A DNA stretch of 64,000 bases. It comes from Gossypium raimondii (Eukaryota; Streptophyta; Magnoliopsida; Malvales; Malvaceae). The position numbers and the translations under genes were made by a program. The notes beneath the pieces were generated by a model. The model saw only the letters and a program-made list of their open reading frames with translations, did not search any database and had not been told where the DNA came from. Location of the stretch: NCBI RefSeq assembly GCF_025698545.1, contig NC_068575.1, forward strand, positions 57,359,980-57,423,979, given 5' to 3'. The first letter of the stretch is position 1, and every line of letters begins with the position of its first letter. Below are positions 1-64,000 of this stretch, piece after piece.

Positions 1-1060
1 GGAGCAGATCGAAGATGGAGGATTTTACCTCCCAGTGGTTATAGTGGAGTACATTAAAGCCAGTAATTCTACTTCTCTGGACAACATTGGAATAGATTGA
101 AGATTTCAAATCTTATCTCCCTAAGCAGTAGTGGAGCAGATCGAAGATGGCGGATTTTACTTCCCTGTGGTTATAGTGGAGTACATTGAAGCCAGTTATT
201 CTACTTCCCTGGGCAACAGTGGAATAGATTGAAGATTTTAGATATTATCTCTCTAGGCAGTAGTGGAGCAGATCGAAGATGGCAGATTTTACCTCCCTGT
301 GGTTATAGTGGAGTACATTGAAGCCAGTAATTCTACTTCCCTAGGCAACAGTGGAATAGATTGGATATTTCAGATCTTATCTCCCTAAGCAGTAGTGGAG
401 CAGATCGAAGATGGCGGATTTTACCTCCCTGTGGTTATAGTGGAGTACATTGAAGCCGATAATTCTATTTCCACGGACAACGATGGAATAGATTGAAGAT
501 TTCAAATCTTATCTCCTAAGCGATAGTGGAGCGGATCGAAGATGGAGGATTTTACCTCCCGTGGTTATAGTGGAGTACATTGAAGCGATAATTCTACTTC
601 CACGGACAACAATGGAATAGATTGAAGATTTCAGATCTTATCTCCCTAAGTAGTAGTGGAGCAGATCGAAGATGGCGGATTTTACCTCCTTGTGGTTATA
701 GTGGAGTACATTGAAGCCGTAATTCTACTTCCACGGGCAACAATGGAATAGATTGAAGATTTCAGATCTTATCTCCTAAGCGATAGTGGAGCGGATCGAA
801 GATGGCGGATTTTACCTCCCTGTGGTTATAGTGGAGTACATTGAAACCAGTAATTCTACTTCCCTGGGCAACAGTGGAATAGATTGAAGATTTCAGATTT
901 TATCTCCCTAAGCAATAGTGGAGTAGATCGAAGATGGCGGGTTTTACCTCCCTGTAGTTACAGTGGAGTACATTGAAGCCAGTAATTCTACTTCCCTGGG
1001 CAACAGTGGAATAGATTGAAGATTGTAAGTCTTATCTCCCTCCAGTTGCAGTGGAATAGA
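1..1060 (+). repeat. Tandem array, 132-bp unit made of three 44-bp monomers
   Basis: About eight head-to-tail units. The unit start GGAGCAGATCGAAGATGG (or a close variant) recurs at 2, 133, 265, 397, 528, 658, 788 and 920, giving a period of 130-132 bp. Each unit splits into three related pieces of about 44 bp. They begin GTGGAGCAGATCGAAGATGG, GTGGAGTACATTGAAGCC and GTGGAATAGATTGAAGATTT, and each ends in a CTCCCT/TTCCCT-rich stretch. This is a higher-order (trimeric) repeat. It looks non-coding. It ends in a decayed partial unit near 1060 and continues off the left edge. It lies just upstream of a polypurine tract and LTR, so it belongs to the 3' internal region of the retrotransposon. Arrays in that place are known for the Tat/Ogre lineage. 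Confidence 0.9.
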
Positions 1061-1211
1061 TTGAAGCACTAGCTCCTATACTTATGAAGATGCAGTGGAG
1101 CGGATTAAAACCTTGAAAAAGAAGAAGAATAAGAAGAGTACCAAGATCCAGCACGACTGGGCAAAATCAGGAATTTTTAAAGTTTTTGCTCTGTTCCTGT
1201 TACACGACAAC

Positions 1212-1228
1212 GAGCAAAGAGGGGCAGC
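1212..1228 (+). other. Polypurine tract of LTR retrotransposon
   Basis: A purine-rich run (GAGCAAAGAGGGGCAGC) directly abuts the TG that opens the LTR at 1229. This is where the plus-strand primer site of an LTR retrotransposon should be. It shows that the LTR at 1229-3596 is a 3' LTR with internal sequence to its left, not a solo LTR. The 150 bp between the tandem array and this tract are A/G-rich and look non-coding. Confidence 0.7.
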
Positions 1229-2210
1229 TGTAATACCCGATTTTGGCCCGAGTAAAAGGCCCAAACTGATTTAAAACAGTGGCCCAATTTCGAATATGGC
1301 CCAAATACAGTGGTCCAAAACGGATGAGGAAACCCTAGGGTTTTTGAGGATCAACAGCGCCGCAAGCCACCTCCACGCGATCTCCACCTGCACAACAAGA
1401 AAGGAAATAAACAACAATGGCAAGAAAATCAAGAAAATTGCAACAGATTTATTTCTTTGTTTTGTATTTTTATTATGGCTATAAAAAGCCATTGAGATAC
1501 TGTATGAAAGAAGGTGAAGGGGATACAAAGAAAAAGAGAGAAAACAGATACAATAATTTTTTGAATACAAAGGTTTCTTTTTTTTTTTCGTTCTACATTA
1601 TTGGCGTTCATCATTCTTTTACTATCTATCTATATTTTTCTTTTTTCTTTTATTTTTATATTTTGCTTAAAATAATAAAGAGGAAGAGAACGAGAAACTT
1701 ACCTTTTCTCGCTGAACCATGAGTTGTTGCCATCTCCGTCGTAATCGGAGCTTTGGCACAAGGTGGCAGTGGCACTCAAGGGTTGATGAAACCCTAAAGA
1801 AGCCATTTCATATCTTGCTTGAGAGAAAGGGAAACAAAATTGTTTCCTTAAATTTGGCTTTTTTAAAACTTAAAAGAAGCAGACGGTGCCATCCATTGGG
1901 GTCCACGCATTTCCACCCTAAGTGGGAAATTTGCACATTTAGACCTCCTCTTTTGAGACATGTTTGGATTAAACCTATTGTTCCTTTTTAATTTGGCCCA
2001 AATGTTTCTGCCTTTGTTCATTTCAGCCCATATCGCTGCACACCGTTTTGGGGAGGCGGATTATTTCCGATTTGGCCCTCCATGTAATTTGCATGTCGCG
2101 ATTTGGCCCATTATTTTGATTAAATTTCATTTATTTCTTGTTATTGTTGTTTTTTAACTATTTGGTTTTTTTTTTTGCAATTTCGCTTTTTTTAAATTTA
2201 TTTTCTTATT

Positions 2211-2246
<36 letters not shown>

Positions 2247-3596
2247 GGTATTGTAATTATTATTTTCATGTACATACAAACATTTTTATAATATATATAT
2301 ACACTTTTAAAAACTTGTGTTTTTTTTACTTTTGTAAATATGTAAATACGTATGCTTCTATACATTTTTTATATATATATTATTCTTCATAATTTTTATA
2401 AACTAATAGTTTTCTCATATTTATATAATTATGCATGTTTATTTATTTTGATAATGTAGATATTATTTAATTATTTTTAATATATTTTATATGTTCATAT
2501 ATATATATAATTTACATATACATATTTATTTATTTATTTTTAATATGTTATGACTTTTGTATATATAAGTTTTATAACCCAAAATTTTATTTGTAAATCA
2601 TATGTATTTTTCTTTAAAATTTCTATGTGTAGATTATATACATTCTTTTCTTTATTTATTTTGCTTGTTTTCTTCATTCGCTACTTAATTATGTTTACAT
2701 TTATTTATTTTATTTAATATTTTGCATGTCATGAAATATTGCTTTCATATATATTCATTTCGTTTATTTATTTGTTTATATTATTTTTATGCTATTGATG
2801 TATTTATTATTGTTGTATTTATTATTATAGCATTTGTACGTATAAAATAACATTACATAATCTTTTACTCAAATTTAAAAATAGAAAATTTTCAAAATAG
2901 AGATAATACTCGTATTTAGGATTTTTAAGAAAATTGAGCCCTAACGTATTGGGTTCCGATTTTCTTCGTTAAATCTAACGATTGAGCATTTCTCTTTAAT
3001 CAAAAAAAGAAGAACTCATTATTGGGAATTCAACACGTTGTGTCCTAACGTATTGGATGTGACGCATTGATTTCTCGAAATGAAGATTTTTCTCTAAAAA
3101 ATAATAAAGGAAATATTCCGAGTTTGAGATTTTAAAGGAATTGTGCCCTAACGTATTGGGCCGCGATTTCTTAAATCTTGGATAAATGGATATTCTTTTA
3201 AAATTTTTCATTATACGAGTATTTTGACCTAATTAATTTTGGAGGAAATTAGAATGTTGTGCCCTAACGCATTGGGTGTGCCATTTTTTCTTCTCTGAAA
3301 TGATAAGGGTCTTAATAGTAACGTTTTAAGTTTTTTTTTGTTAAGGATTATATTTTGCAAATTCTCGACATTAAGACATTAATTAATTAACTAGGTACCA
3401 ATTTTGGGCGTAATGAGGGTGCTAATCTTTCCTCATACGTAACCGACTCCCGGACCTATTTTTCTAAAATTCGTAGACCAAAGTCGTTTTTAGGTGACTC
3501 AATCACACATTAATAAAAGATTGGTGGCGACTTCAAATTTTTATTTTTTAAAGTCGACAACCTAAAACTTTTATTTTCAAAAATATGGTTTCGACA
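1229..3596 (+). mobile_element. 3' LTR of a Tat/Ogre-like Ty3-gypsy retrotransposon (fossil)
   Basis: The LTR is 2368 bp, opening TGTAATACCCGATTTTGGCC and closing GGTTTCGACA, so it has the usual TG...CA ends. A second LTR with the same ends and nearly the same length (2391 bp) lies at 46166-48556 on the other strand, which fixes the boundaries. Near the 3' end is the shared block reading TTTTGGGCGTAATGAGGG then CGTAACCGACTCCCG, followed by TGGTGGCGACT. The rest of the element, including the 5' LTR, lies outside the window, so no target duplication can be tested. The Tat/Ogre call rests on the long LTR, the tandem array beside the polypurine tract, and my recollection of cotton gypsy elements. 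It is an old copy and no coding part is visible in the window. Confidence 0.75.
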
Positions 3597-4740
3597 ACAT
3601 AAATTACTATAATTAACTTAAAAATATAAATTACAATAATTTTTTCGAAGGAGTTCATAAGTATAAATGGTAAATAATACATATTTAATTAATTAAAATT
3701 AAAATTATTAAATACTGAGTATAACAAAGATGGAAAAATATGAGTAGAATCCAAACATGACATTTGTGTGTAGTAAAATTCATATTTGACTAAAATCTCA
3801 AAACCTCAACCTTTACCGATACAACTAAAAGCTCGTGGGCAGATTTCTTTAAAGTTTTATAGGTTTATTTTTATCATATTTATATAATAGAATTTCACGC
3901 GGTCAATTAAATTAGCATATAAGCACGATCTTGCATTTTTATTTTTATGACTATATTATCATCCATCATCATTACGCCCTTTTCTTTGTTGTTATTATTG
4001 TACTTAAAATGTCTTCAATTGCAATCAAAACTTTATTTCCCGAGTCCTCAAGCAAAGTTCATTCTTGGTTTTCAAGATTTCACTTTCATACTCTTTCCCA
4101 CCCAAAAATTGTGCAAAATTATTTAATAAATGCTTCTTCATCGATGCTTGACCTTAATGCACGTGGAAATCATTTTTAATAATAACTCTTTACGCCCCAA
4201 TAATAATGAAATTTTAACTATGAATCAATAAAATTAAACAATTTTCTTTTAACTTACTTCAATTAGCAAACAATGCAAGAATAGTGATAAAAATATGAAT
4301 TATATTTATACCCAAATGAAATAATTATATGAAGCAATTAAATTAAATATGAATTATCAAATAACTTGCTTCAATCAGAATAGTGTTCAGATAAATAGAC
4401 CTCGTACCTCTTTCCCATGTTAGCTTATTATTATAAATATTTGGTCTTTAAAATAGAAAAGAAAATATGTATATAAAAGGAAGGTAGAAACTCTTAAAGT
4501 CTATGAATTATATTAAAAGCTAACATTTGGGTATAATTAATTAGGAGCTTCAATTTTAGAGCCCATGTGAAGCTTTTCAAGAAATGTGACCACAAACTTG
4601 CGGAGAAAACAGAAAGGGAAAAACTCAAAAATTGCATTATATTTATATATAAAAATAATTAAAATTCTGTCAACAACAAAAGAAAGAATGTATTAAATAT
4701 ATATAATTAATTATTAAAAAGATTATAAATATTTTCCCTC
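3597..4740. other. AT-rich intergenic DNA
   Basis: AT-rich spacer between the retrotransposon and the promoter of the UDP-glucose dehydrogenase gene. I see no open frame with family resemblance, no RNA gene and no clear repeat boundary. Confidence 0.6.
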
Positions 4741-4810
4741 CTAAACGGTTTTGCCTGCAGCATCAAGGAAGGTTTCAATGTCATTTGAATACAGACCAGA
4801 ATATGCATAG
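4741..4810 (-). pseudogene. Possible orphan terminal exon, unidentified
   Basis: On the minus strand a 70-bp stretch follows a good 3' splice site (TTTTTTAACAG) and reads YAYSGLYSNDIETFLDAAG then KTV and a stop. This looks like a protein C-terminus: the composition is ordinary and it ends right after a splice acceptor. No upstream exon is visible, because the next sequence on that strand is the promoter of the UDP-glucose dehydrogenase gene. I do not recognise the protein. It may be a remnant of a lost neighbour or a chance reading. Confidence 0.25.
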
Positions 4811-4998
4811 CTGTTAAAAAAGAACCGCGTTGAGAATATTTTAATACATTCTGAATACGGCACCGTTTCACTTGCCAGCCAATTTCAGTTGATATAACTT
4901 TTCAGTCGCTCATCACTTTACATATACACCCCCTTCGTTCTTTTGTACTGAAAGGAATTTTTGGAATACGACAAGGGTAAAACCGGAACAACGTTGAG

Positions 4999-5005
4999 TA
5001 TAAAA
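4999..5005 (+). promoter_or_regulatory. TATA box of UDP-glucose dehydrogenase gene
   Basis: TATAAAA about 115 bp before the splice donor of a leader intron. Transcription would begin near 5030 and give a leader exon of roughly 90 bp ending at 5121. Position and context fit; there is no transcript evidence. Confidence 0.5.
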
Positions 5006-5121
5006 TCACTATCCCCGCTTCTCTGATTTTCATATCGTTGAAGAAGCAAAGCTCCTCTCTTCCTGCTCTTCATTTTCCTCTGAATTCTTTGTCTCTATTT
5101 AAAAAAAGCAATTTTTTTGAG

Positions 5122-6138
5122 GTAAATTGTTGCAAATTATTCTATTTTTATTTTCCTTTGATGTTCTCTTCGTTGATTTGAGTTGAGTTTGCTAGTAGTG
5201 TTTTTCTTGCGTCTTGTTCTGCTTCGAAGAATGGACTCTTTTATTTTTTTCTGAGTTGTTGGTTCTTGATCTGAGTTTCCATTTGGCAAGATTCATATTT
5301 TCCTACTCTTTTGACATTGCTTTTCCATGAATTAAAATCGGTACTTTTTGTCTTTGTTAGTTGATGTTGCTCTGTTTGTTAACTGGCTCAAATTTTGCCT
5401 CTTCTTGAGAGGTTGTTCTTGATCTGAGTCTCTATTTGACTAGATTCAAAATCACTTTCTTTTCTATCATTTTTTTCATGAAGTAAAGCAAATAGTTCTC
5501 AATTTTGTAAAATAAGCTGGTCTTGATTGGTTTGACCAAACAGATCTGTTTGTCAAAATTTGATTCGTGGTTGATCTGTAAATTATCTTAATATTTTGGT
5601 TAAGGAATTTGAATGGGAACTTTGAATCACAGCTAATTTCTATGGATCTGAATTGAATTCTGCTGATTTCATTAGTTCCCCTTTAAAGTTCCGGATCTGT
5701 TTTTTCTTTTTTCTGATCTGTTTGTCAAAATGTAACTTGGGATAGTTGTCGGTTCTTCAGTGGCTTGGTCAGATCTGATGGTATATTCTTCTCTGGTTAT
5801 TGTTTTATATGTTATGCTTCAGTATTAGTTAATTGTCTAAGAGAATCACGTAGCATTATCAGAGCTTAGCCTAGTTTTCATGTTTAAAGAAGCATTTGGA
5901 AAGGTGATAGTGAGATACTATAACACTTGCTTATGAGATATATTGTTTTCTGATAACCACATTACATAGCTTAGTTCCGTGTCTACACACAACTTGTCAT
6001 TTGGGTCTTATTGTTTTCAAAATGAAATTAGTTGTTAAGTGTCTTCTAGGTTTATGATTCGGTTTGTGCGGCTTTTGGGTAGATCGAGGAATGGTTTTCA
6101 CCATTATGGTATTTGAATATTTGCTTCTTCTTTTTCAG
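5122..6138 (+). other. 5' UTR intron of UDP-glucose dehydrogenase gene
   Basis: A GAG|GTAAAT donor at 5121/5122 and a CTTCTTTTTCAG acceptor ending at 6138 bound a 1017-bp, T-rich intron. It lies wholly in the leader, 22 bp before the start codon. The interior is rich in GATCTG and TTCTTGATCTGAGT motifs. Long leader introns of this kind often raise expression of housekeeping plant genes; that role here is inference. Confidence 0.6.
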
Positions 6139-6160
6139 GTGCTAAGTGTACAAAAACAAA

Positions 6161-7600
6161 ATGAAGATCTGTTGCATTGGAGCTGGTTATGTCGGTGGGC
6201 CTACAATGGCTGTGATCGCGCTTAAATGTCCGGATATTGAAGTGGCTGTCGTTGATATCTCTGTACCTAGGATCGCTGCCTGGAACAGTGACCAGCTCCC
6301 TATCTATGAGCCTGGTCTTGATGGTGTCGTGAAGGAGTGTCGTGGCAGAAACCTTTTCTTCAGCACTGATGTAGAGAAACATGTGCGTGAGGCTGATATA
6401 GTCTTTGTTTCTGTCAACACTCCCACCAAGACTCGGGGGCTCGGAGCTGGCAAAGCTGCAGACCTTACATATTGGGAAAGTGCTGCCCGCATGATCGCGG
6501 ACGTATCGAAATCTGACAAGATTGTTGTTGAGAAATCAACAGTCCCTGTCAAAACTGCTGAGGCAATTGAAAAGATTCTCACCCACAACAGCAAGGGAAT
6601 CAAATTCCAAATCCTTTCGAACCCTGAATTTCTTGCTGAGGGAACTGCAATTCAAGATCTTTTTAACCCTGATCGTGTTCTTATCGGAGGCCGGGAAACC
6701 CCAGAAGGCAATAAGGCTGTCCAAGCATTGAAGGAGGTTTATGCCCATTGGGTTCCTGAGGAGAGAATTCTCACCACCAATCTTTGGTCTGCAGAGCTTT
6801 CCAAGCTTGCTGCCAATGCTTTCTTGGCTCAGAGGATCTCATCCGTGAATGCCATGTCTGCTCTTTGTGAGGCAACCGGGGCTGATGTTACGCAGGTCTC
6901 TTATGCTGTTGGTAAGGACACAAGGATTGGACCCAAATTTTTGAATGCTAGTGTCGGTTTTGGTGGATCCTGCTTCCAGAAGGATATTCTAAATCTGGTT
7001 TACATCTGCGAGTGCAATGGCCTTCCCGAGGTGGCAGAGTATTGGAAGCAAGTCATTAAGATCAATGACTATCAGAAAAACCGATTTGTTAACCGTGTTG
7101 TTTCCTCGATGTTTAACACCGTTTCAAACAAGAAGATTGCTATCTTAGGGTTCGCCTTTAAGAAGGATACCGGTGACACTAGGGAGACCCCTGCCATCGA
7201 TGTATGCAAAGGACTCTTGGGAGACAAAGCTCGGTTGAGCATATATGACCCGCAGGTGACCGAAGACCAGGTGCAACGGGATCTTTCCATGAACAAGTTT
7301 GACTGGGACCATCCTCTTCACTTGCAACCCATGAGTCCCACGACTGTTAAGCAAGTCAGCTGTGTGTGGGATGCTTATGAGGCAACCAAAGATGCCCATG
7401 GAATTTGCATTCTGACCGAGTGGGACGAATTCAAGAAACTCGACTTCAAGAGGATATACGACAACATGCAAAAGCCGGCTTTTGTTTTCGATGGAAGGAA
7501 CATCGTGAACGCGGATGAGCTGAGGGAGATTGGTTTCATAGTGTACTCAATTGGTAAGCCACTGGATCCATGGCTCAAGGACATGCCTGCAGTAGCATAA
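6161..7600 (+). CDS. UGD: UDP-glucose 6-dehydrogenase
   Basis: Cytosolic enzyme that oxidises UDP-glucose twice with NAD+ to give UDP-glucuronate, the entry point for UDP-xylose, UDP-arabinose and UDP-galacturonate used in hemicellulose and pectin. The single coding exon gives 479 residues, against about 480 for plant family members. The start chosen is the ATG at 6161 ([15 protein letters not shown]), which matches the family N-terminus; the frame is open five codons further upstream but without an ATG. Visible motifs are the Rossmann dinucleotide motif GAGYVG (residues 7-12), the substrate loop [10 protein letters not shown] and the catalytic-cysteine motif [10 protein letters not shown] with Cys271. 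The C-terminal UDP-binding domain is intact. No odd features. It is upstream in pathway terms of the galacturonosyltransferase further along the window. Confidence 0.97.
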
Positions 7601-10600
7601 ATGTCAATCGATTACAGATGGAGTCCGGGTCAGTTTGATTCATACCTATTGATTTTTGTTTTTGATGAAGAGTTGTGTTGTACCTTGTTTTTCCCCCAGC
7701 CACAGCATAATTGGAATTTTACCATCATAATGAAGATTTAAAAGGCTCTGCGTTGTGCCTTTAATTCTTGTCGTCTGTTAGGAAACTTATATTGAGTTCG
7801 ATCAGAACTTGTGTCATTTGTAGAATGTTGAAATTTCATAAACGATTTGTCTCTTTAATGGAATACCTTTTTTATTCTCAAAAAGGCAGTGCATGCATGC
7901 ATGAATGATCACAAAATGGAATTGTTGAAGGTTCCAAATTACATGCTTTTAGGGAACAGTTGCACCGACTACAACGTGATCAGACCAACACGTACGCCTC
8001 AAAACTATCAACCTTAAACCATTAAAATTTAGCCCTAAGTTTTTATATATCTTTACGCTTTAAAATTATTAAAAGAATTTATTATTTTAAATTAATTTGC
8101 ACTACAGGTGATTCAATTACTGTTTTTTTTATACTTAACTATGAGAAGTTTAAGATGGTCAAGTAAATTTTGTTTCCTCACGAAATTATGTAAAGTTGTA
8201 AAATGATCACTTAACTATTTAATTTTATTTTTTAGTCACTCAACTATCTTAAATTTTTGGGTGTTTCTATTTTTACATTAAGGACAAAAATAATTGAATA
8301 ATTAAGCAATCATTTTGTAAGTTTACATAGTTATGTGATAAAAAACCCATAATTGGGTTACCTCTTATATAGTTTACCCTTAATAAATATAATTTATAAT
8401 GAACTTTTCAAAATAAATTTAGAAAAAGGCTTAAATAAAAAATTTGATCTCGAACTATATTAATTTTCTCATTTAAGTATATAAATTATTTTTAATAAAA
8501 ATCAAAATTGGTGAAAGAAAAATAAAAAGAAAATAAATAAAATATCATATGTCTGTTAAGAAATTTTTAACAAAATTATAATTTATGTACTACTTTTAAT
8601 AAAAATAATTTAAGTACATAAATAAAATATATATAATTTAGGAACTAATTTTTATTTAATCCTTTAAAAATAATTATAACCTAAGGATTTTAACTTACAA
8701 TACATTAATTTTTAATCATTAATCTTGATATCACAATCAAAGATGTATTTATCTTTGGCATAAAATTTTATATAATTTTTTCATTCACGATTTAAATATT
8801 TACTAATAATCCCACCATCCAAACATGAATGGCCTTTGGAAAACGCAACATTCGTCTCTATTAGCATAATTGATTGAACACCCAACGTGCTTCGCATACA
8901 TTATTATCATATTTAGAGAATGCCATTGGAGTGACACGTGTCATAATATTTTTAGTTAATTATTCAAGTATAGCTGTTATTTCATATTATATATTTCTAA
9001 TTTTTTTTATCTCAATTTAGTATTTAAAGTATATTTAAGTTATGTTTTATGGTTAATTTTAATTGATGTTATAAAAAAATGTTTTAGCTATTTTGACCAA
9101 TGAAAAGTACCATATAACATGTTATGATAAATAAAAAAAATACCACGTGGTCTTCTTTTATAAAAAATGTATTTATTTTATAATCAAATTATAAGCCTTA
9201 AAAATTATAAAAATAAAAATAAAAATATAAAATCCAAAAATACATATAAAAGGAATTATAATATATAAACTTTAAAATAAACATGAAATAACTATATAAA
9301 AAATTTAAAAAACTAAAAATTGTTTAATGTTTTATCTTTTGACTTAAAATATATTTATTAAATTAAATTAATAAAAATAAAAATATTTTTAAATTAAATT
9401 TATTTCCCACGTCCTCCAATTCTCTCTCCTCTTTCATCTTCTTCCCCACTTTTTCTTCTTCCTTTCTCCATCTTTTTACACAATAGAAAAAAAAAATCAC
9501 CATTGCTAAAATCTTTTTCATCACCACATAAACGTATCCATATCATAACTAACGATACACCCAAAAATAAAAGTAAAAGCATGAAAAGTCATAAATCTAA
9601 TGTTGAGTACAATCAACTTGGATTAAATTGTGCATTACTTGATTGATGTAAATGGCGAACGGGACACTTATAAAGGGGAAGAACTTTAACAAAAACTGTA
9701 GATAACCAACGGTGAAAAATACTCAAATTTGGAGTTGAAGTTTTGAAATTGGTTTATAGGTTTAGAAAAATCTAATATTCTTTTAAGAAAAATGAATGTC
9801 GAAAACAAAAAGAGAAAATCGAAAATAAAATAATGGTGAAATTTGAACTTAAACAGCCACTGGCAAATGACAACTAACAGTGGATCAGGTGGCCGGTGGT
9901 GGTTATCTACCGGAAATTTCAATGTTGAGTTTGAAACATTAAGAATATTGATTTTAAAAAATAATTGATGCTATGCAAGTTCTTTTAGGAAATTGATACT
10001 ATAATAATTTTTAGATTATATATACTTCTAATTTTTATATTTTTATTTAAAGATGACACATGGCCCTTTATTATTGGCTAAAATAGCCACAGATTTTTTA
10101 ACTTCAATTAAAAATTGGACCAAAAACGTAGTATAAACATACTTTAAGTATTAAATTGGGAAAATAATTTAGATGTTAAAGTGAGAAAATAAGTATATCT
10201 TAGGGACCAAATCGAGAATTAAGACTTCCAATTATATAATAATGGAAATTTTTAATTTTAGATTAAATTTTCTAATTTTTCTATTTAATTTTATACTTTA
10301 AATGACTTATTAAGCCTTCTAATTTAAAAAAAAGAGTCATTTTAACTATTTATTTAATTTTTTATCCTTTTAACTCTTAAACAAATTTTGTTTGTCAAAT
10401 CACCTCAAAATAGATGGAAAAGTTGACACAAATTAACTTTGCTAACATGATGAACACGTGAATGCTATATTAGAAATTAATTAAAATTTAAATATAAAAA
10501 TTCAAAAATTCAAAAAAATAAAAAGTATAAAATTATAAAAATATTTTTAAATATAAAAAATAATTAATTACTAACGTGACAAACATATAAATTTTTACGT

Positions 10601-10770
10601 GGATGCTAAGTTAATAAAATTAACAGATGATTACTTTATTGTGATGATTTAACAGTCAATCAACGTTCAACAACTAAAATTAATTGTAGAGCTTTATTTT
10701 AGCCAAAGACAAATGCAAGATTTAAAAAAAAATCAAGTAATTCTTCGTGTGGTCTCCGTATGAAAAAGAA
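7601..10770. other. Intergenic DNA, AT-rich, with short dispersed repeats
   Basis: The first 150 bp are the 3' UTR of the UDP-glucose dehydrogenase gene. The rest is AT-rich spacer. Between 8100 and 8350 there is sequence of the 'agtcactcaactat / gtgaccaaa' kind seen again near 42200 and 49000, probably a decayed dispersed element. A perfect 12-bp palindrome, TGACACGTGTCA (8932-8943), contains a G-box core, but it is 2.3 kb from the next start codon. No gene is seen on either strand. Confidence 0.55.
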
Positions 10771-10774
10771 TTTC

Positions 10775-10782
10775 TATAAATA
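10775..10782 (+). promoter_or_regulatory. TATA box of FAR1-family gene
   Basis: TATAAATA lies about 30 bp before the likely transcription start near 10810 and 168 bp before a leader-intron donor. A CT-rich leader follows (10880-10930), which fits a plant 5' UTR. No transcript evidence. Confidence 0.45.
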
Positions 10783-10942
10783 CCTATTAAGCGTTAGATG
10801 TTAAAATGCACCCATCCAACGGCCACCAATACACACATGAATCGCTCTATGAAAAACAGCGAAAGCAGACGGTAATTTGCGTCCTCTTATTTCTTCCGGT
10901 CCGCGGCAGCATCTTCATCTCCCCTTACCCTTAAAAGAACAG

Positions 10943-11179
10943 GTTAGCTATTTATTTTGAACCTAAAAAACAAACAAGAAAAAGGAAAAAAAAAGCCTAT
11001 ATATGTTTTAATTGGTTCAGTTTTCTGGGATTTTGTTGTTTTCTATTTTCATCCTTTATTTTTGAAGGGTTTCCCATTTCCTAGCATTCGAAGCTTAGTT
11101 TATAATTTTTATTGTATTTAGAAGATTCATGGAATATAAGCATGAGAATTAAAAGACTAGCAGATAATTTATTTGACAG
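10943..11179 (+). other. Probable 5' UTR intron of FAR1-family gene
   Basis: Donor AACAG|GTTAGC at 10942/10943 and acceptor ATTTGACAG ending at 11179 enclose a T-rich 237-bp segment in the leader. After splicing, 48 nt remain before the start codon, holding one tiny upstream frame (ATG GAA TAA, 11195-11203). If the intron is kept, an ATG at 11142 opens a frame that overlaps the main start. Called from splice motifs only. Confidence 0.45.
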
Positions 11180-11227
11180 GATTGAGAAAATAAAATGGAA
11201 TAAGAGCCTGTTAGTGGAGGTAAAGAA

Positions 11228-13342
11228 ATGGCCGACTCATATGTGGCATTGGAGGAGGAAGGTGATGGTTGTTGTGTGGTTGAAGAGAACGAGAATCCCA
11301 TGGTTTTATATGACTTTAGAAAGGAGGATGAACATTTGAATCTCGAGTTTTCTCAACATGTAGTTGGTGGGGTAGTAGAGCCTACGTTAGATATGGAGTT
11401 TATTTCGGAGGATGATGCTAGGAATTTTTACAATGCATACGCTAAGCAGACGGGTTTTAGTATACGTATGAATTCTTATTATCGATCAAAGAAAGATAAT
11501 TTGATTATATCTAGAGAATTTTGTTGTTCCAAAGAAGGGTTTCGTCGGGATAAACATTCTAGAAAAACTGATTCAGGAGACGATACAAAGAGGAGACGTG
11601 CTCGGCCTATTACAAGGGAGGGTTGCAAGGCTTTAATGACTGTCAGGAAACGGGAGAATGGAAAGTGGTATGTAGCTAAGTTAGAGAAAAATCATAACCA
11701 TGAGCTTGTGATTCCGGCAATGAGGCATTTCCTTCGGTCGCATAAGGAAGAGGATGATCCAAAGAAAAGTTTGAATGGCACTATTGGTTCCATGGGAGTG
11801 GGTTTGAATGCTTCTGTAAATGTGTCGCCCGAAGACTATAACAGTTTTGGTAAATTGGGATTTGCTGCACAGAATAATGTTAACTTTATCAGAAGAGGAA
11901 GATTAAGCAATTTTGGGGTAGATGCTCAAAGTTTGCTGGCATTCGTTAAGGTTATGCAAACTAGTGATCCTGCATTTTATTATGCTATTCAGGTTGATGA
12001 TGAAGATCGTCTAAGAAGTGTTTTTTGGGTAGACACAAGATCAAGAATTGCTTATAATTGTTTCTCCGATGTTATATCTTTTGACACCACTTACCAAGTG
12101 AATCAATATAAAATGCCATTCGCACCTTTCATTGGAGTAAATCATCATAGACAGTCAGTGTTGTTTGGTTGTGCGTTATTAGCAGATGAAACTGAATCTA
12201 CATTCATCTGGCTTTTCACGACTTGGCTTGAGGCAATGTCTGGGCGTCAACCAGGCCTAATTATGACCGATTATGATTCTGCCATTAGTAGAGCAGTTGA
12301 AAGTGTTTTCCCGAAGTCGAGGCATCGGTATTGCAAGCGGCACATCCTGAGCAAAATTCCGAAGGAAATAGGGCATGTATTTAGTTCTCTCCCAAAGACT
12401 TTTCAAGTGGAGTTCGAGAAATGCATTAACAATAGTGAGACACCTGAAGAATTTGAATCTGCTTGGCAGTTGCTCCTTGATAAGTGCAGTCTTAGAGGAA
12501 ATGAATGGCTTCAATCCCTTTATAATGATCGCAAGTTATGGGTATCAACCTATGTGAGGGACACATTCTTTGCTGGCATGTATTCGATCCAGCCAAGCAA
12601 AAGTGTTAGCTCTCTATTTGATGGCTATGTAAATGCCGGGACTGCCTTACAAGATTTAGCAGAGCAGTATGAACGGGCTCTTGATGGTCGGTATGAGAAG
12701 GAAGTGAGAGCAGAATTTGAAACTTTTTACACTAAACCAGTTCTGAAAACACCACTTCCTATGGAAAAACAAGCGGCAGAAGTTTATACGAGAAAGTTGT
12801 TCTTGGTTTTCCAGGATGAAATTTATGAATCTCTTGTTCTTGCTGTGAAATCAAGTCTAGATGATGGATTATCAAAGACATTTGAGGTAGCAAGATTTGA
12901 TGAAGAACATAAAGTTTATCGGGTAGGAATAAATATAGCTGATCAGATTGCTAGTTGTAGTTGCAAGATGTTCGAGTTTGAAGGGATCCTTTGCAGACAT
13001 GTAATCGCCGTGTTCAAAGCAACTAATATCTTCCTGCTTCCTCAACATTATATTCTAAAGCGATGGACTAAAAATGCAAAGGAGGAGGCCAAGTTCGATG
13101 CATTACCATCTGTTGAGATACATGACAATTCTCGGAAGGGGAAGAAACAGTACAATCTTTTGTACCAGGAAGCCATAAAGTGTGCAGAAGAGGGGATGGC
13201 ATCTGATCACAGTTTCAATGTAGCATTGAATGCCTTGAGGGAGGCTAGAATTAAAATTGTTAGTGCTAAGAAAAACGCAATCAATGTTCAGAAACTTGAG
13301 ACTGCGTCCAGCACCCACTATACGGATGATAAAACCACATAG
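11228..13342 (+). CDS. FAR1/FHY3-family (FAR1-related sequence) protein
   Basis: Nuclear protein of a family derived from Mutator-like transposases. Arabidopsis FHY3 and FAR1 act as transcription factors in phytochrome A signalling; other members are less well known. Single coding exon, 704 residues. Order of domains: acidic N-terminus; FAR1 DNA-binding zinc-finger domain (about 56-147, from MEFISEDDARNFYNAYA to KNHNHEL); MULE transposase-like domain (about 275-370, with FDTTY and IMTDYD carrying two of the DDE acidic positions); SWIM zinc finger (about 577-597, CSCKMFEFEGILCRH). All domains are whole, so it is a domesticated gene and not a decayed transposon; no terminal inverted repeats are evident around it. 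The start codon has a good context (purine at -3, G at +4). The exact Arabidopsis counterpart among the FRS genes is not clear to me. Confidence 0.92.
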   Translation: MADSYVALEEEGDGCCVVEENENPMVLYDFRKEDEHLNLEFSQHVVGGVVEPTLDMEFISEDDARNFYNAYAKQTGFSIRMNSYYRSKKDNLIISREFCCSKEGFRRDKHSRKTDSGDDTKRRRARPITREGCKALMTVRKRENGKWYVAKLEKNHNHELVIPAMRHFLRSHKEEDDPKKSLNGTIGSMGVGLNASVNVSPEDYNSFGKLGFAAQNNVNFIRRGRLSNFGVDAQSLLAFVKVMQTSDPAFYYAIQVDDEDRLRSVFWVDTRSRIAYNCFSDVISFDTTYQVNQYKMPFAPFIGVNHHRQSVLFGCALLADETESTFIWLFTTWLEAMSGRQPGLIMTDYDSAISRAVESVFPKSRHRYCKRHILSKIPKEIGHVFSSLPKTFQVEFEKCINNSETPEEFESAWQLLLDKCSLRGNEWLQSLYNDRKLWVSTYVRDTFFAGMYSIQPSKSVSSLFDGYVNAGTALQDLAEQYERALDGRYEKEVRAEFETFYTKPVLKTPLPMEKQAAEVYTRKLFLVFQDEIYESLVLAVKSSLDDGLSKTFEVARFDEEHKVYRVGINIADQIASCSCKMFEFEGILCRHVIAVFKATNIFLLPQHYILKRWTKNAKEEAKFDALPSVEIHDNSRKGKKQYNLLYQEAIKCAEEGMASDHSFNVALNALREARIKIVSAKKNAINVQKLETASSTHYTDDKTT

Positions 13343-14337
13343 ATTGTTCATCGCAATTAATCACTCCTGCAGATCATCAGCAAGATAAAATGAGAGATTC
13401 CTGAGCAGAAAAATATGCATCAAAACTGTTATCAAGCAGAGCACTAACTCTTAAGTGCCTTGGACATGAAAGTCATCATTACTAGTGGTTGAAGGATGCA
13501 AGAGGAAGCGCTTCGATGGTTAATATGGAAAGACTTGATTTATTATAAAAACCCAACACAATCCCTGGTATCAAATGAAGATGCAGTAAATAGTTTGCAG
13601 TGATTTTATATTCTGAATCAAAGAGATAATGTCAAAGTTGTAAATAATTTGCCTTAATCAACTTCATTTTTGTCTTTGATTATGTTGAGATTTGAGATAT
13701 TAAACTAAATTGTGTTTCTTGATTATTAATTAATAAAACATGTTCTTAAAGAAGAAACGAATGTGAGATTAGCTAAAGGTGCTAGGATTAGGTATGATGG
13801 TTATGGATGGGTTGAATCGTGAATAAGTTGTTTGTTTATTATATTCACAACTATATAAGAATTGGGTGATAGTTGAATTGATAATAATCAAATAGATTTA
13901 GGTTCTAAAATAAAATTTTTCAATTTCTTTTGATTTATTATATAAAAGATAAAAATATTCTCGTACAAGTATAACTTAATTTGTATATGAAAGAATATTT
14001 TATTATATATATTATAATTAGAATCAACTATAATTAATTCAATGCGAAACATAATTCAACTTGAATAAATTTTGAAAAAGAATATGTGTAATTTATATAT
14101 ATAAATTCGGATGTGAGCCCGAAGTGTGTTGAGGAGGGATATGGGTAGTTTTATATATTGTATAAAAAAATCGAGTTATTTAAAAAAAATCGAATGTAAG
14201 TACTCAATTTTTTATTTTAAAAGATAACTTATAAGTTATAATATTAATATTTACGTAGAGGTTTAATTTCTTATTGTACTCTCACTACTTTCACTTCTAT
14301 GCCGATTCCTTTATGAAGATCTTGAAATATTAATTAC
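13343..14337. other. 3' UTR and AT-rich spacer
   Basis: The first few hundred bases are probably the 3' UTR of the FAR1-family gene. After that the DNA is AT-rich with no gene seen. A TATATA run at 14338-14343 lies 61 bp before the PPR start codon and is a plausible TATA box for that gene. Confidence 0.5.
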
Positions 14338-14403
14338 TATATATAGAAGCATAAATTTCCAGACAAAGAAAAGGGTGTAGTTCTAGCAGAAAAACCATAC
14401 TTA

Positions 14404-16401
14404 ATGAATGGGCAATCTCTGGTCTTGTCCAAAGGCAAACAATGCAAGTCTCTCTTAAAGCACTACATTGCCGCTAAATCCCTCACCGAAACGACCCAAC
14501 TCCATGCCTTAATCATAACGTCAGGCCTCCTTAGCCCCCATCTCTGCTCAGACCTTTCTTGTTCATATGCTTGTTGCGGCCACATCGACACTGCTCGCAA
14601 ACTGTTCGATGAAATACCTCATCCAACCTTGTTTCCATATAACATGATGTTGAAAATGTACACAAAGAATGGGTTCTATTTGGAAACACTAAATTTGTTT
14701 CTTGAGATGGTTAACTTGGGGAAATGCATGGCAGATAATTATACGTACCCTTTTGTTTTTAAGGCTATCGGGGAAGAGAAGTTGGTTGATTTCGGTAGGG
14801 TAGTTCATGGGAGAGTTTTGATGGGTGGTTTTGAAAAGGACAGTTTTGTGATGAATTCTTTGTTGGCAATGTATATGAATTGCGGGAAGAAAGAGGAAGG
14901 AGGGAAAGTTTTTGATTCTATGTTGAAGCCTAATGTGGTTTCATGGAATTCGATGATTAGTGGGTACTTCAAAAATGGACGCGCCAAGGAAGCTTTGGAA
15001 ATTTTTAATAAGATGGTGGATGATGAGGTGGTCGTGGATTGTGCTACTGTTGTTTCGGTTTTGCCTGTTTGTGGATTTTTGAAGGAATTGGAGGTTGGGA
15101 GAAGGGTTCATGAGTTGGTGAAAGAGAAGGGTTGGGAGAAGGAAGTAGTAGTGAGGAATGCGTTAGTGGATATGTTCGCAAAATGTGGGAGTATGGAGGA
15201 AGCAAGGTTGGTTTTTGATGGAATGGTTCAAAGGGATGTGGTGACTTGGACTTCTTTGATCAATGTGTATATTTCGAATGGTGATTTAAGAGCTGCATTG
15301 AGACTTTGTTTCTTGATGGTGCTTGAAGGTGTGAAACCTAATTCGGTTACCCTTGCATCTCTTCTTTCGGCTTGTGGGGAGTCGAACAATTTAATGGATG
15401 GTAGGTGTCTGCATGGTTGGGCAATAAGGCAAAAACTTGAGGCTGATGTTATGGTGGAGACTTCATTGATCGATATGTATGCTAAATGCAATCGATTTGA
15501 CCTTAGCTTCCAAGTTTTCAAGAGAACTTCAAAAAGGAAAACGGTTCCATGGAATGCAATTCTCGCCGGTTGCATTCATAATAGGCTTGGAAATGAAGCA
15601 ATAAAACTTTTCAAAGAAATGCTGATAGAAGGGATGAAACCTGATGGTGCTACCTTGAAGAGTTTTCTACCTGCATATGCCATCCATGCAGATTTACAGC
15701 AAGCAATGAACATGCATTCTTATTTGGTAAGGTCTGGATTATTGTCAAACAGTGAAATTGCCACCGCGGTGGTTGATATATATTCAAAATGCGGCCATTT
15801 AGAATCTGCTTACAAGATCTTTAGTGGGATACCTGACAAGAAAAAGGACATTTATCTGTGGAGTGTAATAATAGCTGGTTTTGGAGCACATGGACATGGT
15901 GAGATAGCTGTTTCGCTTTTCAAAGAGATGGTTCGAGCCGGGGTAAAGCCTAATGAAGTTACTTTCACTTCTGTGCTGCATGCTTGCAGCCATGCTGGTT
16001 TGGTGGATGAGGGTTTGGATTTGTTTAAATTCATGCTTATAAACCACCAAATAAGTCCGGCAGATGATCATTATACTTGCATTGTTGACCTTCTTGGCCG
16101 TTCTGGTAGACTGGATGAGGCTTATGATATCATTAGAACAATGCCGTACACACCTAGTCATGCCGTTTGGGGTGCATTGCTTGGTGCTTGTGTAATACAC
16201 GAGAATGCTGAGTTGGGGGAGAAAGCTGCAAAGTGGCTTTTCGAACTGGAGCCAGAGAACACCGGGAATTATGTATTGATGGCAAAAATTTATTCTGCAG
16301 TTGGGAGGTGGAAAGATGCAGAAAATATGAGACGTATAATAAATGACATTGGATTGCGGAAAGCACCAGCTCACAGTTTGATTCAGGTCAGAAATATGTG
16401 A
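14404..16401 (+). CDS. Pentatricopeptide repeat protein, PLS-E class (At5g39350-like)
   Basis: RNA-binding organelle protein; PLS-class members usually mark or help edit specific C-to-U sites in mitochondrial or plastid transcripts. Intronless, 665 residues, typical for the class. Repeats run from about residue 25 to 560, with recurring units such as VVSWNSMISGYFKNGRAKEA, DVVTWTSLINVYISNGDLRA and VTFTSVLHACSHAGLVDEGL. The C-terminus carries the E motif (AVWGALLGACVIHENAELGE, then FELEPENTGNYVLMAKIYSA) and ends soon after GLRKAPAHSLIQV, so it has no DYW deaminase domain and would need a partner for editing. It closely resembles my recollection of Arabidopsis At5g39350 from the first residues (MNG, KQ.KSLL.H) to the end. 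The RNA target is unknown. Confidence 0.95.
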   Translation: MNGQSLVLSKGKQCKSLLKHYIAAKSLTETTQLHALIITSGLLSPHLCSDLSCSYACCGHIDTARKLFDEIPHPTLFPYNMMLKMYTKNGFYLETLNLFLEMVNLGKCMADNYTYPFVFKAIGEEKLVDFGRVVHGRVLMGGFEKDSFVMNSLLAMYMNCGKKEEGGKVFDSMLKPNVVSWNSMISGYFKNGRAKEALEIFNKMVDDEVVVDCATVVSVLPVCGFLKELEVGRRVHELVKEKGWEKEVVVRNALVDMFAKCGSMEEARLVFDGMVQRDVVTWTSLINVYISNGDLRAALRLCFLMVLEGVKPNSVTLASLLSACGESNNLMDGRCLHGWAIRQKLEADVMVETSLIDMYAKCNRFDLSFQVFKRTSKRKTVPWNAILAGCIHNRLGNEAIKLFKEMLIEGMKPDGATLKSFLPAYAIHADLQQAMNMHSYLVRSGLLSNSEIATAVVDIYSKCGHLESAYKIFSGIPDKKKDIYLWSVIIAGFGAHGHGEIAVSLFKEMVRAGVKPNEVTFTSVLHACSHAGLVDEGLDLFKFMLINHQISPADDHYTCIVDLLGRSGRLDEAYDIIRTMPYTPSHAVWGALLGACVIHENAELGEKAAKWLFELEPENTGNYVLMAKIYSAVGRWKDAENMRRIINDIGLRKAPAHSLIQVRNM

Positions 16402-17825
16402 AAGTTTGTACAAGGATAATTATTTTGAATGACTAAAATCCTCAGCTTGAATTTAGACTCATGAATTGGAAGCTCATATCCTATGCCAAAAGGTCATTGT
16501 TTAAATTATGCAATTAAGAAATATCACGTGGAAGCCTTTTTTTTTTTTTCAGTCCAAAATGGAGGCGAAACTTAATCAGGAAAATCCAGTAATCTATGTT
16601 GCTCGGGCTCAGATAGAAGTGTTGGATATAGATACGTAATATATTTATAGGTTTCTAAAAGGTCATGGTCATATTCATGTACTCGTGTCCAAAAGATGTT
16701 TTGAACATGAGCATCGGACATGATAAATTTGCATTCATCCGTATGTTGTTTCAGTATATATTTTAGTTGTGTTATTGGGAATCAAGTATGAGTGTCAAAT
16801 GCAAATATGTTTATTATGATTTTGTTTTTCAAGTATTTTGATGTATTAGAAAGTTATATCCTATGCTTATGTTTGAAAATATTAAGTTCAAAACCATTTT
16901 CTTAAATATCAAGTATGTTTCGAACCCAAGATGTTTAATATTATTAATCTTGATTCAATATATTTTTATTAATATTTATTTATTTTTAAATTTAAAATCC
17001 ACTACTCACATTTAAAATTTAAAATCATTTATCTCTTACTTACAGCTTAATAGAATTAGATTCAATTTCTTTTCAGTTGACATATAGAAAAAGTTGGTAT
17101 CACTAAGTTGGCAAAAAAAAATCTAATTTTTTTATTATATAAGATATTTTTTAAAGTAAAATTAAGAAAATAACACCCACATATAATAAAATGTCTCTAA
17201 ATTTAGCTCATAAACTAAACTAAGGAGAAAAACTTCTAAATTTAGCACTAAAGATTGTTGCTTTACTCCCTTTTCAGAGGTCAAACTCATCCCCACATTT
17301 CTCTCACTTGACTCCTCAAAATCAAAATGAAAAATCAATTTCTCTTTCTTTTCTTTTTCATTTTCATTTTCAAAATTATTCCCTTGATGAATCATTTTCT
17401 TAAAAATATTAATAATTATTTTCATAAAAAATATATTAATTTATATTCCTAAAGAAAATAGATTTTGATGAATTGATTCACCAACGCAAAATCTCTATTG
17501 GAACCAAAAGGAAAAAGGAAAAGGGAAAAAAAAACCTATTTTCTAAGGGGAAAAAGAACAATACTTCCTCTTTGTTTTTCGTTTATTTTTTTTATTCTTA
17601 TCCTTTCCTTCTTGATCCAATGGGAAAGCAAAATCTAACAATGGTTAAGATTCAATAATTAAAATCCAGATTTCAATAATATCTAAGTATGATTCTTAAA
17701 AGTCCAATGCATTGGATATCTTTGTTAGAGGAACCAACAAAGAAAGGGAGAGTTTAAAAGAAAACCCAGATCAAGAAATCAAAGCTTGAATCAGGAGGCA
17801 AAGAAGAAGAAAAGGGTTGGATCTG
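16402..17825. other. Intergenic DNA and leader of the galacturonosyltransferase gene
   Basis: At 16594-16750 there is a copy of a dispersed repeat with phrases such as CTATGTTGCTCGG, ACTCGTGTCC and CATCGGACATG, also seen in the PTEN gene intron and near 38.5-38.9 kb. The rest is AT-rich. From about 17690 the sequence is probably the 5' UTR of the next gene. No other gene is seen. Confidence 0.5.
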
Positions 17826-18008
17826 ATGGTGGTTGGGGTTGGATTGGGTGTGAAGAGGATTATTAAAGAGAAAGACTGTGAAGTAGCAGCAGCTGGTTTT
17901 GATAACATTAAGAAAGACGATGTGTTTTTGGATAGAGTAGAGAAGAATTGTTTATATGTGGTGAGGCTGCATAGAGAAGGATGCAGCTTCACATCTCGCC
18001 TAGCATGA
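17826..18008 (+). CDS. Upstream ORF overlapping the GAUT13/14 start codon
   Basis: An ATG 155 nt before the main start opens a 60-codon frame (MVVGVGLGVKRIIKEKDCEV...) that ends at 18008, 28 nt inside the main coding region and in another frame. If the transcript begins upstream of 17826, ribosomes starting here could not restart at the main ATG, so it would lower translation of the main product. I do not recognise the peptide as a conserved one. It may be only a chance frame in a leader. Confidence 0.35.
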   Translation: MVVGVGLGVKRIIKEKDCEVAAAGFDNIKKDDVFLDRVEKNCLYVVRLHREGCSFTSRLA

Positions 18009-21000
18009 GAAGCATAACGATATCAAGCAACAATGGGTTTACTGACTTAATGAAGATCAAAGTGGCAGCTAGACATATTTCATATAGGACCCTTTTCCAT
18101 ACCATTCTCATCGTCGCATTCTTGTTGCCTTTTGTCTTCATTCTTACTGCTCTTGTTACCCTTGAAGGTGCCAACAAGTGCTCCTCATTTGGTATCCTTT
18201 CCTTTAATCTCCTGTTTCTTTTTTCTTTTCTTTTTGATCTTGATTAGGTTTCATTTGGTTTTTCTTTATGCATTTGATGGGATAGGAGCTGATTTGATGG
18301 GCTTTCTTTTGTTATCACTCTCGGATGTTATCTGTTTGGCTTTTCTTGGGATCTTAATTATCCGATTCTTACTGTCTTCATGTGTATTTGATTATGCATT
18401 TGACATTGGTTCATGTCAATCTAATTTAGCGTGTGTATGAAGCTAATTGGATACTGACTACTGAGTTGGTTCTTTTGATATATTCATGTCTTCTTAGTTT
18501 AGTCGATATGCTAGACCTTTTATTTCTTGGAATTATCTTGATCCCTATTTGTTGACGTGGGCGGTCTTGCTTTTATTTCATTTGGCTGATATCGTTGATG
18601 CTTCGATTTATGGGATTCCTACCAGCCTGATTTAGTGTGTGGATGGAGCTAAGTCGTTAATCTGTTGGTTGATTTTAGATTACTCATGGATTAGGAAATG
18701 TGGGTTAGTATTTTGCAGTGTATGTTGATGATAAATTTGTATACTTTAGTGCTGAAAGAAAAGGTTGTTTGTCAATAAGATCCACATATAATTGTTAATG
18801 AGTTTCTTGGACTTAACTTTACTGGTTGATCTGTATCTTAGGTTAGTGCAGTTGATTTGTTAATAAAAAATGTCTTGGATATCTGATTAATGAATCGGAT
18901 AAATTATGCAGATAGTTCTGAAAGTTCAAAAGCATTTTATTGCTTTGTGGTCTCAATATATATCAATACTTTTCAAATGTTTATAATTCAGTTGGAGTTG
19001 CATTCCAGGTTAACAGTGAAGCTTTTTCTTGAATTCTTATTTGTTCTTCTTTTTTGTTTTATCACTATATGAATTCTTTTCCGGTTGATTTACACAAATT
19101 AGCATCAGTGAAATTCTAGGTTTTAAACATTTTATTTCTTTGGAATAGGTCAACTTTGGACTAGATTGTAAAAGAAAAGGTTTATTTATCTATTTAACCT
19201 TTAAATTTCTTGAGCACCTATTTTCTTGATGGAAAGACCTTGGAAATTGTTCAGAACTGGTTAATCCAAACTTATATAATAATGTCCTCATTGATATTTG
19301 AAATTGATTGCTTATAACTCGAGGTTTTTATTTTTTTATTTTTTTAATTCGTGTTATTTGATTTTTCTGGTCATTTCATTTTAGTGTTTATATCAATAAA
19401 ATTTGACTATGATCATTTAAGAACTTGGTCAGCCTTTCTTGTTGGATTCGTAGTTATCTAACTAGATCAGTATAGCGTTTTACTGTTTATAATGTTGTCT
19501 TTGAGTCCATGAGTTCTCATCTTGTTCTACTATGCCCAGATTGTTTTGGTAGGCGGTTCGGACCGAGGTTTCTAGGGAGAGTTGATGATTCAGGAGTAAG
19601 TATCCCATTCTCTGCATACAAGAACTGCTTTTTTTGGGGGGATTTTTCGTATGGTCAACAATTTGTTGTTGCTTTTAACTTGAGTTGTACTTTATGGTGA
19701 TAATGATGGTTCCGCAGAAACTAGTTAGGGACTTTTATAAGATCTTCAATCAAGTAATCACTGAGGAAATCCCTGATGGTCTAAAGCTTCCAGATTCATT
19801 TAGTCAACTTGTTGCTGAACTGAAGAACAACCAGTACGATGCAAAGACCTTTGCATTCTCGTTAAGAGCAATGGTATTGTCATGCTACATAAAGATAGTT
19901 ACTTTGAATTTACTTTATTCTTCTTTGGTATGTATTAACATGTTGAGGGTTTATAGATTCATTATGGATTCTAAGTTTCTCATATTGTTTAAGCTTGGTA
20001 AATTTTCTAATTAGTCCTTTTTTTTACACAGATGGAGAAACTTGAAAGGGAAATTAGGGAATCTAAAGTTTCAGAGCTGATGAATAGGCACTTTGCTGCA
20101 AGTTCTATTCCAAAAGGCATCCATTGTTTTTCTTTGCGTTTAACTGATGAATACTCTTCCAATGCTTATGCGCGCAGACAACTACCTTCTCCTGAGCTCC
20201 TCCCTGTGCTTTCTAACAACTCTTACCATCACTTTGTCTTGTCTACGGACAACATACTAGCTGCATCGGTAGTTGTTACTTCTGTTGTCCGGTCATCACT
20301 AGAACCTGAAAAGGTCGTCTTCCATGTCATCACTGACAAGAAAACTTATGCGGGTATGCATTCTTGGTTTGCACTAAATCCCGTAGCATCTATCATAGTT
20401 GAAGTGAAAGGCATTCACCAGTTTGATTGGTTAACTAGAGAGAATGTTCCAGTGCTTGAAGCTATAGAGAGCCATCATGACTTCAGAAATTACTATCATG
20501 GCAATCATATTGCAGGGGCAAATCTCTCTAATACTACTCCTCAATCATTCGCTTCAAAATTGCAGGCTAGAAGTCCAAAGTACATATCCTTACTCAACCA
20601 TCTTAGGATATATTTACCTGAGGTAATTAGATGTGGCTATAACAATTTCTTTCTTATCCTACATGGACAATTTCATCTTTCCTCCTAAAACATCTGTTCT
20701 GATTGTTTGTTTTGAACAGCTCTTTCCAGACCTTGACAAAGTAGTTTTTTTAGATGACGATGTTGTGATTCAGCGTGATTTGTCTCCACTTTGGGAGATT
20801 GATCTACAAGGAAAGGTTAATGGAGCTATAGAAACCTGTAAAGGTGAAGACGAGTGGGTGATGTCAAAATATTTCAAAAACTACTTCAATTTTTCTCATC
20901 CCCTTATAGCTAAGCATTTGGATCCTGATGAATGTGCATGGGCTTATGGAATGAATATATTTGATCTACGTGCTTGGAGAAAAACAAATATAAGAGAAAC

Positions 21001-21608
21001 ATATCATTTCTGGCTGAAAGAGGTAACTTATCACTTACCGAGCTTATCGACTATCTCCATAATTTAACCTTTCCCTTTCCTTCTGGACATTACTCATGAT
21101 GGCTATCAATGTTGATTTATTTTGGGTACTGGAAATACAATATCTACTTAGTTGCAAGAGGGTTCTGATCTTTCCACATTTTGTAAGGGCATTGTTTCTA
21201 TTATAATAAATTCCATTCGATTTTAAATACTGGTTTCTATTATTATACGTTGACTGGTATTTGGTTTCTTATAGTCAATTTTGTTTTACCGATTTACTCT
21301 GATTCTTGGTTTCTTTGTGACAGAACCTGAAGTCAAACTTGACCATGTGGAAACTTGGAACTCTACCTCCTGCTTTGATTGCATTTAAAGGCCGTGTTCA
21401 TCCAATTGACCCATCATGGCATATGCTTGGCTTGGGGTATCAGCGTAAGACCAACATCGAGAATGTCAAAAGAGCTGCAGTTATTCATTACAATGGCCAG
21501 TCAAAACCGTGGTTGGAGATTGGCTTTGACCATCTTCGGCCGTTTTGGACCAAGTATGTCAACTACTCCAATGATTTTGTTAGGAATTGCCACATTTTGG
21601 AATCGTAG
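17981..21608 (+). CDS. Galacturonosyltransferase, GAUT13/GAUT14 type
   Basis: Golgi type II membrane glycosyltransferase of family GT8 that adds galacturonic acid from UDP-GalA during homogalacturonan (pectin) synthesis. Six exons, all GT-AG and in frame: 17981-18191, 19540-19595, 19718-19873, 20032-20622, 20720-21022 and 21324-21608. They sum to 1602 nt, 533 residues, the size I recall for Arabidopsis GAUT13. A short cytosolic tail (MQLHISPSMRSITISS) is followed by one membrane anchor (about 36-58). The GT8 motif FLDDDVVIQ has its DDD at residues 350-352 and the HYNGQSKPW signature at 494-502. The first intron is 1.35 kb. The long leader holds an overlapping upstream ORF. The next gene downstream encodes a MUB protein, as in Arabidopsis. 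Confidence 0.95.
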
Positions 21609-23796
21609 TTAAAAGCGACCAGAGGACTTTAAGAAAAACGATAGACTTAGAAGAGATGCTGGCAAGCCGAGTGTCGTAAGTTTTATTGCAGCCTGAAAGT
21701 TCTCTCGAGGTTTATTTAAGAAGGTGAGATTAAAAATTGACCAAGAAGGTGATGACTTTTTACAACAGGATTTACCCTCATCAATCTTAGAACTTTTTTT
21801 AGGAAGGACTTGCATTATTAGCTTGGGTACGAAATTCGTTCTATCAGTTCATAACATAGCAAGCAATGTTTTGTTTTTTTGGAGCCGGAAAAGGATTCTG
21901 ATGTTACTCTTCCTGCAAAGTTATTGGCTTAATGCATATGTCGGAATAAGGTGCAAAATACACAAAGATTATAGAATGCTTCCACTGATTCGTTGATGTG
22001 GAAAGAGAATGGCTTAGGCAAGTTATTTGGCGAGGCAGGCTCCCACTGTCCCACATCATCCTAGACTATTTTTCCCTTCCATATCTAAAAAAAAAAAAAA
22101 AATCTTTTATTGGTTTCATTTTTTTTTCTAAGCTTTGATTTTAAATATCTTGTTGATTTTAGAATTAGATCATAGAGAATTCTTTATTACAGCGCTCCCA
22201 TGAGCTGGGGTTTGTTTTTAGGTTATTTATATGTATATAGTTCAGGAGAAATGTCTACAACGTTGTGCATAAAAATTCTTTTCTTGTTCTTTTCCATGAC
22301 ATAACACCATGTTGCTTCATTACACCTATGTAACTATAACTAAACATGATACGAAAAATGGCATGTTTTGATAAATTAATAATTAATTTAACTCTCAATC
22401 AAATATACTAATCAATTAAACCCTTGTCCTTTTAACACCAATGAGAAATTTAGAATTTTCGATTTTAAAAATTATAGATTTAATAAAAATTATAAAAAAA
22501 TAGAATTTTAAAAATTATGTGCCAATGATTAAAAATAATAAATATTCATTTATAAAAAACAAAATGATTAAAATTTATAAAAGAAGAAAAGATGTTTGTT
22601 TTAGTTTAAAAAATAATTATTTTAAGTAACTTAATTAAAGTTAATTTAAGTTGGAGAAGATATTAGATATAGATGAGTCATGAGTGTATAATAATATTTT
22701 ATTATACTGGTGCCTAAAACTATACTTTTAACATCATCTTAATATAATTTATTCTCTAATAATATTTTATTATCGTTTTAATCACCAATATTTTTCTTTT
22801 TAATATTTTCTAAAGAAATTACCCACCTAAAAGAAGGGAAAGAAAAAAAAAACTTTTTTTTTTCATTTTTCACGTGGAAATAATAAATGAATAACAAGAT
22901 GATCAAACATCAAAATCCAACGGTTACAAGGTTACATGCAAAAACGTAGGTTTAGAGTTGACTCTTTTGTTTTTTGAAAAAAGAGAGGGTGAATTTTGTC
23001 CATTTCTATAGCTTTACGAGATCAAGGCAAGAATGGAAGCATTGACCATAGATTTAGAAAACTCCGAAACAGCCTCGTTTGTAGAGATTTATTATTATTT
23101 GATCTCTTCTTCTTTCTCTTTCTCGCTTTATTGATTTGATCTAATAGTGTTGTAATTATATCAATCAAAGCAGCCCAATCGGCTTTTCTTGTTCTTCTTT
23201 TTCTTCAAAGCTTCGACTTTCCAGCCAACAACAACCGACCCAGATCAGTTTTGGAATCAAGTAAGATAACCCAGCAAATTTTGTCTCTGCTTTAAGTATT
23301 TATTCGGTTTTGGAGTGACCAAGTTCTGGATTTTGGCTGGTTTTTTTTTCTCTATTTGCTTTACTTTTAATATTGGTGGATGATTACTTATTTTAATGTG
23401 TTTATAACTTGAACTGTTCTGTTCTTTCTCTTTCTTTCTTTTTCTTTTTTATATATTTTGGAGTAGATTAGATTCTATTTTTGGATTTACCCATTTTTTA
23501 TTACATTTTTGAAACGGTTATTCAAATCTATACTCCTAAATTTGCTTCCTTTTATAGTTCGCCTGCATATATGTTTCTAACTTATCCGAGTGAAGTAATT
23601 TTTTTTTTAACTTGGTATAGTAGTTTTGGAATCAAAGAAGGGTTGCAAATGCTGGGGTTCTAATCTCGAACATGTTGAATACCACCTTTTGGTGTCTTTA
23701 CAGCATACCAGATTGAGGTTTTTGTTTGCAGTAAAAGGAGAAAGGCCAAGTAAAGATCTTGGGGTGTTTGAATTTTTAAATTTAAGGTTTCTGGAG
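21609..23796. other. 3' UTR, spacer and leader of the MUB gene
   Basis: 21609 to about 22250 is probably 3' UTR of the galacturonosyltransferase gene. 22250-23000 is AT-rich spacer. From about 23000 the sequence is CT-rich leader of the MUB gene, probably with a 5' UTR intron opening at GAATCAA|GTAAGATAAC (donor at 23261). The acceptor lies between about 23630 and 23730, with several AG candidates, and cannot be fixed. No further gene is seen. Confidence 0.45.
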
Positions 23797-25365
23797 ATGG
23801 CTGTTGTTCAAGATCAGTTGGAGATCAAGTTTAGGTTGACTGATGGATCAGATATTGGTCCTAAAACCTTTCCTGCTGCTACCAGTGTTGCAACCTTGAA
23901 GGAAAGTGTTCTTGCTCAATGGCCTAAAGGTTAGTTTAAAGTTTGATTAAATCCACAAATGTATTTATTTCATTCTTCCATATAGTTTGAACTAGAAAGA
24001 TGGGGTCATGGTATTGATTTTCAATGTATATTCAATTTGTTTGTATTGCTGGTTGAATATTCAAATATGGAAACTATGCAGGAAAATAGAATCATATGCT
24101 TTACTTCCTTCAGAATTAGGATAAAAATTCAATGCAGAGAAGCTAGAATCTGTTCTTTGATCAGTAAACTTTATTAGAAATGATAATTTCTTACTGCTGT
24201 ATGAAATGCTTAATAATGAAATATAACATGCTACCAAATACGAACAAAGAATAGTTCGGGCCTTTTCCCGCTATAAGATGAATAGCAAGGTTTAACTTTT
24301 TCTTTTTCTTACAAACTTGTTTCATTTCATGAGTATCAGTTTGTCACTGAATATTTCTCTTTCTTATCACTTAAACCAACATCTCGTACTGATTTTTGGT
24401 TTGCTTCATTGCATCATTGGTGTTTCTACTGGTAATGTATGTCTGTGTTGGATGCCGGACTTTCCAACTTTGTTGAGTGATGAACATATGACTTGAGGCT
24501 CTTTTGTTGACAGTTCATAATTGAATTGCAAGCTGAGATAATCTTACTGAATTTTAAAGACTTATGCTGGTATATCGCAGTTCTGTTCGTTGATCCTGCT
24601 TTTCCATCCAGCATTCTCTCTCTTTCTCGATTCTTACTCTTAGGTGCTTTGCAACTTTTGTACATTGTCGGCTTATTGAGCTACAGTTACTTGGTCCAAC
24701 TGACAGCGTAGTTTGAGCTAAATTCTATCATCTAGCTCTTCTTTTACCTTGCATTTCGCTTATCCAATGTCATACAAGATAGCATGTGGGAAGTCTTAGA
24801 ATTTTTTTTTTCTGATTGAATGCCATTGAAATTTCTATTTATTCTCTTTTCAAATTCTGGTATATGACGAGCCTTCTCTGCTCTTTATTTTGCTTCAATC
24901 GTGTTAAAGTTGTTCCGAGCATGTAATCATACTAGTTTAGTTTTGTGCAGAGAAGGAGAATGGTCCAAGGACAGTGAAAGATGTCAAGTTAATTAGTGCA
25001 GGAAAAATATTGGAGAACAACAAAACACTGGGGGAGTGCCAGAGCCCTCTTTGTGATATTCCCGGTGGGTTGACGACGATGCACGTTGTTGTTCAACCTC
25101 CTTCGGAGAAAGGTACAATTATAATCCGCGGAGTTCCAAAAATCATAATCTGAACTTTTTCTTGTAATGTTTGCATTGCTCCACTTTAGGCAGATTTTAG
25201 CCATACATTACCAGCTACCAACTCGTGTTGCCCGTCTCCAAACTTAAATCCTTCTCAGTTGATGCTTTTTCCCCCCTAATTAATATTTATATCTTTCTTT
25301 ATCGAGCAGAAAAGAAGACAACAAATCAAGCAAAGCAGAATAAATGTGTTTGCGTCATATTATAA
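23797..25365 (+). CDS. Membrane-anchored ubiquitin-fold protein (MUB)
   Basis: Small ubiquitin-like protein that is prenylated and sits on the plasma membrane, where MUBs recruit certain E2 ubiquitin-conjugating enzymes. Three exons: 23797-23929, 24951-25112 and 25310-25365, 351 nt, 116 residues. The ubiquitin fold runs from QLEIKFRLTDGSDIGPKTF to TTMHVVVQPP, with the typical LISAGKILENNKTL strand and loop. The C-terminus NKCVCVIL ends in a CaaX box (CVIL); its final Leu favours geranylgeranylation, and the second Cys two residues before could be palmitoylated. There is no diglycine tail, as expected for MUBs. The first intron is 1.02 kb. It sits just downstream of GAUT13/14, a pairing also found in Arabidopsis by my recollection (MUB1 with GAUT13, MUB2 with GAUT14). 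Confidence 0.95.
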
Positions 25366-26192
25366 TCCACAGCTCAATAATGGGATTACATCATTTTGAG
25401 GTGGTTTTTTTTCAATTGACTGTTTCTTTCATAGCTAACATAAACCCTTTTGTTTTTGAACTAAGTTCCATTGGAAATTTTTCTGCAGATGAAAAGCACT
25501 TGAACTGGTATAGAAAATCAAGTTGGGGACTTTTCCGATTGATGAAGGCGGTCGACATCAGGCAGATTTTATCATATAGGTCATGTTTTTTTTCCTTCTC
25601 TTCTGGTTTATGTCTCATTTGTTTAGCCAATCACCATCCATCCTCTTCATTCACTTCTTTCGTTTACATTAATTAGACTTTGCTATGAAGTTATTGAATC
25701 TCAGATTTTGTGTCCAAATTCATCTTCCGTTGTACAATATTGTTTTCTATCGTGTAATCGAATTCATATTGGCAGCCATACTTTTACCAATTATAAAGAT
25801 TCATGGTGGCTCATAGTTTATATTACAGTTGCATATATATTGATGTTTTATAACTTGCTGGTGAAAATATAAATAACCTTCATTTTACTTGTATTTACAG
25901 GATTGACATGAAAAATAACACTAGATTTATAGCACACACTCATATTTCCTTATCTGATTTCTAACTATTTTCCTTTTGTTCTTTTTGGAGCCTAAACCCT
26001 TTTGCAAATGGAACCAGTATTTCAGCCTGCCTTTTTTGCATTTAATTTTGATTCAACAGTACTCAAAGAAGGGAATCCAGAACTCTACTTTTTGATGTCT
26101 TAAAATTGTAAACATGTTGGACAAGTGTGAAATGGTATGCGGTAATGTATAAGCTTAGATATATAAGTTCATGCGGATTAAGGAGGCTGATA
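25366..26192. other. 3' UTR of MUB gene and short spacer
   Basis: About 800 bp between the MUB stop codon and the stop codon of the convergent DUF4336 gene, so both 3' UTRs share this space. A T-rich stretch ending in TTTTCTGCAG near 25488 would serve as a splice acceptor and may reflect an intron in the MUB 3' UTR. No other gene is seen. Confidence 0.45.
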
Positions 26193-28286
26193 TCATCGTT
26201 TCCGACCAGAGACTGTCTTCTTAACGGCACCGACAGACACTAAAAATTGATCGAGGGATGATAACGTCTTCATATCATCTGGTGGAAAGTAACTGGCTGC
26301 CTTCCCCATAAGTGATGTGAAGAGTAGAGAAAGTGAAGGCCGAGTCACATAACGCTCACCTAAAAGTTCATCAAGAAACACAAATGCAGCTAATAGTTCG
26401 GCCCGGCCTGCTTTGATTGGACCTGCGAAATGTGCAGGGATTATCCTCTTGAATTTCCAGTCCCTTGCAATGCCATCGATCCAATCCCGAACCTGAATTT
26501 TTGAGAAGCATGAAAGATGGTTAAAATAATTTTACCCTAAATCAATTGCTTCGATGGAAACATACACAACAAATAGGCCAGGGATTCTTCACAATGAAAT
26601 GATCTCTTGGGGTTTATGCAGTAAGAAAATCAGTGTCCCAAATATATATTGTTTTATATGACACAGTCAGCAAAGGGAATATGTCCGACATGCGTATATT
26701 TCGTTTATTTGAGCTTTTTCATGTATTTGGAGAGTCATATCTTTATACGCATATTTACACATGCCTAAGACACAGACATGGATATAGGTATTTCAAGTAA
26801 AATAAAAGGTTTACATGGTTCTTACCTTTTCTGGAACTTTGCTGAAGACTAGTGTCTTTACGATTGGAGAAACAATTAACTTCTGAGACATCTGAGCAAA
26901 ACTAGCATTTGGTTCCAAAAGATTCGAGGGACCGAGGAATAGTATCTGTAGAACCATTCTTTCCCACCCTGTGCCATGCATTAGTCTCGTTCAGTTTCTT
27001 ACATGAACATATTCAAGTTACATCAATCTATTTGACACGAAAATCTAACCTTTCTGACGGTTTATTTCGTTGTCAACAACTGGTTCATCAAGAACTTTCT
27101 TCCCTTTGCTAAGAATCTTCACTGCCAATCCATTTTTTGCTGATTCTAGGAGGTACTCTTTGTTGATACACTCTGGCGGCTTTTTGGGAACATATATGAC
27201 AGCATCTGTAACCAGAAGCGTTCTAGACTGTTTATGATAGAAAGCGACTTCTACATATGGTCCAATCCCTGAAATGGTTCAAGGAAATCGAGTTCGAACT
27301 TTGTACATCTTTAGATATATAGTTGAAGGCAGCTCATATTCAACTTTACTTACCAACTTCTGGGGAGCTTAGAACTTTTTGTTCAATTTCATTTGCCCAT
27401 GGAGTAGATGGATCCTCGTTTTGCAGGATTTTGGCACGAAAAATCCCGAAAAATTCGAGGGGTAAATTTAAGGGCCAACTCCACTGCCTAGGTGCCACCC
27501 AAACTTGAGCCTTGGGAAATTTTCTAGAAAATGGGCCCACAAAAATCTTGTGCTCATAAGCAAATGTAGGCAGGACAATGTATTCTACTGGAGCTCCTAA
27601 TTCCTTCACAAGCTGGAAAGGTAACAAGCAAATCCCTTGTTAGATGACGCATTACGAATTCTTAAAGAATAGAAATACTCGATGCATAGTTTAGAAATAG
27701 AGAGGAAAACTGAACCTCGATGCACTCCTTGGTTGGGGCAATAGGTGCATGGACCCATAGTCCCCCAGATTTGAGTTTGATAACTGTCATTCGAATGTTT
27801 GTTGACACACTGCTGAACCCTAAAGCTTGCTCTTGTTCGAACAGCCATATTGAGCCTTTCACAGCCTAACAAAGACATGGGGCAAAGTTGAAGGGCACAA
27901 TTTCAATCTCTAATGACCTGACCAGAGCCCAGATATTCAATTAATTAAACTTCAAAAAATCACATTTGATTAATGAAGAAAAAACTGACCTCAGTCCTAG
28001 TAGTGCGCCTGTTAAGAAAAGGGCCAAGAGGAAAAGGAAAGCCAGTGATATTAAAGTAAAATCTGTCAGCGGAGCCACCACTGTCGCTTCCAGCTACGGT
28101 GGTTGTAGCACCAGAACCAGCTGAAGCAACCACCAAGCCGAAATTACAATCTTTTTTCTGGCTTTTCCTTGGTTTCAACTGTAAAGAAAAGGAGTTGCCA
28201 ACGAAACTCTTATTGGTATCTCTTAATGAAATCGGACTCTGAAAAACAGTTGATTTTGGAGAAGACACAGCAACGAGTGCCACCAT
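26193..28286 (-). CDS. DUF4336 protein, probably plastid-targeted
   Basis: Function unknown to me; DUF4336 proteins have a metallo-hydrolase-like fold by family description and are found in plants and cyanobacteria. Six exons read on the minus strand: 28286-27990, 27865-27716, 27612-27354, 27268-27050, 26968-26826 and 26492-26193. They sum to 1368 nt, 455 residues, all frames joined at GT/AG sites. The N-terminus (MVALVAVSSPKSTVFQSPIS, rich in Ser/Lys, few acidic residues) looks like a chloroplast transit peptide. The core holds GLWVHAPIAPTKECIELV, PTFAYEHKIFVGPFSRKFP and IIPAHFAGPIKAGRAELLAA, with several His and acidic residues that could bind metal. A G-box lies about 140 bp upstream. The Arabidopsis counterpart is, I believe, next to MUB1 there (At3g01060), sometimes mislabelled as a lysine-tRNA ligase. 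Confidence 0.88.
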
Positions 28287-28424
28287 TTTTTCCCCCCCTT
28301 TTTCTGGAATCTTTGTTTAGTTAATTTGGCAGTTTTTAACTTAAAAAAACAACAACAGCCAGAAAGTTCTTGCAAGGGGGAGTAGGCAAGATCCCAAGGT
28401 TGTAATTACAGGACATGCTTCTGA

Positions 28425-28430
28425 CACGTG
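28425..28430 (-). promoter_or_regulatory. G-box upstream of the DUF4336 gene
   Basis: CACGTG within TGACACGTGGAGG, 139 bp before the start codon. G-boxes bind bZIP and bHLH factors and are common in light- and ABA-responsive promoters. A link to light control would suit a plastid protein but is inference. Whether it lies in promoter or leader depends on an unknown transcription start. Confidence 0.4.
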
Positions 28431-28960
28431 GAGGTTCATTCTCCTACTTGGATTATATATATTATATGAGGATGGGAAAATTAACGAAACTTGAGTACCA
28501 TTCAAGTTTAGACTCGGATTGATGGCTCATATTATTAAATAATAAATTTATTTTTAAATGTAACAAATATTATTTAAATAATAAAAGCAGACTGATCTGT
28601 TGGATCCAATTTTTGTAAGAATTAGATTACAACTTAGCACAATTCATGTACAGGATTATTGAAGTTCAATGTATTAGAATTGGAGACATGCAAATCTAAC
28701 AAGCCCCGCAAACTATTTTTAATCACAACATGCTCACCAATACCCCATTGCTTTCATCCAAAACAAGCATATTGTTGTAGTAACAAACAGTCTTTTAACT
28801 GTCCAAGTACATAAGTAGTTATGCTTTCTAAAAGACTTTACATAACTACTTCAACTGTATACTAAGAAACTGCCATAAAACTCGGGCACTGGAAAGTCGT
28901 CAACTGGAGATGCATCATGCTACAGGTGCAATGCTCGCTGAATACGAAACCGCTACTGTC

Positions 28961-29767
28961 TCAAGTGATGATCTCTTTCACAAGCCAGTCTAAACTCGGG
29001 TATGCAAAGTACAAAATGAGAAACGAAGGGAGAGCAAATAGAATGGTAATAAGTATGTACAGGGCCAAGATGGCCGCACTGGCGGGGATTGCGTACAGGA
29101 TGATTAAGAGAAATATTATGACTAATGGGAACTTGGCTGTCAGATGTATGAAGAACGCCAGAGATTGCCGAAGGGAAGAATATATTCTTTCCGAATTGGA
29201 GTAATTAATGAGATGAGTATGATTGTAGTTTGATCTTGATGACTCGGGATGAGGCGGATACTGTCCCCTGCTGTGGTTACTCTGAGCCACTTGGTTTCCC
29301 GATGCTGAATTATTGTTCGATGACCATTCAGGCTGATGATCTTCACAGAAGGAAGAATGAGACTTCAGTCTATCACCATTCATGCTCTCAACCATCCAAA
29401 GTAAAAAATAGTTCTTCCGAGGGAACTTGAGATTTCCCCGATAAACCAGACGAAACGACAAGAGATTGCACCATGGGCAGGAAACGAAAAGCGGAAGTTG
29501 AATTGGTAGAGTCGGAAATTTCACGACAGCCGATTGAAGTCCTAGAATGCAGTTTTTACAAAGGGTATGACCACACCATAAAACATAGGGCACATTTTCT
29601 ACGATGTTGAAAGATTCACAGCATATCGGGCATTCTAAACACTCATCCCTGCTAATTACAGAAGGGCCTTCATCATCTGAACATTCTAACGCAGCATGAG
29701 TTTGCTTTAGAAAAACATTTTTCCGCCCAACAGTTCCGGCTACACAATTGGACGCAAAACTCCACAT
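28961..29767 (-). CDS. RING-finger protein with C-terminal membrane anchor, probable E3 ligase
   Basis: Likely membrane-bound E3 ubiquitin ligase. Single coding exon, 268 residues. A C3HC4 RING lies at residues 46-100: Cys46 and Cys49 (CPIC), Cys65-Gly-His67, Cys70 and Cys73, and Cys97 and Cys100 (CPWC), with a longer than usual spacer before the last pair. The middle (about 140-200) is Ser/Asn/His-rich and low in order. The C-terminus has two hydrophobic segments (about 213-236 and 237-257) that form a hairpin or two-pass anchor, ending LDWLVKEIIT. Substrate and compartment are unknown; similar tail-anchored RING proteins sit in the ER or Golgi. The leader probably has an intron with a donor (CAAG|GTACAT) near 30927, so the gene would start near 31100. 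Confidence 0.85.
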   Translation of the reverse strand: MWSFASNCVAGTVGRKNVFLKQTHAALECSDDEGPSVISRDECLECPICCESFNIVENVPYVLWCGHTLCKNCILGLQSAVVKFPTLPIQLPLFVSCPWCNLLSFRLVYRGNLKFPRKNYFLLWMVESMNGDRLKSHSSFCEDHQPEWSSNNNSASGNQVAQSNHSRGQYPPHPESSRSNYNHTHLINYSNSERIYSSLRQSLAFFIHLTAKFPLVIIFLLIILYAIPASAAILALYILITILFALPSFLILYFAYPSLDWLVKEIIT

Positions 29768-31330
29768 GATTTTCTAGTGGCAGAAACTGAATCTCCGATA
29801 ACTAGAACATAATTGCAAATCCAATAAGGTCCATCTGCCAAGTATAAATACCAAGTGTGCTGAGTGCCAAAAGACAACCCGAAAGGAGAACTAAGAAGTA
29901 TGAATAATAGGCACTTTAGGCAGCTAAGACTTCAGTAAGCATTTCTATGTCAAACAGCATGCAGCAATTAACAATTTACCAGTATAACAATCCTTTTTTA
30001 ATTAACCCACCATTAATATGCATATTACAATACAAATCAAAAGGGAGAACACTACGAGAGTGTTATCTATCTTTCTAATTTCAAGTTTAAATTTGTACTA
30101 ATTATTCTTTATGACAGACAAACAAGAAACTAAAATTCACAGTGGTTATTAAGCACCAAAGTGAAAATTTTACACAAGGCGGGATGATCATTTGCCTTCT
30201 AAGTAGAAAGCAAGCCTAATTCGACAAAGTATGCTTTAGTTCTTATCCAAGAAAAGAGAAGACTACTTGACATAAAGAAATGTCCTTTAAACCATCTATT
30301 CTCAAGCTCTAGGCACTAGTTTTACAGAAGCAGGCTTGCAAATTTAACTTGATTCAATCAAGTTCAAATTTCAACTTAACAAAGCTTGGACAAGGCAAAC
30401 CAAGCTATCATACAACTTCATTTTGCATCAAATACTTAGATACCAAAAACCCAAAGTTCGGCTCACTTGGTTCATCTATCTAGTAGGGAATAATTTGTAC
30501 AAGAAAAAATAATAGTAAATACCCAATTCCACAAATCATCTTAAATCAGAAAAAGAACGAAAGACAACCAAAATGAATATACCTCCTCCAAAATCATATC
30601 ATTTCATTTCAAAGCTACTATTAACAATTGAATATATATTATATATATTAAACGAATCAAGTACAAGTTAAAGCGCTAATTGATATATTAAACAAAATGA
30701 AATCAAAGAACACAGAAAGGAAAACACTTTAAATAATCATATAACATAAAAGCCAGAAAGAAACAAAAAGATTTTTTTTTTTTAAATGTTATTAGTTTGC
30801 AAACAACCCAGCAATGAACTCACACAAAACATACCCGGAAGTATGATCTTTACATTTAAAAGCATATTTTTAACAGAAAATTGAAAAAAAAAAAGGCTTC
30901 AAATAATGATCTTACAGAGTATGTACCTTGATTCGATGATAACAAAAAAAAAAGTTTCAAAGCTCTCGTTTTCTCTCTGCGTTCACTAATTTTCCCTCTG
31001 ACTGCTACAAGTAGAAATTTAAAAGGTAAAATAAAGTGGACTTTAATTTGTGTGGCCAAAAACCTGTGTTCGTAAAAAGAAAAGGAAAAATCAAGATTCA
31101 AGCTCGAAAATTCTAAGGTGGGCTCTTAAAAAAGAGGTAAAATGAGCTTATGAGAAGCTCCAAAAAGGGGGGAAAACAGCCATTAGATTAACAACTATTA
31201 CATCATAACTGTTGAAAAAATAAAAAATAGTCAACAACCGGTATTGACCGGTTATAGGTAAAAGTAACCCTAACCCCTAATCCAACCTGTTCTGTTTTGA
31301 AAAAAATATTGGATCGAAAAAAAAAACTTC
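29768..31330 (-). other. Probable leader intron and promoter of the RING gene
   Basis: From about 29775 to 30927 the minus strand looks like a long, AT-rich 5' UTR intron with donor CAAG|GTACAT. The leader exon would be about 30928-31100, a stretch with CT-rich minus-strand sequence. Two acceptor candidates lie just before the start codon (GTTCTAG and CACTAG) and I cannot choose. The remaining sequence to 31330 holds no gene that I can see. Confidence 0.4.
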
Positions 31331-31333
31331 TTC

Positions 31334-31525
31334 CTCCTCTCATCTTCTTCACTGTCGAACTGCCGCCGGCCTCCGCCTTCCGTCGCCGCCTGTTCCACCG
31401 CACTCCGGTGCGGATAGAAGTCTGATTCTCCTCTCATTGTCTTCACTGCCGAACCGCGGCCAGCTTCCCATTCGCCTTCCGTCACCGCCTGTTCCACCTC
31501 ATTCCGACGCCGATAGAAGTCCGGT
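31334..31525 (+). repeat. GC-rich direct repeat, about 94 bp, two copies
   Basis: Two diverged copies starting at CTCCTCTCAT, at 31334 and 31428. Each contains TTCACTG.CGAAC, CGCCTTCCGTC.CCGCCTGTTCCACC and GATAGAAGTC. Looser echoes (GTGTTTGAAACCCC, GTGTTCGAAACTCC, GGTTAGAAACTCC; and TCCGGTGCGAC) continue to about 31840. The block 31330-31840 is far more GC-rich than its surroundings. It has open frames on both strands but none resembles a known protein. It could be part of an unrecognised transposable element or a decayed gene. Confidence 0.55.
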
Positions 31526-32389
31526 GCGACTGTGTTTGAAACCCCGGCGCCGAACAGCCCAAAAATCGGCATTTATTATATTCGAATCTTCACAGCAAAA
31601 CCTCCCCAACACCGGATTCAACTTCCGTCGCCGTCGCCGCTGCATATTAACCCACACTTCGACGGTGTTCGAAACTCCGGTGCGACCAGATACTTTAAAA
31701 AGCCGTTTGTATTTTACACTCTTCGTTTGGTCACCGCCGAGCCTCCCCCGCTTCGTAGTCACCTTCCGTCACCTTCGCTGCCGTTTTTATCCCGATCCGG
31801 CCCCGTCCGACAGTCCGTTGTGGTTAGAAACTCCAATCTCTATATAACAAGATTAGATTTTCACTGTGAAATATTAGTGTTATTAGCTGTTGTTGTTTTT
31901 GCACATTGCTACTATGTTATTCAGACTCTGAGATAAATATTAAACGTAGTGTTGCAATTATATCATGTTAAGAATATATCTTTGATTCTGAGTTTGCTTA
32001 GAACCTTGTGAAATAAACCGTTACTGTAATAAACTTAAAAAACTTTCTCTTGTACTATTCAGCTTCATGTAAATTGCATTTTGAACAAACAAACAGCCAT
32101 GTTATATTATAATATACCTATATGAACTAACTGAGCTGTTGTTTTAACTATTAAAGAAGTCATTTCTACCTTAAAGCAAGATAAGTAATATAATCAAAGC
32201 TGGGTTTTGCAATTAACTCTTCCTAAAGAGAAAATTAATTGTATAAAAATCGAATTAGCCACTTACATTATTCACCTTAGTTTGGTTGTTGGTTTCCAGC
32301 AGCAGCCCTAAATGGATATGAGGGAAGTGTGCCCACTCCATGTACGAATTGAGATTGTTGTTAATTTTTTTTTGTATTATCAATATAGG

Positions 32390-33480
32390 TTCTAATGACA
32401 ACTGGAACATCGAAGAAAGTGCAGAAACCAATATCATCGTACTTACTTATGTGTAAGTTACATTAGTTGTTATCATTGTGAAATACGTATCGATTCAGGG
32501 TTATATAGATTATAAATGCTTAATGTTTAGAAAATTCAGAACGATAATTTATAGTCTTTTTGCAGTAGAAGTGTTTGGAAAGGAAATGGTCAGGAGAAAA
32601 GTATGGAGAAACAGAAATTTGGCAAACAGGTGGGTTGAAATTTTAAGAAATTCTATGTTTATCATTGGTATATTGACGAGTTTTATATACAGCCATTTAT
32701 GATGATTATATGTTTATTAGTAATTGTTGGTATTCTTTTGAAATAGGAACATCAAAAGTTGGCCGCACAGTGGGCAAAACTTTTGGATTCAGAGAAGGAG
32801 CCTTTCAAACAAAAGACTGTCATGGAGAAAGTAGAAAATGAAAAAATAAAAAGAGAATTAGAATGTGAAAATGAAGGTGGAAAGAATTAAGGTATAATTA
32901 TGGTTCTAGTTATACCGGAGTAGTATAGAAACAAAGTTACTTTTTCATATTCTACTTTCTCCGGTGTAGGTCTTGCTTACACGGTGCAGTCCTATATGTT
33001 TGCTAAAGTTGTTCAAGGACTTTAAGGATAAGAAGATAGATACTATCCTTCATAGTATCAATATGGGGTCGTTGTTGCAAATGAAATCTCGATCAATGAG
33101 GAGGGAGGTCATAATATACTTGATTGAGAGGTTCAATGCTGAAAGTTGTGCTATAATACTCGATTGAAGATGTGGCCAGTATCTTGGGATCTAAAGATGA
33201 TGGGATCGATGTGTCCACTGTTTTGAAGAGGAATCAGAGACATAAATTAAGTATCGGATCTCAAAGGATGTTAGGTTTGTTAAATTAGTGCAGCATATGA
33301 CCACTTTGGAGGCTGAATCTGCTGAATTAAAGGCCGTGGTGCTTGCATTTATCATTGGATGTTTCTTGTGTCCATCCAGTCTTCCCTTTCCCAGCGAGGA
33401 GTACTAGAATTGTTTGTGCGATGAAGGCCTCAACGGTAAGTTGAATTGGGCAAAACACTTGCTGTGTTTTAAAGTGACTC
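32390..33480 (+). pseudogene. Decayed gene resembling the PMD/DUF1985-type plant family
   Basis: The stretch 32973-33167 reads RCSPICLLKLFKDFKDKKID, then GSLLQMKSRSMRREVIIYLI and ERFNAESCAII, the pattern of a plant family (PMD/DUF1985-like) often found with Ulp1-type proteases in Mutator-like elements. The next 250 bp continue the likeness in pieces (DDGIDVSTVLKRNQRHK, then EAESAELKAVVLAFIIGCFL) but not in one frame. Upstream, 32560-32890 holds possible exons with a lysine/glutamate-rich end (KTVMEKVENEKIKRELE) and plausible AG|GT borders. No long frame survives, so I call it a pseudogene. The family assignment is from memory of patterns and is tentative. Confidence 0.4.
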
Positions 33481-33639
33481 GAAAATGTAAGTGTGAAATT
33501 TAATCATTTGACATGTTTCAAATTTGTTAATGTTTATTTTTTATGTAATTTAATAATCAAATAATTGAACATTCAAAATTAGTGCAATTTAAAATTTATG
33601 AAAAACAATTAAAGATAATGCTTGCAAGAAAATTATGCA

Positions 33640-33900
33640 AAAAAAAAATAATTTTTGATGCAATTGAAAAGACTAAGATATGGGAATTGGTTGAAAAGTC
33701 AAATGAGAAAAAAAACTATTAAAGTGAAATGGGTATACTAAGGTAAAGCAAATTTTGGATGGTTCGGTCCAAAGAAAAAGTTAGATTAGGGGTGAAAGAC
33801 CATGTACAATAGGTTGGTATTGACTATCATAATATTTTTGCTTTAATTATCCATTGGGATACAATCAAAGATCATGTTAAAAAGGAGTATGGTCTGTAAT
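33640..33900 (+). mobile_element. Ty1-copia reverse transcriptase fragment (fossil)
   Basis: The plus strand carries phrases matching the copia reverse transcriptase start (AIEKTKIWELVEKSN, then KVKWVY, and a later stretch corresponding to the region before the VARxxTIR motif). It is a short, badly broken piece of about 260 bp with no LTR visible beside it. It lies just after the decayed PMD-like gene. Confidence 0.5.
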
Positions 33901-34379
33901 CAAAGCGATTAAAATGGATAAATATAGAGAATCTAGTAATTATTTAATTAATATACCTAAATGTTTTTCATCTTTGATGATTGATTCTTACCTTAATTTG
34001 TGAAGAACTATCACATTTGAATTTTTCTTTAATCAAGTTATTCATACTCAAATATCAAATTTGTGGCAATTTTTACATCAAGAAAAAGTTGAGTTTTAGT
34101 TAAATTGAGCATAGTTTTATATCTAATGCCTTGAAATAAACTAAACCCAACAACCTAGGAAAAATGTTTATTGAAAAGAAAAACACCATCCTAGGAATAT
34201 CCCAACAGTAAATTCGGTTGACATGTTTCTCTAAATTGCTTCAAGGATAGCAATGTTGTTGCCTGAATTTGCTCCAAATATGGGGTTGAGAGATGGTGTT
34301 AGAATTCCCTCCAAATTTAGCATAGAATATCCAAATTCCCACTTATCAGTTTTTCTCTCTCCATCAGGGGAGAATCAAT

Positions 34380-34514
34380 ATGAAAGATCATCATCATCAT
34401 CCTCATGATCTTCAGCCGCAGCAGCAGCTTCAACCCCATTGGTACCTTCTTTTTCTCTTGCATTTGATTTTTCCTTTTACACTTTGTTGGGTTTTTCTTT
34501 TCCCTTGTATGTAA
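34380..34514 (+). CDS. Small His/Gln-rich ORF upstream of the PTEN gene
   Basis: A 44-codon frame beginning MKDHHHHPHDLQPQQQLQPH and ending in a hydrophobic stretch (WYLLFLLHLIFPF). A splice donor (CATTG|GTACCT) occurs after the Gln-rich part, so this might be a coding first exon of something or part of the PTEN 5' UTR. Joining it to the PTEN start at the obvious acceptor does not keep the PTEN frame. No family is recognised. Confidence 0.25.
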   Translation: MKDHHHHPHDLQPQQQLQPHWYLLFLLHLIFPFTLCWVFLFPCM

Positions 34515-34705
34515 ACTAGGGAAAACCAGATATATAGTTCTAAGATTATATGTAATCTGAAAAACAAACAAACAAAAAAAGGGGTTATAGATACCAGGAT
34601 TTGAGTGTATGCATATATGTATATGTTACAATGTATATAAATGTATTTATGCTTGTTCTGTTTAGCAGCTACTTTGACATTCTAAAGTTGTCAAGGTATC
34701 AGCAG

Positions 34706-37337
34706 ATGGGGTTGGAATTTACGAAGGCGGGCCCAATAAAGGGTGCAAACACCACCCTTCTCCTCCAGCATAAAATGCTTTCTTATCTTTCAGCAAGTTC
34801 TTTCATTCGAAACCTGGTGTCGAAGAAAAGAAGGCGAATGCTAGTCGGTGGATATGATCTGGACATGTCCTATATAACTGATCGTTTGTTGGCAATGTCT
34901 TTCCCTGCCGAACGTATGCGAGCAATGTATCGGAATCCTCTATGGCAGGTCAAGTCTGTGCTGGAAATGATACATAAGGGGCATTACAGGGTAAACAATT
35001 TCCTCGTTTGTGCTAGCTATGTTACTCGGACTTGGGTGACTCAATTTTTTGAAGACTTTTCGTGTATTTAGAAGGTCCTATCTTCATATCTATGTCCTGA
35101 TATATCTCAGACAAGGGTGCTACTGTGCTGAAAATGAAATTTCATGTTTGTCTATCCTTCAGTCTGTTTGTCTTGTATAGGTCACTCTACCAGTAGGAAG
35201 TTGACTGGCAGCAAAGTTTTGATGTATCTCAGTCTTAAAGGGTTTTATCTCCATAGTTAGTTTTGCATTTCCTTTTAATTCTTATATATCTTGCCTCTTA
35301 CAAGTTTTCTCTCAACTTCTTTGCCAAATTCTACAGGTCTACAATTTGTGCATAGAAGAAGATTATGATCCATCACACTTCCATGGTCGAGTCGAGAAGT
35401 TCCCTTTCGATGACAATCACGTTCCCCACTTTGAAATGATGAAGTCATTCTGTGAGAGTGTTCATTCATGGCTATCAGATGACCCTAAAAACATTGCAGT
35501 TGTTCATTGCATGGTATTACTTGCAAAAACTTCTTTCTTCTTTTTTCAGACATTAATATAAGGGATATATGACTCTTCAAATGCATAAAAAAAGTTATTT
35601 AAAAACTGAACATATCTGTGTTAGACACCTACCCTTACCCAACGGCTCAAACTTGAATCCAAGTAATTCAAGACCCCAAAGGAAGAAGATGCCAACAGGC
35701 TGTATGGTCACTACTCATTGGTATGTCCAACAGAAATATATTAGAGGCCATTGCATTTACGTATCTTTGTATGAATACTTCTTGCAACTCTATTGGTCAC
35801 CAAGCAACCAAATATTAGTCCAGTTGTTGGTTTAAATTCATACAAATTTGTTTCCTTATAGATGTTTAGTAGCCTAAAATCAATAGTCAAAGAATTATGG
35901 TAGTGTTAATTTTCCTTTACTGGATTAGATAACGTTCTCGCCTTTAAAGCTTGACATCCTTCACCGGAATTTGCAGGCAGGAAAAGGTCGAACAGGCTTA
36001 ATGGTGTGTGCCTACCTTGTTTACACCGGAATGTCAGCTGAGGAAGCACTTCAGTTATATGCCCAAAAGCGGACAACTAACAATGAAGGAGTAAGTAGTT
36101 ATGTTGCTCTCACTCTTAATTTTTGTTGAAATATTTCTGCTCAATGCATTATCGGACTGAATATAAGGATATGATCTTCCAAAGCCATCTAAATACATGG
36201 AAATACCCTCTCTTTTTTAAATCTTTTGCACTTTTGTTGATAGGTCTCTATACCAAGCCAACGCCGTTATGTGGGGTATTGGGAAAAATTACTTTCTTTT
36301 ACCAGAGGCATTGGCAATGGACCTGTCGATGTGCACTTGCCTCAACCATGTAGCCGAGAATTGCGGCGGATACGACTTTACGACACAGTTAATACCAACT
36401 CTGTCTTCTTCGTTGTCTCGGAGCTCCAAGAGGTTAGGTCATACGTAACACCAAACTCAACTCACAAATTTGAATAAAGTGATGATATAAACTGAGTATT
36501 GGTTTCACATACGTATAACCTTATTCTGCAGATTCCGGATCAGATGAACCGCCCGCCTGTTGAAGTTGCCAAGAGATGCTGTCGACAAATCAAAAAAGGA
36601 AGTGAAGCGAATTGCAGTCCTCGATATTTCTTGTCATATGTTGAAGGGGACAAAGAAGGGGCTACACCAGAATCGGAAGAACCTCGTGTTGTAGTCCAAA
36701 TGGACACGGAGAGTCCCATATTATATCAGAAGAACTGTCTTGACTATCGTTTCAATAAACCTGTGGAAGTAAGTCACTTGCAGCTTGCACCTATACTAAT
36801 ATGTCTGCTTTGCAATGATGATTCATGAACTCAAATCCGAAAAACATGGAGTATTTGACCTACATACATATGCTAAGTGTAAATGGTGTATATCGTGTCT
36901 GGAAACATCTTGGGAGTCCGGTTGTGCTCGAAAAGGTCTTATATGCCATGAAATAGATTCGTTTAAAAGGTATCAAAAGCATGAACACAATCATATTCTT
37001 GGATTGAACAGGTTAAGGGAGACGTGCGCGTCATATTCTATCAAAAAATGATCGGAGGTCGCCTTTTTTATGCCTGTTTCAATACAGCCTTCATCAAGAG
37101 CAGCTTGCTACAGGTATGCGCATGGAAATTTTCAGTGATTCATAAACCGATACGCACCAAGAAGCTTACTGCATTGTTTAACTTTGCCAGTTTACGATCC
37201 GGGATCTGGACAAAGTTGGGAGTGCCGGCAGATCAATATGCGGCCCTGCATTCTGTGTCGAGTTGCTTTTCGGTCCGGCCAATCGGAGCCTCTCGAGTGC
37301 TTTTTCATCTAATTATGATGTAATGAATTTGTACTGA
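34706..37337 (+). CDS. PTEN-type phosphatase (Arabidopsis PTEN1-like)
   Basis: Dual phosphatase that removes the 3-phosphate of phosphoinositides; in Arabidopsis PTEN1 is a pollen protein needed for pollen maturation. Seven exons: 34706-34990, 35337-35513, 35977-36090, 36244-36432, 36532-36768, 37012-37113 and 37191-37337, giving 1251 nt and 416 residues. The phosphatase domain spans about 45-220. The P-loop HCMAGKGRTG is at 152-161, and PFDDNHVP carries the expected Asp. A C2-like domain follows (about 230-400), ending GPAFCVELLFGPANRS. The start MGLEFTKAGPIKG resembles the PTEN1 start. The P-loop is split by intron 2, between Met154 and Ala155. The first intron carries a copy of a dispersed repeat (35015-35115). 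I recall PTEN1 as At5g39400, close to the At5g39350 PPR gene. Confidence 0.94.
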
Positions 37338-39220
37338 ACCCTAAACTCAAAGGACTTGTTTTAAAAAATAATAAAAACAATACATGATTCTACATGTTGG
37401 GTTTATGATTTTGGTTGTTTTTTTTTTCTGCAGAAACACTTGGATTGTTAAATGATATATGGATCAAGTGATTCATACCGTAATTTTTGCCGCCTTCTAG
37501 TTTTCCATGGATGATAAGAAGAAGATACTAGGAATGACAAGAAGTTTTTACTTAAAAGATTTTGAGAGCATTTGTTGATATTATAACAAAATATGAGATT
37601 TATATCAATGTTTGCAGTCATAACAGGGCGAGGCCAGGCAAGCCTGTATTTTCTCATTCTCATCCCACTTCATTTGTATTCACAGTATCCAAATTCGTCC
37701 CATGGATTTTTTTTTTTACTTTAATCTTCCACTTTTAACCAACTCTAAAAGTTCACGAAACTACTCTAAGTATATTGGTCATGGTTTTCAGAACTCAACA
37801 TGTGGTCAAACAAAATTATTGGTTAATTCATCCGAACTGGTTCTATTAAACAAATCTTTCTCTAAATCGGTACCTCAATCAGTTCTCGATTCGATCAACC
37901 GATCTAGTCCGATTTGGTTTCAAACAACCATGATTATAGCACATCCGCAATCAAACAATATCCTTACAAAAAAAAACAAACTAAACTTTGATGGAAATAA
38001 TAATGTTGAAATTTCAGAAATGAGGTTCAAATCTTATGAAGTATGGCTATTTTTTCTAAATTGATTTTTATAAATATTATATAAAAATTTAAACAAAAAG
38101 CACCCTCTAACAATATTATTACTTTGTAAAATAATATGAGGTTTTAGTTATTTTCTAATTGAATTGGTATTTGATAGATTCATAATATCAACTCAAACAA
38201 ACACTTAAATATAATATAGATTTACGGATTATTAATTAAATACATTAATAATGAAATTTGTTTATTTATTTTTTAAGTACCAATTAAGGATATGTGATGA
38301 TTTATTAGGGAAATGCTAAATTGACCAAACCAGCCTGTTGACATTATTTTAGGTAATGGTTAGAGCAGCCCGAGGACTTGGTCCAAGCTTGTTTAATGTT
38401 GCAACCAAATTGTGATTAATCGTTTAAAAGTTTCTAAAGCAGTAGTGCACAAAAATGATAATTAGCAGACATATGAAGAATCCAGCTATTTTAAGCATTA
38501 AAAGAACAACTTGAAGAATCCTTGTGTTTTTCGCTATGTTGCTCACTCGAATTCGTGTGCATCATATTAATATATACAACAACTTGAAGAATCTCTGAAA
38601 GATCATATCTCATAATCGTGTCACGATGTCGAATATTTAGACTTCAAAACAACATAGCATTGCAATGAAAATAATGCAGATGTGAGATGAATCCAGCTGT
38701 TTGAAGCTTTAAAAAGAAAACCCCTTGTCGTCCTTGTGTTTTTAGCTATGTTACCTATACTCAAATGTTAATATTGAATACATATCTATATCCGACATGG
38801 GTATAAGTTTTATGCATTCGAAAGTTCTTTGAAAGATCATATATCATACTCATGTCTATATAATATTGATACTTCAAAAAGAAAATAAGAAGTTGAAAAA
38901 TAATTAGAATTCTGCATTATAATTTTTCTAAACGGTGTGAATACGGCATCAGCTACAATGAAATATCATAATCCTTGATATTCTAGGGTTTGACATGCAA
39001 ACAAGTGGCTTAGAACCTTCTAACGCATGCATTCATCTGAAAAACTCTAGCTTAACTGAGTTAAGTCAGTCACTTTTACCCTTTTTTCTATGAAGGCTTG
39101 AAATGATATCATCAAACTCCAGTTCTTCATTTCTTGGCAGCCACATCTACTGAGACATTGGAGTTGAAGTGTGCACCATAATCTTACATAAATCATACAG
39201 TAAGGACTTCAAGAACAGCG
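37338..39220. other. Intergenic DNA with dispersed repeats
   Basis: The first 350 bp are PTEN 3' UTR. 37700-37930 has phrases such as GAACTGGTTCTATT and CAATCAGTTCTCGATTCG, typical of a decayed dispersed element. 38528-38640 and 38745-38870 are two further partial copies of the CTATGTT...CTC repeat noted at 16594 and in the PTEN intron. The last stretch is 3' UTR of the convergent methyltransferase gene. No other gene is seen. Confidence 0.5.
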
Positions 39221-41433
39221 TCACAGTCTTGGTATGAGAGGCATATGAGCCTTCCGCTTAGCGTACTCGTTAGCTATGCTGATTGAGCTATTATTATGAC
39301 GCAACAAGAACTCTGCCAATAAGATTTGGCTTTCATCCTCGTTCAGATCACCATGACAACCCTGTGTTGGACAAATTATATGTACTTGAAATAAATTGAA
39401 GTGGACAAAAAGATAGAACAATCACAATACATGCAGGACTAAGATGTGTATGAACTTGGGCAGCAAATATTACCAGGCGCACTGTTCTGTCACAAACAGC
39501 ATGGTGCATGACTATGCCTGCAGCCACTGAAACATTAAAAGAGTCAACCATGCCTTTCATCGGAATACTACAATGCAAATCTGACAGTTCCAGCGCCTCA
39601 TCACTTATTCCCCTGCAACAGGGCCACATAAACCTCAAGTAACATTGAAGAAGAGAGGAATATAGAAAACTGTGACAAAAAAAACATTTTGGCCACATTG
39701 CAGAAACAAAAACAACACATAATTATATAACAAGACTTGGAACACATCAACAAAACTAAGGTAGCAGATTGACCTGAAATGAAAAAAGAAATCATAAAAC
39801 ATCTTTGATAGTTTTGCCTTTGTTTCCATTTATTGTTTTCAGTTAGATATCTGATATTGTTATGAACTTTGGAAATTCAAAGTCAGAAAACAACTAGTAA
39901 ATTATGTCTAATGCTAATCATGTACCACATAGAAACACTAAACTCAAGAAAGTAATAAACTACCAAACAGAAATTATGAGAAGTTTTACAAAGGTAACAA
40001 TGTAAGTTACCTATTTTCATTCCCAACTACAATTGCAGTTGGCCTTGACCAATCCATGTCGTATATGGATACCTGCAAATAGTCAGTGATGTAAGTATCC
40101 CGACTTAGAATCTTAGAACTTTGATCATCAAGGACCATATGCTTGCTAAGGATTTTATTTTGTCCGTGACTGTTAAACATCTGATTTAAGGGTAAAGTGC
40201 AATCTGATACAGGATAAATTTATCCTAAAGATCAATATTTTAGTAAGTGCCACCAAAGATGGGAAAAATTATCAATACCGCATCCATTCCTACGTGTGTT
40301 GTAGCAATCCGATAACCACGTGATTTTAAGACTTTGAAACACTCCTTGGGAGAGTTCCAAAGTTCAATATCCAACCACTTCTCTGCACCCATGCTGACAT
40401 GGCGGTTTTCTCTGTATCTGGATAAACAAATGATGTTAGGACAGCAATTGATTGATTGAATTTCATCTTGAACCAACTAAAAACACAATAAATTAAGCAA
40501 GTCAAACTAAGAATTCACCAATACGCAACAATAATAAAAAGCACAACTACTTAAAACCCTCAGACATCAACCAAAAACCAGACCCTTTTTGGCTTCAGTC
40601 TTACCACCTTTTTGAGCTGTCACACGATACCACATGAACTGACTGCAAGCCAAGAGCATCAGCAGACCTGAACGTGGCTGAAACATTGCCGAAATCACAC
40701 AGCCCTTCAACCACCAAGCAAACTGAATAGCTCCTATTTCTCACCACCCTCTTCAACCTTTCTTTCCTCTCCTCCATCAAGACAGGTGCGACTGCCTCTA
40801 TAACCTCCCTGCTGCTCAGGGACTCACTCCCACACTTAAACCTATCCAAGTAAGGAAACCACCGCTTGCTATGGATATCCATTCCCGATCTCCTCTCCAT
40901 TTTCATCAACCTCGCAACATCATCTTGGTGAGTCAGCAGGTGTTCCACGGTGTCCTTTGCCAAGTCTTCCGGGGATTCATCTTCTAAAGGGGCTACTTCC
41001 GGTATAGCCGAGAAAGACCTCGTTCGGATTCTACAGGAACTAATTCGATTGCATAAAGGAACTACATTTAACCCAAAAGAAAATCAAAGATGAATAAAAG
41101 CATAGCATATTTCATCTAAACTCAAATCACATCTAACTCTTCTAGGGTGTTCTCCAAGTAAACAAAAAATAATGGGTTACAAAGAAGGCATTGCATTTAA
41201 CCAAAAGAACATGAACGTAAGAAATAAAAAACTATGGGTTTGTAAATTGGGTTTTCCGTATTTTTGCAAAAGAAAAAACCATAAAAAAAGGAGGGTTCAT
41301 TTGTGTTGAATGAAAACATACCTGAAGTAAGGAGGCGAAGTGAAAGGGGAAAAAAGAATGGTTTAGGGTTTAAGTCAAGTTTACAATGAAGATTAGATAG
41401 GTGCGCACGGATTAGGGTATTGCAAGCAATCAT
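39221..41433 (-). CDS. SpoU/TrmH-family RNA 2'-O-methyltransferase
   Basis: SPOUT-fold enzyme that transfers a methyl group from S-adenosylmethionine to a ribose 2'-OH in tRNA or rRNA; tRNA G18 is the likely target by family. Six exons on the minus strand: 41433-41322, 41061-40608, 40417-40279, 40072-40011, 39612-39474 and 39361-39221, giving 1047 nt and 348 residues. The N-terminus (MIACNTLIRAHLSNLHCKLD, then Arg/Ser/Leu-rich to about residue 60) looks like an organelle transit peptide. The three SpoU motifs are present: FGNVSATFRSADALG (motif 1), AIVVGNENRGIS (motif 2) and IPMKGMVDSFNVSVAAGIV (motif 3, forming the knot). Exon 2 ends at a weak GTGGTA donor with a better GTAAG three bases further on; only the first keeps the frame. 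I recall the Arabidopsis counterpart as At5g15390. Confidence 0.9.
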
Positions 41434-42714
41434 ATTTTTCCCCTTTCTGGGGTTTTTGCGCAGAATTGGTTATGGCGCCAAGGAGCTGCAGTGTTGAAGT
41501 TGAGGGGAAACCTTTTATTGAATGGATAGGGTTTATGAGGAAGACTGGAAGATGATAATTATACACCAAAACGCTGTAGTTTTTCTGGTATTTTTATTTT
41601 AAAGTTAATTAGTGATATTATTTTGTTAAATAATAGGAATCCTTTTGATTTTCTTATACACCAAATTATTTTTGTATTTAAATTAATCTGAATTCTTCTA
41701 TTATTGATTTTAATTTTCTGTAAATTATTTGGATCATAAACAGAAAATATTAAACAAATTTAAACAATAAATTTAATAAAACGTGAATTTTGATTTAATG
41801 TGTAATTATATACATGAATTTTAATTGGTGCAATTATACATGTAAAATTTTAATTATTGTCCAAATGTATACTTGAAACTTTAATTTTGATTTAATCATA
41901 CATATTTAAAGAAATAAATACATTAATTTGTTTTTATATTGGATAACTATAATTATTTATGTATGCAGATATAAATATAAAATGATGTTATATCAATAAT
42001 TGTGTTAATAATTTATAAGAATTGGATCAAATCAAAATTTCATGTAAACAATTACACATTAAACCATAGTTCACCTATAGTTTTGGTATTTATCCCTATA
42101 ATAAACGAATCAAATTTTAAATATTTAATTTGATTTGATTTTATGGAAAAGTTAAATATAAAAAGAAAATTTTAGGGAAATTTTTTTAAAATAATTCAAT
42201 AGTTCAATGACTTAAATGAAAATTTTTTTAATAGTTTAGTGACCACATTATAACTTTTTCTAATTCAGTGACAAAACGAAATCTTACCTATAATTTAGTG
42301 ATTAATGGTGTAATTTACCTAAAATATATTAGCCTTCGTATAAGATATTTTGTAACAGATATTTGTTATAATCTTGAGTAGGTTAATGGGTAAAAAGCTG
42401 ACCGTTGAACTCCCAATTTTGAGCCAAACGATGGTTTGCTTTGACTTTTGGGAATGAAGCAACTTGATAGATTCTTTTTTGCTTTTTATTGGTTTCTCAT
42501 TCTCCACCAACCTCTGTTTTGAGCTTCCACCACCTAACTCACCTACCACAAGGAACGCGCGAACCAGTCTTTTTGACCTTTTTTTTAATCATTTACATAT
42601 ACATATCCTTTGTATTTTTTCAATTTTCGCACTGATTCATTGTTTCAAAGCTTCAAACTTTTGCATTCTTTAGTGTTTCTTTTTCTTTGGAAAAGGTCTT
42701 TCTGTGTATCATCA
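41434..42714. other. Divergent promoter region
   Basis: Spacer between the start codons of the methyltransferase (-) and the chorismate mutase (+), so both promoters lie here. 42190-42325 carries a repeat with GTTTAGTGACCACATT, CAGTGACAAAACGAAA and TTTAGTGATTAATGGTGTAA, kin to a short stretch at 49005-49075. No confident TATA box. No other gene is seen. Confidence 0.5.
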
Positions 42715-45700
42715 ATGGAAGCTAAGTTGTTCATAGCTTCTTCGTCTCCATCTTCGTTTGCTGTTAACGGAACCACCAAACTTTCAAGACCCAGTTTTCC
42801 TCTAACTTCACAAACCAGGGAATTTCCCATCTTTAAGCTTCATTGCTCTGCAAGGTTGTCAAAGACAGTCATTCAATCTCTTCATGCTTCCACCAACTCT
42901 ATTGGGTATAAAACTATCCTCCAATTCAGCTTTTAGATTGTTTAAAATTTATTCTTTCTTTAATGTTTTTTTCTCTCTTCATTTGCTTTGGTTGTGTTTG
43001 ACAATAGGATTAGCTGACTCCGCTGACCTTACTTTGTAATTGTGTTTGTTTCAATGCTTCAGTTGTTTATAATTCCGTTGTTAGGTTTCTTGGAACCTGG
43101 GAATCTAATTGTTCTTCTGCTGTTTGGCAAGAAAATGTTTTCCTGGCTGTTGGATTATTGCATCAAAAGCATTTCATTTTCCAATGTGGCTAGGAAATTC
43201 ATGTCTGAATTCCTTTTTCTCACTGATTTTTTATTTTGGAATGGATTTTCTTCCTTTATTATTTCACTACTGAAATTCTATTGGTAATTAGTGAGAACAA
43301 TTGCTTTTTTGCCCCCTTCCGGAGAACACCAATATGAGTGCAGTAGCTAACATTGTTATCTGTTTGTCTTCTTCTTTGATTAAATGTATTAATTTATGTA
43401 CATTTGAACACCATTCTGCTACATATGCACATCGGGTGTAAGCTTGGAATATCGATAGACTTGTATGAGCTTCAAGAGACTCTGGCTATCACTATGGTAC
43501 TAGAATGAAGTGCAATAAACTCATAAATCATACTGGAAGTCATATTAAGGATGAATAAATTGAAATTTAATTAACCCTTGCGGAAAAAGCTTCCTGAAAT
43601 TTTTTTTTTCTCTCCATTGGTGTTTACATGGTGATTTCCATATGACATTTGATGGAAGTATTTGATAACTTAATGTTTTGGTAACATCTCTATAGATCAA
43701 CGACAACCAAGCAAAGGGTGGATGAGAGTGAGAACTTGACCCTCGAGGCAGTGAGGTACTCGTTAATTCGACAAGAGGATAGCATTATATTTAGCCTTCT
43801 GGAGAGAGCTCAATATTGTTATAATGGGGATACATATGACCCTGATGCCTTTTCAATGGATGGGTTCCATGGCTCGTTGGTCGAGTATATACTTAGAGGA
43901 ACTGAAAAGCTTCATGCCAAGGTAATGTTACACTCAACAAGCATAGAGAGAAAGGATATGGGTTTCGCAAAATCTGTGCTGCTTTTTTGATAAACCCTTT
44001 GATTGTACATTAGGTTGGCAGATACAAGAGCCCAGATGAGCACCCTTTCTTCCCAGATGAATTACCAGACCCCTTGTTGCCACCTTTGCAATATCCACAG
44101 GTAAAATAATAGGACTGGATATGAGACATTATTTTTGTCGCTCTTTTGCAGTGGCCTTAGGCTTATGTTCATTGCTCCATATGTCTCCATTCTCATTAAT
44201 ACATGAAGTATTCTGTTAATTGCATGTTTTGTTGGAACTTTTAAGTATACCGTATGGCAGTCTATTCTAAGAATTTAATCCTCTGAACATGATCTTTATC
44301 TCTCCTTGTCCATAATATTTATGAATTTTTGGACATTCAGAATTTTTTGTGGTGAGTGCTAGGTTTTTAACTTCTTACTTGAGCCTTTTTTCTGACAATC
44401 AAACAGGTACTACATCCCATTGCTGATTCAATAAATATAAATCCGAAAGTGTGGCAAATGTACTTCAGAAATCTTATTCCCGGATTAGTAAAAGAAGGAG
44501 ATGATGGCAATTGTGGATCTACTGCCATTTGTGACACCATGTGTTTGCAGGTAAATATTTTAAGACAAGTCTCCCATGCATTTCAGATTCAGTTTCTGAA
44601 TCAATTTGCACATACACCCGTAATATGTACCATAAATGCCTTCGTCTAAAATGGTCATTGACTGGGCATGAAATCTACTGTTGTCTTCTTTCCTTTCTCT
44701 ATACTTTCAGTTATGTGCATGATGTCTATCGCTGTTTTCAAACCTTTAGCTAGCCAAGTGGCATCCAGATAACATAGGGTCACTGATGCCTAATAGTGGA
44801 TAGGTGCAGGTGCCTAAGCAGAAACCCTATGACTTAAATTGTCTAGAACCTTTTCTCTGACTTGGGAGTTTCTAACATTGTCCCTTTATTGTTTGCTTGA
44901 ATTTGACAGCAAACTGTATGCTAATTCTCCTGCCAAACTAGTATCTTGGTTTATCCCTTCATACATGTTTGAATATGTGTTGGACATGGATGTTTTAAGA
45001 GAAACGAGGCATGCGAGCAGTATAGATTGATGATGAGTTGCGCCTTCTGATTTAGGATAAATTTGAATACGCAAAACTGGATTTTGATAGTGTAACACGT
45101 ACATGCATTGTTTTTACGTCTATTCTTTATTTCTCATATCCATGCCAACTGTTTATGCTACAACTCCGTGACCTTTCATGGGTTGCACTCGAAATCTTGG
45201 AGAGGGATTTGTTGGTTGAGTAAGGTTTTTTGTGGCATGCGTAAATACCTGTTGTTCCTATCAGTTCTTCCATCAAAGTGGCTATTGTACTTGACCAACT
45301 TGATGTTCTGGGAACTTCTGGATGCTTGCTTAACATTTATGTGTCACCGCAGGCTCTTTCGAAGAGAATACACTATGGGAAATTCGTGGCAGAATGTAAA
45401 TACCAGGCATCTCCAGATGCTTATAAAGCTGCAATTAGAGAACAGGTATTATTTATCAGTTTCATTTAAAGAACAGTTCATTGAGGCCTTTATTGGATTG
45501 TGTTTTCATTATTAGTTCTTGATTTTTTTTTTCTTTTTGCAGGACAGGGATTGGCTGATGAAGTTGCTCACATATCCGTTGGTCGAAGAATCGATCAAGA
45601 AAAGAGTAGAAATGAAAGCTAGAACTTACGGACAAGTAGTGCCGGATAATATGAACATGAAGGATGGTGATCCGGTTTACAAAATAAACCCAAGCTTGGT

Positions 45701-45788
45701 AGCCGACTTGTACGGGGACTGGATCATGCCATTGACGAAGGAAGTCCAAGTGGAGTACCTGTTGAGAAGGTTAGACGGATCCGAATGA
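42715..45788 (+). CDS. Chorismate mutase, plastid type (CM1/CM3-like)
   Basis: Converts chorismate to prephenate, the committed step to phenylalanine and tyrosine, in the plastid. Six exons: 42715-42905, 43696-43921, 44014-44100, 44407-44550, 45353-45445 and 45543-45788, giving 987 nt and 328 residues. About 65 N-terminal residues ([20 protein letters not shown]...) form a transit peptide, so this is the regulated plastid form, not the cytosolic CM2. The all-helical AroQ domain includes [57 protein letters not shown] and a C-terminal [23 protein letters not shown]. In the regulatory-site loop the usual Asn-Tyr-Gly-Ser reads Asn-Cys-Gly-Ser (Cys204). I recall Arabidopsis CM1 as At3g29200. Confidence 0.95.
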
Positions 45789-45972
45789 ATAATATAAGCA
45801 GTTCTTATTAGCTGTTTATGATGAACCAGAGATAAAAGTTAATAGGGGATAAAGTTCTGATTAGCTGTTTATTTATGGAAAGCATGATGGCAGAAGAGTT
45901 GTATATTGTTAAAAGACACAAACATCTCGTTTATGTCTCAATATTGAGCATGTCGATTGAGAATATAAATAT

Positions 45973-45998
45973 AATATATATATATATATATATATATT
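45973..45998. repeat. (TA)n microsatellite
   Basis: A run of about 13 TA dinucleotides within the AT-rich 3' flank of the chorismate mutase gene, 185 bp after its stop codon. Likely polymorphic in length. A similar run lies at about 47203-47222 inside the solo LTR. Confidence 0.85.
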
Positions 45999-46165
45999 TA
46001 CGTGTAAGCAGCAGTAAGCTTAGCACTGACCGTATCGGCCAGTAGGTATTGGTTTTAGGAGGAGGTCATAATCAAATGGGAAAAGGGATTAGGATATCAA
46101 TTTGAATCTCAAAAATGGCGACTCCATGAATCAATCTAGTTTCCCATTCTAAAAGATACATACTT

Positions 46166-48556
46166 TGTCGAAACCATTTTTTGAAAATAAAAATTTTAGT
46201 TGTCGACTTTAAAAAACAAAACTGGAGTCACCTTAAAAATTATTTTGGTATACGAATTTTGAGAAAATAAGTTCGGGAGTCGGTTACGCACGAGGAAGGG
46301 TTAGCACCCTCGTGACGCCCAAAATCAGTACCAAATTGATCATTTAATGTCTAAGTGTCGAAAGTTAAAAAGATTTTAAAATAAGCTTGAATGATGAAAT
46401 TTGCAAAAGGATAACAAATTGTTCAAGTCATGTAAAGAAATTGAGTCCCAATACGTTAGGGTACAATTCCTCATAATCCCCGAACTTTGAATATCACTTT
46501 TATTTTATGCGAAAAATCCTCACTTCGAGAAAGTAATAGGCCACACCCAATGCGTTAGGGCACGACGAGTTAAGTTCCCAAAAATGATTTTTATGCTCAT
46601 GCATTTTGAATAAAGAATATTCTCGGTCATTTAAGATTGACAAAGTAAATCAGAACCCAATACGTTAGGGCTCAATTTCCCTCGAAAATCTCAAACTTCC
46701 AATAATGCTTTATTCAAAAAAACCTTTAAATTAAGAAAATAACTTTGATAAAAGGTTAAAATCAAAATATATTTTCAAAATGGGTATATCGAAAGTTAAT
46801 TCAAAACGTATATGAATACATATTTACAAAATATATATATGAGCACAATATACAAGTAAGCTTGAAAATATGTATGAGCATGCATTTAACACGTAAATAC
46901 AAGTGTACATATAAAAGGGAGGTAAAAATATATCGACAAGCTTACAATAATTTCTAAGAATATGCAGCAAAACATGTGTATGTATACATGAAAGTTGTGG
47001 AGATAAAATATCGAAATATGCATATATATATTTACGAAAAATGTATAAGTATATCGTAAAGAAAATATAAAAATATATGTGTATACATATTTATAAAAAC
47101 TAAAATATAAAAGTTTATTTATATATGTAAAAGTTAGAAAATAAAATAAAAATGTATAAAATATATAGAGGTATATGTATACTGTATAAAAGAATGCTTA
47201 TATATATATATATATATATATATTATAAAAGCCATGCGTATGTATATGTATCATAAAAACAATGCCTGTTTGTTATAAAATAATAATAATAATGAATATA
47301 GCATATGCATATAAAACATTTAAATATATATACAGTATATACATAAATATGATAAGAAACACATGTGCGCGTACATAGGCATAGTAATAATAGTATATAA
47401 TATTATAGTAAAAATAAAAAAAATACTAGCAATATTAATTAAATAAGCTAAAAAAATCTAAAATACAAGATTAAAGGTTGAATTGCAAACAAGCAAATTT
47501 TAAATGCTGATTTTACAAAATAAAAATAAAAAGAAAATAAAAACAAGAAGGGAACAGATTCAAAAGCGAGCAATAAGAGGGGGACCAATCGAGCAATTCA
47601 CCCAGACCTCCAAAACGCAGCGCAGAAAGGGACCGAATTGAAACGAAAATTAAATATGCGGCCCAATTTTAAAACAAATAAAAAGGATTTAATTGATATG
47701 CGTTGCAAAAGGGAGGGGCTAAATGCGCAATTATACCGTTCAAGGCAATAACGCGCGGATCCTCCCCTTCGGGTCTGGTCACCGCGCGGGTCACACTATA
47801 CGGCGCCATTTTGGGGCCACAGAAACAGGCCCTAAACGATGCCGTTTTGCAATCGTTACAAAACCCTGAAATTTTCCAAAACCAACTCATTTTCCCTTTT
47901 TTCCAAACAGCAGAGGAGACCTCTGCTAGGGTTTCACACCCAAACACCCACTTAATGCCGCCGTTCATGCCTTCGCTTCAAGCCTCGGCCCTCCGCCAGA
48001 CCTCTGATTCGAGCGCGGCGATCGTGGGCTTCACCGGCGAAGCTTCGAAGGTAAACCCCTCACCCCTTTTTATTATTTATTTAAAAAACGAAATAAAAAA
48101 TAAATAGGAAATAACGAAAAGAAAAACAGAAATTCAATTTCACCTTAAAAAATCTTTGTACTCAGTGTTTTCTTTCTATTTCTTTTGCGTATCCCCCCTT
48201 TTACAAATTTTCTTCATCGGTTTTTATAACCGAAAACAAAGAAAAAATAAACAAATAAAAATCCCGCAAAATACAAAAAATATCCTTATTTTCCGTTATT
48301 GTTGCTTTGTATGCCTCCTTTTTGTAGATTCGTGGCGAAGAGGGCGATAAAGTGGAGAAGGCAGATAGGTGCGCGGTGAGGAGTTTGGCTTGGCTGCGGC
48401 GCAAACTGCTCTAGGGTTTCTGGATGCTGTAAGAAGTTGGGCTAGGGCTGCTTGTTGGGTTATTTGGGTTGTATTGTAATTGGGTTTTGAAAAAAATGTA
48501 AACGGTTTATTTATTTTGGGTTTTAAATTGGGCCTGTGCAAATAATTGGTATTACA
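46166..48556 (-). mobile_element. Solo LTR, Tat/Ogre-like gypsy family (fossil)
   Basis: A 2391-bp LTR on the minus strand with TG...CA ends: it opens TGTAATACCAATTATT and closes GGTTTCGACA. Perfect 5-bp target duplications, TACTT, flank it at 46161-46165 and 48557-48561. No internal sequence lies on either side, so it is a solo LTR, the product of recombination between the two LTRs of a once full element. Its ends and the GTAACCGACTCCCG block match the LTR at 1229-3596, but the middle has diverged, so the two insertions are old or belong to different subfamilies. It contains open frames with no protein likeness. Confidence 0.88.
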
Positions 48557-48561
48557 TACTT

Positions 48562-50960
48562 GTTTATCTATAGTTATATTATAAAATAATGTAATAGTGA
48601 TAAATTTAAACCTAATGTTATTTTACTCCTATTTGGATGGACGAAAAATTGAATCAACTATTAAAATTTTAGTTGTTTTGTTGACAGTTGTTTTCATATT
48701 ACATAGAAGAACAAAGTAGTGATGATCTACAACATTTAATAATATTGATCACAAAATGTACTTTCAATTAACTATATTAACAAAATCACATAATATGAAA
48801 ATTGAAAAGCGAAGACGATACAACATATATTTTAATAATATTTTAATTTTAATTTAAGTTTTTTATTATATTATTTTAAATTTTAATTATATGATGTAAA
48901 ATTTTTTTATAAAAATGTACATTATTTAATAAAATAAAAATTAAACGTGCATGTGATATTCTTGTACAAAAACTTCAATTATATTTTTTATTATTGTAAT
49001 ATTTTTAGTTAAGTGACCAAAATAAAAATTAATTTATAATTTAGTAACTAATGATGTAGTTTACTCTAATAATGAAGAGATAAAAGTTTTTTTTTTTTGC
49101 GAGTTATCATTGGCTACAACAATAATTATTAGGAATACATGGGAAAGATCGCCTTAATTATTATTATTTTCTTTTCTTTTTAAATTTTGGGGAAATTTAT
49201 AGAATTTATTCCATCAAAATCTTATAATCCCTAGCCTACGAACCAGCATTATGAGTATATATATATATATAAATTTCTTGTGAAATTGGTTTTACTTCAT
49301 TTCAAAAGCAACATCAAATAATTACACCCACCATGGATTTGATAATGACATGATCTTTTATATAGATTTTGGGCAAAAAAGTTGTCATTTAATTAAGGCA
49401 AGTTTGTTAGGGTGAAAATGCTACACAATTAAGACAAGTACAAGCTTGAGGGGTCACTCATGCTCATTTTATTTGTGTTAAATATTATATTTTTGTCTTT
49501 CTATTTTAGAATATCGTAATAAATATATGTTTGGTTTTTGTTTAAATTTTTATTGAAGTGGTGGCACGTAAAAGATTTTATAATAATATACATATATTTA
49601 CTACATTATAATACACTTATGTATAGATGAAAAATTCATGTAGAAGATAAATAAGGATTTGGTTAAAATAGTAAAACTTCAAATTAAATTATGAAAAGAT
49701 AAAAACATCATTATTTCACACACATAAAAACACCATTTTAATAGTATTTATTATTTTTAAATTAAATAAGATTTTAGGAAATTTAAATTTTTAAAATTTT
49801 AGAATTAGTGTCGTAAGTCAACCGAATATCAATATAAAAATATTTTTAAAATAGATTATATTATTATGAAGTTATTTTAGTTTTCTATATTTTTATATAA
49901 AATAAAATCATAAATGATAAGATTTGAAGCTAAAATGCTATTATATTTAAACCATTTGCTTTATTTTTAATATATATAAAAACATATTTTTTTTCATACA
50001 GTGTATCATAATCTACTTAAGAAAAGAAAAATTGTTTTGAAAACAAAATTGCGGATAATTAATATCACTAATTCATTAAAAAGAAAAATTAGTACTAATC
50101 AAAAGGAGTCAAAGTCAAACTGACCTCTCTGATAAAGGTCAATAAAAATTCATATAAAATAATTTAAACTTAAGATTCTCTAAAAGTGTAAAAAGTACTC
50201 TGTACATTTGGGGTAGTACTTCACTGCAAAAGTGAGAAGGTAAAGCCATAGGAACTGTTTGAAAATATTCCAAATCAACTTAACTGAAAGTTTATTTTTC
50301 TTAAAAGGTGAAAATAAAAAAATGAAAAATAAAGCAAAAGGTGGGATTGAAAAATTAGACAAAAAAACCTATTTAAATTTGAATTTCGGTTTTTATTGAA
50401 ATAATAACAATTTCATTCATTCAAAGCCATAATTACATAAAATTAGTGGGTACCAAATTAAAATAATAACACAACTCATTAAACACCATTAATTGAGTAC
50501 AAACAATAAAATGCACCAAACTTAACAGTGGAGATATATATAAGGATGAGAAATAAATTGATTGTTGTGGTTAATTGTTAATGATAGTGTTCTAATCTCA
50601 TCACTATCAAACTACGTCGATAATAAACTACGATTGGTGATGCACAAAACTAGCCTCAAAACTAAATCAATGGATGTTACATTGGTCCAGCCTCCTCCAA
50701 ATCTCTCAAAAAAAACAAAATTATCCCAAAGAACAACATTAACAACTACTAACACCACCATTGCTATTAGAGAAAACAAAGCAGACAATTGTCACTCTCA
50801 CTACCACTACTTTTGGAGAAAGCAGAATGGAATTATTCATACGCATGCTTTTGCTGGTAGCATCCAACAAAATCAATCCGCTAGGAAAGTCATTGCGAAA
50901 GCGGTTTAAAATATATATATTTAAAGCAATTATTTTCAAACTATCTTTGACCCAATTACA
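48562..50960. other. AT-rich intergenic DNA
   Basis: Very AT-rich spacer. 49005-49075 has the AGTGACCAAAATAAAA / TTTAGTAACTAATGATGTAG repeat seen at 42190-42325. 50560-50910 is less AT-rich, with an open frame of 115 codons that resembles nothing I know; it may belong to the 3' part of the neighbouring LINE. Confidence 0.5.
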
Positions 50961-52330
50961 AACCGTACTCCTAATATGGTCTTATTAATGTTGAAAGAAT
51001 AAAGCGTGAAACCCATTACTGCCCGACGCCTTTAACGGAGACATATCAAAGAGAGCTATCCTAATTTCCTCAACAGTGTCATCCTTACTTAAGAGTTGTA
51101 CCTCACTAGGCTCGAGCTTAAGAAACGAACTAGATAGAAGTCCCTTCATTGGACTCGGTAACTCATCATAGAGCCTTTGAAAAAAACATAACCGCCTCAA
51201 GTTGAAGGGCCTCCTCATCAAAAATTCATCATCCACTATCATTCCTCAGGGCAGTGATCCTATTATGCTTTCTCTTCTGAAGCATAAGCCTATGAAAAAA
51301 TTTGGTTTTCCAATCACCTAAGACCAATCACACATTGTTTTCTGTATCTAGAGAAATTTATCATGATGAAGAACACTTCCCAATTCCTCTCGTACATTCA
51401 TCTCTAGTTGAGCTAAGAAGTCAGAATCTGGTCGCTCCATTACCTTTTGAATGCCAAAGAATTTTTGTAATAATTGTCTTTCACGGTTTATAATGTGGCC
51501 ATAAAATGATTTATTCTAATTTTTAATACTAAAAGTAAAATGAGCAAGAGAAGCAGTTATATCCCCAATTATAGCTTCAATTACCTTTGACAAACCCTAA
51601 GAAATTTGGATGTTTAACCCATTCAACTAGAAACCTAAAAGTTCACTCCCTAGGCAAGCTAGCCTCTGGTCTTAGAGAAAGGAAAAGAGGCATGTGATCA
51701 GACTTGATCCGTGAGAGATGAGTCATCATATTGTGAAGGAAAGTTGCAAGCCACGCATTATTACTAATGGCTCTGTTAAGGAGCTTGTGTATCCCACCTC
51801 TCTGCCAAGTAAAAGAGGGCCCACAAAAACTCAATCATGGAGGTCAGTCGAGTCCATAAGATCCCCAACAAAAGAATAGCTCCTCCCAGGATTCCGCCTA
51901 CCTTTCTTTTCACTCGAAGAAAGAATAGCGTTGAAATCTCCGATTGCCATCCAGAGAACAAAAACATCAGGAACAACCGACTTTTAACCCTTCAAAAAAA
52001 GCCTTCTCTTCCGTTTGTCTAGACTCCCATAGATGAAAGTGATAAAAATAGGATGAGACGTAGAGTTAGCAGAGACCCGAACCAAGATATATTGAGGATG
52101 ATTCCAAATAATCTCAACTTGCACCGAATCTTTCCATCAAACTCAAATACCATCAGAAAAACCAATTGCCTCTGCACGATGAGAGAACTAAAATCCCAAT
52201 TTAACAATGATCAAATCTGCTTTGCTTCCACTAACTCTAGTTTCTAATAAGTTCACAATATCAGACTTGTATTCCCGATTATACTTAAGAAAAATGTGAA
52301 GGAACTTATAGTTCGCACACCCTTAATAAT
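50960..52330 (-). mobile_element. L1-type LINE fragment
   Basis: Read on the minus strand, 52300-51640 resembles the apurinic endonuclease domain of plant L1 elements: DIVNLLETRVSGSKAD, a WKDSVQVEIIWNHPQ-like stretch, then PSFTWQRGGIHKLLNRAI and a later HLSRIKSDHMPLFLSL. 51240-50985 matches the linker and start of the reverse transcriptase (FFQRLYDELPSPM, then ALFDMSPLKASGSNGFHALF). The likeness stops near 50960, before the YADD core, so most of the reverse transcriptase is missing. The frame changes several times and there are stops inside both domains, so it is dead. No target duplication or poly-A tail was found. Confidence 0.8.
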
Positions 52331-52599
52331 TCTAGGAGAAAACTGATAAATTCATAAACTCAAAAAAGGAAGAAACCAAACCTCTACTGCTTGGGAGTAG
52401 CTGACTCCTACTGGAGATCCCCAACAGTACTTAGTGCACCTTTGCCAGGATCTGTCTCGAGTTAGGCACTAATTAGCTTGACAATAGGATTCATCGTATT
52501 CGGTAAAAGGCCTTGAGAATTCTCGGCTAGTTTGAAACGTCTGTCGTGTTCCCTAATGATTCTATTAAGGTTTATTCCGCTTTGGACAGAACCCCCTTT

Positions 52600-53215
52600 T
52601 GTCACGGGGCTAGACCTTTCGTCTCGCAATCCGTGCGGCCTTAGACGATCCGTTCGTCCAAACTCGCCCAAGTCAGCCTTAACTCAAGTGAGGATTCTTG
52701 TAGAACACCTCCAAGGCACCAATTGAAGAGCGGAAGCGATTTATGCCAAAAGAAGAACAACAGAAAGAATGCTCGCAAAGTGTTTGAGTAAATACTCTCT
52801 ATTTCTCTTATTCACAAAGAATAATGAAACAATGAATGGAGTCAGTACAACTGAGGGGGAGGCTCTCTATTTATAGTTGAGCTCCCCCAAAACCGACGGT
52901 CAAGATACATTTACATCGACGGATGAGATTTAACCATATCCCTTAATTTTAGGGATTAACAAGATAAGTCTTATCAAATTTAATCTAATCTTTACAAGAT
53001 ATGGTTCCCTCTATCTTTTAAGATTAGTTACCATATTAGCCTAAGTTGCCATCTCTTCATTATCGGGCCAACTAGGCTTCAATCTGACAGGCTTGTCCAA
53101 TAGCTCTTTGAATCGGGTCAGTTCTCGTAGGCCAAATGATCCCTATCTAAGCAATAGGCCTCCACTGGATGCATTTGGTGCGATGGTCACGGGCTTTGAA
53201 CTGCGACTCGTGACA
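52600..53215 (-). mobile_element. LTR-like element, 616 bp, possibly solo (fossil)
   Basis: The ends are TGTCACG...CGTGACA, a perfect 7-bp inverted pair with TG...CA. On the minus strand there is a TATA box (CTATAAATAGAGAGCC, near 52860-52880) followed by about 280 bp, as in the U3-R-U5 layout of an LTR. The four bases CTTT flank both ends, a short and weak target duplication. The 270 bp to the left (52330-52600) may be internal sequence of the same element or unrelated. I cannot place it in copia or gypsy. Confidence 0.5.
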
Positions 53216-53993
53216 CTTTCACCCCAGAACCAAGGCGGTAGAACTTTTTAACTCTATAAGCGAAATTAAAATACATTTATATATACATTTTCTTTAAAAT
53301 TTTTAAAGCAACTATTAGTAACACTTGCCATCCTTTTAATCTCATTTGTGGTGTTAAAAAACTTCACTGCGTATCAAATAATTATCCATAAAACTTAAAT
53401 TTAGGTTACTATTAACACCGGTTTCACTTCTATCCGAGCTAAGTAGTTAAAATATTTGATTTCAAATATAATTTTTATTCATAAATTAAAAATTATAATA
53501 ATTAAGCTAGCTTAATTTTTATTTTTAATTAGTGTATTTAAAAGTATTAAAATTGGAACATATGATAAAATATATCATTTTAATTTATAAAATTGATGAA
53601 CATAATTAATTGGAATCATTATAATTTGATTGGATTATGTATAATATTTAGTTTGATTTTAATTTGTTTCTTTTAAAATTGAAAACTACAAAATTATATA
53701 TAATTCTTTCTCATACCGTGTTTTCTAAAAGAAAATGAAAAGGACAGAACAGCATGAAATGCTGAATTTTTGTCTGTAATACAAATGACTAAGCAAAAAA
53801 CCTAACAAATGAATTTTGAAGCAAGACATTGTGAAACATAAAAAAGGGGTTTTGTTTAACTTTAACCCATGTTACCCAATCCAAATAATAATAATAATAA
53901 AATCTGGATCAGTTGTGGATCTAGAAACTGCCCCCAATAAATAAATAAAACCCTTTTTTGTTATTTATTGATAACCATTAGCTGGCTCTTGCT
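53216..53993. other. AT-rich spacer and promoter of the early nodulin-like gene
   Basis: AT-rich, no gene seen. The last 60-70 bp (from about 53935) recur in inverted form beyond the broken copy of the gene near 58985, so they belong to the duplicated block. Confidence 0.5.
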
Positions 53994-53999
53994 TATAAA
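53994..53999 (+). promoter_or_regulatory. TATA box of early nodulin-like gene
   Basis: TATAAA (in GCTTATAAACC), 58 bp before the start codon, which places transcription start near 54025 with a short leader. The same motif survives in the broken inverted copy. Confidence 0.5.
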
Positions 54000-54051
54000 C
54001 CATAGCCGAAAGCAAAACCCAAGCCTACTCAAAGCAAAGAAAAACACAGCA

Positions 54052-55309
54052 ATGGAGAGAAGCAAAGCAATGATGATGGCAGTGGCAGCTGTCGGATTGG
54101 CTTTAGTGTTAATGGTGCCACAGGCCGATGCTACAAGGTACATTGTTGGAGGGGGAGGCATCGGTTGGACTACTAATGTCAATTACACTGTCTGGGCTCG
54201 AGGAAAGCACTTCTACAATGGCGACTGGCTTTGTAACTTCTTAGCTCTTCTTTCCCTTTCATTTGTCTTTAGATCTGCTTTTCTTTCTTCTTGGTTTTTC
54301 GTCTCAGTATTTTAGCTTGGTTTCTGGGTTCTTTTAGTTGATTAATTGACAGATCTGGATTTGGGTTGTTTAGAAATGAATTAATTGTCTCAAATCTTGG
54401 ACTTTTTGTCTTGGTTCCCTGGAAAACTACAGCTTACCTGCTAGTTTTAGTAATATTTCTTGCTTCTAGATAAGCACTTTACTCTTCTTTTTTAATCTTA
54501 TTAATCACTTTGTTGAACTAAGAAAAAAGAGGGATTTGGACATTATCTGCCTCGTCGCATAAACAAGAACCGGATCGATGTTACTCCGATTCTTTATTTT
54601 TTTCTCTTGAGTATTTCTATTCGATATTTGTGTCAAATGCATATCTACGTACTAGTGTGAGGATACAAGTCTCAAAGAATCCTTCAAACACACAGAAAAA
54701 TAGTAGAAAATTTTTAACATACTATCCGACATTCGCAGCAGAATTCAAGCAAGTAGATATTAATCACACATTGAAGAGCTATCCTCACCTCTCGGGATTG
54801 GATAACATAACCCGAGAGAAGAGGCCATTATGTTAAAAGGATTGGCTACCATTTAGTTGCTGTAAACCTGATTTTGAGTTGAATTTGATTCGAATTATAG
54901 TTTAAAACCTGGCTAATATTAACTATAAATCTTGTTTGTTTGTTTGTTTGTTTGTTTCCCAGTTTTTGTATATGATCGGAACCAGATGAATGTGCTGGAG
55001 GTGAACAAGACAGACTACGAGTCATGCAATGCTGATCATCCTCTTCACAACTGGACAACCGGAGCTGGAAGGGATGTGGTTCCGCTTAATGTGACTCGCC
55101 ACTACTATTTCATTAGTGGCAAAGGATTCTGCTACGGCGGCATGAAGCTAGCAGTGCGTGTTGAGAACCCTCCCCCGCCTCCAAAAGCTGCTCCGTTGAA
55201 CGAAAAGAGTGGCTCCTCACCAAGTTCAATTGTCTACAGAGGCCAGCTTGTTTTACCAGCTGCTTTCGCCATTGCCGCACTGTGGGATGCATTCGTTCGA
55301 ATCTGGTAG
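54052..55309 (+). CDS. Early nodulin-like (phytocyanin-type) protein
   Basis: Secreted arabinogalactan-type protein of the ENODL group, attached to the plasma membrane outer face; exact role unknown. Two exons, 54052-54232 and 54963-55309, 528 nt, 175 residues. A signal peptide (about 1-27) ends ADA. The plastocyanin-like domain (about 28-128) has YNGDWLFFVYD, a disulfide pair (the Cys in ESCNADHPLHNWT and in GFCYGGMK) and several N-glycosylation sites (NYT, NKT, NWT, NVT). Where copper phytocyanins have Cys and His ligands, this reads ISGKGFCYGGMK, so it should not bind type I copper, as usual for ENODLs. A Pro-rich stretch (PPPPP) and a hydrophobic C-terminus suggest a GPI anchor. The intron ends in a (TTGT)n tract just before the AG. 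Closest to Arabidopsis ENODL16/17 in my judgement. Confidence 0.92.
54932..54957 (+). repeat. (TTGT)n microsatellite at a splice acceptor
   Basis: Six or so TTGT units run right up to TTTCCCAG at 54962, so the microsatellite forms the pyrimidine-rich tract of the 3' splice site of the early nodulin-like gene. The broken inverted copy has only a short remnant (GTTTGTTAATTTCCCAA). Confidence 0.8.
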
Positions 55310-56689
55310 TTTGGGGATCGAGATTGAACCTGGACAATTCCTTCATCAATTGTGAAACGAATCAAATCAAATTCCATTTCTTCTTAAATTACTGGTGTGA
55401 TTTTTCATTTCATTTTTCATCTGTTTTCATGATAGGTGACATGAATGAAACTAGCTTTAGGGGAGGTTTTGAACTTTGAAATGTAATTAAGGTTTGCTGA
55501 TAGGGAGGCATTTGAAAAATGCTTTCTTTGCTGGGGAAATTATTGCTTGAATTTGTGGCAAAATGCAATGTTATTGAATTCTAGAAATGAAATTAAAAGT
55601 TCATGGGATCCATCTTTGTTAAAAACACCCGACTGGTCTAGCATATATCATTCAACTGGAGATTCGTCGAATAAAAAAATAATGAAATACATCATTTTAA
55701 ACAAAAATAATTTTGTTCATTGTTTAAATTTATATTAAAATTTATAACATATAATTAAATACATGATTTTATTAAATATTTAACATTAAAGTTATAGTCA
55801 ACATAAAAAAAAGTATACGAGTTTAATTTCTGGTCTGAATTATGAGAAACTGGGTCCAATGCAGGGTGTGGTTGGTTAGGTCACTTTTTTGGTCACTGTT
55901 ATCCGAAAAATGGCCACTGATTTCGGGACCATGTTTTTCTCTTACATTTTATTGCTTGAAATGGACAAACTTTGTGCTAAAAACCCCTCTCTCCACCATC
56001 TTTGGTCCACAAAACTTTCCTTTTTTGCTATACAATTTATTTCATCAATTTCGTTCAAGAAAAATGAAATTAATCATTTGTGTAGATTTAAAGTCGATTC
56101 ACAATAGGAATATTATGTGATAAGGGCGTTCACCATCTCAAGTGTGGCTTGAGTTCTAGTTGCGTTGATTGCTTAGATTTTACCCTTTTATTGTAATTCA
56201 AAAAAAAATCACAAGAGGTACAGGTTCTATACTTGTATTTGTATATATTTTCCCCTTTTATATACTTGTTTAATTATATAAAATATCCATGATTTTGAAC
56301 AGAAAAAATATTAATTAAAATATAATAATAAATAGAAAATAATATTATCTGAACTATCATATTAAAATATAAATATATAACATTTTAAATATGATTATGA
56401 TATGTTGAATTGCTATAAATATAACATGAAAGTATGAATTGCTTTATTTATTTAAGACTTTTGGAACCATCAAGATTCACTACATTTTTAATATCTCGTA
56501 AATTAATTGTTATCGAATGAATATTTTTTAGGTTCTTGTAAACTCTTCAAAATTTTACCAATTAAATGAAATGTCTCTTTTAATTTGAATAAATGACCTT
56601 TTAACAATTAAAATGAGTTAAAAAACCCATTTTTCTTTTCGAAAAAAAATAAAAACCCTAAAAAATACTTTTAGAAAATGCACCCTACC
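55310..56689. other. 3' UTR and intergenic DNA
   Basis: 55310 to about 55540 is the 3' UTR of the early nodulin-like gene. The rest is AT-rich spacer, with a less AT-rich part at 55840-56110 that has open frames but no protein likeness. Nothing else seen. Confidence 0.5.
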
Positions 56690-56910
56690 ATACATAACTT
56701 TCCCAAGAAAATAAGAGTCAAATTACAGATAATAAAGAAATCAGCAATTCGAGAAGATAAATTCTAAAATTTGAAACCCTGCCACCTCTTTTCTTGCTTT
56801 AAAAGCAACTTATTTACCTCAATTTCCCTTTATTATGCCTTTGCATGTGCCTAGAGTCTTTACCATCATTCCGGCGGGATTGGCCATATTTCTAGGAAGC
56901 AAAGCGCCTG
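56690..56910 (-). repeat. Second copy of the 3' end of the stomatin-like pseudogene
   Basis: This stretch matches 62325-62560 in the same orientation. Shared phrases are TTTCCCAAGAAAA, GGCAATTCGAGAA (with small changes), CTTGCTTTAAAAGCAACT, ATTTACCT.AATTT, TTTAT.ATGCCT and CATCATTCC.GC.GGATTGG. It covers the 3' flank and the last few codons of the stomatin-like copy. It shows that part of the region to the right was duplicated here or that both derive from the same transcript. Confidence 0.65.
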
Positions 56911-57539
56911 CGTTGCTTTTTTTGGGCAAGCGTATCATTGAGATTATTTTACTAGTAATGAGATTGTATTTTTGTTGTTTTTATTTAAAAATAATAAATT
57001 AATTTTTATATGTTAGATTATAGAGTAATTTAATATTTTTTGTTAAAATTTTATTCATTTTTATTATTAAAAATTGGTGTAATTGACAAAATAACTGGAC
57101 AGCTACACGTAGCACGCCACTTGTATCTAATGCTGACGTACAAAGATAAATTTTTTGCAGAAAGATCAGTTTGGTTTTTGATTTAACGTATATAAAATAA
57201 TTTGTCTATTTTAAAAATACAGTGAGCAAAATACAATTTGACTCATAATATAAGTGCCTCATTGATACTATTACCATTTTCTTGGTTAGCACACTCACGC
57301 ATCACTTGATAGAATGAAAAAAAATTGAAAATGAAAAATTATAAAATAGAAAAATAAAAAAATAATTTTATTATTAGTAAAATTGAAAATGAGAGAAATT
57401 GAAATGAAATTTTTAAAATTTGCATAATTTTAATTCAACATATTTCATTTTTTTTCTCTTATTATTTTAATTTGAAATATATAGATAAAATGTGAAATGA
57501 AAATCAATAACGTATGAATCAATTAAGGAAATGAAATAT

Positions 57540-58995
57540 AAAATATGATTGAACTCGACTCGTTTCACAACGAAGGAACTGTCTACGTTGGATCTCAATT
57601 TTGGAAAGTACCAAATTCGGGTAAACGCATCCCATAATGCAGCAATGATGAAATTAGCTGGTAAAACAAGTTGGCCTATGTAGACAATCGGACTTGATGA
57701 GGAGTGACTCTTTTCAGTCAACTGAGCAGATGTTGGAGGAGGAGGCCGGTTCTCGACGCGAACTGCTACCTTCATGCCCCCATAGCAGAACCCTCTGCCG
57801 CTAATGAAATAGTAATTCCGAGTGACGTTTAGTGGAACAACATCCCTTCCGGGTTCAGTCGTCCAGTTGTGAAGTGGATGATCAGCATTGCATGACTCGT
57901 AGTCCGCCTTGTTCACCTCTATCACATTCATCCGGTACCGATTGTATACGAAATTGGGAAATTAACAAACACATTCATAATTAATAATCGGCCAGGACTC
58001 AAACTATTAGTTTTTAGTTTTTAGATTGTGTGATCTGAATCCTATTACTTGTTGAAGAAACAAATATAGTGGTAAAATAAGGGGTCTATGGGGCGAGAGG
58101 CCGAGGACCATACCGCACAAGTTGAGTCTGTATAGAACTATACTTCTATTATTTAACTTTGATTAGAACAAAATTTTTTAACCCTTAAATAGATATAATT
58201 AAAACTCCTCTTGTATCAATTATTTTTAACATTAGTGAATTTTTTTCTTCTGTTTGTAGTTTTTCTTGAAAGGTTTTCATGTAAAAATTTGTGTATTCTT
58301 ATTTTTCTTTTGTTATTGCTTTGCTATCGTTCTGCCGTTATTATCGACGTTATTGACAACAACAAAAAATCAAAAAATCCCAAAATAATAAATATATTTA
58401 GATCACCGGATATATATCTTATACTATGGAACAATTGATTGGAAAAAGAAAAAGAAATCGAATCAGAAGGAAATTTCTGCAATTTCCAGACCTAGGAAAA
58501 ACTTTTCTTTTACTCACTTTCTTTCATTTTTCTGCATTTTTTGGGCAGCTAAAATATGAAGTTTAGCATCATTTCGAAGAAAACCACAAATTAAAAACAT
58601 TATCATGTTAATCTAGATTAAAATTTCCCCTTTTCTTAGTTCAACAAAGTTATTAATAAGGTAAAGTAATTATCCCAAACAAAGCAAACATATTACTAAA
58701 ACTAGCTAGTAAGCTGTAGTTTTCCAGGAAAATCAAGACAAAAATTCAAGATTTGAGACTATCAATTCATTTCAAAACGATCTATCAACGATAAAAACAA
58801 TAAAACAAGCTAAAATAATGAAAAGAAAGTGTAGTTTGAGTCACCTTGTAGCATCGGCCATTAACAGTACTAAAGCCAATCCCAGAACTATCATTAACAT
58901 CCTCGTCACTTTGCTTCTCTCCATTAATGCTAAATTTTGCTTTGCTTTGCTTTTAGCTTTGGTTTATAAGCAGTGTCCAGCTAATGATTATCAAT
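57540..58995 (-). pseudogene. Broken inverted copy of the early nodulin-like gene
   Basis: Inverted duplicate of the gene at 54052-55309, covering promoter, both exons and intron. The first exon (start codon at 58924) reads MERSKVTRMLMIVLGLALVL and stops after 27 codons at 58841, because a deletion removed the rest of exon 1 right after the signal peptide. The 3' splice site has changed from CAG to CAA. Exon 2 (about 57620-57950) is still open and reads MNVIEVNKADYESCNADHPL to ALWDAFTRIW, but its own stop codon is lost (TAG to TAC), so the frame runs on to 57467. The intron carries an extra stretch around 58080-58440. It cannot give a normal protein. Confidence 0.85.
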
Positions 58996-59380
58996 TAAAA
59001 AAAAAAAGGAAAAAGCAGATTCTAGATCGACAATTGATTAAGATTTTTTTTTTTAAAATTTGGATTTGTTAAAATCAACATGTTTCACAAATTCAGTCAG
59101 GTTCGTGCTTTATCAGTGCACCCACATTTATTAATCGACAAAACTTAAGCATTTAAACTGTTGATTTGACATTGACCTTTTCACTTTTTGCAGTCTACCA
59201 GAATTGTTCAAAGTCAACAGCCACTAAATTGCAAATTAAAAATCCAAGTTGTATTGAATTTCTTTTTGGAACATAGAGATGCAAAGATACTTTTGACTTT
59301 GGGATGGATGATTGCATTGACCTTGTAATCATGCCAACATACTTGAGAAATTATTTAGTAGGTAGTCATGGTTTCAAGGC

Positions 59381-60608
59381 GGCTATTTTACCTAAATAAC
59401 CTAAAAATAATAATTAATTACATAAATGACTTTAATTTAAAAATAATTATTTAAATAACTTAAAATTTTTTTTGCTTAAAAACTAATTTTTGGGATTTTG
59501 AATACTAGATCACCAACACCCATATATTTTTTTCAAACCGTATCATACAGGTATATATTTATATCAATATTTAAATAATAATAATTGAGGTGCTGACACA
59601 CGGATGACTAGCACATTTTTATCTGATTAAAAAAATATTTTGTTGGGAGTGTTAGGTGTCCAAAGGCCCAAATTCACCCAACAAAAGCGGATGGAAATAT
59701 TGCAACATTAACCCCTCATTGTTTTCTCATCTTTTTTTATTTCTCAAGTTTGATTACATATTTTACATTTTAAAATAATATTGGACTAGTGTTAATTATT
59801 ATTGCATCACTCACGTTATTATTAAATTTAAAATTTAATTTAAATTTAACATGCACAATTAAACTTTTTGATAAAATTAGAATCTTTTATAATAATTCAA
59901 ATAAACATTGCTAAATTATTGTTTATTTTATTTTAAAAATAGCATGTAATATAATTATAAATTTAGAAACAATTAAATAGTATTTAAAAATTTAATTTTA
60001 AATAAACTTAAAATTTTAATACATTAATTAATTTATAAAATTAAATTTTAATAATATATTAAAATTTAATTTTATAAATTAATTTAATCTATAAGTTAAG
60101 TTTCTTTTATAAATATATTACACATTGTGCATATTAAATTTAATTTAATAATAATGTGCATACTAATTTAATTTTAAATTAAATAATAATATGAGTGACA
60201 ATATTATTTTAAAATATAAAATATGTAATCAAACTTGGGAAATAAAAAAATATGAAAAAATTTGCAATATTCTCACCCCCTTTTGTTGGTTGAGTTCGGG
60301 CCTTTGTTGGCCGACACCTGACACCCCCAAAAAATAATTTTTTTATTTGATAAAGGGGGCCATTAGTGTGCCAGCATCCAAAATTATTATTTTAAATATT
60401 GGTATAAATATATATCAGTATGATACAATTTGAAAAAAATACATGGATGTTGATCATTTAATGTCTAAAATCCTAATTTTTTTAACAGAAAAAATAATGA
60501 TGTCGGCCATCTAGTCTCTATAATCTAATTTTACTATTTATTTCAGATTATTTTTGAATTAGTGTCATAACTAATTATTATTTTTAAGGTTATTCGGGTA
60601 AAATATCC
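59381..60608. mobile_element. Non-autonomous Mutator-like element with long terminal inverted repeats
   Basis: 1228 bp, with left and right arms of about 480 bp that are inverted copies of each other (59381-59870 and 60120-60608). The ends read GGCTATTTTACCTAAATAACC on the left and the inverse of GGATATTTTACCCGAATAACC on the right. Flanking 9-bp target duplications are TTTCAAGGC (59372-59380) and TTTCAAGGT (60609-60617), matching at eight of nine bases. Nine-base duplications and long inverted repeats are the marks of Mutator-like elements. There is no transposase; the centre is AT-rich and itself nearly palindromic. The arms differ at many sites, so it is not recent. Confidence 0.82.
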
Positions 60609-60617
60609 TTTCAAGGT

Positions 60618-62265
60618 CCCACGGTTTGTTGCCATCCTCAAGTCAGCATCCTGCTTGGTATAATAAAATCTTCAGTCCAACTTGGACTTTTAATTTGCCT
60701 TTTAATGGCTGTTAGACTTTAATAAAATCCCTGTTGGTATCACGTATATGCTGGATTAAATTTGAGTTGTCTAGGGATCGAGTTGGGTCAAGAAAAAATT
60801 TAGGTTTGGATCCAGAAAATGGATCTAAAGTTTTGTTCAAACTCGACTCGAATAAAATGCTAAAATTCAAATTCAACTTGATCCGCCCGTATTAATTTTT
60901 TTATATAAAAAATTTAATACATCAAATCTACTAAAAATATTAAAATAAATGTTTACCAACAATGGAAAAAATTTAAAAAATAATGCTTAAATAACACTAA
61001 GATAAGTGTAACTTAGCAAGCAAATACCTCTAATATAGTAACAAAATTAATAATAAAATAAGAGTCATTCGATATCTAAATAATAACAACAAAATAGTAA
61101 TAATATAATAAAATGATAACGAAACAATAAAAAACAGTAAAACAAGCAAACAAAAAAAGAGTAAAAAGTAGAAGCAATATTTTTTCTGTAAATTTGGGCC
61201 GAAAAAGCCTACTTGAAACTCGATCCATTTAGAAAACATGCATTATTTTTTTATTCAAGTGTATTTTTCATGTCTATATTTTTACCCAAATTCTCCCACC
61301 TTTCGAACGGGTTTTTAAGTTGGGCCAATGAATCGACTCATGAACAAGTTTAGACTAAAACTCAAATTATCAAGTGTAACTCATCTTGTGAGAAAATTAT
61401 TATTTTTAGTTCTAAATCAATTAATTTTCCAATTAATTTATACACAATGGCATACGTAAAATGTAAAAGTACAACATGAATATATAAATTATCAAGTCCA
61501 GGGTCATTTGGCATTCATTTTCCTTTTTCAATCTTCGTCTGCTTAAATTTTTTTTGTAAATGTATCTCCTGTAGTGGACCTCAACAAATTTCATTTTGAC
61601 CTTTTACATTTTTTATTTGTTACTATATTTATAACATATTTTTAATTATGATTAAATAAAATAAGTTTAATATACGTTATTAATTAATATAAATACAATT
61701 TATTTATTTTATTATAGATATAATTTTAATAAGTTCTAATTATTATTTAACCTTAATGTAATTTATATTTTATCTTTTAATATAAATATGATTTAAATTT
61801 TAATCTAATGTACATAATAGTTATTTTTATTTCTTCGCTCTATTTTTTCAACATTAATTTCATTATAGTTTTTGTCATATTTGTTCTTTTTGATACAATA
61901 CTTAGAACTACCTATAACCCCTCCCCAACCCTTAAATATCCACATCCTCCTGTACTGGAAACAATAATAATACCAACCAAGGTAAGACTCAATTGGCACT
62001 TCACCGCTCCATTTAAATCTAAAAATATATTTCACTACTAATTTTAATTTCATTGTTGCTATATTTAGTCTCATTGTTATGCTAAATAATCTCACTAGCA
62101 TTGGAGTTATACAAATAGATACTAAACCAACTTGTGAAACTTTTAGGTCTAAATAAATTGGACCATTAAATCAAATTGACTAATTTGATCTTTATTCTTT
62201 AAATTACTATTTAAAAATACATTTTCTTCTCAAGAAAGCATCAATTTTCGAAGGGAATAAATGGA
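60618..62265. other. AT-rich intergenic DNA with decayed repeats
   Basis: 60770-60900 and 61190-61390 hold phrases such as GGGTCAAG, CGACTCG and TTGGGCC of the kind found in old dispersed plant elements. The rest is AT-rich. No gene is seen on either strand. Confidence 0.5.
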
Positions 62266-62520
62266 AAAAAGAAAAAAAAAATTAAACCCTACAAATTTAC
62301 TAACACAAAAAAGCATCCTAGCATCCATAATTTTCCCAAGAAAACAAATTCAGTTTCTAGATATTAAAGAACTTGGCAATTCGAGAAAACACAAAAAAGA
62401 CCAACCCCAATTCGTGAACCATTACAAAGCTTCAATAGGTCCTCTTTACTTGCTTTAAAAGCAACTCATTTACCTGAATTTCTCTTTATCATGCCTCTAT
62501 ATAAAGCCTAAAGCCTGTGC

Positions 62521-63190
62521 CATCATCCCTGCAGGATTGGAACATCGTTGGGAAGTAAAGTTGTGGTGCTCTCCTTGGCTATCACACTGAATGCTTCGAT
62601 GTTTTGCTCCACAACCCTCACAGTCGCTTCCTTGACCCAGCTAGAGCCGATTGCAACTGCAACTTCCCTTATTGCCTTTGCTGTAGCTCTTGCATTAGCA
62701 AGTATAGCTTCTGCTTTGGCCATTGCTCGGTTGAGCCGACTTTCCCCTCAAAAATAAGAATCCGCATGTGTTTCTTGTGTTCCACTTCTGCCTGAAGATC
62801 CATCGACTTCTATATGCCTTTAGGTGATGATATATCTTTGATCTCATAAAGCAAGCACCATAGTCCCCAAACTGTTTACAAAGGCCAGTTGTCAATAGCA
62901 TCGAGGATGTTCTTGTTGAGTGCATCACACTCTTCGAAAGTCTTGTCAAGAGTGATTTTCCCGAGTTTGGTTCTCATTGTCGTTTGCTCTAATTGAATGA
63001 CTGCAAATATAGGATCTTCAATGCCATAAGGTGCCAATAAAGGATCCACAATCCTTACATAAAGCAGTCCATCAACGGCTATTGGGACATAGTCCTTTGT
63101 TTTAGTAGTTTGATCTGATATGGCGATTGCTTGCTCCTTAAGCCAATGCACATACTTGATTTTATCAACAATGGATACCTTCTGACACAA
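62521..63190 (-). pseudogene. Broken copy of a stomatin-like (SPFH) mitochondrial protein gene
   Basis: From 63190 the minus strand reads VSIVDKIKYVHWLKEQAIAI, then VDGLLYVRIVDPLLAPYGIE, AVIQLEQTTMRTKLGKITLD and KTFEECDALNKNILDAIDN: the SPFH domain of plant stomatin-like proteins (SLP1/SLP2 type, mitochondrial inner membrane). Past 62880 the likeness goes on only in shifting frames (WGLWCLLYEIKDISSPKG, then KAEAILANARATAKAI and EATVRVVEQNIEAFSVIAKE), with a stop and an internal deletion that joins distant parts. No introns interrupt it and the N-terminal third is missing, so a truncated retrocopy is likely. Its 3' flank recurs at 56690-56910. Confidence 0.8.
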
Positions 63191-63475
63191 GTTAACACCT
63201 ATCTATATTGATCAATACAAGTACATATAAATTGATATAAAAACCGAAATGGTACGCTGTTAATTCCATTTTAATTTTTATTTTTTTTCTAAATTGGTAT
63301 GTATCGGCCAATATAATTGGTACTGTTAACGAGAAATCAAACATTTTATGAAATATATTTGCAGTAAAGCTGGTACTGTAACGACTGAGCTTCCACAAAC
63401 GAAATTGATCCTCCATACAAGAGTTTCTAAATTTTACAAGAGTCAGTATCCTCCACCTCAACCACAACAACCTTT

Positions 63476-64000
63476 TCAGGCATCAGAAGCCGTTCGAAGC
63501 GTTGGTATTTGGCCGTGATCAGAAAAGTCGATCTTGTTCAGTCTCAAACAGCACAACACTTGCTCCGGAAGTTCCTCTTGTTTTTGTGCCTGTCAATTGA
63601 AGGCAAAGGTCATTAATCCAAAGTTTAAACATTTACGAGTTTGAAGGAAGTTTACCATATTTAACACAGAACCCAGATCAGGGCTTTACCTGGATGGTTA
63701 AACCCAGATCAAGAATTCCGTTCTTCAATCGATCTCGAAAAGACTCAAGCCCCTTTCTTGATATATAACTGAAGCGATGAATGTCCAAATCAATCTCAAA
63801 GTAATTTGAACCCTGCATGAGAAATAGAGTCAACATCCTTGTAACTGATTGTATGATGCCAATGACTTGACAGTTACAACTAAATATCATATGCGCTTTA
63901 AGTTCAGAAAAACTAGAGGAATTCAAGCTGATAGAAAACGAGTGTTGGACATCAATGCTTCAAGAAAAATGAAGAATCCGAATGACATATGTAAAGGTTT
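63476..64000 (-). CDS. EDR2-C / DUF1336 domain protein, last two exons
   Basis: C-terminal end of a gene that continues beyond the right edge. Two exons are visible: 63812-63690 ([20 protein letters not shown], then [20 protein letters not shown]) and 63589-63476 ([20 protein letters not shown], then [17 protein letters not shown] and stop). Both have good GT-AG borders and join in phase 0. This is the conserved C-terminal part of the DUF1336 domain shared with ENHANCED DISEASE RESISTANCE 2; short plant members consist of little else and their function is not settled. The exon upstream is not in the window; 63813-64000 is intron. I recall Arabidopsis kin At5g39430 and At3g29180, near PTEN1 and CM1. 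Confidence 0.85.

Follow-up and report, generated by a model that had tools for sequence, protein, structure and literature searches.

Trimeric higher-order tandem repeats in short arrays inside LTR retrotransposons of Gossypium raimondii

A 64,000-nucleotide stretch of the Gossypium raimondii genome (C11:57359980-57423979, hereafter the window) opens inside a tandem array of 132-bp units, each consisting of three diverged monomers, A, B, and C, in fixed order. The array is a trimeric higher-order repeat lying near the 3′ LTR of a retrotransposon, and arrays of the same family are present on contigs C1-C13 of the assembly. We read these arrays jointly as a non-coding higher-order family that is shared by dispersed elements and shaped mainly by jumps of reverse transcriptase, a reading to which we assign a probability of about 55%.

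Two-level structure of the window array

Tandem Repeats Finder (TRF) detected a period of 132 bp across window positions 1-1041 (7.9 copies, 90% matches, score 1674) and further, weaker rows with periods of 44 and 88. The left part of the array is clipped by the window edge. It was recovered in a locus covering the 10 kb upstream of the window (L031), where the array starts at C11:57359321 (L031:9321), 659 bp upstream of the window; it ends at window position 1048, and its full length is ~1.7 kb. When three real monomers served as references, string decomposition resolved the complete array as (ABC)13 without exception, the unit being ~132 bp.

1..1048, + strand: window part of the (ABC)13 array (TRF, sequence, and decomposition), continuing upstream to C11:57359321
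787..831, + strand: example monomer A, 45 bp (reference monomer, decomposition)
832..874, + strand: example monomer B, 43 bp (reference monomer, decomposition)
875..918, + strand: example monomer C, 44 bp (reference monomer, decomposition)

A first-pass annotation made from the sequence had described nested periods of 132 and 44 bp. Both periods are real, but the monomers are not uniformly 44 bp long, measuring 45 (A), 43 (B), and 44 bp (C). Monomers of the same type shared identities of 0.925 (AA), 0.895 (BB), and 0.901 (CC), and those of different types 0.616 (AB), 0.673 (AC), and 0.620 (BC); thus, the units, in fixed order, resemble one another much more closely than do the monomers within them (0.90-0.93 versus 0.62-0.67), as is characteristic of a higher-order repeat. 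When one monomer per type was compared with 2000 dinucleotide shuffles, every real between-type score exceeded the shuffle maximum (z of 5.0 for AB, 4.6 for AC, and 4.1 for BC), indicating that the 44-bp layer is beyond chance. A lack of excess similarity among the three parts, which the annotation had named as evidence against its own proposal, was therefore not observed, and the trimeric higher-order repeat was confirmed.

The host retrotransposon and its flanks

The annotation was also right to place the array close to the polypurine tract, in the 3′ part of the interior of an LTR element. The features downstream of the array are as follows.

1049..1228, + strand: 3′ spacer from array to LTR, ending with the purine run AAAGAGGGG and then CAGC; relatives have a similar spacer
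1229..3596, + strand: 3′ LTR, 2368 bp, TG...CA (LTR-pair alignment)
3597..3601, + strand: target-site duplication ACATA (5 bp), with the second copy directly upstream of the 5′ LTR

The distance from the array end to the 3′ LTR is 180 bp, and by eye the initial part of the spacer resembles decayed monomers. The purine run occupies positions 1216-1224, so that the LTR starts 4 bp beyond its end; an A/G-rich stretch near 1115-1139 is separate from it. The 5′ LTR (C11:57348978-57351337, 2360 bp) is 98.2% identical to the 3′ LTR over 2344 aligned bases, with 42 substitutions and 40 gap columns. The LTR pair, the TG...CA ends, and the target-site duplication identify the host as an LTR retrotransposon, in which a candidate primer-binding site, TGGCGACTCCGCTGGGGAC, begins 3 bp past the 5′ LTR by reading. 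Commonly used plant substitution rates range from 7e-9 to 1.3e-8 per site per year; the age of the host estimated from its LTR pair would be roughly 0.7-1.3 million years, perhaps less, because clustered LTR differences may partly be sequence error.

The host spans ~14.6 kb, a nested 3.06-kb insertion included. Ten ORFs of at least 80 aa were found in L031, of which six were submitted to Pfam; a gag domain (PF03732, E 6.6e-12) was the only one to pass the cut-off, and reverse transcriptase, RNase H, and integrase were not found in these six. The host does not qualify as an autonomous Ty3/gypsy element by these searches, and decayed pol pieces may sit in shorter ORFs that lie between gag and the array. 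Since the searched ORFs held no reverse transcriptase or integrase and the gag-to-array distance is only 2.55 kb, the host is apparently a non-autonomous LTR retrotransposon of Ty3/gypsy type. Its membership of Tat/Ogre is plausible; that group is defined by a second (archaeal-type) RNase H together with reverse transcriptase phylogeny (PMC6317226). Pfam analysis of four ORFs upstream of other arrays detected no domain.

ABC arrays in dispersed elements

We searched the whole assembly (750.8 Mb, 281 contigs) with short pieces of the array and its boundary. A 34-base piece of monomer C gave 1630 matches at no more than two mismatches and a piece of monomer B gave 1361, the reversed patterns giving none; the 3′ junction gave 81 at no more than three mismatches, again with none for the reversed control. 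With the longest array as query, the longest arrays among the best 39 of 2678 candidates scored were 5.77 kb (C1) and 5.58 kb (C4), and the others did not exceed 3.05 kb.

Decomposition of 35 loci yielded 33 distinct arrays, as L003/L033 and L019/L026 overlap. All 33 contained ABC units, mostly as (ABC)n with 5-44 units. From start to end, the arrays ran from A to C in 21 cases, A to B in five, C to C in four, C to B in two, and B to C in one. Exceptions to the ABC order were limited to AA steps in L037, single CC steps in L038 and L024, and a partial unit in L036, and the arrays L012 and L025 have degenerate parts. In L037 (C2:20876501-20879800), the two AA steps lie 13 monomers apart, and a longer unit may be duplicated there.

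Both element flanks, that is, the upstream sequence and the 3′ spacer, were present at 32 of the 33 arrays, including both of the two longest scored, and L002 retained the 3′ spacer only. Thus, the search for monomer arrays away from the element, which the annotation had suggested, returned none among the 33 examined, a similarity-chosen sample that could miss diverged free arrays. Nor did the best 39 of 2678 candidates include long, uninterrupted arrays free of the element, as expected of a satellite, with arrays missing from the assembly being possible. The family instead has the properties of a Tat/Ogre-type 3′ UTR array: it is non-coding, lies between the coding remnant and the 3′ LTR, keeps the same flanks, and varies in unit number between copies. 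Accordingly, the suggestion of a satellite seed caught in place was reduced to a possibility, given that the longest scored array reaches 5.8 kb and nearly all arrays carry both flanks.

That arrays recur in other copies of the element agrees with the annotation, which had held that their absence would count against it. Its proposal that the trimer was first amplified in the window copy was, however, not upheld. Because ABC units occur in all 33 arrays, beside at least six LTR types, the window copy most likely inherited its trimer.

Dimers, trimers, pentamers, and blocks

For a sample whose selection was independent of the array, we used a 24-base upstream boundary, which gave 280 matches at no more than two mismatches in the whole assembly and none for the control. 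The first 30 matches listed were taken (20 exact and 10 with one mismatch); five were already in the first set, one of them being the window array. The monomer family was detected in all 30 loci by an HMM built from the window monomers. In these loci plus the window array it gave 586 hits at E < 0.01, compared with none in locally shuffled copies.

By the spacing of shared 8-mers, 20 of the 30 loci were trimeric and six dimeric; one was dimeric/tetrameric (L051), one pentameric (L063), one tied between orders 2 and 3 (L046), and one unclear (L069). TRF periods in these loci were 88/89, 132/133, and 217. The count of trimeric loci includes L061, which had a nearly equal pentamer signal, and L043, whose trimer is not composed of A, B, and C as defined in the window array. 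L061 and L063 show five-monomer periods of ~217 bp in the same family and at the same element position, and L061 joins trimer and five-monomer stretches. Because dimeric and pentameric relatives of the monomer family occupy the same position in the element, the 44-bp monomer is probably an older layer than the trimer, in line with the annotation's proposal that a simple 44-bp repeat came first.

We also analyzed block repetition in the 14 arrays with at least eight units. L039 has 22 units in blocks of seven; the distance at lag 7 is 0.018, the mean being 0.061, and none of 5000 order shuffles fell that low. L036 has blocks of 15 units that are partly almost unchanged (0 of 1000 shuffles as low), and L032 showed a weak 15-unit periodicity (1 of 1000). 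For L013, L004, L034, and L020, 10 to 46 of 1000 shuffles were as low, which is weak after 14 tests, and for the remaining seven arrays, including the window array, at least 103 of 1000 shuffles were as low. L039 (C3:58521501-58526000) thereby displays three levels, namely the 44-bp monomer, the 132-bp trimer, and a block of seven trimers (~924 bp) repeated about three times. The near-identical 15-unit (~2 kb) duplication in L036 (C4:12798501-12806300) represents either recent growth or an assembly duplication.

LTR types, mosaics, and unit kinship

The first 300 bp of the LTR, compared across 32 loci, formed ten clusters at an 85% cut, some of which may reflect misplaced LTR starts at loci with a partial spacer match. 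A clear TGTAATACC start was present in six clusters (the window type, the L032 type, L007, L015, L020, and L024). Over these 300 bp, the window LTR is 43-66% identical to those of the other clusters. The upstream sequence adjacent to the array was matched in 32 loci besides the window, over 120-321 bp and at 79-97% identity.

Two loci combine features of different lineages. On its left side, L016 is nearest to the L018/L030 kind, both far from the array (0.92 versus 0.77 for the window kind, a value lowered by L006, which has little alignable sequence; L016 against the window alone gave 79.2%) and near it (0.954 versus 0.939). On its right side, it is of the window type in its last unit (0.94), spacer (0.95), and LTR (0.93). 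In L005, the last unit is of the window type (0.96 versus 0.91), yet the spacer (0.97) and LTR (0.91) are of the other kind. On short stretches, these combinations point to exchanges between lineages within or beside the array.

For distances between units, we used 88 of 132 columns, with CG and CHG motifs and their neighbors excluded. Of the 339 units, 198 had their nearest neighbor within the same array, compared with ~96 expected by label shuffling, indicating some within-array homogenization. For the last window unit, the nearest matches were the last units in L004 and L005; for the first, the nearest was the second unit of L017, followed by the first units of L033 and L011.

Possible array change by template switching or on the chromosome

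In the reading that we prefer, array length would change mainly by reverse transcriptase jumping between equivalent units, either along a single RNA or from one co-packaged RNA to the other. As A, B, and C have diverged to ~62-67% identity, mostly full-trimer jumps would find a matching landing site, and the 132-bp register would be kept. A stem-loop straddling each monomer junction may act as a pause or jump point. With every new insertion taking over the array of the RNA from which it was copied, the trimer would spread, and occasional duplication of multi-unit blocks would add a third level. The fixed position, the conserved flanks, the A-to-C register of 21 arrays, and the end units that resemble ends elsewhere are counted in its favor, together with the series of orders at flank-chosen loci, the mixed sides of L016 and L005, and the pairing at the three junctions. 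Counted against it are the 12 of 33 arrays that do not run from A to C, the match of the first window unit to an internal unit position of L017, the dependence of the mosaics on short stretches, the small upstream contrast in L016, and the hairpin pairs that fail at many junctions.

Alternatively, the trimer and the changes in copy number could have arisen mainly after insertion, by unequal crossing-over, gene conversion, and replication slippage, with the elements only dispersing the starting arrays. This is a real possibility, though one that we place below even odds. The excess of units nearest to their own array fits it, as do the block duplications in L039, L036, and, more weakly, L032; the within-array similarity and the 15-unit duplication of L036 are thus also points against template switching. 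However, chromosomal change accounts less readily for the same ABC unit in unlinked elements with different LTR types, for a last window unit that resembles the last units of other arrays, and for the examined arrays all staying within the element. The left and right sides of two lineages would also arise most easily between co-packaged RNAs, ectopic recombination being possible as well.

A more far-reaching form of template switching is offered tentatively and seems rather doubtful to us. The higher-order repeats themselves would be made during reverse transcription, hairpin- and homology-guided switching creating and spreading dimers, trimers, and pentamers from one monomer, simultaneously at many sites. 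If true, higher-order structure could evolve without centromeric chromatin and without crossing-over in long arrays.

Predicted hairpins at the monomer junctions

Stem-loops of similar form were predicted at all three junction types of the window array.

808..842, + strand: predicted stem-loop at the A/B junction, 8 pairs (−7.5 kcal/mol, z −0.8; weak alone)
853..890, + strand: predicted stem-loop at the B/C junction, 11 pairs (−10.5 kcal/mol, z −2.1)
897..935, + strand: predicted stem-loop at the C/A junction, 11 pairs in the window copy (−7.2 kcal/mol, z −1.7)

The predicted fold of two whole window units had a z of −2.2. Across the arrays, with 324 of 357, 327 of 351, and 308 of 333 junctions anchored for the count, 86, 91, and 79% of cells paired at the three junction types against no more than 60% in the slid control, a comparison that is inflated because the structure was derived from the same sequences. 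At two stem positions, both bases of the pair change from one junction type to another. However, most A/B junctions break one pair and most C/A junctions break two, and a C stands opposite the A in 49 of 120 GGAA junctions. Covariation of the hairpin was considered and rejected as a firm result, since the pooled Fisher p of 4e-31 counts related copies repeatedly and the pattern fails outside the main trimer subfamily. In 13 loci without the usual trimer, no significant hairpin association was observed (p = 0.11). The junction hairpin, as a predicted structure, is thus treated as a lead.

Relation to satellites and known element arrays

Alpha satellite higher-order repeats consist of diverged monomers in a fixed order, and similarity between their units far exceeds that between the monomers. 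The cotton arrays share this organization in their diverged A, B, and C, but unlike centromeric alpha satellite they are ~0.7-5.8 kb long, dispersed on C1-C13, and located inside mobile elements. Tat/Ogre elements were reportedly described by Macas et al. in 2009 as carrying tandem arrays in their 3′ untranslated region. The arrays of Lathyrus sativus resemble the cotton arrays in being short, in lying after the coding region and before the 3′ LTR, in varying in length between copies, and in being candidate satellite seeds (PMC7004042). The origin of satellites from Ogre tandem arrays has been published (PMC7004042; PMC9659126). As presented in the former, periods beyond that of the monomer were not detected in the nine Ogre-derived satellites, in arrays of >30 kb, and higher-order periods were found in FabTR-2, one of two satellites without an Ogre link (PMC7004042). 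The cotton arrays differ from such Ogre-derived satellites in displaying orders 2, 3, and 5 while still short and inside elements, with no expanded satellite found. Retand arrays likewise lie near pol or the 3′ LTR and vary in repetition number between copies, about half of Retand elements carrying them; their units are 8-100 bp, and higher order is not mentioned in the abstract or Results of that paper (PMC11963269). A study of cotton found no centromeric tandem repeat (PMC3334964).

Capture of a pre-existing free satellite by the element is improbable in our estimation. Higher-order structure is typical of satellites, and capture has been discussed as an alternative for Ogre arrays (PMC7004042); however, none of the 33 examined arrays lacks an element flank (diverged free arrays could escape this sample), the two longest (5.8 and 5.6 kb) have both, and orders 2, 3, and 5 share the same element position.

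Among the titles and abstract openings surveyed, with slight coverage of subscription journals, none described higher-order repeats inside such elements. That elements feed satellites is known; what looks new is higher-order structure in short arrays still within elements. The question of how higher-order satellite structure originates is usually studied in long centromeric arrays, whose early history has been erased. In the present genome, a single monomer family forms many short, separate arrays that share a fixed position in their elements, with orders 2, 3, and 5 and blocks of 7 and 15 units. As the arrays are separate and in principle datable by their LTR pairs, order, register, and growth can be tested array by array. 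Versions of the window array are present in dozens of related elements, so a layered repeat of this kind can reside in mobile elements, and spread there, even where no long satellite is formed.

CAG/CTG variants in array interiors

Part of the variation between units concerns CAG and CTG sites, which are CHG methylation contexts in plants. One such stretch lies in the window.

457..795, + strand: stretch with many CAG/CTG sites read as CGA/CG/ACG, probable methylation-linked sequencing error

We analyzed these variants in 339 units from 31 arrays, a set that omits the two degenerate arrays and the two loci overlapping others. CG-containing strings occurred at all seven CAG/CTG sites, each in 4-22% of units. 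At least three altered sites, by a measure that also counts plain substitutions such as CAG to CGG, were present in 70 of the 339 units, mostly in array interiors, compared with ~25 expected if sites were independent. Units with at least two altered sites numbered 84 compared with ~99 under independence, so the excess is confined to heavily altered units. Among first and last units, some of which are not true array ends, at least two altered sites were found in 3 of 31 each. Linked CGA/CG/ACG blocks were also observed in the interiors of L032, L033, L034, L036, L013, and others.

At eight control AG sites without a preceding C, the six most frequent states included no such swap, apart from one site that overlaps a CAG site. 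In the flanks adjacent to the arrays, swaps occurred at 1 of 248 CAG sites and 0 of 465 other AG sites, and in the farther flanks at 2 of 406 CAG and 23 of 1856 other AG sites, many of the latter being one shared variant. As the CAG sites of the flanks are nearly without swaps, the pattern is confined to the arrays in this comparison. Ordinary substitutions are also more frequent in CG and CHG columns, as expected for methylated cytosines. Consensus errors of ONT reads have been reported to concentrate at methylated CCWGG motifs (PMC6591954) and, in Listeria, at GCAGC/GCTGG motifs (PMC10687267). The CAG/CTG variants in array interiors are probably uncorrected methylation-linked long-read errors, and part of the unit-to-unit variation at window 457-795 is probably sequence error; true subfamily variation is the less likely explanation. 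If the variants are truly such errors, they are a warning against reading repeat subfamilies from long-read plant assemblies.

The heavily altered units resemble uncorrected long-read error, which raises the possibility that the layered structure as a whole is an assembly artefact. We consider this highly improbable, since 33 arrays at separate places share the 132-bp register and the unit distances avoid CG and CHG columns; exact unit counts and the duplication in L036 may nevertheless be off.

Reading frames and a nested insertion

That the unit encodes a repeated protein segment of 44 codons with its frame kept by selection is scarcely credible: 132 is divisible by 3 and 44 is not, but coding potential was rejected on finding 22-40 stops in each of the six frames of the array and its short flanks, a longest open stretch of 57 codons, and 132 of 339 units that differ from 132 bp (range 125-134). 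L031 contains four antisense ORFs of at least 80 aa (80-84 aa); the two submitted, one of which overlaps the array start, had no Pfam match. The antisense TRP28 ORF (PF04195) between pol and the 3′ LTR, which nearly all Retand elements carry (PMC11963269), was likewise not found in the host.

An inverted-repeat scan of the 3.06-kb nested insertion gave nothing useful. By reading, the insertion (L031:1863-4921; C11:57351863-57354921) has TG...CA ends and GTTTT duplicated on both sides. It contains tandem repeats of 28 bp (3057-3155) and of 47 bp (4137-4518), the latter also reported by TRF with a period of 22. Both had been considered as repeats of the host and were dropped, as they lie inside an insertion with its own GTTTT duplication.
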